A stretch of 38,394 nt of DNA from Candidatus Peregrinibacteria bacterium. Its GTDB lineage: Bacteria > Patescibacteriota > Gracilibacteria > UBA1369 > LOWO2-01-FULL-3. The notes beneath the pieces are model-generated. The model saw only the letters and a program-made list of their open reading frames with translations. It made no database searches and was not told the DNA's origin. The first letter of the stretch is position 1, and each line of letters starts with the position of its first letter. The translations under genes were made by a program, and so were the position numbers. Below, piece after piece: positions 1 through 38,394 of the stretch. The stretch lies in assembly GCA_030688025.1 (NCBI GenBank), contig JAUYJL010000029.1:1-38394 (forward strand), written 5' to 3'.

Positions 1-84
1 CCCTCTATCTTAGATAATTTTCAGTTTTGCTCTAGTTGAAAACAAAAACTACTTCTCTTTAGACCCCGAATTTGATACGCAACC
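1..84. repeat. 84-bp dispersed direct repeat, copy 1 (cut by window edge)
   Basis: These 84 bases are identical, base for base, to 13595-13678. The left end of this copy is cut by the window edge, so the repeat could be longer. The second copy lies 29 bp after the stop of an HNH endonuclease gene, so another HNH gene may end just upstream of this window. Small internal stems are visible (TATC-TTA-GATA; AGTTTT with AAAACT). No coding potential is apparent. A window that starts exactly inside a repeat may also simply be a contig that broke at the repeat. Confidence 0.9.
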
Positions 85-97
85 TCCCACAATCTCA

Positions 98-126
98 TTG
101 TTTTTTTGCATAATTTATGATAGAAT
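98..126 (+). promoter_or_regulatory. sigma70-type promoter of the M23 peptidase gene
   Basis: The -35 box TTGTTT (98-103) and the -10 box TAGAAT (121-126) are separated by 17 bp. The expected transcription start lies about 30 nt before the ATG at 163. No Shine-Dalgarno motif lies between. Confidence 0.6.
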
Positions 127-162
127 ATCTGGATAAATAGACACAAAAACCAAAAAAAATAA

Positions 163-1566
163 ATGGAATCTGGATTTAAGAAAATTGCAATTTTGGCTAC
201 GCTCTGCGCTCTTTTCCTTTCGAACAGCGCTTTTGCTGATGAAAAAGAGGAGTTTTTGTCGCAGTTGAAAGATAGATATAATTCCGAGAAAACCGACTAT
301 TATCAGCTTTTGAATAATATTTCAGATCAGAGAAATAAGATAAAGGCGCTCACTGAAGAGAAAATGACTCTTGCCCAGCAACTTGATAATATAGATAAAC
401 AAAGTTTTCTCACACAAAACAGACTCGTAGAAACCGTAAAAGAGGTTAGTTCGACAAAAAATTCGATAGCTCAAATTTTGGCTCAAATTGAAGTTAAAAA
501 AGTGGCTATGGATGGCCAAAAAAACCTCCTCAAGAATTATGTAGAAATAATGTACAGAGAAGAGACTTCTTATTTCTCTGTCGATGAAAATGGGCAAGTT
601 GATGCATTAAAACTGCTTTTGTCCGACGGAAGTATCGGAAATAATATTAGACAATTAAATTATTTGAGTCTTTTGAGTGAAGCCGGAGCGCAAATGGTAG
701 ACAAACTCGCTTCTATTGGTGAAGACTTGAAAAATCAAGAAACTGATTTGGAAGCAAAACATACGCAACTTGCGGCTCTGCAGGAAAGCCTCGCTAATGA
801 CAAAAAACAGCTTGAATATGAGAAAGTTGCAAAAGAAAATCTTTTAAAACTCACTCTCGGGCAAGAAAAATTATACTCAAAGTTGCTCGAACAAAGCCAA
901 AAAGAGCAATACACGATGGTTCAAGATGTGAAAGATTTGAGCAGTGCTCTCGAGATTGTTAAACAAAAAATCGCAGAGGATGGAGACAATTTCGATCCTA
1001 CCCAATATATGGGGCTTTTGGATGAGAAAACTCGTTCATTGTATGAATTTATCTCCAATGCTCCGATGCTTAATCCGGAAGGGCTTTCATGGCCTGTATT
1101 ACCGAAAAGAGGCATTAGTGCGTATTTCCACGATTCGGCGTATGCGGGGACTTTTGGAGTTGCTCATCAGGCTGTGGATATTCCAGTTTATCAGGGCTCC
1201 CCTATTCATGCGCCGGCTGACGGAGTCGTTTACAAAACAAAAGACAATGGATATGGCTACAGCTACATAATTGTGGCGCATTCGAATGGATATAGCACTG
1301 TATATGGGCACGTAAGTGAAATCTTGGTGCAAGAGGGTGACCAGATTGTGCAAGGACAGATATTAGGGCTTACCGGAGGAATGCCTGGAACTCAAGGTGC
1401 CGGATATATGACAACCGGACCGCATTTACATTTTGAATTACTAAAAGACGGAAGCCATATAGATCCTTTGAATTATCTTCCTTTAAGTGCATTTTCCGAA
1501 GAAGACCTACTTCTTCTTCCGGAGAAATATTTGAGAAGACTTGAGCTTCAGGATACGAATTTTTAA
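163..1566 (+). CDS. secreted coiled-coil M23 family metallopeptidase (EnvC/NlpD-like)
   Basis: The 467-residue protein starts with a signal peptide (two Lys, hydrophobic core at about 8-20, cleavage near SAFA-DE at 25-26). A long charged coiled coil follows (about 27-275). The C-terminal domain (about 310-440) is a peptidase M23/LytM fold with zinc-ligand motifs H335-x3-D339 and H421-L-H423, plus H383 in YGHVSE. The usual Gly of HxGxD is Ala337, but all ligands are present, so it should be catalytic rather than an EnvC-type pseudo-enzyme. The likely role is cutting peptidoglycan cross-links outside the membrane during division or remodelling. The architecture matches EnvC-like murein hydrolases, but no FtsEX partner is visible here. 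The ATG at 163 gives the complete signal peptide and follows a good promoter. The gene stands alone before nth. Confidence 0.9.
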   Translation: MESGFKKIAILATLCALFLSNSAFADEKEEFLSQLKDRYNSEKTDYYQLLNNISDQRNKIKALTEEKMTLAQQLDNIDKQSFLTQNRLVETVKEVSSTKNSIAQILAQIEVKKVAMDGQKNLLKNYVEIMYREETSYFSVDENGQVDALKLLLSDGSIGNNIRQLNYLSLLSEAGAQMVDKLASIGEDLKNQETDLEAKHTQLAALQESLANDKKQLEYEKVAKENLLKLTLGQEKLYSKLLEQSQKEQYTMVQDVKDLSSALEIVKQKIAEDGDNFDPTQYMGLLDEKTRSLYEFISNAPMLNPEGLSWPVLPKRGISAYFHDSAYAGTFGVAHQAVDIPVYQGSPIHAPADGVVYKTKDNGYGYSYIIVAHSNGYSTVYGHVSEILVQEGDQIVQGQILGLTGGMPGTQGAGYMTTGPHLHFELLKDGSHIDPLNYLPLSAFSEEDLLLLPEKYLRRLELQDTNF

Positions 1567-1567
1567 A

Positions 1568-1597
1568 TTGTCGTGGTGCATATGAATTGTGTATATT
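1568..1597 (+). promoter_or_regulatory. promoter of nth, predicted leaderless
   Basis: The -35 box TTGTCG (1568-1573), an 18-bp spacer and the -10 box TATATT (1592-1597) end 6 nt before the GTG at 1604. Transcription would therefore begin at or next to the start codon, giving a leaderless mRNA. This decides the start over an upstream GTG at 1589, which would lie before the -10 box. Confidence 0.55.
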
Positions 1598-1603
1598 GTT
1601 TTT

Positions 1604-2257
1604 GTGAATAAACATATTTCAGAGATTATAAAAATCCTTGAGAAAACTTATCCTGATGCCAAAATCGAGCTTGATTTTGGGGATAATTTTCAATTGCTTG
1701 TGGCCGTAATTTTATCGGCACAATGTACCGATGTTCGTGTGAATAAGGTCACTCCTGCGCTTTTTGAAAAATTGCCGGATGTTCGCGCGGTTGCCGGCGC
1801 GACTTTGGATGAAATCGAAAAATTTATTTATTCGACTGGTTTTTATAGAGCAAAAGCGAAAAATATAAAAGCGGCGGCGGAGAAAATTTTGAAGAATTTT
1901 AAAGGAAAAGTTCCGAGCAAAATGGATGAGTTACTGACTCTTCCCGGAGTCGCTCGAAAGACTGCAAATGTCGTGCTTTCGAGTGGATTTGACAAAGATG
2001 AAGGAATCGTTGTGGACACGCATGTGGCTAGGATAAGCGGAAAACTTGGACTTGTTGAGAAGAAAATGGCATTACAGAAAAATGCCGTAAAAATCGAACA
2101 AGAACTTATGAAGATTGTTCCGAAATCAAAATGGGGGAAATTTTCACATATGATTGTTTGGCATGGAAGACGTGTTTGTTTCGCGAGAAAACCAAATTGC
2201 AAAGGATGTCCGTTGAATAAGATTTGTCCAAGTAGTGAAGGAAAAATTTGCAAGTAA
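1604..2257 (+). CDS. nth: endonuclease III, DNA glycosylase/AP lyase
   Basis: This base-excision repair enzyme removes oxidised pyrimidines and nicks AP sites. The 217-residue product from GTG 1604 begins MNKHISEIIK, a normal start for the family. It has the helix-hairpin-helix LPGVARKTAN with catalytic Lys119, the catalytic Asp138 in VDTHVAR, and a C-terminal [4Fe-4S] cluster with spacing C-x6-C-x2-C-x5-C (Cys 192, 199, 202, 208). The family length is about 210, so the protein is complete. The frame is open back to GTG 1589, but a promoter lies immediately before 1604, so the shorter form is preferred. It lies between the M23 peptidase gene and tRNA-Gln and appears to have its own promoter. 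Confidence 0.95.
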   Translation: MNKHISEIIKILEKTYPDAKIELDFGDNFQLLVAVILSAQCTDVRVNKVTPALFEKLPDVRAVAGATLDEIEKFIYSTGFYRAKAKNIKAAAEKILKNFKGKVPSKMDELLTLPGVARKTANVVLSSGFDKDEGIVVDTHVARISGKLGLVEKKMALQKNAVKIEQELMKIVPKSKWGKFSHMIVWHGRRVCFARKPNCKGCPLNKICPSSEGKICK

Positions 2258-2296
2258 CTGAGATTTCATTTAATATCTTGCGCGTTGAAACAACAT

Positions 2297-2371
2297 TGGG
2301 GCGTGGCCAAGTGGTAAGGCAGCGGGTTTTGGTCCCGCCATTCGTGGGTTCGAATCCTACCGCCCCAACCA
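2297..2371 (+). tRNA. tRNA-Gln (anticodon TTG), CCA encoded
   Basis: The full cloverleaf can be folded. The 7-bp acceptor stem pairs TGGGGCG with CGCCCCA, the anticodon stem is GCGGG/CCCGC around loop TTTTGGT (anticodon TTG), and the T-arm carries GTTCGAAT. The discriminator A2368 is followed by a genome-encoded CCA (2369-2371). The organism also has a tRNA nucleotidyltransferase gene (26224-27564), so the encoded CCA is not obligatory. The 3' end is duplicated 100 bp downstream. Confidence 0.97.
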
Positions 2372-2473
2372 TTGAAAAACAGCTCTGCAGAATGCAGAGA
2401 TGGTTTTCGATATGCTGGCGGTAGGATGAGAAGTTTATACCCTGAAGGGGTAAATCCTACCGCCCCAACCATT
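2353..2473 (+). repeat. duplicated tRNA-Gln 3' end with palindromic spacer
   Basis: Twenty-one bases spanning the T-arm, acceptor stem and CCA (2353-2373) recur exactly at 2453-2473. The second copy is the 3' arm of a hairpin: 2417-2427 (GGCGGTAGGAT) is the exact reverse complement of 2454-2464. A smaller inner stem TACCC/GGGTA is also present. The layout looks like an attachment-site scar of an element that used the tRNA 3' end. It could also be a structured tRNA trailer. No integrase gene is present in the window. Confidence 0.75.
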
Positions 2474-2581
2474 TCATTTAGGAATTCAGTATTACCTATC
2501 TCCCTAGTGGAAAGAGGATGTATATGAAAGTTGGTTTCTGCCTTGATGAGTCGTGGTGATCCTGAGAATTTTGTTTAAAAT

Positions 2582-2609
2582 TTGATTATCATTCGATTTG
2601 GTATATAAT
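2582..2609 (+). promoter_or_regulatory. promoter of the small-protein/protease/Cys-rich gene cluster
   Basis: TTGATT (2582-2587), a 16-bp spacer and a consensus TATAAT (2604-2609) are followed by about 33 nt to the ATG at 2643. The rest of the gap 2474-2642 contains no gene I can support. Confidence 0.65.
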
Positions 2610-2642
2610 TAAAGTCCTTTATAAATCAGCTAAACTTTCTTT

Positions 2643-2804
2643 ATGAAATACGGAGCACGATATGCAGGAAAGTGGGTTGCGGCTAAGGAAGATAAAATTT
2701 TAGCTTCTGGAACGACTTTACGTACCGTGAAAGAAAGAGTTAAGAAAGAAAATCCGGAAGAAGTTAGGTTTGTGTTGATTCCAAAAGGCATAATGGCTGG
2801 ATAA
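2643..2804 (+). CDS. 53-residue DUF5678-like protein
   Basis: This small ORF encodes 53 residues starting MKYGARYAGKWVAAKED. The pattern (Y-A-G-K-W-V-A, then D-x-x-I-L-A-S-G-x-T-L, a basic helix, and a final beta strand VRFVLIPKG) resembles the DUF5678 family of about 50 residues, whose function is unknown. It sits 5 nt before a retropepsin-like protease gene and shares its promoter, so the two are probably co-translated. The partner could be its substrate, inhibitor or target, but that is inference. No signal peptide or membrane segment is present. Confidence 0.75.
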   Translation: MKYGARYAGKWVAAKEDKILASGTTLRTVKERVKKENPEEVRFVLIPKGIMAG

Positions 2805-2809
2805 TAACT

Positions 2810-3220
2810 ATGAAATTTTCATATTCACAATTTCCAGGTTTAGATGGTGAAAGTGTTTATCGTCCGTCGATACGTATCTTTTTAAAGTATCAAAATAGAT
2901 TTATTTTTACAGAAGGCTTTGTGGATTCCGGAGCAGATTATACGATTCTTCCTTTAGAATTTGCAGGAGAGTTAGGGCTTAAGTTAGATGTAAATGCAAA
3001 AACAAAATTTATTGGTGCTGGTAAAAATCCTTTTGTTGTATATCCTTCCAAGGTAAAAATAAAGCATGTAATCCGACAAAGTGGGTTCAGAAATTTGGAG
3101 TGGGAATCTAAAGTATATTTTGCCGAATCTCAGCCCGGAATACTGCTAGGCAACTGTGGATTTCTAGATCATTTTCGCGTAATACTAGATGGTTTAAAAA
3201 AGGAAATTGAGATTATTTGA
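2810..3220 (+). CDS. retropepsin-like single-domain aspartic protease
   Basis: The 136-residue protein carries the aspartic protease signature D39-S-G-A42 in GFVDSGADYTILPLEFA and, near its C-terminus, the hydrophobic-Gly motif ILLGNCGFLDHFRV (about 111-124). Both belong to retropepsin-like folds. At this length it has one catalytic Asp and would act as a homodimer. There is no signal peptide, so it is probably cytosolic. It follows the DUF5678-like gene by 5 nt and precedes the Cys-rich gene by 12 nt, so the three form an apparent operon. No reverse transcriptase or gag-like gene is near, so it is not part of a retroelement. The substrate is unknown. Confidence 0.8.
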   Translation: MKFSYSQFPGLDGESVYRPSIRIFLKYQNRFIFTEGFVDSGADYTILPLEFAGELGLKLDVNAKTKFIGAGKNPFVVYPSKVKIKHVIRQSGFRNLEWESKVYFAESQPGILLGNCGFLDHFRVILDGLKKEIEII

Positions 3221-3232
3221 TAGATTTAATCT

Positions 3233-4888
3233 ATGGGAGTTAAATGTGAAATTTCAGGTCGTGAGTTTGAGGTTTCAGGTCATGAGATTGAACTTAGAAA
3301 GAAGTTTGGTTTTGGCGATAGTCTGCCAAAAGTTTTGCCGAAGTATCGTTTCCAATATCTTGGAGCTTTTTGGCCGCAGTGGAATTTACATAAGAGAAAA
3401 TGTGATAAGACTGGAGAGCAGATTATCTCAGTGTTTAGGCCTGATTGTGTTTATCCTGTCTGGAAAAGGAAAGAATGGTTTGAAAATAATAATCCACCGT
3501 CTCGGGATTTTGATCCTTCACGACTATTTTTTGATCAGGCTTGGGAATTGTTTCAAAAATGTCCATTGCCTCATGTTTTTGAAAATAATAATGAGAATTG
3601 TGAATATACCGATGACTGGTATTACAGCAAAAATTGTTACCTTTGCCATTCTGGTCAATATAACGAGGATTGTTACTATGATTACGAATGTGACCATAGT
3701 AAGAATGTCCATTATGGTGTTTCCGTTTTTTCTTCGGAACTAGGTTTTGATCTGATAAATTCCACTAACTGTTTTAATAGTTTATTTTTATTGAATTGCA
3801 AAATGGTGAGTGACTGCGCCTTTATGTATGATTGTCGTGATTGTAATAATTGTCTTTTTTGCTTTAATCTTCGCAATAAAAGCTATTGTTTCGGGAACAA
3901 ACAGCTTTCAAAAGAAGAGTTTGAGAAACAGAAGGAAAAGTGGGATTTCACATCTAATAGAACTTATGAAAAGGCAAAAGAATTTTTCAGTAAAATGATG
4001 TTAAATACTGCATGGCATAGATCTTTGCAGATTGACCAGTGTGAAGATTCTTCAGGGAATTTCATCAAACAATGTAAGGATTGTGAAAATTGCTATCTGC
4101 TTTCAAAACATGAAAATTGCGCTAACGATTGTTTTTCAGGACCTGATGCTAAATCAACTTTGGATTCCTTGGGGACGGTGGGTGGTGAACTGACTTTTAT
4201 GACTTCTCTACCGGTTTTTTCATACTATGCGATTTTTTCTTTTAGCGTTGCTCACTGTAAATTTGTTGAATACTGCGCTTATCTTCAAAATTGCCAATAT
4301 TGTTTTGGCTGTTGTGGATTGGTGAATAAAAAATATTGTATTTTCAATAAACAATATTCCGAGAAAGAGTATGAAGTTTTGCGTGAAAAAATAATTTCAC
4401 AGATGAAGGAAAGTGGTGAATGGGGAGAATTTTTCCCTGGTTACTTTGCGCCAAATCCTTATGAGGAAAGTTTTTCCGGATTTCATTTTCCTATCAATAA
4501 TCCGAAAGATTTTGGATTTAGAGAAGGTGGACAGGTGGAAAGGAAAAATGTTAAAACCGCTGAGGTTGAGGATATTTCTGATAGCTGGAAGGAGTTGAAT
4601 CCCGAAAAAGAAAAGTGGCTTACCGCGCAGATTTTTTGGGATGAAAAATATAATAGATCTTTTCAGGTTACTCAAAGAGATATTGATTTCGCGAAGAGAA
4701 TCAAAGGGCCATTGCCCCATGATTATTATGTTCATCGTCTGCAGGATAACTTTTTGTGGATGCCATTTAATGGCGAACTTCGTGATACTGTTTGTGCAAA
4801 ATCCGGAGTGGAAATAAAAACTAATTGGCCAGAGAAATTTGATGGAAGAATTTTGTGCGAAGAGGAATATTTGAAGTTGGTAAAATAA
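3233..4888 (+). CDS. large cysteine-rich protein of unknown function
   Basis: I do not recognise a function. The 551-residue protein is very rich in Cys, Tyr, Asn and Phe. Its centre (about 110-375) carries many CxxC-like pairs and two clear copies of one unit, at about 201-232 and 353-386, each with N-C-x2-C-F, then L-x-N-K-x-Y-C and N-K-Q-x-S-x-E-E. Both ends carry a Cys-x2-(T/S)-G-(E/V) knuckle with a distant second Cys (C57...C72 and C521...C542), suggestive of treble-clef zinc sites. There is no signal peptide or membrane segment. From memory, similar proteins are common in CPR genomes under uninformative names. It lies 12 nt after the retropepsin gene. The many cysteines suggest zinc or metal binding in the cytosol. 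Confidence 0.7.
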   Translation: MGVKCEISGREFEVSGHEIELRKKFGFGDSLPKVLPKYRFQYLGAFWPQWNLHKRKCDKTGEQIISVFRPDCVYPVWKRKEWFENNNPPSRDFDPSRLFFDQAWELFQKCPLPHVFENNNENCEYTDDWYYSKNCYLCHSGQYNEDCYYDYECDHSKNVHYGVSVFSSELGFDLINSTNCFNSLFLLNCKMVSDCAFMYDCRDCNNCLFCFNLRNKSYCFGNKQLSKEEFEKQKEKWDFTSNRTYEKAKEFFSKMMLNTAWHRSLQIDQCEDSSGNFIKQCKDCENCYLLSKHENCANDCFSGPDAKSTLDSLGTVGGELTFMTSLPVFSYYAIFSFSVAHCKFVEYCAYLQNCQYCFGCCGLVNKKYCIFNKQYSEKEYEVLREKIISQMKESGEWGEFFPGYFAPNPYEESFSGFHFPINNPKDFGFREGGQVERKNVKTAEVEDISDSWKELNPEKEKWLTAQIFWDEKYNRSFQVTQRDIDFAKRIKGPLPHDYYVHRLQDNFLWMPFNGELRDTVCAKSGVEIKTNWPEKFDGRILCEEEYLKLVK

Positions 4889-4920
4889 AGGGTACTAGAC
4901 CCGAACAGCCAACCAAAAAC

Positions 4921-5193
4921 TCATCCTGTGCCAAGAGTATTGTGAGTGCCGGCTGAACGGATGTAGAGTATATCGCCTTCTATTCGAAAAAATATGCGAT
5001 AATCTTTGTCAATTTTTGCCTCGTAATATTTGTATTTCTTGAAGTCACCTTGAAGCGGAGCAATCGAGAAAGGGCTGTTTAAAGTTCCGTTATCCCTCAA
5101 ATGAACAATGCACATGAAGGCTTTTCCTCGAATCCTTTTTTGCGCCTTGTTTAAAGCTTTTTCTGCATCTTTATGAATCTGGAGTTTATACAT
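4921..5193 (-). CDS. RelE/YafQ-like type II toxin
   Basis: The 90-residue basic protein has the RelE/ParE fold pattern: MYKLQIHKDAEKALNKAQ at the start, then PLQGDFKKYKYYEAKIDKDYRIFFRI, then a final strand ILYIRSAGTHNTL. The core Lys/Arg and aromatic residues fit a ribosome-dependent mRNA interferase of the RelE/YafQ group. It begins 1 nt after the antitoxin stop (TGA-A-ATG), so translation should be coupled. The C-terminus differs from the usual H-x(n)-Y ending, so activity is not assured. It is convergent with the Cys-rich gene, 32 nt away. Confidence 0.85.
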   Translation of the reverse strand: MYKLQIHKDAEKALNKAQKRIRGKAFMCIVHLRDNGTLNSPFSIAPLQGDFKKYKYYEAKIDKDYRIFFRIEGDILYIRSAGTHNTLGTG

Positions 5194-5194
5194 T

Positions 5195-5434
5195 TCACTT
5201 TAGATTCAATAAAGATTTGAGTTCGCTGTCTGACTTTATTTCGGTGTAATTTTCAGGGATATCTCCGGATTCGAGACTAATATCGAATGGAATTCCTTTT
5301 TTGATGATGATTTGGTAATAAAACATAGAAATAGCCTCGGTAGGATTCAATCCCAAGTTTTTCAGGATTCCTTCGGCTTTATCTTTTGTCTTTGGCTCTA
5401 TGCGAGCGCGTATCATAGCTGATTTTCCACTCAT
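5195..5434 (-). CDS. RelB/DinJ-family antitoxin
   Basis: From ATG 5434 the product has 79 residues: MSGKSAMIRARIEPKTKDKA, then EGILKNLGLNPTEAISMFYYQII and KKGIPFDI. This is the ribbon-helix-helix pattern of DinJ/RelB antitoxins, with a C-terminal toxin-binding tail. The frame is open to a GTG at 5476, but that codon lies within the predicted promoter spacer, so the ATG at 5434 is preferred. It forms an operon with the toxin gene and probably represses it by binding the palindrome over its own promoter. Confidence 0.88.
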   Translation of the reverse strand: MSGKSAMIRARIEPKTKDKAEGILKNLGLNPTEAISMFYYQIIIKKGIPFDISLESGDIPENYTEIKSDSELKSLLNLK

Positions 5435-5464
5435 GTTTTTATCGTTAAGGTTAAGGCTACGGTT

Positions 5465-5493
5465 ATTGTATCTCACTTGGGATACTTACGCAA
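5465..5493 (-). promoter_or_regulatory. relBE-type promoter with overlapping palindromic operator
   Basis: On the minus strand, TTGCGT (5493-5488), a 17-bp spacer and TACAAT (5470-5465) form a good promoter. An imperfect palindrome at 5469-5484 (TATCTC...GGGATA on the plus strand, 6 of 8 positions paired) overlaps the -10 box and spacer. That is where an autoregulating RelB/DinJ dimer would bind. Confidence 0.5.
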
Positions 5494-5529
5494 GTAGTTT
5501 TTCGATTTCTTTTTTAATAAATATTTTAG

Positions 5530-5561
5530 AAATATTTAACGAAAATTTAATGTCGTGGTAG
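5530..5561 (+). repeat. 32-bp repeat carrying a promoter, copy 1
   Basis: These 32 bases are identical to 7109-7140. They hold a candidate -35 box TTTAAC (5535-5540); with the bases that follow, an 18-bp spacer leads to -10 TAGTAT (5559-5564). They lie upstream of the coiled-coil gene at 5598, with a leader of about 27 nt after the predicted transcription start. Confidence 0.85.
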
Positions 5562-5597
5562 TATTGTTGCGGCTGTTATTAATTAACCCAATAATTT

Positions 5598-6059
5598 ATG
5601 GACAGCCAGACAGTCACAAATGAGATGCTGTATGAGTACCTTAAAGCTTTTAAGCTTGAGGTTGATCGACGCTTCGAGCAAGTAGATCAACGCTTTGAAC
5701 AAGTCGATAAACGTTTTGTTTTGATGGAACAACGTTTTGAGCAAGTCGAAAAGAGTAATGCAACATTGTATGAGTACCTCAAAGCTTTTAAGCTTGAGGT
5801 TAATCAGCGTTTCGAGCAAGTCGATAAACGCTTTGTTTTGATAGAGCAGAGGCTTGATCAAATTGACAGGAGACTCGATCAAATGGATAAACGTTTTGAT
5901 TACATGGAAAAACGTATCGATAAAGTCGAGGGAATGGTTATGGATATCTGGAAAAGTAAAGATAAGGTCGCGATGGGTTTTTCAAAAGGTTTCGTGCTTA
6001 TAAATGCTTTTATTTCTGCTATTGTTTCAGGTGTTGTATCATTCGCGATGAGTAAATAG
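5598..6059 (+). CDS. coiled-coil protein with C-terminal membrane anchor
   Basis: The 153-residue protein has heptad-like repeats (R-F-E-Q-V-D-x-R-F/K-R-F units) over about 11-115 and one hydrophobic segment near the C-terminus (about 128-150). It would be a tail-anchored or holin-accessory-like membrane protein. A segment of about 20 residues (LYEYLKAFKLEV...RFEQVD) occurs at 11-30 and again at 57-76, and the DNA of the two copies is almost identical, so an internal duplication was recent. The function is unknown. Similar short coiled-coil anchors occur in phages and in mitochondrial CCDC90-type proteins. It is transcribed alone and converges with pta. Confidence 0.7.
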   Translation: MDSQTVTNEMLYEYLKAFKLEVDRRFEQVDQRFEQVDKRFVLMEQRFEQVEKSNATLYEYLKAFKLEVNQRFEQVDKRFVLIEQRLDQIDRRLDQMDKRFDYMEKRIDKVEGMVMDIWKSKDKVAMGFSKGFVLINAFISAIVSGVVSFAMSK

Positions 6060-6078
6060 ATTAATGTACCGTCCGGAT

Positions 6079-7068
6079 TTACCCGACACAACATTCGTAT
6101 GCAGTAAAAGACACTACATCAACAATATCTTTGTAATTGCATCCTCTGGAAAGGTCATTTACGGGTTTCTTTAGGCCTTGAAGAAATGGTCCTATTGAGT
6201 GCGCCTTGGCCAATCTTTCGACTAATTTATATGCGATATTTGCGGCCGCTAAATTTGGAAAGATCAAAACATTTGCGTCGCCCTGTATTGATGAATCAGG
6301 ACATTTTATCCTTGCGACTTGCGGCACAAGTGCGGCATCCACCTGCATTTCTCCATCTATTATTAAATCCGGTCTTTTTTTTCTGATGATGGCGATTGCC
6401 TTTCTGATTTTATCTAATTCCGGATCTTTCGCGGAGCCTTTTGTAGAAAAAGATAACATGGCGACTTTTGGTTTTATTCCGAATCTTTTTGCCGTTTCTG
6501 CGGTGTCGATGGCTATGTCTACTAACGTCGAGGCGTTTGGATTTACTGTTATCGCCGCATCTGCGAACAAAAGTAATTTCTTTCCAATGACCATGAAGAA
6601 TATTCCTGAAACTTTGTGAAATTTTTCTTTTGTTTTTATTATTTCGAGTGCCGGCCTTATGGCTTGCGCGGTCGAACATGTCGCGCCCGAAACCATTCCA
6701 TCAACATCATCCATATACACCATCATTGTCCCAAAATAATGAATATCTTGAATCATTTTTTTGGCATCTTTCATTGTGACTCCTTTGTTTTTTCTGAGTT
6801 CGTAAAGGGTTTCTGTGTATGTTTTAGTCAATTTTGAAATTTTCGGATCTTCTATCCTGACTTTTTTCCAGTCTATTTCCAGACCTATGTTTTTTGCTTT
6901 TGTTTTTATTGTTTGGCTTAAGCCTATGAGCGTTATTTGGCAAATATCTTTTTTGACAATTTCCTCCGTTGCTTTTAGCACTCTTTCATCCGTGCCTTCC
7001 GGCAGAACAATGCGTTCATGACAATAGTGAGCTTTTTTTGTGATTCTGCTGACAAATGAATTTACCAT
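6079..7068 (-). CDS. pta: phosphate acetyltransferase
   Basis: The enzyme interconverts acetyl-CoA plus phosphate with acetyl phosphate plus CoA, normally with AckA to yield ATP. The 329-residue protein is the short, catalytic-domain-only form. Family blocks are DVDGMVSGATCSTAQAIRPA (about 122-141), ADAAITVNPNASTLVDIAID, KVAMLSFSTKGSA and the C-terminal NVLIFPNLAAANIAYKL. The usual length of 325-335 is met, so the gene is complete. It is transcribed away from the YibE/F gene, with 81 nt between. No ackA gene lies in the window. In a reduced fermenting CPR cell it would make ATP from acetyl-CoA. Confidence 0.93.
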   Translation of the reverse strand: MVNSFVSRITKKAHYCHERIVLPEGTDERVLKATEEIVKKDICQITLIGLSQTIKTKAKNIGLEIDWKKVRIEDPKISKLTKTYTETLYELRKNKGVTMKDAKKMIQDIHYFGTMMVYMDDVDGMVSGATCSTAQAIRPALEIIKTKEKFHKVSGIFFMVIGKKLLLFADAAITVNPNASTLVDIAIDTAETAKRFGIKPKVAMLSFSTKGSAKDPELDKIRKAIAIIRKKRPDLIIDGEMQVDAALVPQVARIKCPDSSIQGDANVLIFPNLAAANIAYKLVERLAKAHSIGPFLQGLKKPVNDLSRGCNYKDIVDVVSFTAYECCVG

Positions 7069-7108
7069 TTTGAGGAGTGAAGTATTTTTACTATACCATA
7101 ATGTTCAT

Positions 7109-7143
7109 AAATATTTAACGAAAATTTAATGTCGTGGTAGAAT
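7109..7143 (+). promoter_or_regulatory. 32-bp promoter repeat, copy 2, leaderless promoter of the YibE/F gene
   Basis: Bases 7109-7140 equal 5530-5561 exactly. The -35 TTTAAC (7114-7119), an 18-bp spacer and -10 TAGAAT (7138-7143) end 6 nt before the ATG at 7150, so the transcript should be leaderless. The same promoter at 5530 gives an ordinary leader. Confidence 0.65.
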
Positions 7144-7149
7144 TCTCGT

Positions 7150-8259
7150 ATGATTAAATCTAAATTTTTCCTTTTATATATCGGGGTGATTCTTGTTACG
7201 GCGATTTCTATTTTCTTTTTTCATAATGCGCCAAGCAATATTGAGCCGAACATGGATGATCCGAATATTAGTTATGAATTTCTTCATGGGCAGATAAAAG
7301 ATACGCTTAAAATCGACGAAGAAACCGGAGATAAAACTTTTGCGGTGGAAATGCTTTCGGGCACAGAGAAGGGAAAAACTCTTCCGGTTTTATTGTCGGA
7401 AATAAATGAATTTAATGTCTATAAGGCTGGCGACACGGTTTCCGTTTACAAATATACAAATACTAAAACGAATGATACGTCCTATGCCGTTGCGGATTAT
7501 TACAGGCAAACCGGACTGCTGAAAATTTTTATTATTTTTTGTGTAGTAATGATTGCTGTAGCGGGGAAAAAAGGTTTTACCGCTATCATAAGCATTCTTT
7601 TGTCGATTGTTCTTTATTATTTCATGATTATCGATCCTGTAAAAAATGGATTTTCACCGATATTTTTGAGTTTCTTTTTTACTGTCATAATTACATTTCT
7701 TACCGTCCCGTTGATTCATGGATTCAATAAAAAATCTCTTTCAGCAATAATTTCGATTGTTGTAGGATTTGTGCTTTCTTTGGGGATTACTTATTTGTTT
7801 AAAAATCTTGCGTTTCTTGGTAATACTCCCGCAGAAGAATTCAGGACTCTAAGAGCGATTTATCCCTCGATCAATATTGGAGATATTCTGATTGCGTCGA
7901 TGTTTTTGGGAGCGACCGGAGCTCTTATCGATACGGCTATTTCTATTTCCTCAGCGATTTTTGAGGCGTTGCATGACAGCAAAAAAACTTTCGCGCAAGT
8001 TTATAAAATCGGAATGAATGTCGGAAAAGATGTTCTCGCGTCTATGACAAATACTCTACTTTTTGCTTATCTTGCGAGCACACTCCCCTTTCTTGTTTTG
8101 CTTGGGACCTCAAGTAAAAATATTTCCGGCGATTTGATAAATATGGATTTTGTCGCGCTCGAACTCGTCAGAACATTCATCGGAGGCCTTTCGCTAGTTC
8201 TTATTATTCCTCTTGTTTCTGTGCTTAGCGCTTATTTCTTATTGAGGAAAAAGGCTTAA
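7150..8259 (+). CDS. YibE/F-family multi-pass membrane protein
   Basis: The 369-residue protein has an N-terminal membrane segment (about 7-24), a soluble beta-rich region (about 40-120) and then about seven hydrophobic segments. Signature blocks of the YibE/F family are present: DYYRQTGLLKIFIIF (about 116-130), then GATGALIDTAISISSAIFE and GKDVLASMTNTLLFAYL in the C-terminal half. The family is widespread in Firmicutes and CPR; its function is unknown, and transport is often presumed. The gene has its own promoter and is followed by mscL, which also has its own promoter. Confidence 0.88.
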   Translation: MIKSKFFLLYIGVILVTAISIFFFHNAPSNIEPNMDDPNISYEFLHGQIKDTLKIDEETGDKTFAVEMLSGTEKGKTLPVLLSEINEFNVYKAGDTVSVYKYTNTKTNDTSYAVADYYRQTGLLKIFIIFCVVMIAVAGKKGFTAIISILLSIVLYYFMIIDPVKNGFSPIFLSFFFTVIITFLTVPLIHGFNKKSLSAIISIVVGFVLSLGITYLFKNLAFLGNTPAEEFRTLRAIYPSINIGDILIASMFLGATGALIDTAISISSAIFEALHDSKKTFAQVYKIGMNVGKDVLASMTNTLLFAYLASTLPFLVLLGTSSKNISGDLINMDFVALELVRTFIGGLSLVLIIPLVSVLSAYFLLRKKA

Positions 8260-8266
8260 AAATATT

Positions 8267-8295
8267 TTGTTGTTGATTAAAATATCTGTTATAAT
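8267..8295 (+). promoter_or_regulatory. leaderless promoter of mscL
   Basis: TTGTTG (8267-8272), a 17-bp spacer and TATAAT (8290-8295) end 6 nt before the ATG at 8302. This is the clearest case here of a consensus promoter placed so that transcription starts at the initiation codon. Confidence 0.65.
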
Positions 8296-8301
8296 TTTGG
8301 C

Positions 8302-8601
8302 ATGTGGAAAGAATTTTTGGCCTTCATAAAGGAATATAAAATTGCCGGATTGGCCATGGCGTTTATCATGGGAACGGCCAGTACCGATCTCGTGAAGTCT
8401 CTTGTAAATAACATCATCATGCCGTTTGTGTCAGTTTTTATACCGAATGGCGGTTGGAAGGAGGCTATTCTTAGTATCGGGCCACTTTCTCTGCCATGGG
8501 GTGCTTTTTTGGCGGATTTGCTGAATTTTGTAATTTTGGCTTTTGTGGTGTTCTTTATTGCGAAAAAACTTTTCAAGGAGGCGAAGGTAGAGAAGAAATA
8601 A
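8302..8601 (+). CDS. mscL: MscL-family mechanosensitive channel
   Basis: The 99-residue product begins with a short amphipathic helix (WKEFLAFIKEYK). TM1 follows, containing LAMAFIMGTASTDLVKSLVNNIIMP, the most conserved block of large-conductance mechanosensitive channels. After a short loop comes TM2 (about 71-91) and a basic tail (KKLFKEAKVEKK). Typical MscL has 120-150 residues; this one has a short periplasmic loop and short C-terminal bundle, as in small MscL-like proteins of CPR and archaea. It would open as an emergency valve under hypo-osmotic shock. Confidence 0.9.
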   Translation: MWKEFLAFIKEYKIAGLAMAFIMGTASTDLVKSLVNNIIMPFVSVFIPNGGWKEAILSIGPLSLPWGAFLADLLNFVILAFVVFFIAKKLFKEAKVEKK

Positions 8602-8666
8602 GAGTTTTCCTTTAGTATTACTCTATTTCGACACCTTTCTTCCTTTAAAAATAGGTTTTTTTGTGG

Positions 8667-8672
8667 TATAAT
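8667..8672 (+). promoter_or_regulatory. -10 box of the VanY/lysozyme gene pair
   Basis: A consensus TATAAT (8667-8672) lies 24 nt before the ATG at 8697. The matching -35 at 17 bp is a weak TTTAAA (8644-8649). The rest of the gap 8602-8696 holds nothing else I can name. Confidence 0.45.
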
Positions 8673-8696
8673 ATTTAGATAAAATAATATCAAGAA

Positions 8697-9455
8697 ATGG
8701 CAATATTAGACTCAATTGGGAAAGCTCTTGGGATTGAATCAATCAAGAACGTCATGCCAAGCCTGAAAAAGGCTATGGAACTTGCGAATCAAAATAAAGA
8801 TAGTGGTTTCATTGAAAAAATAGGCATATTTTTGACAACTTTTACCGATGAAATGGGCAAATTGGATGGAGAGAAAGAACAAATTACTGCAGAAACTACG
8901 GCAAAGGTTCAGGAAATCGCGACACGAGCTAAAGCAGAGCCCGCTCCTTCCTCAAATCCTGAAAGTTCTTCGGAAATTGATCCGGATGAACCGTTTGTGA
9001 GAGGTGAAGATCATTTTGGGAATCGAATTACTTTGAGAAAAAGTGCGATGACAGCATTTCAAAATTCTATGAAAATTGCCGAGAGTAAAGGCGTAAAACT
9101 TAGAGTAACTTCTTCTTATCGCGATTTCAAAACGCAGGCAAGATTACACGCTCAGGGAGTTGAAAAGTATGGAAGTTCTAAGGCGGCTGGCAAGTGGGTC
9201 GCAAGAGCCGGACATTCAAATCATCATACTGGCGGAACTGTGGATATACACGCAATGGTGCAAGACAGTAATGGAAATTGGGTGGGAAGTAAGCGCCACA
9301 AAAATCAAAGATTATTGTGGGATATTTTGCCGAAAGCCGGATTTGTGAATTACGAGGCTGAGCCTTGGCATTGGGAAATTTATACCGCAAGGTGGAGATC
9401 ACAAAAACATATCGCCAGTAATATTTATACAAAACAAGAAAGCTTAAACGCGTAG
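8697..9455 (+). CDS. D-alanyl-D-alanine carboxypeptidase VanY-like, with novel N-terminal domain
   Basis: The 252-residue protein has two parts. Residues 1-72 are a helical domain beginning MAILDSIGKALGIESIKNV that is shared with the next gene product. A Pro/Ser-rich linker (about 80-100) leads to a VanY/peptidase M15B domain (about 103-235). The zinc site is visible: S174-x-H176-x2-G179-x3-D183 and H225 in EPWHWEI, with SSYRDFKTQARL upstream. It would remove the terminal D-Ala of peptidoglycan stem peptides. No signal peptide or membrane segment is present, although the substrate lies outside the cytoplasm, so the N-terminal domain may direct export. The next gene follows after 3 nt. Confidence 0.88.
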   Translation: MAILDSIGKALGIESIKNVMPSLKKAMELANQNKDSGFIEKIGIFLTTFTDEMGKLDGEKEQITAETTAKVQEIATRAKAEPAPSSNPESSSEIDPDEPFVRGEDHFGNRITLRKSAMTAFQNSMKIAESKGVKLRVTSSYRDFKTQARLHAQGVEKYGSSKAAGKWVARAGHSNHHTGGTVDIHAMVQDSNGNWVGSKRHKNQRLLWDILPKAGFVNYEAEPWHWEIYTARWRSQKHIASNIYTKQESLNA

Positions 9456-9458
9456 TAT

Positions 9459-10853
9459 ATGAATATTTTGGAATCAATCGGGAAAGCTCTGGGGATCGAA
9501 TCTCTGCAAAATGTCGTACCAAGTTTAAAAAAGGCTTATGAACTTGCGACTCAAAATGGAGACAAGGGTTTTTTTGAGAAAATAAGCCTGTTTTATACTG
9601 CGTACACTGAAGAAATGGAAAAGTTGGATGGGGAGAAAAAAGGGATTACCGCAGATACTCAAGATAAAGTGCAGGCGACTTTGCGTGGAGCTATCACTCT
9701 TGGAGAAGGAAATGTTGTTGATCAAATGAAGATGAGATTAAACGGTCGACAAAAAGAAATGGCTTATCTTATTGAAAATCTTTTCACAAAAAGACTGAAA
9801 CAATTCGACAGAGATTTGTCTGACGGAGCAATTCGCGGAATTGTTGGCGCGGCGCTTATAAATGCAAATCAAGAATCCAGATTTAATCCTAATGCCACCG
9901 GCGATGGCGGGCGAGGTATTGGACTTTTTCAAGTGCATCCTTGGGGTGGAAGTGTTGCATATAGAAAAGTACCTGAAAATAATATTAATTTAATTTTAGA
10001 TAAAGAGGTTTGTACGGGAAGAGGGAAAACCTTGATTCGAAGGGCTAAAGCAGGTGCAGATGTCGCTGAGTTAACAGCACTTTTCTCAAAGTATATTGAG
10101 AGGCCTGGAGACGAAAAAGGTGAAATGGAAAAACGTGCAAATGTAGCGAGGAATGTGTTTAGAGGTGGAATTGCACCTGAACCTCGAGCTGTGGCGTCTG
10201 CTGTGTCCCCTGCTCCTCAAGCAGTGGCACCTTCTTCTGAAGTTTCCGATGGCAAAAATCTACGTTTTCAAATTGATCTTGGTGGAATTAAAAAAGGATT
10301 TTGTGATCTTGCTAATGGACAAAAAACTTGGTTTTTTGGGAGTAGTAGTGTTGTTGGAACGCCAAAAAGCATGGGAGGTCGTTTGGGAGTAACTGGCATA
10401 AATGCCACCGAATTTTTGGCGAATCTTGAAAACACTTGGTGGAAAAAAATTGAAACAGCCGGGCTAAAACCTCCACGAGAAGTTGTGATAACAGGGCTTG
10501 GACAAAATAGCGTTTCCAATGATGCTTCCGTAAAAAAGGCCATCACCGCATATGATGGAATTCGAAGATTTCTTGCAATCAGAGGAGTGAGTGTTGTTAA
10601 GTTTATTACTATTAATCCCGGAAGACCTAAAAATGTAAATGTTGGAGTTGCTAGGGCAAACTTTAATAAAAAACTTAAGCAAAAATATGGAAGTGATTGT
10701 ATAGATGTCGCGAGTGGATTGACCGAAGATGGCGGATACAGAACAAAAGGTGAATATTCCGGAGGCGATGGAATTCATTTGAATCCTGCAGGTAAAAAAA
10801 TATGGAATCAGGTTGTTATTGCGGCATTGAATGAAGGACAAAAAACCGCATAG
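9459..10853 (+). CDS. three-part cell-wall enzyme: shared N-domain, lysozyme-like muramidase and SGNH hydrolase
   Basis: The 464-residue protein opens with a 72-residue domain paralogous to the N-terminus of the VanY protein upstream (MNILESIGKALGIESLQNV). Residues about 100-235 look like a phage-tail-lysozyme/transglycosylase domain, with catalytic Glu139 in NANQESRFNP and GRGIGLFQVHPWG. An Ala/Pro linker (about 238-262) precedes an SGNH/GDSL-type domain (about 268-462), with block I G294-S-S296, block III GLGQN350 and the catalytic pair D437-G-I-H440. A glycan-cleaving domain with an esterase could deacetylate and cut O-acetylated peptidoglycan. No signal peptide is visible. The pair with the VanY gene suggests a two-gene cell-wall-attack or remodelling cassette. 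Confidence 0.82.
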   Translation: MNILESIGKALGIESLQNVVPSLKKAYELATQNGDKGFFEKISLFYTAYTEEMEKLDGEKKGITADTQDKVQATLRGAITLGEGNVVDQMKMRLNGRQKEMAYLIENLFTKRLKQFDRDLSDGAIRGIVGAALINANQESRFNPNATGDGGRGIGLFQVHPWGGSVAYRKVPENNINLILDKEVCTGRGKTLIRRAKAGADVAELTALFSKYIERPGDEKGEMEKRANVARNVFRGGIAPEPRAVASAVSPAPQAVAPSSEVSDGKNLRFQIDLGGIKKGFCDLANGQKTWFFGSSSVVGTPKSMGGRLGVTGINATEFLANLENTWWKKIETAGLKPPREVVITGLGQNSVSNDASVKKAITAYDGIRRFLAIRGVSVVKFITINPGRPKNVNVGVARANFNKKLKQKYGSDCIDVASGLTEDGGYRTKGEYSGGDGIHLNPAGKKIWNQVVIAALNEGQKTA

Positions 10854-10860
10854 CGATTTT

Positions 10861-11535
10861 CTAATTTGTTTTGAGGTATTCTTCCGGATCTATAGGTGTA
10901 AATATATGTATATCTTGAACAGGGTTATTTGTCGTCTTGATTCCGCCATGTTCCGTCGCTTCGTGATCGATTCTTTCTGCGAGGCGTTCCTTTAGCATTG
11001 CCATTTGACGGATTTCTTTTTGGCGATTTATGCAACGGAAATGGAATTTTGCGTTTGGGACTGTGTAGAAAGTTTTTACGGCATCGGATGCTGATAAATA
11101 TATTTTTATATCTCCAAAATCGAGAATAGTTGAAAGAAGGCCTTCTTCGATTTTTTCTATATTTTGGATTTGTGCCATGTCTATCGAGTCTATCGTGTCG
11201 CTCAAAAAAACCGTTTTTTTGTGATCGATTATTCGCCTGTCTGTGATTATTCCTATGTTTATAAAATGATTTAGGAGTTTTACAAAAAATCTGTGTAAAT
11301 AAAAATTACCAAGAACGAAACACATCAAAAATAACAGTTTCATTTCATAACTGTCTCTCATTGCCAATTTGATTTTTTCGATACCCGCTACTGCGAGAAT
11401 TCCCAATGTAATAAAAATCGAGAAGTAAATTATGTCTTTTAAAAGCTCTATCCAATGATGCCTAAAAAAACACACAAACTCCTCCCCTGCCTGCTGGCCT
11501 TTGAAGAATCTGTCTTTGTTCGAGTGTGTGTTCAT
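10861..11535 (-). CDS. membrane protein with bacterial PH domain
   Basis: The 224-residue protein has two transmembrane segments (about 34-52 and 65-82) and a bacterial PH (YdbS/YdbT-like) domain (about 90-165). The domain contains the typical INIGIITDRRIIDHKKTVF, where a protein reads N-x-x-x-I-x-T-x-R-x-I, and then IDMAQIQNIEKIEEGLLSTILDFGDIKI. A polar C-terminal tail follows. Its function is unknown. It begins in an ATGA overlap with the stop of the small membrane-protein gene upstream, so the two are co-translated. It converges with the lysozyme-SGNH gene, only 7 nt away. Confidence 0.82.
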   Translation of the reverse strand: MNTHSNKDRFFKGQQAGEEFVCFFRHHWIELLKDIIYFSIFITLGILAVAGIEKIKLAMRDSYEMKLLFLMCFVLGNFYLHRFFVKLLNHFINIGIITDRRIIDHKKTVFLSDTIDSIDMAQIQNIEKIEEGLLSTILDFGDIKIYLSASDAVKTFYTVPNAKFHFRCINRQKEIRQMAMLKERLAERIDHEATEHGGIKTTNNPVQDIHIFTPIDPEEYLKTN

Positions 11536-11756
11536 AAAGTTATGGTCAGCCAGATGGCGAAAATTGAGATAAATAAAACAAAAGCGGCATAAGCCGCTAC
11601 GATATATTCTTTTGTGATGAATCCGAATAGCCTTGTGTAGCCGGATTCCGGGAGATGGTGCTTTTTGTTGTATTGGAGGGTTCTACGTATCACAAGAGAA
11701 GAGAATAGGATTGATCCTATAATTGTGATGATCATTAATGTATTGAAGATAGACAT
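11532..11756 (-). CDS. 74-residue membrane protein, partner of the PH-domain gene
   Basis: From ATG 11756 the product is 74 residues: an N-terminal hydrophobic helix (MSIFNTLMIITIIGSILFSS), a basic loop (RRTLQYNKKHHLPESGYTRLFG) and a C-terminal hydrophobic helix (about 52-73). The frame stays open to 11999, but the extra part reads through a G/C-rich repeat tract with unnatural composition (Pro/Thr/Arg runs), so it is not used. The stop overlaps the start of the PH-domain gene (ATGA). The function is not recognised. Confidence 0.7.
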   Translation of the reverse strand: MSIFNTLMIITIIGSILFSSLVIRRTLQYNKKHHLPESGYTRLFGFITKEYIVAAYAAFVLFISIFAIWLTITL

Positions 11757-11809
11757 AGGCGAAATGTTAAAGTTTCTCCTATGACTTTTGGCTGTGGGTG
11801 GCGGTGGTC

Positions 11810-11846
11810 GGGTGGTCGGGCGGTCGGGTGTAGGTGGGCGTGCGGG
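11810..11846 (+). other. candidate G-quadruplex tract
   Basis: Five runs of GGG occur at 11810, 11818, 11826, 11836 and 11844, separated by 5, 5, 7 and 5 nt. This fits the canonical intramolecular G-quadruplex rule. The core is a GGTCGGG repeat. In an AT-rich window such a tract is exceptional. Confidence 0.6.
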
Positions 11847-11990
11847 TCCAGTCGCCAAGTCGCCAAAAGCCAAGCATCTCAAGCTATGAAGTTTCCTAAT
11901 TTTCAAGCCCAACCTTACGGTACTACTTGTTTGCGTTATTGTCAAAGATTTTCCCTGCAACACTTGACTGTGTTCTGCGACACCCCCACG

Positions 11991-12312
11991 CAACGCCATT
12001 TCACCGCTTACTTAAGCCAAAAAACACCTGCTGCCATCTGCTCCACGACCTCCGCTCTTTCTACGCATATTTCGCAATATTCCTTCATCTTTGCAACGCC
12101 GTTTCACCGCTACCATAAGCCGAAAATGCGGATTTTATTTTCGCGTTTCGTGTAACAATTCCTTGCATTGTCAACGCCATTCCACCGCTACCACAAGCCA
12201 AAAATGCGGATTTTATTTTCACGTTTCGTGTAACAATTCCTTGCATTGTCAACGCCATTCCACCGCTACCACAAGCCAAAAAAACGAGTTTTATTATACG
12301 TCACATTTTAAG
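11991..12312 (+). repeat. 78-bp tandem repeat array upstream of the HNH gene
   Basis: Units begin at 12094, 12172 and 12250, each opening with CAACGCC(A/G)TT(T/C)CACCGCTAC. The period is exactly 78 bp and the first two units are nearly identical; the third diverges after about 35 bp. A degenerate, longer unit starts at 11991. There are no unique spacers, so this is not a CRISPR array. Because 78 is a multiple of three, a repetitive reading frame results, which I treat as chance. Confidence 0.85.
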
Positions 12313-12392
12313 AATTCGCTACTCCAAAAAGTTGAAATTTTGGCTTGCACCTGCTAATATTCGGGCATAAATATATTCTAAAAAATCATCCT

Positions 12393-13565
12393 ATGAACAA
12401 TACAATCACAACTGATGGCAGGCAAAATATGGCAGTCATAAGCCCGATTTGGCAAAATCCCGCACCGGTATCAAGGCCATGCGGCAGAGAAGAAATGGCT
12501 TCTGTCAGCGATAAAAACCTCCACCTATCAAAAATCGCCGCACCGGCATACAAAAATCTTCATTCGTCGAAAACCGCTTCCTTAAGCGACGAAAACCTCT
12601 ACGCCCTCTGCAAAACCTACGGCGAGCGCGCCCGAATCTGGCGACAACGATTTGCGGGACTGCTTCCCGAAGTCTTCAAACGCAAATTATACGAGAAGAA
12701 AGGCTTCCATTCCATTTTCGAATTTTCAAAAAAACTCGCAGGAATGAGCGAAGAACAAGTCAGACTCGTTTTGAATCTCGAAAAAAGATTTGAAACAATG
12801 CCGGCTTTGAGATCACTTTTGACGACAGGAAAAGTCAGCGTAAATAAACTTTCCAGAATCGTCTCAATCGCAAAACCGGGAAATGAAATGTTTTTGGCGA
12901 CACAGGTACAAATTTTATCAAAAAACGCCGTCGAAACTTTGGTGAGGGATGAGAAATTTGCGACAGGGAATTATAGCAAAAATGAAACAAAAAATATGAA
13001 TTTTGCGAATAGAAATAGTGATAGCGAGAACAGTGAAAATTTCGGAAATATAATCATGAATTTTGAATACCAAGATGGCTTACAGAAAAGCTTTTTCGAC
13101 TCAAAAATTGTGCCCGGGCAAATGTGTTTTGACACAAAAAATACAAAAAGCAACAGCGACAAAAACACATTAAATTTATCACACGAAGTCCAAGAAAAAC
13201 TGCTCGAACTTCAAGAAAAAGGAATCGACATAAACGAACTGCTAAAAGAATTTCTCCAAAAACGCGAACAAGAAATCGCGCAGAAAAAAGAAGAAATTAG
13301 TCAAAAAATTCTAGAAAGAGAAGAAGAGAAGCCTGTAACAAGACATATACCGGCATCCGTAAAAAGAATTCTCTACTCAGAACATGGCACAAAATGCTCC
13401 ATGAAAAATTGCCAAAAACCTTCGGAACAGATCCATCACACACAAAGATTTTCTGCATCACGAAGCCACGATCCGCGATATCTCGCGCCGTTATGTAAGG
13501 ATCATCACGAAATTGCGCATAACGCAGACATAACTTATTGCGAAATAAGGCAGAGAATCAAATAG
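12393..13565 (+). CDS. HNH endonuclease of the repeat-associated (13E12/DUF222-like) type
   Basis: From ATG 12393 the protein has 390 residues (an upstream TTG start at 12345 is unlikely). The first two thirds are helical, with a segment (about 70-150) that recalls the DUF222-type region found before HNH domains in dispersed actinobacterial repeat proteins, and a charged coiled coil (about 250-310). The C-terminal 70 residues form an HNH nuclease: H-G-x-K-C-x4-C, then IHHTQRF (metal-binding His pair), then APLCKDHHEIAH. The role is unknown; such genes are often multicopy and linked to dispersed repeats, as here (tandem repeats in front, 84-bp repeat behind). Codon use is richer in G+C than in the neighbouring genes. 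Confidence 0.82.
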   Translation: MNNTITTDGRQNMAVISPIWQNPAPVSRPCGREEMASVSDKNLHLSKIAAPAYKNLHSSKTASLSDENLYALCKTYGERARIWRQRFAGLLPEVFKRKLYEKKGFHSIFEFSKKLAGMSEEQVRLVLNLEKRFETMPALRSLLTTGKVSVNKLSRIVSIAKPGNEMFLATQVQILSKNAVETLVRDEKFATGNYSKNETKNMNFANRNSDSENSENFGNIIMNFEYQDGLQKSFFDSKIVPGQMCFDTKNTKSNSDKNTLNLSHEVQEKLLELQEKGIDINELLKEFLQKREQEIAQKKEEISQKILEREEEKPVTRHIPASVKRILYSEHGTKCSMKNCQKPSEQIHHTQRFSASRSHDPRYLAPLCKDHHEIAHNADITYCEIRQRIK

Positions 13566-13594
13566 TCTCGACCGGAAAAAATGGTTAAATTTAC

Positions 13595-13678
13595 CCCTCT
13601 ATCTTAGATAATTTTCAGTTTTGCTCTAGTTGAAAACAAAAACTACTTCTCTTTAGACCCCGAATTTGATACGCAACC
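13595..13678. repeat. 84-bp dispersed direct repeat, copy 2
   Basis: This copy is identical to 1-84 and starts 29 bp after the HNH stop codon. After 13678 the two loci diverge completely. The rest of the gap 13679-13820 shows no gene; it carries ATTTCGGAAATAG (13 bp), which recurs at about 14823 in the repeat region downstream of rplL. Confidence 0.92.
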
Positions 13679-13820
13679 AAAATGCCCATTTCGGAAATAG
13701 TACCCAAACATTCACCGCTTTCGTCCCTTTTAATCCTGATTGTGGATTTTTATCTTGTGGTCATTTCGTAACTTCGACCTATTGATTCATAGGTTCAAAA
13801 CTCAAAGCTTGCAGGAATAT

Positions 13821-14729
13821 TTAAAAATTCCTGAGGTCATAATCTATCTCGAGACCTTTATCGTTGCCTTTGTTCCTTTCCAATTCCTCCTTGCGTGTAG
13901 AGGTGCTGGGAGGGGTGTCGGTAGGAGTGCCACATTTGTTTTGAATGTCTTGTTCCAAAAGAGATGTTTCATCCGATTTACTCTTCATCTTGCCTTCAAG
14001 CTCAGTAAGCTGAGCGGTGTATTGATCATATATGGTTTTTAATTCTTTCATTTTTTTAACAACATTATTAATTTTTTTAACAACATTATCAATTTTTTTT
14101 GCAATGGGAGCACCTTTATCTGCATTAAGTTTTTCCATTTTATCTACAACAATGACCATTTGAGTACCTATGTTTTTGGCCAGTTTCATCTGATCCAAGA
14201 GCTTTGTTTTTTCTTCGCCGTTTTCCATGTTATTGTACGTGTATAACAAGTAATCATATTTCCCCTTGAATTCCTCCAGATTAAAGCCTTGTTCTTTTGC
14301 TATCACTTTAAGTTGCTCTATAAGAACATCATATTCTGCCTTGTATGAATCATATTCTGCCTTGTATACATCATGTTCTGCCTTGGCCAACGTATATTCT
14401 TTACCTGCATTGTTATATTGAGCTTCGATTTCCTTATATTCCTTTTCCCTTTCCTCCGCAACTTTCCAAAATTCGGCATCTAATTTTTTATATTCTTGAT
14501 CAAGAGTGTATTTTTTCCCGTTCAGCTGAGAACACTCTGAAAGCAGATATTCTTTTTCGCTTTGAAAATCTTTTTGGATTTGTTGTATCGGGGAATACTT
14601 CGGAATATTGCCTTTACGAGTCAATTTACCTTGAAGCAAGTCACCATTGTTGAGTAATGAGACCCCAACAATTATCAAGAGTAAAACAAGTATTGCTCCG
14701 GAAATTTTGAAAATTTTAGACTTCTCCAT
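13821..14729 (-). CDS. membrane-anchored coiled-coil protein of unknown function
   Basis: The 302-residue protein has a short cytosolic Lys-rich start, one transmembrane segment (about 8-26) and a long extracytoplasmic, strongly charged coiled coil (about 50-260). The coil contains tandem short repeats such as AEHDVYKAEYDSYKAEYD and KKIDNVVKKINNVVKKM. The C-terminus (about 268-302) is a Thr/Pro/Ser-rich disordered tail. I do not recognise a family. It may be a cell-surface spacer or scaffold. It has its own strong promoter and stands between the HNH element and the rplJL operon. Confidence 0.7.
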   Translation of the reverse strand: MEKSKIFKISGAILVLLLIIVGVSLLNNGDLLQGKLTRKGNIPKYSPIQQIQKDFQSEKEYLLSECSQLNGKKYTLDQEYKKLDAEFWKVAEEREKEYKEIEAQYNNAGKEYTLAKAEHDVYKAEYDSYKAEYDVLIEQLKVIAKEQGFNLEEFKGKYDYLLYTYNNMENGEEKTKLLDQMKLAKNIGTQMVIVVDKMEKLNADKGAPIAKKIDNVVKKINNVVKKMKELKTIYDQYTAQLTELEGKMKSKSDETSLLEQDIQNKCGTPTDTPPSTSTRKEELERNKGNDKGLEIDYDLRNF

Positions 14730-14780
14730 TTGTTTTTGTTTTAATAAATATGTTTATTTTTCCCTGATGGGGTTACTCAT

Positions 14781-14809
14781 ACTATAACATTATTAAAATA
14801 AAGCGTCAA
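14781..14809 (-). promoter_or_regulatory. promoter of the anchored coiled-coil gene
   Basis: On the minus strand, TTGACG (14809-14804), a 17-bp spacer and TATAGT (14786-14781) form a near-consensus promoter. The leader to the ATG at 14729 is about 45 nt. Confidence 0.65.
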
Positions 14810-14826
14810 GTTCAAACTCCTAATTT

Positions 14827-14950
14827 CGGAAATAGCCACAGATTACAAAAAAGCGGGAATACATTTCCTAGAACGCATTACGTTTTATTCCCGAAAATAG
14901 CCACAGATTACAAAAAAGTGGGAAGACATTTCCTAGAACGCATTACGTTC
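14827..14950. repeat. 57-bp unit repeated twice with 65-bp period
   Basis: The segment beginning with ATAGCCACAGATTAC occurs at about 14832 and 14897 and continues to the shared end GAACGCATTACGTT, with only a few changes. Each copy holds one arm of the long inverted repeat described at 14914-15016. The array lies between the coiled-coil gene promoter and rplL. Confidence 0.8.
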
Positions 14951-15016
14951 CTCCTAGACTTAAGACGGATTTCCTACAAAAGGAGTCTAAGTTCTAGGGA
15001 ATGTCTTCCCACTTTT
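14914..15016 (-). terminator. long inverted repeat downstream of rplL, probable terminator
   Basis: The 26-bp arms 14914-14939 and 14991-15016 are reverse complements with one mismatch. The 51-nt loop can form a further short stem. Read on the minus strand after rplL, the second arm runs into TTTTTT (14917-14912), as in an intrinsic terminator. The arms are much longer than needed, and one arm is duplicated at 14849-14874, so this may be a repeat element reused as a terminator. Confidence 0.65.
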
Positions 15017-15034
15017 CATTACTAATCTAGTGTC

Positions 15035-15424
15035 CTATTGAAGCTCAACTGAAGCTCCAACTTCCTCAAGTTTCTTTTTGATATCTTGAGCTTCTGCCAT
15101 GTCGATGTTCTCTTTAACAGCTTTTGGAGCTGCATCAACAAGATCCTTAGCCTCTTTAAGACCAAGACCTGTAATTTCACGAACAATCTTGATAACAGAG
15201 ATTTTCTGTCCACCTGCTCCAGTCAACATTACTGTTTTCTTAGCATCTCCAGCCTCTTCTTCTGCTGCACCTGCTGCAGGACCGGCAACCATCATTGCGG
15301 CTGCTGCGCTAACACCGAATTTTTCTTCAAGTGCTTTTACAAGGTTTGCTAGTTCAAGAACTGGAAGTTTCTCAACCAATTCCATAATTTTTGCTGCATC
15401 AGCACTTAGTTCTAAATCTGACAT
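15035..15424 (-). CDS. rplL: 50S ribosomal protein L7/L12
   Basis: The 129-residue acidic stalk protein has its N-terminal dimerisation domain (about 8-35, [21 protein letters not shown]), an Ala-rich hinge (about 39-60) and the C-terminal factor-binding domain. The latter contains [32 protein letters not shown], the region that recruits elongation factors. Length and all blocks are normal. It lies 27 nt after rplJ in one operon. It starts without a Shine-Dalgarno motif despite being a highly expressed gene. Confidence 0.98.
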
Positions 15425-15451
15425 ATATTTTTAAGTTAAAATATTAATAAA

Positions 15452-15955
15452 TTAAGCTGTTTGTCCTTGTTTTTCTGAAATAGCTTGAAGAACACGAGCA
15501 AATCCAGAAATAGGAGCGTTGAACAGATAAACAAGTTGTGTAAGAAGTTCTTGTTTGCTTGGAAGAACAGCAAGCTGTTTAGTTTCCACGACAGACAATA
15601 TTTTTCCTTCAAAAAGAGATCCTCTAAGTTTCAAAGCTTTGTTCTTCTTGGCAAAATCATGAATAATTTTTGCCGCTCCTGCAACTTCTTCTTGCAAAGA
15701 AAAAGCCGCTCCAACAGGTCCTTCTATTATGCTATCAGGGATTTCATCGTATCCGGATTCCTTTGCCGCAAGTCTCAAAAGAGTCTTCTTCGCCACACTA
15801 AATGTGATTCCGCTTTCTCTTAACTTTGTGCGCAAATTCTTGAAATCTTTAACTGAAAGCCCCTGATAATCAGCGAAAACCACCGATTTAGCTGAGCTGA
15901 ACTGATCTTTTAGATCAGACAACGCTTGCTTTTTTTCGTTCTTTGTTAATGTCAT
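15452..15955 (-). CDS. rplJ: 50S ribosomal protein L10
   Basis: The 167-residue protein anchors the L7/L12 stalk to 23S rRNA. It shows the family pattern: KNEKKQALSDLKDQFSSAKSVVFADYQGLSV at the N-terminus, then LRTKLRESGITFSVAKKTLLRLA, then the C-terminal helix that binds L12 dimers. It is first in the rplJ-rplL operon. The upstream leader contains the L10 autoregulatory RNA signature and an intrinsic terminator, so the operon is probably under feedback attenuation. rplK and rplA, usual neighbours, are absent here. Confidence 0.97.
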   Translation of the reverse strand: MTLTKNEKKQALSDLKDQFSSAKSVVFADYQGLSVKDFKNLRTKLRESGITFSVAKKTLLRLAAKESGYDEIPDSIIEGPVGAAFSLQEEVAGAAKIIHDFAKKNKALKLRGSLFEGKILSVVETKQLAVLPSKQELLTQLVYLFNAPISGFARVLQAISEKQGQTA

Positions 15956-16111
15956 ATATTATTTAAGATTAAAAAAATCTCGATTGTCATTAGACTATCG
16001 AGAACAAAGAAGTTTAACTATCGACTTAAATCTCATTTGTCTCGGCAGGTCTTATAAATTGCCCGCTGTCTATGACTGGAGAAATTTACCATAAAAAGCC
16101 CAAAAGTCTAA
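15956..16111 (-). promoter_or_regulatory. L10 ribosomal-protein leader with promoter
   Basis: On the minus strand a tentative promoter TTAGAC (16111-16106), 17 bp, TAAATT (16088-16083) is followed by the leader. The leader carries AGACAGCGGG (about 16071-16062) and, 12 nt later, CCTGCCGAGA (16049-16040). This pair of elements is typical of the L10 leader RNA bound by L10(L12)4 in many bacteria. It lies 85-115 nt before the rplJ start, as expected. Confidence 0.75.
15971..16003 (-). terminator. attenuator hairpin before rplJ
   Basis: On the minus strand, TCTCGAT (16003-15997) pairs perfectly with ATCGAGA (15984-15978) around a 12-nt loop, followed by seven T (15977-15971). It ends about 16 nt before the rplJ ATG. 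TCGATAGT is present twice on the leader strand, so an upstream copy could compete for the 3' arm. Confidence 0.7.
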
Positions 16112-16172
16112 CGATTAAAATTGACAAAAGGGCAAGAATATTGTCAAAGAGTGCTTCCTGAAGGCTGTCTTC

Positions 16173-16201
16173 TTTTCAAAACTTAAACTTTCCGCTATAT
16201 T
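16173..16201 (+). promoter_or_regulatory. promoter of miaA-recJ
   Basis: A weak -35 TTTTCA (16173-16178), 17 bp, and -10 TATATT (16196-16201) precede the miaA ATG by 30 nt. Confidence 0.45.
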
Positions 16202-16231
16202 ACGCCCGCTTATAAATTACTAAAAAAAGGA

Positions 16232-17143
16232 ATGCACATCCTTAAAGAAGTAAAAAATTTCATTGCGTCCCACAAAAAACCTTTGATTGTCATTCTAGGG
16301 CCGACGGCTTCGGGAAAAACAGATTTATCTTTACAAATCGCCCACGCCATAAATGGCGAGATTATTTCGACGGATTCAAGACAGTTGTACAAAGGTCTTG
16401 AGATTGGTTCAGATATAATCACAGAAGAAAAAATGGAAGGTGTGCCACATCATATGATTGGCATAACTGAGCCAAAAAATACTATCACATTGGCGGAATA
16501 TCAGGACATGGCGACCGAAAAAATCAAAGAAATTGTAAAAAGAAAACATATCCCTATGCTGGTTGGAGGAACCGGGCTTTATATAAGTGCAATAACTCAA
16601 GGTTATCAGTTGCCACGAATGGAACCGGATTTGAAGCTTAGAGCTCGTTTATTTAAACAGGCGGAAAAATACGGGAATAATTATATCTATAAAAAACTCC
16701 AAAAACTTGATCCCTCTGCGGCGAAACGCATTCATCCAAACAATATTGTTTACGTCGTAAGGGCGATAGAAATAAACGCCATAAAAAAAGAAAATAAAAA
16801 GGACAAAAAAATTAATCCGAAATATGATATTTTTATGGTGGGAATAGATTGGCCTAGGGAAAAATTGTATGAAAGGATTGGTTTACGTGTAGAGAATCAG
16901 CTAAAAAGGGGACTTGTAAATGAGGTAAAGAATTTACTAAAAAAAGGGTATAATGAACCCCTGCCGGCGATATCATCTCTTGGAGCAAAAGAGATGATCC
17001 CTTACATCAAAGGAAAATCGTCACTCGAGGAATGCGTTGAGCTACTAAAAAAGAACACAAGAAATTACGCAAAGCGCCAAATGACATGGTTTAGGCGGTA
17101 TAAAAACATAAAGTGGCTTAAACCGGAGGACTTAAATAAATAA
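16232..17143 (+). CDS. miaA: tRNA dimethylallyltransferase
   Basis: MiaA transfers a dimethylallyl group to A37 of tRNAs that read UNN codons, the first step of ms2i6A formation. The 303-residue protein has the P-loop GPTASGKT (23-30), STDSRQLYKGLEIGSD (about 46-61), VGGTGLYISA and the C-terminal KKNTRNYAKRQMTWFRR block, which binds tRNA. The length is normal. recJ follows after 8 nt, so they form an operon. Confidence 0.97.
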   Translation: MHILKEVKNFIASHKKPLIVILGPTASGKTDLSLQIAHAINGEIISTDSRQLYKGLEIGSDIITEEKMEGVPHHMIGITEPKNTITLAEYQDMATEKIKEIVKRKHIPMLVGGTGLYISAITQGYQLPRMEPDLKLRARLFKQAEKYGNNYIYKKLQKLDPSAAKRIHPNNIVYVVRAIEINAIKKENKKDKKINPKYDIFMVGIDWPREKLYERIGLRVENQLKRGLVNEVKNLLKKGYNEPLPAISSLGAKEMIPYIKGKSSLEECVELLKKNTRNYAKRQMTWFRRYKNIKWLKPEDLNK

Positions 17144-17151
17144 AATATAAA

Positions 17152-18813
17152 ATGTCAGTATTCGGTAAAAAATGGATAATCAAAAACTCTAATACTTCTC
17201 TAAGTACTTTTCAAAAAATACTTGAGAATAGAGGAATTGTTGATGAAGATGAAAAATTGGAATTTCACGATCCATTCCTGTTTTCCGACATGGAAAAAGC
17301 AGTCAAAAGAATCTTTGAAGCGATTGAAAAAAAAGAAAGAATAATCGTTTTCGGAGATTATGATGTGGACGGAATTACTGGAAATTTGATTTTATATAGC
17401 ACATTGAAAAAAATGGGGGCGGTTGTGTCATATAGGCTTCCAAACAGGCTAAAAGACGGGTACGGACTTTCGGATAAATTCATCGATGAGTTCATAGAGA
17501 AAGATATAAATCTAGTCATCACTGTTGATTGCGGAATTTCATGTCGTCCACAAGTCGCAAAAGCAAAAGAAAACAATATCGACGTGATTATTACGGATCA
17601 TCATACAATTCCAAAAGAAGCTCCCGATGCCATCGCAATCATTCATCCAAAATATGACACATTGTATCCTTTCAAAGATTTGACCGGAGCGGGCGTTGCC
17701 TTGAAAATGGCGCAAGCTCTTCTTTTGCGAACAGAAAGCCAAGAATCAATGGAAGAGAGACTTAAAAGTTTGATAGATTTGGCGGCCTTGGGAACTGTTG
17801 CAGATTTAGGTCCTATAAAAGGAGAAAATAAATATATAGTAAGGGAAGGCCTGAAATCTCTCACAAATACTGCGTGGCCGGGACTGAAAAAATTATTAAA
17901 ACTTTCCGCAACAAAAGCGGAAGATGAAATAGATGGAAGTACGATAGGTTTCAAAATTGCGCCGCGCATTAATGCGGCAGGTAGAATAGGCGATCCATAT
18001 ACTGCGATGTCGCTTCTTCTTCAGGAAGAAGACGGGGAGAAAGTGGAAAAATTTGGGGACGAACTTGAAAATTTGAATATCAAAAGACAAGAGATGACAA
18101 AAATCGCGATGGAATCTGCAGAACAAATGTTTGTAAAAGGAGGACTTGAAAATAAAATATTGATTATAGAAAGCCAAGATTGGCATGTTGGAATTTTAGG
18201 ACTTGTTGCGGGAAGATTGGTAGAAAAATATGCAAGACCGGTGATTTTGATGCAAGATTTCGGCGACATTCTTGTGGGGTCGGCGCGAAGTCCGGAATAT
18301 TTTAATATAATTGAAGCCCTAACATCGTTCGCACATCTTTTGCCATCTTTCGGAGGGCATGCACAAGCGGGCGGATTCAATGTGAAGAAAAAAGATTTGG
18401 CAGAATTCAAAGAAAAGTTAATCGAATACGCAAACAAAAAACTCGAAGATAACGAGCTAAAGCCATCTTTGATAATAGATTGCGAACTTAATCCTGATGA
18501 AATCAGTTTTGAATTCATAGAAAAAATGAACAAACTAAAACCATTCGGAATTGAAAACTTGAGACCTGTCTTTATTATGGAAGGCCTTGAGCCATATTTC
18601 ATAGATCAAGTCGGAAAAGAAAAAGATCATTTGAAATTTATGGTTAAGACAAAAGACAAAGAAGTAAATGTCATAGGGTTCAGGATGGGAGAATTCATGT
18701 CAGACATTAGACAGCACAGAAAGATAGATTTGGTTTTCACTATTGAGAAAAATGTTTGGAACGACAAAGCAAAAATCCAATTCAAAGCAATAGACTTCAG
18801 GGAAAACAAATAG
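17152..18813 (+). CDS. recJ: single-stranded-DNA-specific exonuclease RecJ
   Basis: RecJ degrades single-stranded DNA 5' to 3' in recombination and mismatch or excision repair. The 553-residue protein carries the DHH phosphoesterase motifs: F-G-D69-Y-D71-V-D73 (motif I), V-D126-C-G (motif II), D149-H-H (motif III) and a later FGGHAQAGGF block (DHHA1 domain, about 400-410). The C-terminal OB-fold region (about 460-550) is present. Length matches normal RecJ. It lies 8 nt after miaA. Confidence 0.96.
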   Translation: MSVFGKKWIIKNSNTSLSTFQKILENRGIVDEDEKLEFHDPFLFSDMEKAVKRIFEAIEKKERIIVFGDYDVDGITGNLILYSTLKKMGAVVSYRLPNRLKDGYGLSDKFIDEFIEKDINLVITVDCGISCRPQVAKAKENNIDVIITDHHTIPKEAPDAIAIIHPKYDTLYPFKDLTGAGVALKMAQALLLRTESQESMEERLKSLIDLAALGTVADLGPIKGENKYIVREGLKSLTNTAWPGLKKLLKLSATKAEDEIDGSTIGFKIAPRINAAGRIGDPYTAMSLLLQEEDGEKVEKFGDELENLNIKRQEMTKIAMESAEQMFVKGGLENKILIIESQDWHVGILGLVAGRLVEKYARPVILMQDFGDILVGSARSPEYFNIIEALTSFAHLLPSFGGHAQAGGFNVKKKDLAEFKEKLIEYANKKLEDNELKPSLIIDCELNPDEISFEFIEKMNKLKPFGIENLRPVFIMEGLEPYFIDQVGKEKDHLKFMVKTKDKEVNVIGFRMGEFMSDIRQHRKIDLVFTIEKNVWNDKAKIQFKAIDFRENK

Positions 18814-18879
18814 CTGGAAATTTTAATATAGGTCAGATATACTTACACCCTTTTTCAATGTCCTCTCGATTAGGGCGTC

Positions 18880-18908
18880 TTGACAGAAGGCTAAAAATGT
18901 TCTAGAAT
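18880..18908 (+). promoter_or_regulatory. promoter of the DHH phosphoesterase gene
   Basis: A perfect -35 TTGACA (18880-18885), 17-bp spacer and -10 TAGAAT (18903-18908). The leader to the ATG at 18933 is about 18 nt and has no Shine-Dalgarno motif. Confidence 0.8.
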
Positions 18909-18932
18909 ATATAGATTACGATTAAATAAAAA

Positions 18933-20321
18933 ATGACGATAAACACACAAAAACAAGTAGTAGAATTAATAAAAAGAAGCAAGAAAATTCTGGTATTGCC
19001 TTCAGCTCCGCTCGACGGTGATTCATTGGGAAGCGCTATCTCTTTATATCTTGCCCTCAAAAAATTACAAAAAGAGGTAACAGTAATTTGCAGTGAACAC
19101 ATCCCAGAAGTTCTGCAATTTTTGCCAAACACAAAAGTGATAAGCAACAGAATGATTTCTTCGGGAGATTTTATTATCACGATAGATTACAAAAATGTAA
19201 AAATCGAAAACATAAAAACCGAAGACGAAAATGGAAAATTAAATATTACAGTTACTCCAAAAGACGGAAGGTTATCTGAAGAAAACATCTCTTTCTCGTC
19301 CGGCGGAATAGAATATGATTTGATAATCACTGTAGATACTGCGGAACTCACACAGTTAAGAGATTTATACGAAAAAAATATAGAAATTTTCCATCAAGTT
19401 CCAGTAATAAATATTGATCATCACATTTCAAATTCTCATTTCGGAAAATTGAATTTCGTCGATATTATGGCATCTTCAACGACAGAAATAATTTTGCCAA
19501 TCATTGAAGAATTGGCCTCCGAAGAAAAAGTGGATTTAATGGACGAAGACATCGCAACACTTTTGCTCGCAGGAATAATTACCGACACTGGAAGTTTTCA
19601 AAACGCAAATACAACTCCAAAAGCCTTTGCGCGTGCGGCACAGTTGATCGCTTACGGAGCGCGTCAGCAAGAGATAATTCAGCACATATATAAGACAAAA
19701 CAATTAAGCCAACTTAAACTTTGGGGTAGAGTTCTTTCAAAAATCCAAATTGATGAAAAACACAGAATAGTTTGGTCTGCGGTAAGTAAGCAGGATTTCA
19801 AAGACACGGAAAGTTTCGAAGATCAGACGGGGGATATCATTGATGAATTGATGACAAATGCTCCAGGTGCAGAAGTAATTTTGCTTCTAAAAGAAAAACA
19901 AGACGGAACAATTTCAGCAAGTGTTAGGACCACAAGTCCATCGGTTGACGCCGCGAAAATAGCGGAAGCCTTTGGAGGAGGAGGGCATAATCAAGCGGCA
20001 GGTTTCAGAGTTTCAAACATGAGTTTGATGGATGCGGAACATAAGATAATAAATTTCTTAAAAACTTTTCAGGAAGAAAGATTAGGCGTTATAGCAGAAA
20101 GAGAAGAAGTCGAAATTATCGATGTTGAAGGTCTCATGAATCAGGCTAAAGAAGCTGAAAAAGCTCAGGACATCATAAATAATGAAGTCCTCCCGCAAGC
20201 GATTGAAGAACAAAAGCCAAAAACTGAATCAGAACCAAAGAGCAAAACAAAAAAAGAATTCAATCTCAAAACCCCTAAAGAGAAACCTTCTTCGGGTACC
20301 TCTTATCGCTTTGAGGATTAA
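18933..20321 (+). CDS. nrnA: NrnA-like DHH/DHHA1 phosphoesterase with C-terminal extension
   Basis: The 462-residue protein resembles nanoRNase/pAp phosphatase NrnA, which degrades 2-5-nt RNAs or pAp. Visible are P-L-D28-G-D30-S-L-G-S (motif I), VDTAEL (motif II), N-I-D-H-H (motif III, about 157-161), ITDTGSFQ and the DHHA1 block FGGGGHNQAAGF (about 348-359). It is longer than the usual 320 residues: an insertion of about 40 residues lies between motifs I and II, and the last 90 residues are a charged, low-complexity tail. The His that normally opens motif I (H-x-x-P-D-G-D) is replaced by Ser24, so metal binding may differ. The 3' end overlaps the convergent transporter gene by 47 nt. Confidence 0.85.
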   Translation: MTINTQKQVVELIKRSKKILVLPSAPLDGDSLGSAISLYLALKKLQKEVTVICSEHIPEVLQFLPNTKVISNRMISSGDFIITIDYKNVKIENIKTEDENGKLNITVTPKDGRLSEENISFSSGGIEYDLIITVDTAELTQLRDLYEKNIEIFHQVPVINIDHHISNSHFGKLNFVDIMASSTTEIILPIIEELASEEKVDLMDEDIATLLLAGIITDTGSFQNANTTPKAFARAAQLIAYGARQQEIIQHIYKTKQLSQLKLWGRVLSKIQIDEKHRIVWSAVSKQDFKDTESFEDQTGDIIDELMTNAPGAEVILLLKEKQDGTISASVRTTSPSVDAAKIAEAFGGGGHNQAAGFRVSNMSLMDAEHKIINFLKTFQEERLGVIAEREEVEIIDVEGLMNQAKEAEKAQDIINNEVLPQAIEEQKPKTESEPKSKTKKEFNLKTPKEKPSSGTSYRFED

Positions 20322-21213
20322 AAATAAACTGTAAAGGGATAAGTCCAAGAGCCCAGATCACCTCGTATAAAACGCATAATAGCGTTGTTTTTTGATCGAA
20401 ATATTGGCCTGACAAAACTATCGAAAACCCAACATTGAAATATGCAAAAATAATAATGTTTGTGACGGTGCAGCTTTTTTGAGATTTCAAAAGTGAAAGA
20501 AGAATCGCAATAACATGCAAAATAGCAGAGAACGCCAAGATAAAAATAAACAAAGAAAACGATTTTGAAAGATCTGAAAGAATCAAATTCGCAAAAGGCG
20601 CGATAACGCAGATATTAAACAAAAATAGATGTATCGAAATTATTGAGGCTGATTTTTCTGCAACAAAATTTGCAAACTTTGGTAAAAATTTTCTTGATAA
20701 AAATGCTAATAAAAAAGGTAAAAACACTATTATTCCCAAGAAAATCATCATGTTTAAAATATCTAAATTTACTTTAACGCCAATGGAATAAAGTAGAACA
20801 AGTGGCAAAGTGATTGGCGTAATAAGATTTGTAATAACTGAAATTATCATTCCAAGTTTTATATTCCCTTTCAATACTAGCAAAAGTCCAGGAGTCGCCA
20901 TTGCTGATGGTGTAGCCGAAAGAAGCATCACTGCAATCCTATAATCTTCAGGAACGTATCTCAAAAAAGCAAAAGCTATCAAAGGAATTCCAATCATTTT
21001 CATAAGACTAATGAAAATGATATATGCAGGTTTTTTTAAATTTACAATTATTTCTGAAGGTTTTATTTTTAATGCTGAGATATATAAAAGAACAACAAGT
21101 CCAATAGTGATATACAATCTCATGAGCATTGGAACTGTATCTCCGCTAATGAAACGACCAACAAGAAGGCCGACAAAAAGACCTGCAGAAACTACAACCC
21201 CAAAGTACTTCAT
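20275..21213 (-). CDS. BASS/SBF-like transporter
   Basis: The 312-residue protein has about nine to ten hydrophobic segments and almost no soluble domains. The block SATPSAMATPGLLLVLKGN (about 118-136), followed by ITNLITPITLPLVL, matches the pattern of the bile acid:sodium symporter superfamily (SBF), where a Pro/Ser-rich crossover is followed by K-G-(N/D)-x3-(G/S). An auxin-efflux-carrier (AEC) permease, which shares the fold, is a possible alternative. The substrate cannot be read from sequence. It begins in an ATGA overlap with the upstream small membrane-protein gene. Confidence 0.7.
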   Translation of the reverse strand: MKYFGVVVSAGLFVGLLVGRFISGDTVPMLMRLYITIGLVVLLYISALKIKPSEIIVNLKKPAYIIFISLMKMIGIPLIAFAFLRYVPEDYRIAVMLLSATPSAMATPGLLLVLKGNIKLGMIISVITNLITPITLPLVLLYSIGVKVNLDILNMMIFLGIIVFLPFLLAFLSRKFLPKFANFVAEKSASIISIHLFLFNICVIAPFANLILSDLSKSFSLFIFILAFSAILHVIAILLSLLKSQKSCTVTNIIIFAYFNVGFSIVLSGQYFDQKTTLLCVLYEVIWALGLIPLQFIFNPQSDKRYPKKVSL

Positions 21214-21446
21214 TGAGTAGGCGGTTTAGTTGTAGGAGGTTCAACATTTGGAGCATGGTCCGGAAGATTGTTCCCATTTGGGTTCACAGAAACCGTATTG
21301 TTCTCGGAAACGGTAACGTCAACTGCAGAATATTCTCCGGAATTATTTACAAGCGAATAAATATATCCACCAACCACAACGGCAATAGCAATCAAAGCCG
21401 CCGTAATAACAACTAAATAATTTTTTGAAGAAACTTGTTTTGCCAT
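21210..21446 (-). CDS. 78-residue single-pass membrane protein
   Basis: The small protein has a Lys-containing start, one transmembrane helix (about 10-32) and an extracytoplasmic tail rich in Asn, Pro and Thr (ending NVEPPTTKPPTQ). I do not recognise a family. Its TGA stop overlaps the ATG of the BASS-like transporter gene (ATGA), so the two are probably co-translated. It lies 25 nt after the SLH-protein gene on the same strand. Confidence 0.65.
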   Translation of the reverse strand: MAKQVSSKNYLVVITAALIAIAVVVGGYIYSLVNNSGEYSAVDVTVSENNTVSVNPNGNNLPDHAPNVEPPTTKPPTQ

Positions 21447-21471
21447 TTTTTTTTAATTTAAAAATTTACTG

Positions 21472-22788
21472 TTAGAATGTATTCGTTTTTCCGTCTCTCT
21501 TGTCCAAAATAGTATCACTATTCCTCTCATATTTGAAAGTTTTATTAACGCCAGCACTATAATAGTAGTCGACCGGCCCAGTTCCAACTCCGATAGAATC
21601 AGTCTCTATAATAGTCTTATCAGCAAGCTTATTTAGCATACTCATGCCTTTTCCTTCCACCAAAATTTTGGAATAAATCTCATTCAAAACTTCAGTATAA
21701 TCAGTCGTGTCTCCGGACGGTAACGCCTTATATTCAAAAGTCGCCAACATCGCTTTTATGTATTGCTGCAATTTGAAGCCCAAAACCCCTCCACCAAATT
21801 CCGTATAAACAACCAAAACTTTTCCACTATCCAGATACACATACCAATCTACCGTCCTTGATTTAGGATACAAAACCTCCATCGCAGAAAGTCCGTGAAG
21901 TTTAAACTCGGTATATTCAGCGCCAGGAAAAGCTAGTTTCAAATTCTCAAAATACAAATCACTCGCAATATTCGCTTCATTGTCATCCAAAGTTACCCAA
22001 ACCTTACCAGAATTTGGATAAACTTTCGCAGGGGAAAACTGTAAGAATTCTTTGTCCGCCACATAAAAAATAACTTCATTTTTATTCTCAATAGCAGGCC
22101 ATGTTTTATCATCATACTTTATCTGGAAGGGAAGATCTTTCCCGACAAAAGTTGCCCAGTTTGTATGAAGAGGAAAAGCTTCTCCATTTTTTTCGGACAC
22201 AATCATCATACGATAAACAACTTCGGCAAAAGCCTGACGAGTCATAGGTTGTTCAGCATGAAGATTTCCATAATCATCTGAAAGAACTATATTGTGATCT
22301 CTTGCATAAAGCGCATACGTCGCATACCAAGCGTCTTTTGTAGTATCGAGGAAAACGCTATTATCAACACTCTCCGGCACTTTTGCATTTCCAGCAATTT
22401 CAATAATTTTTAATGTCTCGGCAAGATTTATATTATTTGCAGGTTTAAATTTTCCGTCTTTATATCCAGAAAGCAATCCAGCCTCTTTACTTGCCATCAC
22501 GAAAGGAAAAAACCAATCGTCTTTTTTCACATCTGGAAATGATCCTTCAAACGTTTTGTCATAAGGCACATTGAAAGCTTTCACTATCATTTTCGTAGCT
22601 TCGGCACGATTTACAAGATCATTCGGCTTGAAAGTACCATCCTCATAACCATTGATTATCCCTTTATCTACAAGATATTTTATTGCGACAGAATGCTCAT
22701 TGTCACTTGAAACATCGGGGAAATCAGCTGCAAAAACAACACTCGAAGAAATCAAAAACAAAGAAAGTAAAACTAAAAATTTTTTCAT
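21472..22788 (-). CDS. secreted protein with three SLH domains
   Basis: The 438-residue protein has a signal peptide (MKKFLVLLSLFLISSSVVFA, cleavage after about 20) and three S-layer homology domains at about 22-65, 85-125 and 146-190. The first two show typical NGYEDGTFKPNDLVNRAEATKMI and SGYKDGKFKPANNINLAETLKII patterns. The third is weaker. The C-terminal 240 residues are beta-rich and not recognised. The SLH domains normally bind pyruvylated secondary cell-wall polymer, so the protein should sit on the cell surface. Confidence 0.9.
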   Translation of the reverse strand: MKKFLVLLSLFLISSSVVFAADFPDVSSDNEHSVAIKYLVDKGIINGYEDGTFKPNDLVNRAEATKMIVKAFNVPYDKTFEGSFPDVKKDDWFFPFVMASKEAGLLSGYKDGKFKPANNINLAETLKIIEIAGNAKVPESVDNSVFLDTTKDAWYATYALYARDHNIVLSDDYGNLHAEQPMTRQAFAEVVYRMMIVSEKNGEAFPLHTNWATFVGKDLPFQIKYDDKTWPAIENKNEVIFYVADKEFLQFSPAKVYPNSGKVWVTLDDNEANIASDLYFENLKLAFPGAEYTEFKLHGLSAMEVLYPKSRTVDWYVYLDSGKVLVVYTEFGGGVLGFKLQQYIKAMLATFEYKALPSGDTTDYTEVLNEIYSKILVEGKGMSMLNKLADKTIIETDSIGVGTGPVDYYYSAGVNKTFKYERNSDTILDKRDGKTNTF

Positions 22789-22809
22789 AGGAAAGTTTTA
22801 TTTAAACTA

Positions 22810-22837
22810 AATATACACCAAATAAAACGCAATTCAA
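22810..22837 (-). promoter_or_regulatory. promoter of the SLH-protein gene
   Basis: On the minus strand, TTGAAT (22837-22832), 16 bp, and TATATT (22815-22810). The ATG lies 21 nt further on. Confidence 0.55.
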
Positions 22838-22864
22838 ACGCGACAGTTACAAAAAACGTGAAGA

Positions 22865-24211
22865 TTAAGAATAGAGAAGTTCTCCTGGTGTATATCTATC
22901 AAGATTTTTCTCTCCAATAAGCTTAACGAGTTTTGGAACGACCTTATCCATTTTTACAGTTTCTTGAACTCCTTTTTTCATATCTCTGATAATCGCAACT
23001 CCTTCGCGAACTTCAGTGATTCCAATTATAACGGAGTAAGGAACTTTGAACTTATCGGCTATTCTAAGCTGTATGTTGATGGATCCCTTTCCAAGCGCAC
23101 CCATAGTTTTGATTCCAGATTCACGCATATCCTCTATCAAATTAAGACATTTTTTCTTTGCCTCATTTCCAAGTTGAGCGACAAAAACATGTAGTTCATC
23201 TTTTGAAGGAACACGTATTTTTTCACGTTTCATGTTTGCAATAATTCTTTCAATTCCAGCCGCATATCCAACAGCAGGAGTAGGTTGTCCTCCCATAAGC
23301 TCAACGAGTCCATCATATCTTCCTCCTCCTCCAACAGCATTTTGCGCTCCTTCCTCTTTGTCCCAAAATTCAAAAACAGTTTTTGAATAGTAATCAAGTC
23401 CGCGCACAAGTCTTTGATTTTCTACATAAGGAATTTCTATTTCATCAAGATATCCTTTTAATTCTTCGTGAAATTCAAGAGATTCTTTATCAAGATAATC
23501 CCTCATTTGTGGAGCCATTTGTGCCAAAATTTGGCAGTCCTCAGCCTTACAATCAAGAAGTCGCAAAGGATTTATTCCAAGTCGCACTTTACAATCCTCA
23601 CAAAGAGATCTTTCTTTTCCAACATAATAATCCTGCAAAATTCCGGCATATTTTTTTCTGGATTCAGGCGTACCGATTGTATTTAATTGCAAACTGAAAA
23701 AATCAGCGATTCCAAGGTCTCCGTGAATTTTTATTGCCAACTGAATAAGCTGAGCATCAAGAGCAGGATCGCTCTCTCCAATAATTTCAAATCCAAACTG
23801 CCAAAACTGTCGATATCTTCCTTTTTGAGGACGGTCATATCTAAAATGTGGCTCAATATAGAACAAAAGCACAGGTTGTGGCCATTGATTCATATTATTC
23901 TGAATGTAACTTCTCACTACTGGCGCAGTACTTTCAGGCTTAAGCGCAAGGCTTCTGCCTTTTTTGTCTTCGAAAACATACATTTCTTTTGAAACGATAT
24001 CGCTTCCTGCCCCAATACTCCTATTGAAAACCTCCGCAAATTCAAAAATCGGTGTGGTTATACGCCTAAAACCGGCTTGTCTAGCCCTATGTCTGACAAC
24101 TTTCTTGATATATGTATAAAATTCCTGATCTGCTGGCAAAATGTCATGCACGCCCTTTGGATTTTGGAATGGTTCGTATTTTTTCTTTTGGATTTCCTCA
24201 GGTTTAGACAT
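22865..24211 (-). CDS. hisS: histidyl-tRNA synthetase
   Basis: This class II synthetase charges tRNA-His. The 448-residue protein shows motif 1 (PKGVHDILPADQ...FRRITTPIFE), motif 2 (GRYRQFWQFGFEIIG, about 136-150), the histidine-specific RGLDYYSKTVFEF, motif 3 (VGYAAGIERI) and the C-terminal anticodon-binding domain (about 345-440). Length is slightly above the usual 420-430 because of an N-terminal extension of about 15 residues. It follows tsaD on the same strand with 69 nt between. Confidence 0.97.
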   Translation of the reverse strand: MSKPEEIQKKKYEPFQNPKGVHDILPADQEFYTYIKKVVRHRARQAGFRRITTPIFEFAEVFNRSIGAGSDIVSKEMYVFEDKKGRSLALKPESTAPVVRSYIQNNMNQWPQPVLLFYIEPHFRYDRPQKGRYRQFWQFGFEIIGESDPALDAQLIQLAIKIHGDLGIADFFSLQLNTIGTPESRKKYAGILQDYYVGKERSLCEDCKVRLGINPLRLLDCKAEDCQILAQMAPQMRDYLDKESLEFHEELKGYLDEIEIPYVENQRLVRGLDYYSKTVFEFWDKEEGAQNAVGGGGRYDGLVELMGGQPTPAVGYAAGIERIIANMKREKIRVPSKDELHVFVAQLGNEAKKKCLNLIEDMRESGIKTMGALGKGSINIQLRIADKFKVPYSVIIGITEVREGVAIIRDMKKGVQETVKMDKVVPKLVKLIGEKNLDRYTPGELLYS

Positions 24212-24280
24212 AAATAAAAAATTAGCGAATAGCTGTCTTCCATCTTAACACAATTTATTAATCTTTCAATGGGGAATATA

Positions 24281-25345
24281 TCAATAAATCTCAAACGAAG
24301 TGGTAGGCACGATATTTGTATTGGATTTGTACCTTGCAGGGTGAAGTTTGTAGAGAAAATATCCCGCCGCCGCAATCATGGCGGCGTTGTCAGTGCAATA
24401 AGAGATAGCTTTCGGAAATCTGAATTTTACATCCGCAGGAAGGGCTTCTGTAAGCGCATTTCGGATTCTTGTGTTCGCGGAAACTCCGCCAGCAATCATA
24501 ACTTCTTTAATTTTTGGATACTGGCTCAAAGCCTCTAACATTTTTTGAACAAAAACATCAGTCACGGCTTCCTGAAAAGCCGCAGACATGTCAGCTTTAA
24601 ATTTTTCATCCAGTTCAGATTCATCTTTCATGCCATTTTCCGTAACATATTTTCTGATTTCTCTAATGACGGCAGTTTTGAGTCCTGAAAAACTAAAATT
24701 CAAACTGCCTTTTTCTAGAAAAGATCTTGGTAGCTTGAAACGAGTTGTATCTCCATCTACAGCCTTTTTTGAAATCGCAGGCCCTCCGGGATAACCTAAT
24801 CCCAAAATCCTCGCAACTTTATCAAAGGCCTCTCCGGCCGCATCATCCAAAGTTTCGCCAAGAACCTTAAATTTATTATGATCTTTCATCAAAATCATAT
24901 CGTTATGTCCACCGGAAACTGTCAAAACAAGTGCAGGCAAAGAAATTTTATCAATTTCGCTATCACTTGAGTCCGCGGCGTAAAGCCAATTCGAATAAAT
25001 ATGTCCGACAATATGTTGAACAGGAATAAGAGGTTTATTTTTAACAAAAGAAATAACATTTGCAGTCTGCGTACCGATAATCAAAGAGCTGATAAGCCCC
25101 GGTCCTTGAGTAATCGCAATCGCATCAATATCATCCCAGCCACATTTTGCCTTCTTTAATGCCTCATCAAGAACAGGCACCATTTTTATAACATGTTCTC
25201 TCGCCGCAACTTCCGGCACAACACCGCCAGTCAAAGCATGCAAAGGAATCTGCGAATAAATCACATTCGCCAAAACTTTTCGCCCGTCCTCAACTACAGC
25301 AACGGAAGTTTCATCACACGAGGTTTCTATCCCAAGTATTTTCAT
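24281..25345 (-). CDS. tsaD: tRNA threonylcarbamoyladenosine synthase subunit TsaD
   Basis: TsaD transfers threonylcarbamoyl to A37 of tRNAs that read ANN codons. The 354-residue protein begins MKILGIETSCDETSVAVVE, the ASKHA phosphate-1 signature of the family. It has the metal ligands H111 and H115 (HIVGHIYS), the motif SGGHNDMILM and the C-terminal C-T-D-N-A-A-M-I-A block. Length is normal. The HD-GYP gene ends 9 nt upstream, so it is likely in one operon with it. miaA, another tRNA-A37 modifier, is in the same window. Confidence 0.97.
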   Translation of the reverse strand: MKILGIETSCDETSVAVVEDGRKVLANVIYSQIPLHALTGGVVPEVAAREHVIKMVPVLDEALKKAKCGWDDIDAIAITQGPGLISSLIIGTQTANVISFVKNKPLIPVQHIVGHIYSNWLYAADSSDSEIDKISLPALVLTVSGGHNDMILMKDHNKFKVLGETLDDAAGEAFDKVARILGLGYPGGPAISKKAVDGDTTRFKLPRSFLEKGSLNFSFSGLKTAVIREIRKYVTENGMKDESELDEKFKADMSAAFQEAVTDVFVQKMLEALSQYPKIKEVMIAGGVSANTRIRNALTEALPADVKFRFPKAISYCTDNAAMIAAAGYFLYKLHPARYKSNTNIVPTTSFEIY

Positions 25346-25354
25346 ATCGGCATT

Positions 25355-26149
25355 TTATCTATATATGCCAGCTATAGCAACTCTACTCAAAGCCTGAACG
25401 GCCTCCGGATGGAAATGTCCTCCACTACCATCTTGAATTTCTTGAAGAGCTTGAGGTAAAGTTTTCATTTCTTTTCCGGGTCTTGGTTTAATCATGGAAT
25501 CAAGGGCATCGGCAACCCCTAAAATCCCAACTTCAGGAGTGAGAATAGCTCCATTTTGATTAGGATATCCGCTTCCATCAGCCCTAAAATGGTGTCTTAA
25601 TATAAAATTGGTAATTTCCTCTGGAAATTCAAAATATTCGGCAACACGTGCACCAATTTGTGGATGAAGCCTGATTTTAGCCTTTCTTTCAGAGGAAAGA
25701 ATATTCTCCTCGCCCATAATACGATGCATCTCTCGATCTAATTTTCCAAGATCATGTAGGCGAGAACCCAGTCTTACTCTATTTTTGGCAGGATTATCCA
25801 TTCCCATTACATTGGCAATGTTGTAGCTAACAACCCCCACTCTATTCAAATGCCCCTCCAATTCCAAGTCCTGACAGATTGTTCCGGCGGCAGACACAAG
25901 GGAAGAAGTGAGGTCTTTTGATCTACCATTGCCCCCCTTAGCTGCGTGGGCCGAAAATTTACGTCCTTGTCTAAGTATTTGATCGACTCTGTCCTTTACT
26001 ACATGAGAAACATTGTCAATCAGAGAAGGATTCAATCTCACAATATCGGCAACAATAGTAATAGCTCTTTCAGCAAGGTCGCGTTCGATCAACGCCGGTT
26101 CATCACCTATTGTCAGATATGTAAGCCCGGATATATTATCACGTGCCAT
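25355..26149 (-). CDS. HD-GYP-type phosphohydrolase
   Basis: From ATG 26149 the protein has 264 residues. Helical residues 1-105 are followed by an HD-GYP domain: H-D-L-G-K, R-L-H-P-Q-I-G-A, I-L-R-H-H-F-R-A-D-G-S-G-Y-P and V-A-D-A-L-D-S. All metal-binding His/Asp of the HD core are present, and the diagnostic G-Y-P is intact, so a cyclic-di-GMP or related cyclic-dinucleotide phosphodiesterase is plausible. No GGDEF protein is in this window. The frame is open to 26239, but the longer form would run into the cca start; the ATG at 26149 is preceded by TTGTAG-16-TAAAAT and is preferred. The divergent cca start is 74 nt away. Confidence 0.82.
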   Translation of the reverse strand: MARDNISGLTYLTIGDEPALIERDLAERAITIVADIVRLNPSLIDNVSHVVKDRVDQILRQGRKFSAHAAKGGNGRSKDLTSSLVSAAGTICQDLELEGHLNRVGVVSYNIANVMGMDNPAKNRVRLGSRLHDLGKLDREMHRIMGEENILSSERKAKIRLHPQIGARVAEYFEFPEEITNFILRHHFRADGSGYPNQNGAILTPEVGILGVADALDSMIKPRPGKEMKTLPQALQEIQDGSGGHFHPEAVQALSRVAIAGIYR

Positions 26150-26223
26150 AATAATTTTATTACTGGAGGTTGAGTCTACAAGAAACCTCGAAAAAGACAA
26201 GGAAATAAGGTATGATAATACAG

Positions 26224-27564
26224 ATGAAATCCACCTCAATAGAAATTATAGAAATACTAAAAAAAGCCGGCCATGAAGCTTATTGGGCTGGAGGATGTGT
26301 TCGAGATATGTTGCTTGGGGTCGAACCAAAGGATTTTGACATAGTAACTTCCGCAAAACCTGAAGAAATAGAGGATTTACTTGAACATACAATTCCTGTT
26401 GGGAAAAAATTCGGAGTTATTTTGGCGATAAAAAACGGACACAATTTTGAGATTGCGACATTCAGGTCCGATAGCGGATATAGCGATGGACGTCGTCCTG
26501 ATGCGGTAATTTTCACAACTGCAAAAGAAGATGCATTTCGTCGTGACTTCACAATCAACGGACTTTTTTATGATCCTACAGAGGATAAAATAATGGATTA
26601 TATAAATGGACAGGAAGATTTAAAAGAAGGGTTGGTGAAATTTATTAGTGATCCGGAACAAAGAATTTTGGAAGATAATTTGAGGATTTTGCGCGCAGTA
26701 AGATTTAGAAATGCACTAAACATGCAGTACGCACCTGACACTTATCAGGCGATAAAAAAACACGTACATCTAATAAAAAACATTTCGACCGAAAGAATTA
26801 CAGATGAATTAAATAAGATGATAATGGGCAAAAATGCAGGTCGAGCTTTTGAAGAACTTTTTGAAATAGGTGCTTTGGAAATCCTGATTCCTGAACTTTG
26901 TAAACTGAAAGGATTGGCTCAACCACTGCAATATCACACGGAAGGAGATGTTTGGGATCACTCGATAAAAGCGCTAAATTCGCTTACCGAAGAAGAAGGT
27001 GATCCAAATCCATTGCCTGAAAATCCGCCTACTGTAGCGCTAAAATGGGCAGTATTCCTACACGACATTGGGAAATACGATACATTCGAAATAAAAGATG
27101 ACAGGATAAAATATGAAGGACATCAGGAAGTTGGGGCAGATATCTCAAAAAAAATTCTAAAAAGATTAAACTTTCCACTTAAAACTACAAACCGAGTTGA
27201 ATGGCTTGTTCGTCACCATATGATGGTGATTCCCATTTTGGAAATGCCGGATGCAAGACGTAGACATTGGTTTTTACTTCCTGAATTTGAAGACTTGCTC
27301 GAAGTTTTTCGCGCGGATTGTATGGGGATAATTCCACTAGATCTGACAGAATATGAAAAAATAAAAAAATTGTATAAACATGAAATCGCTCACTTAAAAC
27401 TTCTTCCAAAAAAACTTATCAGCGGAGAAGAAATAATGAAGACACTGAAAATTCCGGCAGGGGAGCGAGTAGGAGAAATCCTCATGGATATACGAGAAAA
27501 ACAACTTGATGGAAAACTCAAAACCAAAAAAGATGCATCGGATTATCTAAAAAAGCTTAAATAA
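26224..27564 (+). CDS. cca: CCA tRNA nucleotidyltransferase / poly(A) polymerase family
   Basis: The enzyme adds or repairs the 3'-CCA of tRNA. The 446-residue protein has the class II nucleotidyltransferase head, G-G-C-V-R-D-M-L-L-G (about 19-28) with the metal-binding D-F-D (about 34-36), RRDFTINGLFYDP, the RILRAVRF block (ribose and base selection) and a C-terminal HD domain (HDIGKYDTF). The frame is open to an ATG at 26212, but a -10-like TATGAT at 26211-26216 overlaps it, so ATG 26224 (MKSTSIEIIEIL) is preferred and the mRNA may be leaderless. tRNA-Gln in this window already encodes CCA, so the enzyme may act mainly in repair. It could instead be a poly(A) polymerase, which cannot be told apart by eye. 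Confidence 0.9.
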   Translation: MKSTSIEIIEILKKAGHEAYWAGGCVRDMLLGVEPKDFDIVTSAKPEEIEDLLEHTIPVGKKFGVILAIKNGHNFEIATFRSDSGYSDGRRPDAVIFTTAKEDAFRRDFTINGLFYDPTEDKIMDYINGQEDLKEGLVKFISDPEQRILEDNLRILRAVRFRNALNMQYAPDTYQAIKKHVHLIKNISTERITDELNKMIMGKNAGRAFEELFEIGALEILIPELCKLKGLAQPLQYHTEGDVWDHSIKALNSLTEEEGDPNPLPENPPTVALKWAVFLHDIGKYDTFEIKDDRIKYEGHQEVGADISKKILKRLNFPLKTTNRVEWLVRHHMMVIPILEMPDARRRHWFLLPEFEDLLEVFRADCMGIIPLDLTEYEKIKKLYKHEIAHLKLLPKKLISGEEIMKTLKIPAGERVGEILMDIREKQLDGKLKTKKDASDYLKKLK

Positions 27565-27566
27565 AA

Positions 27567-28724
27567 CTATATTAGTTTCTTAGCCTTTAAGATTTTGAAA
27601 TAGTCTATTTTCATGTAAACCATCATGCCTATTCCGACAAGCGCTACTCCTGCATTTGTAAGCCATCCGACAAAAGGGATAACGCCGACAACATAATAAG
27701 CCAAAAGCCCCAAAGCGCACCACATAAACAAAGTAAATTCATTGAGTTTTTTATTCCCCGCAAATTTGCCAAAATATCCGCCAAGCCAAACCGCCGCAAA
27801 AATTTTGCCAAAATAAATCATAATAAGTCCGACTACAAAAGCGACCATTCCAAGAGGAATTCCCACAAGAGTAAACATCAACAGCACTCCTCCCATAAAA
27901 CAAGAAATCAGAGCTAAAACCCCGATGCCCATAGATTTTAAAACATTTTGCTTAGCAAATTCGGAAGCTTTTACCATATAATTCTTGAAGAAAGCGCAGA
28001 ATAGAGCCAAAACAATCAATGCGGAAACATAGCTAAGAAGTTTATTCATAACAAGGTCGCGATTGATCTTTCCGGAATTTTCTTTTTTCTCTGATTGGTT
28101 AAATGTCACTTTTCCAGAAACAACATTCTTCGGAATTTTTGATTCAATCAAAGAAGAATAACTAAAATTCCCTGCGACTTTTGCGCTGTAGGAAACAGAA
28201 ATATCATCTTGAACGACGACATCCACGTCACGACCAATCTTTCCATTAAATATCAAAGTCCCCATGATCCCACGGAGATCCTCTTTCACTTCTCCATCAA
28301 TGGTGATAAGCCCAGCACTAGCCACGAGACTTCCGCCAATAATAGAATTTTTCCCAACATCAACTTGTCCTCCCGCCACAACCAAATCATCTCCAATATT
28401 TCCAAAAATACTCACTTGTCCTCCAAGAACACGGACATCTCCACCTACATTTCCGACAATATTCACCTTGCCTCCTGCTATAACAAGATCTTCCTGAATA
28501 TTCCCACTAATCACGACATTTCCGCCTGCAATATATGCATCTCCGAAAATATCTCCTTTCACGTCAGCACTTCCGGCAACAAAATAAGCATCATCCAAAA
28601 CATTTTCATTGATGAACAAATTTTCGCCGGTATTAAAAACCGCGGCACTGGCGGACATTCCCAAAAAAGAGGAGAAAATCACAAAACTTAAAAGAGAGAA
28701 AATGAGTTTTTGAAAATTTTTCAT
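27567..28724 (-). CDS. secreted bactofilin-like beta-helix protein with C-terminal membrane segments
   Basis: From ATG 28724 the product is 385 residues. A signal peptide (MKNFQKLIFSLLSFVIFSSF..., cleavage near ASA-A) precedes a regular beta-helix (about 35-180) of 15-18-residue turns such as GDAYIAGGNVVISGNIQEDLVIAGGKV. This is like polymer-forming (bactofilin-like, DUF583) proteins, but outside the membrane. The last 160 residues hold three to four transmembrane segments. It could form or scaffold envelope filaments. Its stop is 2 nt from the convergent cca stop. Confidence 0.75.
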   Translation of the reverse strand: MKNFQKLIFSLLSFVIFSSFLGMSASAAVFNTGENLFINENVLDDAYFVAGSADVKGDIFGDAYIAGGNVVISGNIQEDLVIAGGKVNIVGNVGGDVRVLGGQVSIFGNIGDDLVVAGGQVDVGKNSIIGGSLVASAGLITIDGEVKEDLRGIMGTLIFNGKIGRDVDVVVQDDISVSYSAKVAGNFSYSSLIESKIPKNVVSGKVTFNQSEKKENSGKINRDLVMNKLLSYVSALIVLALFCAFFKNYMVKASEFAKQNVLKSMGIGVLALISCFMGGVLLMFTLVGIPLGMVAFVVGLIMIYFGKIFAAVWLGGYFGKFAGNKKLNEFTLFMWCALGLLAYYVVGVIPFVGWLTNAGVALVGIGMMVYMKIDYFKILKAKKLI

Positions 28725-28803
28725 ATAGATAAAATTAAATGCTTTATAAATCATATTTGAAAACACGCACTATTGCCAAAGAAAAGAATTGACATGATGG
28801 CTT

Positions 28804-30198
28804 TTACCGCTCTAATAAAGCCACGCATTCGATATGATGAGTGTGTGGAAACATATCTACAGGTTGGACTTCTTTGATTTTGTAACCATATTCAATCAGC
28901 CATGCACAGTCGCGAGCGAGAGTGGCGGGATTACATGAAACATAGATCAATTGATGCGGAGAAAAATCATTTATAAGTTTTGCAGTCTTCTCGGTAATTC
29001 CAATTCTTGGCGGATCGATAACAATAAGTGATGGTGGTTCTTTCAAATCTTTCAAAAGATTATCAACATCGCCGGCAAAAAAATCTATATTGAAAACTTT
29101 ATTTTTCAACGCATTTTCGCGCGCAACTTTCACGGCATCTTCTACAAGCTCAATTCCAAAAACTTGCTCTGCATGTTTTGCAAGGAAAAGTCCTATAGTC
29201 CCTGTTCCGCAAAATAAATCGAATATAGTTTTTTGAGGCTTATTCACTGCCATTCTGACGACTTGATTATACAAAACTTCAGCTTGAAAAGTATTCACTT
29301 GGAAAAACGCCTGTGGCAAAATTTCAAAAACCATTTCGTTTCCATTTTCAAGAATCATTTTTTCAGTAAGAGATTTATTTCCATAAAGTAAAAATTCTTT
29401 AGAAGTTTTTCGGACACCTTTTTTTGCGATAATCATTGTCCAATAAATCGAAGTGATTTTTTTCTCACCATCTTTCATGTCCTCCGAAGATAAAACTTCC
29501 GCATACTCTTTCATGATTTTTTCACTGTCTTTCGGCAAATTATCTGACGTGACAAGATTTATCATAACCTCATTTGTGCGCTTTCCTTCGCGAACATACA
29601 AAGCTTTCAAAAATCCAGATCCATTTGTATATTTGAAAGGTGGAAGGTATTTCTTTGCAAAAAACTCACGAGTTTTATTTACAATTTTTGCAGAAAATTC
29701 AGATTCAAGATGGCATTCATGAAGATCCAAAATATCAAATCTTCTGTTTGGTAAATGCATTCCAAGAGCAAATTTCATATTGGCATCATATCCAAAAGAA
29801 AACTCCATTTTATTTCGATAATAATAGATATTTTCACTTCCGATAATTTTTGAAAAATTTACATTTTCAATTTTTCCAATTCGCTCAAAGGCGTCTTTCA
29901 CTTGCTGTTCCTTCAGCTCAAGTTGTTTGTCGTAAGGCATAAATTGGAGTTGGCACCCACCACAAGTCCCAAAGTATTTACACTTTGGCGTGCATCTTTC
30001 TTTCGATGCAGAAATTATTTCGACAAGTTTCGCTTCAAGAAAATTCGATTTTATCTTCGTCAAACTGGCAGTCACTTTGTCTCCGGGCATGGTATTGTCC
30101 ACGAAACAAGTTATCCCTTCATATTTCCCGATTCCTTTTCCTCCAAAAGCGATTGAAGAAATCTCAACCTCAACTAATTGTCCTTTTGTAAGTGTCAT
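28804..30198 (-). CDS. rlmD: 23S rRNA (uracil-C5)-methyltransferase, RlmD family
   Basis: The 464-residue protein methylates U in rRNA (U1939 in E. coli RlmD). It begins with a TRAM domain (about 3-60). Its [4Fe-4S] ligands are Cys73, Cys79, Cys82 and Cys162 (C-x5-C-x2-C and a distant Cys). The Rossmann methyltransferase domain has IFDLFCGTGTIGLFLA (SAM loop), VIDPPR and the catalytic YVSCNPATLARD. The start ATG 30198 is 9 nt behind an extended -10 (TGC-TAGAAT, 30213-30208), so the leader is nearly absent. It could instead act on U747 (RlmC/RlmCD); family assignment is secure, the site is not. Confidence 0.9.
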   Translation of the reverse strand: MTLTKGQLVEVEISSIAFGGKGIGKYEGITCFVDNTMPGDKVTASLTKIKSNFLEAKLVEIISASKERCTPKCKYFGTCGGCQLQFMPYDKQLELKEQQVKDAFERIGKIENVNFSKIIGSENIYYYRNKMEFSFGYDANMKFALGMHLPNRRFDILDLHECHLESEFSAKIVNKTREFFAKKYLPPFKYTNGSGFLKALYVREGKRTNEVMINLVTSDNLPKDSEKIMKEYAEVLSSEDMKDGEKKITSIYWTMIIAKKGVRKTSKEFLLYGNKSLTEKMILENGNEMVFEILPQAFFQVNTFQAEVLYNQVVRMAVNKPQKTIFDLFCGTGTIGLFLAKHAEQVFGIELVEDAVKVARENALKNKVFNIDFFAGDVDNLLKDLKEPPSLIVIDPPRIGITEKTAKLINDFSPHQLIYVSCNPATLARDCAWLIEYGYKIKEVQPVDMFPHTHHIECVALLER

Positions 30199-30218
30199 AG
30201 CCAAAGGATTCTAGCATA

Positions 30219-31028
30219 CTACACTTTAGGCGCAAACTTTGGATTAACAAACTGTGGGAAAGGCTTATGTTGAGTTTGGGCTTTTTTGTCATATTCAAGC
30301 TCCGGAAACACTTCCCAGAAGAATTTTACCTCCTCATCTTGTTCTGCAGGAGAAAGTTTTTCTACGTGCATTTTATTATACATTTCATAAATTTTTCCAT
30401 ATTCGCCTTTGTAGTAAAGATTGTAAACTTCTACTGCTATGTTTTTAGAATTTTCTCCTTTTGACATTTTTTTCAAAAACTCAGAAAACCCAGCCAAAGC
30501 TTTATCATATTTTACAGTAGTCTTAGGTCCATCTTCGCCGTCTTCAACAAGTCCGATAGCTCTCAAATATACCTCAACAAGTCCTTCATTTGGGACAGTA
30601 TTTTTTTTATGAGCGGTTTCATGTGCAATAACATGCGCAAGCCTACGTGCAGGATGAAGTAGCATTATCGGATCGATTTTTGCACCTTCAGCCGTAGATT
30701 CTCCGACTTTCTGTCCGGGAAAAGATTTGAAATATGTATCATTCAAGTTGGGTTTTACGCAGGTAGGAAGCAATTTCAAAGCTTCTTCCAAATTCTTAAA
30801 CGCCGCTGCCGGATCAGGGATCTCAACATTTTCAATCACAAGGAGCTCTGCTTCAGCCTCAGGACCGACCTCTGTAGCTTTTTTAAGAGCATTAAAGACG
30901 TCTTGAAGACCCGGTAGCTTAGCAACCTCAGAATCTTTCGCCGCATCAACATCCATAGCCTCTGCTGTTACAGTCCGCTCAGGGACTACAGCTCCTTTAT
31001 CATCTGGTTTTGCATTTGGATCAGCCAT
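30219..31028 (-). CDS. putative cytosolic zinc metallopeptidase-like protein
   Basis: From ATG 31028 (MADPNAKPDDKGAV) the product is 269 residues; the frame upstream to 31058 is rejected because it crosses an AT-rich promoter-like stretch. The N-terminal 100 residues are acidic and helical. A zinc-peptidase-like H-E-x-x-H occurs in LAHVIAHETAHKKN with a Glu further on (NEGLVEVY, about 170-176), which could be the third ligand as in gluzincins. No signal peptide is present. I do not recognise a family. It lies in the opposite orientation to Smr and the trp operon and next to rlmD. Confidence 0.6.
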   Translation of the reverse strand: MADPNAKPDDKGAVVPERTVTAEAMDVDAAKDSEVAKLPGLQDVFNALKKATEVGPEAEAELLVIENVEIPDPAAAFKNLEEALKLLPTCVKPNLNDTYFKSFPGQKVGESTAEGAKIDPIMLLHPARRLAHVIAHETAHKKNTVPNEGLVEVYLRAIGLVEDGEDGPKTTVKYDKALAGFSEFLKKMSKGENSKNIAVEVYNLYYKGEYGKIYEMYNKMHVEKLSPAEQDEEVKFFWEVFPELEYDKKAQTQHKPFPQFVNPKFAPKV

Positions 31029-31092
31029 ATATGTGAAAAGATATAATCTATCATACAATTATACCAAAAAACGGGCAAAAACTCAATCATTA

Positions 31093-33318
31093 TCATTCAC
31101 TTTCAAAATGATCATGGAAAAACCATTTGATGATATCCCAATCCTGGTCGAGAGGGAGTAGGGTATATGCGTGGTTTTCGCCTTCACAGGAGTTTGAACC
31201 GCCGCTCTCTATCATCGCCGCACAATTTTCTTTTGTGATATAAGGCGGAACAAAGAAAATATTTCCGGACGACATCACGTCATTCGAAACGATTTTATAA
31301 TTTTGATATTTGAAATAATATTTGATGGCTTCATCGAGAGAAATATCTGTTTCAGTTTTTCCGAGTACAGCTTTTGCGATTTGATAAACGGTATCAGCAT
31401 CACCAAAACCAAAATTTTGTGCTTTTTTCTGAATCGCCTCAATAATCATTTGTTGTCTTTCCGCTCGTGCAAAATCAGAAGTAGTATGTCGACTTCTCGC
31501 AAGACGCAAAGATTCTTTTCCACCTAGATGATAATCCCCGGGTTCATAGTGAAGTGTCCCGACAACGCCATTATCAATAGTTTTGTAAGTTGGATCAACA
31601 ACCGCCTTGTCCAAGTGAATATCGACTCCTCCAATCAAATCAATCACATCGATAAACGCATACATATCAATAACAATATATTTATCGAGTTTATATCCGG
31701 TCAGCTTACTGATGAGGCTTTTTAGCTCAGGCATCCCGTACATATATGCGTAAGCATTAATTTTGCGGTTATTATAAAAAAGATCCCGAGGGATGCTTAT
31801 CATTTTGATCTCTTTGGTGGATTCATCCAGATGTGCAAATATCATAGTGTCGGTTAAACTGCCGTTTTTGCCGGCAATAAGCACATTAAAAGTCTTATCG
31901 GTATTAAAAGTTTTACCTGCATAAGAGGAAAGATCTTTAGGAATCTCTAGAGTTTTTTTTTTAGAATCTGGCTCAAAGAAAAGAAGATTTTCAGAATTTG
32001 TGCCATCAGGTGCAACTATATTTACAACTCCGGTAGTTTTCTCAACAACTATTGCGCTAAGCACTTTCCCGGCAGTAGTCATAAGGTCAAAATAATATCT
32101 GTCCTCGTCTTCACGAGGCTCGGAAATTTTTAATCCTGCTGTTTGAAGAGCGAGGGTGAATCCTTTATCTGTAAGTGTATTTTTCATATCTTCAAGCACT
32201 TGTTTTGCCTTTTTTTCTATTGAAGTTCGTGTGTCCAATTTTTCTATAAAAGGAAGAAGATCGGTTTTTACATTGGAAGTTGTGGTCGAAGAATTATCAG
32301 CCTTGTTTATCAAAGAAACTTCCAAAGTTTTGAAATCAATTACGATTTCTCCAATCGCATCACTTGTCATATTAGTAACAGAATAAGTGTATTTGAAATC
32401 TTTGTCCGTTGGAGCATTGTCGATTTTTACCTTTAGCTCAGCCAGTTTTGCCTGCACGCTCTCGCTGTTTGCAGTGCTTTCGATCGCCGTTCGTGATTTA
32501 TTGATACCATCTAAAGCTGTTTTCCATTCAGGGCCGTTTGCATTGATAAAATTCACGAGATCGGTAAAAAATTCGGCTGAATCTTTATAAGAAACTTCTT
32601 TTTTATCGAAAAGAGTTTTTCGAAGAAGTTTTCCATCTTCTTTTGAAATATAGAAAAACACTGCAGGAAATTCTAGAGACGTTTGTCCTTGATACACCAA
32701 AGATAGAGTAATTGCAGTATCATAATCGTTGAGTTTTGAGAATGAAAGTCCATAAGTATTCATCACAGAAATCAGCGCCGCACTTGTATTTATTTTTTCA
32801 AGAAAAGATTTATTTAGGGCGAGATTCGTATCAGTACTCTCTTTTTTTGAGAGATAATCTACGTATTGAAAAAGGGCTAACTGAAGCCTGTTAGTGTTCT
32901 TGCTCTCATCGTTGGATAGGTCACTGATATATTCGGATGAAGAATAATCTGTGACAGGCATTCCTATATATTCGCGCACTTGATTTAAATCTCCACCGAT
33001 TTTAGTAAGAATCCCTTTTAGCTGTCCAACCTCAGTGATAAGTGAATCATCATGGGTTTGCAAAAACGAAAGATTGCCGATTGTTGTCTGGAATTGCACA
33101 TATTGAGTAATAAAAAGTCCGACAACTATAAAAAAGAAAACATTTCTCAAAGAAAAAAATCTTCTTTTTCCACTACAACATCCGCTATCCGATGCGCATT
33201 TTTCTTTTTCACTTGAAGCAACATTCAACACTTTTTCGCTTACACCAAAATCCTCGGGAGAAGTTTTTTTTGCATCTCCTATCTTCACCTCACTCATTTT
33301 TGTATCTTTTTTGACCAT
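31093..33318 (-). CDS. LytR-CpsA-Psr (LCP) family protein with large N-terminal extension
   Basis: LCP proteins attach undecaprenyl-linked glycopolymers to peptidoglycan or protein. The 741-residue protein has a cytosolic Ser/Cys/Lys-rich start, one transmembrane helix (about 55-75), a large extracytoplasmic region (about 80-470) unlike known domains, and the LCP catalytic domain (about 480-690). Typical motifs are visible: SLTDTMIFAHLD, MISIPRDLFY, GGVDIHLDKAV, HLGGKESLRLARSRHTTSDFARAERQQMII. Usual LCP proteins are 300-450 residues. Start ATG 33318 follows a promoter, TTGATT (33367-33362), 17 bp, TAGAAT (33344-33339); an ATG at 33297 is an alternative. It would anchor surface polymer in the same envelope that carries the SLH protein. 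Confidence 0.88.
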   Translation of the reverse strand: MVKKDTKMSEVKIGDAKKTSPEDFGVSEKVLNVASSEKEKCASDSGCCSGKRRFFSLRNVFFFIVVGLFITQYVQFQTTIGNLSFLQTHDDSLITEVGQLKGILTKIGGDLNQVREYIGMPVTDYSSSEYISDLSNDESKNTNRLQLALFQYVDYLSKKESTDTNLALNKSFLEKINTSAALISVMNTYGLSFSKLNDYDTAITLSLVYQGQTSLEFPAVFFYISKEDGKLLRKTLFDKKEVSYKDSAEFFTDLVNFINANGPEWKTALDGINKSRTAIESTANSESVQAKLAELKVKIDNAPTDKDFKYTYSVTNMTSDAIGEIVIDFKTLEVSLINKADNSSTTTSNVKTDLLPFIEKLDTRTSIEKKAKQVLEDMKNTLTDKGFTLALQTAGLKISEPREDEDRYYFDLMTTAGKVLSAIVVEKTTGVVNIVAPDGTNSENLLFFEPDSKKKTLEIPKDLSSYAGKTFNTDKTFNVLIAGKNGSLTDTMIFAHLDESTKEIKMISIPRDLFYNNRKINAYAYMYGMPELKSLISKLTGYKLDKYIVIDMYAFIDVIDLIGGVDIHLDKAVVDPTYKTIDNGVVGTLHYEPGDYHLGGKESLRLARSRHTTSDFARAERQQMIIEAIQKKAQNFGFGDADTVYQIAKAVLGKTETDISLDEAIKYYFKYQNYKIVSNDVMSSGNIFFVPPYITKENCAAMIESGGSNSCEGENHAYTLLPLDQDWDIIKWFFHDHFESE

Positions 33319-33338
33319 ATTTATTTTAAAGCGTTGTC

Positions 33339-33367
33339 ATTCTATAATTATGCCAACTAATAATCAA
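33339..33367 (-). promoter_or_regulatory. promoter of the LCP gene
   Basis: On the minus strand, TTGATT (33367-33362), 17 bp and TAGAAT (33344-33339) precede the ATG at 33318 by 20 nt. It is divergent from the smr promoter. Confidence 0.55.
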
Positions 33368-33391
33368 ACTCAAAATTTCCAATCACATTTA

Positions 33392-33400
33392 TGCTATAAT
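33392..33400 (+). promoter_or_regulatory. extended -10 of smr, predicted leaderless
   Basis: TGC-TATAAT (33392-33400) is an extended -10 element and ends 6 nt before the ATG at 33407. No good -35 is seen. It sets the smr start downstream of two earlier in-frame starts. Confidence 0.6.
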
Positions 33401-33406
33401 CCACCC

Positions 33407-33712
33407 ATGACCAAAGTTAACAAATACGAAAATTTGAGTAAACCACAGGCAGAGTTTGATTTTCACGATAGAGGAATTTTGAACGAAAGTAATATAAAAC
33501 ACATGACAGACGAATTTTTGCATGATTGCATGCGCAGAGGTTATATCAAAGTACTTTTTATCACAGGCAAAGGTCTGCATTCAAAGAAAGGAATGCCTGT
33601 AATAAAGCCATTTTTACGACAATACTTAAGTTCCTTATCATTCGTCGGACAAGTTTACGAAGGCCGATTTGATAGAGGGGGGACGGGAACTTTGGAAGTG
33701 ACTTTGGATTGA
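33407..33712 (+). CDS. stand-alone Smr-domain protein
   Basis: From ATG 33407 the product is 101 residues; the frame upstream to 33311 is not used because the promoter lies inside it. Smr-domain motifs are visible: F-D-F-H near the start (normally LDLHG), ITGKGLHSKKG (the core HGxG-like loop), VIKPFLRQYL and the end GGTGTLEVTLD. Smr domains are found alone or at the C-terminus of MutS2 and act as nucleases on nicked or branched DNA, or on stalled-ribosome mRNA (SmrB). No MutS2 is nearby. Confidence 0.85.
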   Translation: MTKVNKYENLSKPQAEFDFHDRGILNESNIKHMTDEFLHDCMRRGYIKVLFITGKGLHSKKGMPVIKPFLRQYLSSLSFVGQVYEGRFDRGGTGTLEVTLD

Positions 33713-33744
33713 ACCGGCCTTAATTACGTCATATAGTTTTACTA

Positions 33745-33772
33745 TTGACGTTTTTAACAATAAGAATATAAT
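33745..33772 (+). promoter_or_regulatory. promoter of the trp operon
   Basis: A -35 TTGACG (33745-33750), 16-bp spacer and TATAAT (33767-33772) are nearly consensus. The start of transcription is expected at about 33779, 21 nt before trpR. No other promoter is evident before trpE. Confidence 0.75.
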
Positions 33773-33797
33773 TGCTAGCGTAATAGTACAATAGTAC
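33772..33797 (+). promoter_or_regulatory. candidate TrpR operator
   Basis: Bases 33772-33789 match the E. coli trp operator core (from memory) at 12 of 18 positions. Both half-sites, CTAG and TAGTAC, are in the correct register. It begins in the last base of the -10 box and covers the expected transcription start. A second GTAC follows (33794-33797), giving GTAC-N4-GTAC at 33786-33797. This fits autoregulation of trpR and the whole operon, but the match is by eye. Confidence 0.5.
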
Positions 33798-33799
33798 AA

Positions 33800-34060
33800 A
33801 TGAGTAACAATCAAATAAACGAATTAGCGGACGCGGTAATGGAAATCAAAGAAAGGCAAGAGGCCAAAGATTTTTTGAAAAACATATTAACGCCTGGAGA
33901 ACTAGATGAAATAGTTAAAAGATTACAAATAATAAAATTACTAAAGAAAGGTGTACCTCAAAGAGAAATAGCAAAAAAATTGGATGTTAGTATCGGAACA
34001 ATAACAAGAGGCTCAAGAGAATTAAAATACGGAGCACCAGGATTTAAAAAAATAATATGA
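33800..34060 (+). CDS. trpR: Trp repressor family transcription factor
   Basis: The 86-residue all-helical protein has the TrpR pattern: N-terminal dimerisation helices, L-T-P-G-E (30-34), RLQIIKLLKKGVPQREIAKKL and the recognition helix region SIGTITRGSRELKYG (64-78), which carries the ITRGS core shared by TrpR and YerC/YecD proteins. As the first gene of a trp operon it is most likely a true tryptophan-responsive repressor, but the YerC/YecD branch has the same look. Length is slightly below E. coli TrpR (108). The TGA stop (34058-34060) overlaps the ATG of the leader peptide, so the two are coupled. The protein itself contains no Trp. Confidence 0.88.
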   Translation: MSNNQINELADAVMEIKERQEAKDFLKNILTPGELDEIVKRLQIIKLLKKGVPQREIAKKLDVSIGTITRGSRELKYGAPGFKKII

Positions 34061-34119
34061 ACACGTATATCGTAAAAAATTGGTGGCAACTATCAACTTT
34101 TAGGCGCAGGAAAAGCTAA
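34057..34119 (+). CDS. trpL: trp operon leader peptide with tandem Trp codons
   Basis: The ORF encodes 20 residues, MNTYIVKNWWQLSTFRRRKS, with Trp9 and Trp10 as adjacent TGG codons (34081-34086). It starts in an ATGA overlap with the trpR stop, so ribosomes finishing trpR may restart here. It ends at TAA 34117-34119, 24 nt before an intrinsic terminator. The last codons (AGG CGC AGG A, 34102-34111) form the 5' arm of the antiterminator. These are the features of a leader peptide that senses charged tRNA-Trp by ribosome stalling. Its product would have no other role. The ORF is well below normal gene-calling length. Confidence 0.85.
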   Translation: MNTYIVKNWWQLSTFRRRKS

Positions 34120-34156
34120 CTTTTTTGAATTATTAACTAGTTATCCTCCTGTCGCC
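34103..34156 (+). promoter_or_regulatory. antiterminator helix of the trp attenuator
   Basis: Bases 34103-34111 (GGCGCAGGA) can pair with 34147-34156 (TCCTG-T-CGCC): GGCG with CGCC and CAGGA with TCCTG, with one bulged T at 34152. This helix takes both arms of the terminator stem (part of the 5' arm and the loop with the 3' arm start), so the two structures exclude each other. A ribosome stalled at Trp9/Trp10 leaves 34103-34111 free; a ribosome at the stop codon covers it. Confidence 0.7.
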
Positions 34157-34170
34157 AGGGGGATTTTTTT
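34143..34170 (+). terminator. intrinsic terminator (attenuator) before trpE
   Basis: ATCCTCCTG (34143-34151) pairs with CAGGGGGAT (34156-34164) in a 9-bp stem (eight Watson-Crick pairs and one G-T) with a TCGC tetraloop. It runs directly into seven T (34164-34170). The trpE ATG is 22 nt further downstream, so the hairpin cannot serve any gene end other than trpL. Confidence 0.88.
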
Positions 34171-34192
34171 ATTCAAATAAATTCATAAAACA

Positions 34193-35569
34193 ATGCAAAC
34201 AAAAGTAGGAAAACTAAAAATAAGTATCACGGATCCAAAAGATGTATTCTCGAAAATATATCAGGATTACAAATATAAATTTCTTTTCGAATCAAAAGAC
34301 GTATCACAAATATACGGAAGATTAAGCATGATAGGGATAGATCCAATATTAAAGATAACAGGTAAAAATAAATCATTTGAGGTAGAGGTACTTAATAAAC
34401 GCGGACATGAATACCTAAAACAACTCAACCAAACATCACAGGAAAACGGGAATATCTCAATGATAATCAAACATGTTCTAAAAACATTCAAAACAGATGA
34501 AAAAACATTGCTTGGTCTTTACGGGACATTTAGCTACGACTTTGTCAGGCTTTTCGAGGATATTGGAGATTCATTGCCGGATAATGACATAAATGATTTT
34601 ACTTTATTACTGTACGACACCTTCATATTCTTCGATCATCTTAAGGATAACGCAGAAATAATAGTTTATCGAAAAAATAAAAAAGAGATAAAGAAAGATA
34701 TTGAGAAAATATCAAACAAATTAAACAAACAGCCGGTAAACCCAGAATACAGAATCAAAAATCCATATTTTAGCTTTAGCGAAAAACAGTATGAAGGTTT
34801 AGTTAAAACAGCAAAGCTCTACACTAAAAAAGGGGATTTATTCGAAGTGGTTTTTTCAAACATACTGAAAGCAGAATTCGAGGGCGATCCATTTGGACTT
34901 TACCTCAGATACAGGAAAGAAAACCCATCTCCGTATTTATTTTTCTTTGACTTGGGTCATGAGCAACTTGTAGGAGCATCTCCGGAAATGATGGTCCGAT
35001 ACGAAAATGGAATAGTAAATCTTCGTCCAATATCTGGAACAATCAAGAGAGGTGAAAATCCAATAGAAGATCATGAAAATATGCTCAAATTGTTAATGGA
35101 TCCAAAAGAAAAAGCAGAGCTAGATATGCTCATAGACTTGGGAAGAAATGATCTTAGCAGGGTGTGTAAACCAGGTATAAAAATTACAGACTATCGATTT
35201 GTGGAAAAATATTCAAAAGTAATGCATACGGTCGCAAATTTATCCGGAGAGCTACAAGAAGGACGTACAGCACTTGATGCACTGATAGCATGTCTTAATG
35301 CCGGAACCTTAACTGGTGCGCCAAAAGTCGCAGCAATGAAGATTATAGAAAAACATGAAAAAGAAAGACGAGGTTATTACGGAGGAACAATCGGATATTT
35401 AACATTTTCAGGAGAAATGGATACAGGAATCATTATTAGAACTGCACACATCAAAAATGGACAACTTAGATTTCAAGTAGGGGCTACACTTTTGAACGAT
35501 TCCAAGCCAAAAAAAGAATACCAAGAAACGATAAACAAAGCTCAAGCTTTTCTTAATACCTTCATCTAA
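34193..35569 (+). CDS. trpE: anthranilate synthase component I
   Basis: TrpE converts chorismate and ammonia (from TrpG) to anthranilate. The 458-residue protein shows the N-terminal feedback-binding motif as L31-F-E-S34 (LLES in E. coli), then NPSPYLFFFDLG (244-255), the chorismate-binding blocks SGTIKRGENP (281-290), LGRNDLSRVCKPG (316-328), LNAGTLTGAPKVAAM (368-382) and RFQVGATLL. Length is at the short end of the family (450-520). The LFES motif suggests tryptophan feedback inhibition remains. It is the first structural gene after the attenuator; trpG begins 5 nt after its stop. Confidence 0.96.
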   Translation: MQTKVGKLKISITDPKDVFSKIYQDYKYKFLFESKDVSQIYGRLSMIGIDPILKITGKNKSFEVEVLNKRGHEYLKQLNQTSQENGNISMIIKHVLKTFKTDEKTLLGLYGTFSYDFVRLFEDIGDSLPDNDINDFTLLLYDTFIFFDHLKDNAEIIVYRKNKKEIKKDIEKISNKLNKQPVNPEYRIKNPYFSFSEKQYEGLVKTAKLYTKKGDLFEVVFSNILKAEFEGDPFGLYLRYRKENPSPYLFFFDLGHEQLVGASPEMMVRYENGIVNLRPISGTIKRGENPIEDHENMLKLLMDPKEKAELDMLIDLGRNDLSRVCKPGIKITDYRFVEKYSKVMHTVANLSGELQEGRTALDALIACLNAGTLTGAPKVAAMKIIEKHEKERRGYYGGTIGYLTFSGEMDTGIIIRTAHIKNGQLRFQVGATLLNDSKPKKEYQETINKAQAFLNTFI

Positions 35570-35574
35570 AAACT

Positions 35575-36135
35575 ATGAAAAAAATATTACTCATCGACAA
35601 TTTTGATTCATTCACCTTCAATTTAGTTGATTATTTTAAACAGTTGGATTGTGAAGTTGAAGTGCATAGAAATGACATGGATCCACAAAAAATACATGAA
35701 ATAAATCCAGATCTGATAGTGATTTCTCCAGGTCCATCCATACCCAAAAAAGCAGGTAATTTGATGAAAATAATAGAGATATCTCATGAAAAATATCCAA
35801 TATTTGGAGTCTGTCTAGGGCACGAGGCGTTGATTGAATATTTTGGAGGTTCATTGAAATTTGTAAAACCTGTGCATGGGAAATCATCAAAAATAAAACA
35901 TAATAGCAAAGGAATATTTTTAGGTCTTGAACAAAATTTTCAAGGAGGAAGATATCATTCTTTAATCTCTGATAAAGTCCCGAAATGCTTTGAGATTACA
36001 GCAAAAAGCGAAGGACTTGTCATGGCGATCAAACATAAAACTTTACCAATAGAAGGCGTTCAATTCCATCCGGAGTCAGTCCTGACAATGAAAAATGACA
36101 ATGGATTTAAGCTAATTAAAAACCTAATATCATGA
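35575..36135 (+). CDS. trpG: anthranilate synthase component II (glutamine amidotransferase)
   Basis: TrpG releases ammonia from glutamine for TrpE. The 186-residue protein has the N-terminal LLIDNFDSFTFNL, the oxyanion loop SPGPS (51-55), the nucleophile Cys80 in GVCLGHE, RYHSL (126-130) and H165-P-E167-S, completing the Cys-His-Glu triad. The residue after GVCLGH is Glu84, while most members have Gln there. It is not fused to TrpD, and its stop TGA overlaps the ATG of the fused trpDCF gene by 4 nt (ATGA). Confidence 0.95.
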   Translation: MKKILLIDNFDSFTFNLVDYFKQLDCEVEVHRNDMDPQKIHEINPDLIVISPGPSIPKKAGNLMKIIEISHEKYPIFGVCLGHEALIEYFGGSLKFVKPVHGKSSKIKHNSKGIFLGLEQNFQGGRYHSLISDKVPKCFEITAKSEGLVMAIKHKTLPIEGVQFHPESVLTMKNDNGFKLIKNLIS

Positions 36136-38333
36136 ACATACAAACATTTCTTGAAAAAAGTATAAACAATGAATTGTCTCTCGAAACACAAATAAATTTT
36201 CTGCGAGATAAAAAAGATATCACTTCAAAAGGACTAGCAACGGCAGTGAAATTCTTGATGGAAAAAATGGCAAAGAGATCTTTAATCAAAAATGCTATAG
36301 ATATATGTGGAACTGGTGGATCAGGTTTACAAAGAATAAATACATCAACAATTTCTGCGTTCATATTGGCAGCAGCTGGAGTAAAGATAGCTAAACACGG
36401 GAATAAAGCCGCAAGCGGTCGCTTTGGGAGCTTTGATTTACTAGAAAGTATCGGAATAGATTTCTCAAACAATAAAGCGGAAAATCTAAATTTTTTATAT
36501 GCTCGAGATTATCATCCATTAATGAAACATTTTGCAGAAGTTAGAAAAGAAATTGGCACACCAACATTTTTTAATCTATTAGGTCCACTATTAAATCCCG
36601 CCGCTACAAAAAAACAAATAATAGGAACATCATTCAAAGATAAAATGGGATTAATCGCAGAGACATGCAGGTTAATTGGGAAAGAAAAAGTATATGTTGT
36701 CTGCGGAGAAGATGGCTTAGACGAAGTAACTCTAACCGGTAAAACATTTATTTTAGAATTAAACGAAGGGAAAATAACAAATTATACGATTAGTCCAAAA
36801 GATTTCGGGATTCAAAAATCAAAATTTTCGGAAATAAAAAGTGGTTCACCAAAACAGAATACAGCCATTGCCATCAAAATATTAAAAGGAGAATGTAAAA
36901 CAAGGCATGTTGATTTGGTCTTGATGAACGCAGGATTAGCACTGAAACTAGTAGGAAAAGTAGAAAGTTTGAAGGAAGGATACACTCTCGCGAAACAAAT
37001 AATAGAGACAGGTTTAGCATTTGAGAAATATCAAGAATGTAAAACTCCAGATATCCTAAAACAAATAATAAATAAAATTCCAAATTTACAGAAATCAGAT
37101 AGAGATTTTTATGGCGCAATAAATAAAAGAGAATTATCTCTAATTGCAGAAATAAAAAGAAAATCACCAAGCAAAGGAATGATAGCGGAACAAGATTTTT
37201 TACCTTCAAAAATAGCTAAAAATTACGAGAAATCAGGAGCAGATGCTATATCAGTTGTATGTGAAAAAAACTTCTTTGGTGGATCTTTAAAATATATGAA
37301 ACAAGCAAGAAAAAACACATACTTCACTCCAATACTTTGCAAAGATTTCATAATACATGAGTATCAAATTTACGAAGCAAGAAAATATGGAGCAGATGCA
37401 ATACTACTTATCGCAGCGATTTTAACAGAAACAAAAATCAAGAAATTCACAGGGATTGCGAAAGATTTAAACATGGATGTTTTATGTGAAGTTCACACAT
37501 TTGAAGAACTTCAAAAAGTACTAAAAACTACTGTAAAAATAATAGGAATAAACAACCGAGATCTACGAACATTCGAAGTCGATCTGAAAACAACAGAAAG
37601 AATTGCAAAACATATCCCAAAAGATAGATTGATCGTTTCAGAAAGCGGAATCTTTACCAAAGAAGATATAAAAAATCTTCCCAAAAGAACTAATGCGATT
37701 TTAGTTGGGACATCATTAATGAAAGGTACTCCAGTGCAGAAATTAGTATCAACGAAAATCAAAATATGCGGAGTTAGGACGGGAGAAGTAGCAAAATTTT
37801 GCGAAAAAAACGGAGTCGATTTCGTAGGATTAAACTTCGTTCCAACAAGCAAAAGAAAAATAGACGAGAAGAAATTACAAGAACTATCTAAATATCTAAA
37901 AAATACAAAGAAAGTCGGTATCTTCCAAAATCAACCTCTAAAAGAAGTAAACAACCTATCGAAAAATTTAGACTTTATCCAACTTTGTGGTAACGAATCA
38001 ATAGAGTACATAAAAAAATGTAAAAAACCGGTAATAAAAACAATACCACTAAAAAACAGCGATGATGTAGCTCTAGCGGAAAAATATTATCAACATGTTA
38101 CCTTCATATGTTTCGACGGAGTAAATCCTGGAAGCGGAAAATCTTTTGATTATGTATTAATCAAAGACTTCGATCATCCATTTTTTATTAGTGGAGGAAT
38201 CAATTCCGGGACACTAAATTCTGCTATGCAAACAGCTCCTATATGCATAGATATCGCAAGCGGAGTAGAAACAGGGGGACAAATAGATACAAAAAAAATT
38301 ACAGAAATCCTTAACCAATTAAAATTATGTTAA
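36132..38333 (+). CDS. trpDCF: trifunctional TrpD-TrpC-TrpF fusion
   Basis: The 733-residue protein carries three consecutive tryptophan-pathway enzymes. Residues 1-312 are anthranilate phosphoribosyltransferase (DICGTGGSG 57-65, KHGNKAASG 88-96, GLDEVT 195-200). Residues about 325-538 are indole-3-glycerol-phosphate synthase (EIKRKSPSKG 340-349, K404 in LCKDF, INNRDL 473-478, VSESGI 502-507). Residues 541-733 are phosphoribosylanthranilate isomerase (KICGVR 544-549 with Cys546, GLNFVPTSKR 566-575, QLCG 617-620, Asp662 in FDGVNPGSGK). The TrpC part is shorter than stand-alone TrpC (about 255) because its N-terminal helix is reduced. The frame is uninterrupted, with linkers of about 12 and 3 residues. 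It overlaps trpG and, at its end, the next gene. TrpC-TrpF fusions are common; adding TrpD is unusual. Confidence 0.95.
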   Translation: MNIQTFLEKSINNELSLETQINFLRDKKDITSKGLATAVKFLMEKMAKRSLIKNAIDICGTGGSGLQRINTSTISAFILAAAGVKIAKHGNKAASGRFGSFDLLESIGIDFSNNKAENLNFLYARDYHPLMKHFAEVRKEIGTPTFFNLLGPLLNPAATKKQIIGTSFKDKMGLIAETCRLIGKEKVYVVCGEDGLDEVTLTGKTFILELNEGKITNYTISPKDFGIQKSKFSEIKSGSPKQNTAIAIKILKGECKTRHVDLVLMNAGLALKLVGKVESLKEGYTLAKQIIETGLAFEKYQECKTPDILKQIINKIPNLQKSDRDFYGAINKRELSLIAEIKRKSPSKGMIAEQDFLPSKIAKNYEKSGADAISVVCEKNFFGGSLKYMKQARKNTYFTPILCKDFIIHEYQIYEARKYGADAILLIAAILTETKIKKFTGIAKDLNMDVLCEVHTFEELQKVLKTTVKIIGINNRDLRTFEVDLKTTERIAKHIPKDRLIVSESGIFTKEDIKNLPKRTNAILVGTSLMKGTPVQKLVSTKIKICGVRTGEVAKFCEKNGVDFVGLNFVPTSKRKIDEKKLQELSKYLKNTKKVGIFQNQPLKEVNNLSKNLDFIQLCGNESIEYIKKCKKPVIKTIPLKNSDDVALAEKYYQHVTFICFDGVNPGSGKSFDYVLIKDFDHPFFISGGINSGTLNSAMQTAPICIDIASGVETGGQIDTKKITEILNQLKLC

Positions 38334-38394
38334 ATCCACAATATAAACTCGTAAGCAGAAAATTTAATCAACAAAATACTTTGGTTAAAGTCGG
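38328..38394 (+). CDS. aroF: 3-deoxy-7-phosphoheptulonate (DAHP) synthase, 5' fragment
   Basis: Only the first 22 codons are in the window (MLNPQYKLVSRKFNQQNTLV...). They match the stretch P-Y-K-L-V-S-R-E-F that starts the catalytic barrel of Thermotoga-type (type I beta) DAHP synthases, from memory. That protein has an additional N-terminal regulatory domain, absent here, so this would be the core-only form. It overlaps the end of trpDCF by 6 nt, so it is co-translated. DAHP synthase is the first step toward chorismate, the substrate of TrpE. The fragment is too short for certainty. Confidence 0.6.

Follow-up and report, generated by a model that had tools for sequence, protein, structure and literature searches.

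A putative ribosome-mediated trp attenuator overlapping the repressor gene trpR in Peregrinibacteria and other lineages of the Candidate Phyla Radiation

The window, i.e. the whole stretch of 38,394 nucleotides that was analysed, derives from a Candidatus Peregrinibacteria genome (G000; 1.18 Mb, 98% complete), a member of the Candidate Phyla Radiation (CPR), and carries a set of trp genes, all on the + strand. The first of them, trpR (33800-34060), codes for an 86-aa repressor of the TrpR family and is followed by trpE (34193-35569; anthranilate synthase component I) and trpG (35575-36135; component II), both assigned by Pfam/NCBIfam profile searches, and by a trpD-trpC-trpF fusion (36132-38333; Pfam domains PF00591, PF00218 and PF00697), which encodes one 733-aa protein. 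In another genome (G047; L197, 5341-8145) a 934-aa protein has a TrpG-like domain at its start and the length expected for a TrpG-D-C-F fusion. The genes trpB and trpA of G000 are located on contig C5 behind aroF, a name given from reading the sequence and not from a profile search, and together with trpEGDCF and trpS they make the tryptophan pathway genes of this genome appear complete. As an ORF that overlaps the end of trpDCF runs to the end of the window (38327-38394) and C5 opens inside the aroF-like gene (L195, 1-726), it is likely that a single operon, trpR-L-E-G-DCF-aroF-B-A, has been split by a contig break.

Ahead of trpR lies a promoter-like site, TTGACG-16-TATAAT (33745-33772, + strand), which was identified by consensus match alone (11 of 12 positions) and is the best of the region. 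It is followed by a trp-operator-like palindrome, CGTAATAGTACAATAGTACA (33779-33798, + strand), which agrees with the published TrpR motif, TGTAcTnGTnnACnAgTACA (PMC9413887), at 13 of 16 positions and constitutes the best match to this motif across the whole 38-kb window. Operator-like sites (p<0.05) also precede 31 of the 36 CPR trpR genes examined. The other operator-like matches in G000 are about as numerous as those of a reversed-pattern control and give no ground for claiming a wider TrpR regulon. Judged by profile scores, the repressor is a member of the PF01371 family (90.4 bits, cut-off 27); it scores slightly below the cut-off of the TrpR equivalog TIGR01321 (64.9 bits, cut-off 67.25) and above that of TIGR02531 (YerC/YecD; 51.1 bits, cut-off 42.2), and among solved structures it matches E. 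coli-type TrpR chains with E~1e-5 and TrpR-like proteins with 1e-9 to 1e-10. G000 contains a second TrpR-family paralogue (C7:55006-55254, L196), which may be a HisR-like histidine repressor, because a similar gene in G048 is positioned directly ahead of hisS (L030 adjoins hisS).

The stretch between trpR and trpE contains a further ORF of 20 codons, MNTYIVKNWWQLSTFRRRKS (34057-34119, + strand), whose ATG overlaps the trpR stop codon as ATGA and whose own stop codon is 34117-34119. Codons 9 and 10 of this putative leader peptide are tandem TGG codons (34081-34086), the presumed regulatory codons, which are conserved in the leaders of relatives, where they occur as WW, WWW or spaced W. Downstream, the terminator scan places an intrinsic terminator at 34143-34171, consisting of a 9-bp hairpin (34143-34164) with a loop of 4 and a subsequent T-run; two overlapping terminator-like sites were found in the 700-bp region, as compared to 0.2 expected. 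According to the pairing analysis, the end of the leader ORF overlaps the 5' arm of an antiterminator (region 2, 34103-34111), which pairs with a 3' arm (region 3, 34147-34156) that in turn overlaps the 5' arm and loop of the terminator; T34152 is bulged, and an inner extension pairs 34115-34121 with 34139-34145. A sequence-only reading of this stretch had proposed the 20-codon ORF with its tandem Trp codons, the 9-bp terminator with T-run and the antiterminator, all of which are present at the positions it gave, and had overlooked trpR, the ATGA overlap and the operator-like palindrome. Its remark that a clear 1:2 protector is missing also holds: folding yields no helix that sequesters 34103-34111 with upstream sequence, and a hairpin over the Trp codons (34080-34096) leaves this arm free. 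The 1:2 hairpin belongs to the E. coli system, and we do not regard it as indispensable to the mechanism.

Folding with parts of the RNA occluded by a ribosome gives the switching that the earlier reading had predicted. With the ribosome stalled at Trp codon 9 the probability of the terminator is 0.02 and that of the antiterminator about 0.97, a ribosome at the stop codon gives a terminator probability of 1.0, and stalling at codon 10 results in a near-even mix at equilibrium (terminator probability 0.45). In the free RNA the terminator has a probability of 0.37-0.41 and the antiterminator of 0.63, so that, for lack of a 1:2 protector, readthrough would prevail on leader RNA that is not translated. 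Over 30 leaders, a ribosome at the stop codon gives a higher terminator probability than a stalled one (Wilcoxon p=7e-7), and the value for the former exceeds 0.8 in 26 of the 30 loci; a switch of more than 0.5 is reached in only 14 of 30 loci in this simple equilibrium occlusion model. Since actual switching is co-transcriptional and the antiterminator is synthesized first, equilibrium folding probably errs on the conservative side.

The elements, their mutual exclusion and their spacing are evident from sequence and folding, and ribosome-mediated trp attenuation, as proposed in the sequence-only reading, is their best explanation. Thus, with a probability of roughly 0.9, we regard the interval 34057-34171 as a ribosome-mediated attenuator that would sense charged tRNA-Trp inside a trpR-trpL-trpE-trpG-trpDCF operon and that would separate the structural genes from an autogenous repressor gene. 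The ATGA overlap suggests that ribosomes finishing trpR restart at the leader ATG. If Trp is sufficient, the ribosome would reach the stop codon and cover the arm 34103-34111, so that, according to the folding, the hairpin 34143-34164 could form and RNA polymerase would halt after trpR. If Trp-tRNA is short, the ribosome would stall at codons 9-10 and leave this arm free about 16 nt downstream, the free arm would pair with 34147-34156, and the terminator would be blocked, allowing the transcription of trpEG(DCF). The repressor itself would escape attenuation because trpR precedes the terminator. The ribosomes that translate the leader probably come from trpR; leader translation would then be automatic, which may remove the need for a 1:2 protector. 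Given its family and the operator match, TrpR at 33779-33798 would add a second layer, and the operon thus appears to be under dual control, with TrpR at the promoter setting initiation and the attenuator behind trpR setting readthrough. The earlier reading had envisaged a CPR host with few regulators, of which the CPR host stands; as TrpR is encoded directly upstream in a gene overlapping the leader, attenuation would not be a plain substitute for regulators that are missing.

Being a leader RNA in front of trpE, the element might also act on translation by sequestering the trpE start, or respond to another sensor, e.g. a T-box or a TRAP-like protein, and such systems do control trp genes elsewhere (for TRAP and TrpL see PMC7755916). 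In the window, however, the trpE start lies outside both the antiterminator and the terminator helix, the T-run behind the hairpin is typical of intrinsic termination, and no relevant Rfam family, T-box included, reached the gathering score in the window or in 20 leader loci. Even at a lax threshold nothing relevant was detected in 33700-34300, the best match being Phe_leader with 18 bits (versus 55 required; E=2.5), and we regard translational control or a different sensor as extremely improbable.

To follow the arrangement in relatives, the search for TrpR homologues covered the order (89 genomes), the phylum (380 genomes) and GTDB contigs, the latter with the narrower TrpR alignment A2, since A1 was too diverse, and the sequence following trpR was inspected. 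This yielded 25 separate Trp-rich leaders from Peregrinibacteria and other CPR lineages, the carriers outside Peregrinibacteria including Kuenenbacteria, Magasanikbacteria and Liptonbacteria. Of these leaders 21 contain WW, and Trp accounts for 62 of the 456 leader residues, tallies that are biased because the set was chosen as Trp-containing. The leader sequences differ and the layout is the same, ahead of trpE (MMTRNNKNWWWINTSEQLRR in L004, MIRTNTTWWNWNQKSRF in L012, MMMNIASKMWWWNEDLM in L013, MYKRQIIMNWWWEDHMIRRF in L017, MGKRINQNNVWWWTRLYMQTRR in L010, MIKNLRKNWWNNLIALL in L043 and MISLLSTFHDSWWTHSF in L063), trpB (MKMISCYQHWWTTSLWR in L146, MSINRINLVNNWWACFWR in L148 and MKGNGNLLNWWNCWRS in L155) or trpS (MKNNQTVQFWWWTVSWR in L154). 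Many leaders overlap trpR by 4, 8 or 11 nt, and the 4-nt overlap of the window recurs in L004, L012, L013, L043, L063, L070 and L146. L070 was rejected as an attenuator candidate, having one Trp codon and an unsupported antiterminator (p=1.0). In G047 the leader, MNKKTTIWWTKIE, is set apart from trpR and has its own promoter and operator-like site. Judged from these sequences, we infer that the same module occurs across Peregrinibacteria and in several other CPR lineages.

An unbiased figure for the Trp codons comes from a scan for WW ORFs behind trpR over 126 trpR-like loci, non-CPR ones included; it gave 19 where dinucleotide shuffles predict 0.8, and the antisense strand had 1. The search for terminators made no use of the antiterminator; an automatic scan detected one in 28 of 30 loci, and inspection by hand one in L063, at a median distance of 25 nt past the leader stop codon. 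For the antiterminator, the best pairing between the stretch past the Trp codons and the 5' arm of the terminator was compared with shuffles, and the duplex is individually significant (p<0.05) in 22 of 29 leaders (Fisher p=6e-25). As the leaders are too diverged to be aligned as one RNA, a partner-swap permutation was used in place of a covariance model, pairing each leader of 26 non-redundant loci with the terminators of other leaders. The native mean is -15.1, versus -8.5 (sd 0.5) for swapped partners (z=-12.3), and none of 20,000 permutations reached the native value. Complementarity is thus kept while the sequences change, which is the equivalent of a covariation test, and the conservation of Trp codons and both helices that the earlier reading had expected in relatives is borne out by the 25 separate leaders and by this permutation.

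These data bear on the possibility that the hairpin is a leaky terminator ending trpR, that the WW sORF is there by chance and that trpE is expressed via constant readthrough or a promoter of its own. The position of the terminator close behind trpR would fit such a scenario, as would the whole-leader folding energy, which is ordinary in isolation (z -1.2); taken by itself, the duplex in the window reaches a modest -13.6 kcal/mol (p=0.028 versus dinucleotide shuffles). The decisive evidence against chance is conservation, i.e. the excess of WW ORFs and the antiterminator pairing maintained through sequence change; moreover, when the region was scanned, the + strand from the leader to trpE proved free of promoter-like sites. 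A chance ORF in front of a leaky terminator is therefore highly unlikely.

The attenuator is not present in all relatives. Within the same family, trpR is joined directly to trpE in several operons (L005, L006, L008, L009 and L011) that have no leader; on this distribution the attenuator is dispensable, and these operons point to an apparent loss in one clade. The same-genus genomes G001-G003 contain neither a trp-operon trpR nor a close trpE, so that these genomes offered no very near orthologue for alignment. The leaderless operons, together with the trpR gene and the operator-like site, would be compatible with TrpR being the sole regulator of the operon and the leader a relic whose only remaining role is to link trpE translation to that of trpR. 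Yet in diverged lineages the WW codons, the terminator and a matched antiterminator are kept at similar spacing, and in the window a 73-nt gap containing the terminator separates the leader stop codon from trpE, which makes a mere coupling relic very improbable.

In six genomes Trp codons are found in the C-terminal tail of TrpR itself, and in five of the six a terminator and an antiterminator are present. In these five (L007, L014, L019, L022 and L023) there is no separate leader; a C-terminal extension of TrpR carries 1 to 4 Trp codons (tails ending in ...VIAWWQPSTIWQMWS in L014, ...KNWWQENYSRSRC in L022 and ...SWRGQSKLWPGSLL in L023) and is followed by the terminator and a significant antiterminator (p 0.002-0.010). 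The sixth, L024, has a WW tail and only an untypical hairpin, located in a downstream tRNA-like stretch, and was not counted as an attenuator. In a TrpR tree (91 columns, poorly resolved) the genes with tails are scattered among those with leaders, and as its supported branches force at least four changes between the labels tail and leader, the tail form seems to have originated on several occasions, in exchange with the separate leader that overlaps trpR. We lean, with some reservation, towards the view that in part of the phylum the repressor gene would itself be the leader, i.e. the ribosome making TrpR would also act as sensor and decide on transcription into the trp genes. If so, a single mRNA segment would encode both layers of tryptophan control.

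The mechanism is of the known TrpL kind. Like the window, the E. coli TrpL attenuator comprises a short ORF with tandem Trp codons and mutually exclusive antiterminator and terminator structures before trpE, with TrpR as second layer (PMC7755916). In contrast to E. coli, the leader of the window comes after trpR and shares bases with the trpR stop codon, a 1:2 protector is missing, the host belongs to the CPR and the autogenous repressor gene is part of the same operon. The order of repressor gene, intergenic region and trp genes is shared with trpR-IGR-trpBA of Chlamydia trachomatis, where TrpL-type attenuation is disputed, as the putative TrpL of 59 aa has no consecutive Trp codons and scored as a poor attenuator, and where YtgR acts in its place (PMC7755916); in the window, WW codons, antiterminator and terminator are all present and conserved. 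Marinomonas and Marinobacterium (Gammaproteobacteria) have a related TrpR and trpR directly ahead of trpE, but the gap is about 22-44 nt and contains neither leader nor terminator. Gram-positive HisR/TrpR repressors and his leader attenuators provide TrpR-family proteins and non-proteobacterial leader-peptide attenuators (PMC9413887, PMC2965389), yet these systems are histidine-specific, and their RNA attenuators occur in groups without HisR, uncoupled from the repressor gene. According to a survey of 2010, leader-peptide attenuation was known only from Proteobacteria and Actinobacteria before Firmicutes were added (PMC2965389). A search of the open-access literature for CPR, Patescibacteria or Peregrinibacteria combined with trp attenuation or leader peptides found no relevant paper and, within this literature, the trpR-coupled form, the TrpR-tail form and the CPR host appear undescribed.

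Attenuation would extend across the CPR, here in genomes of about 1 Mb, the regulation of which is little studied, and would there be joined to a repressor gene. Translation of leader and repressor would be one event, a design that tests whether translational coupling can stand in for the 1:2 pause hairpin known from E. coli and that suggests how leader peptides may arise from, or merge into, adjoining coding sequence.

Two variants of the arrangement may be added. In L154, from another CPR lineage, trpR is followed by the WWW leader, a terminator-like hairpin and trpS, with an antiterminator that is not significant (p=0.13), and tryptophanyl-tRNA synthetase is apparently under the same control. 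In three Peribacter loci (L078, L093 and L119) and one from Liptonbacteria (L087) the WW leader has a second trp-operator-like palindrome, which overlaps its start codon or stands immediately before it; this suggests a nearly leaderless transcript under TrpR control of its own.
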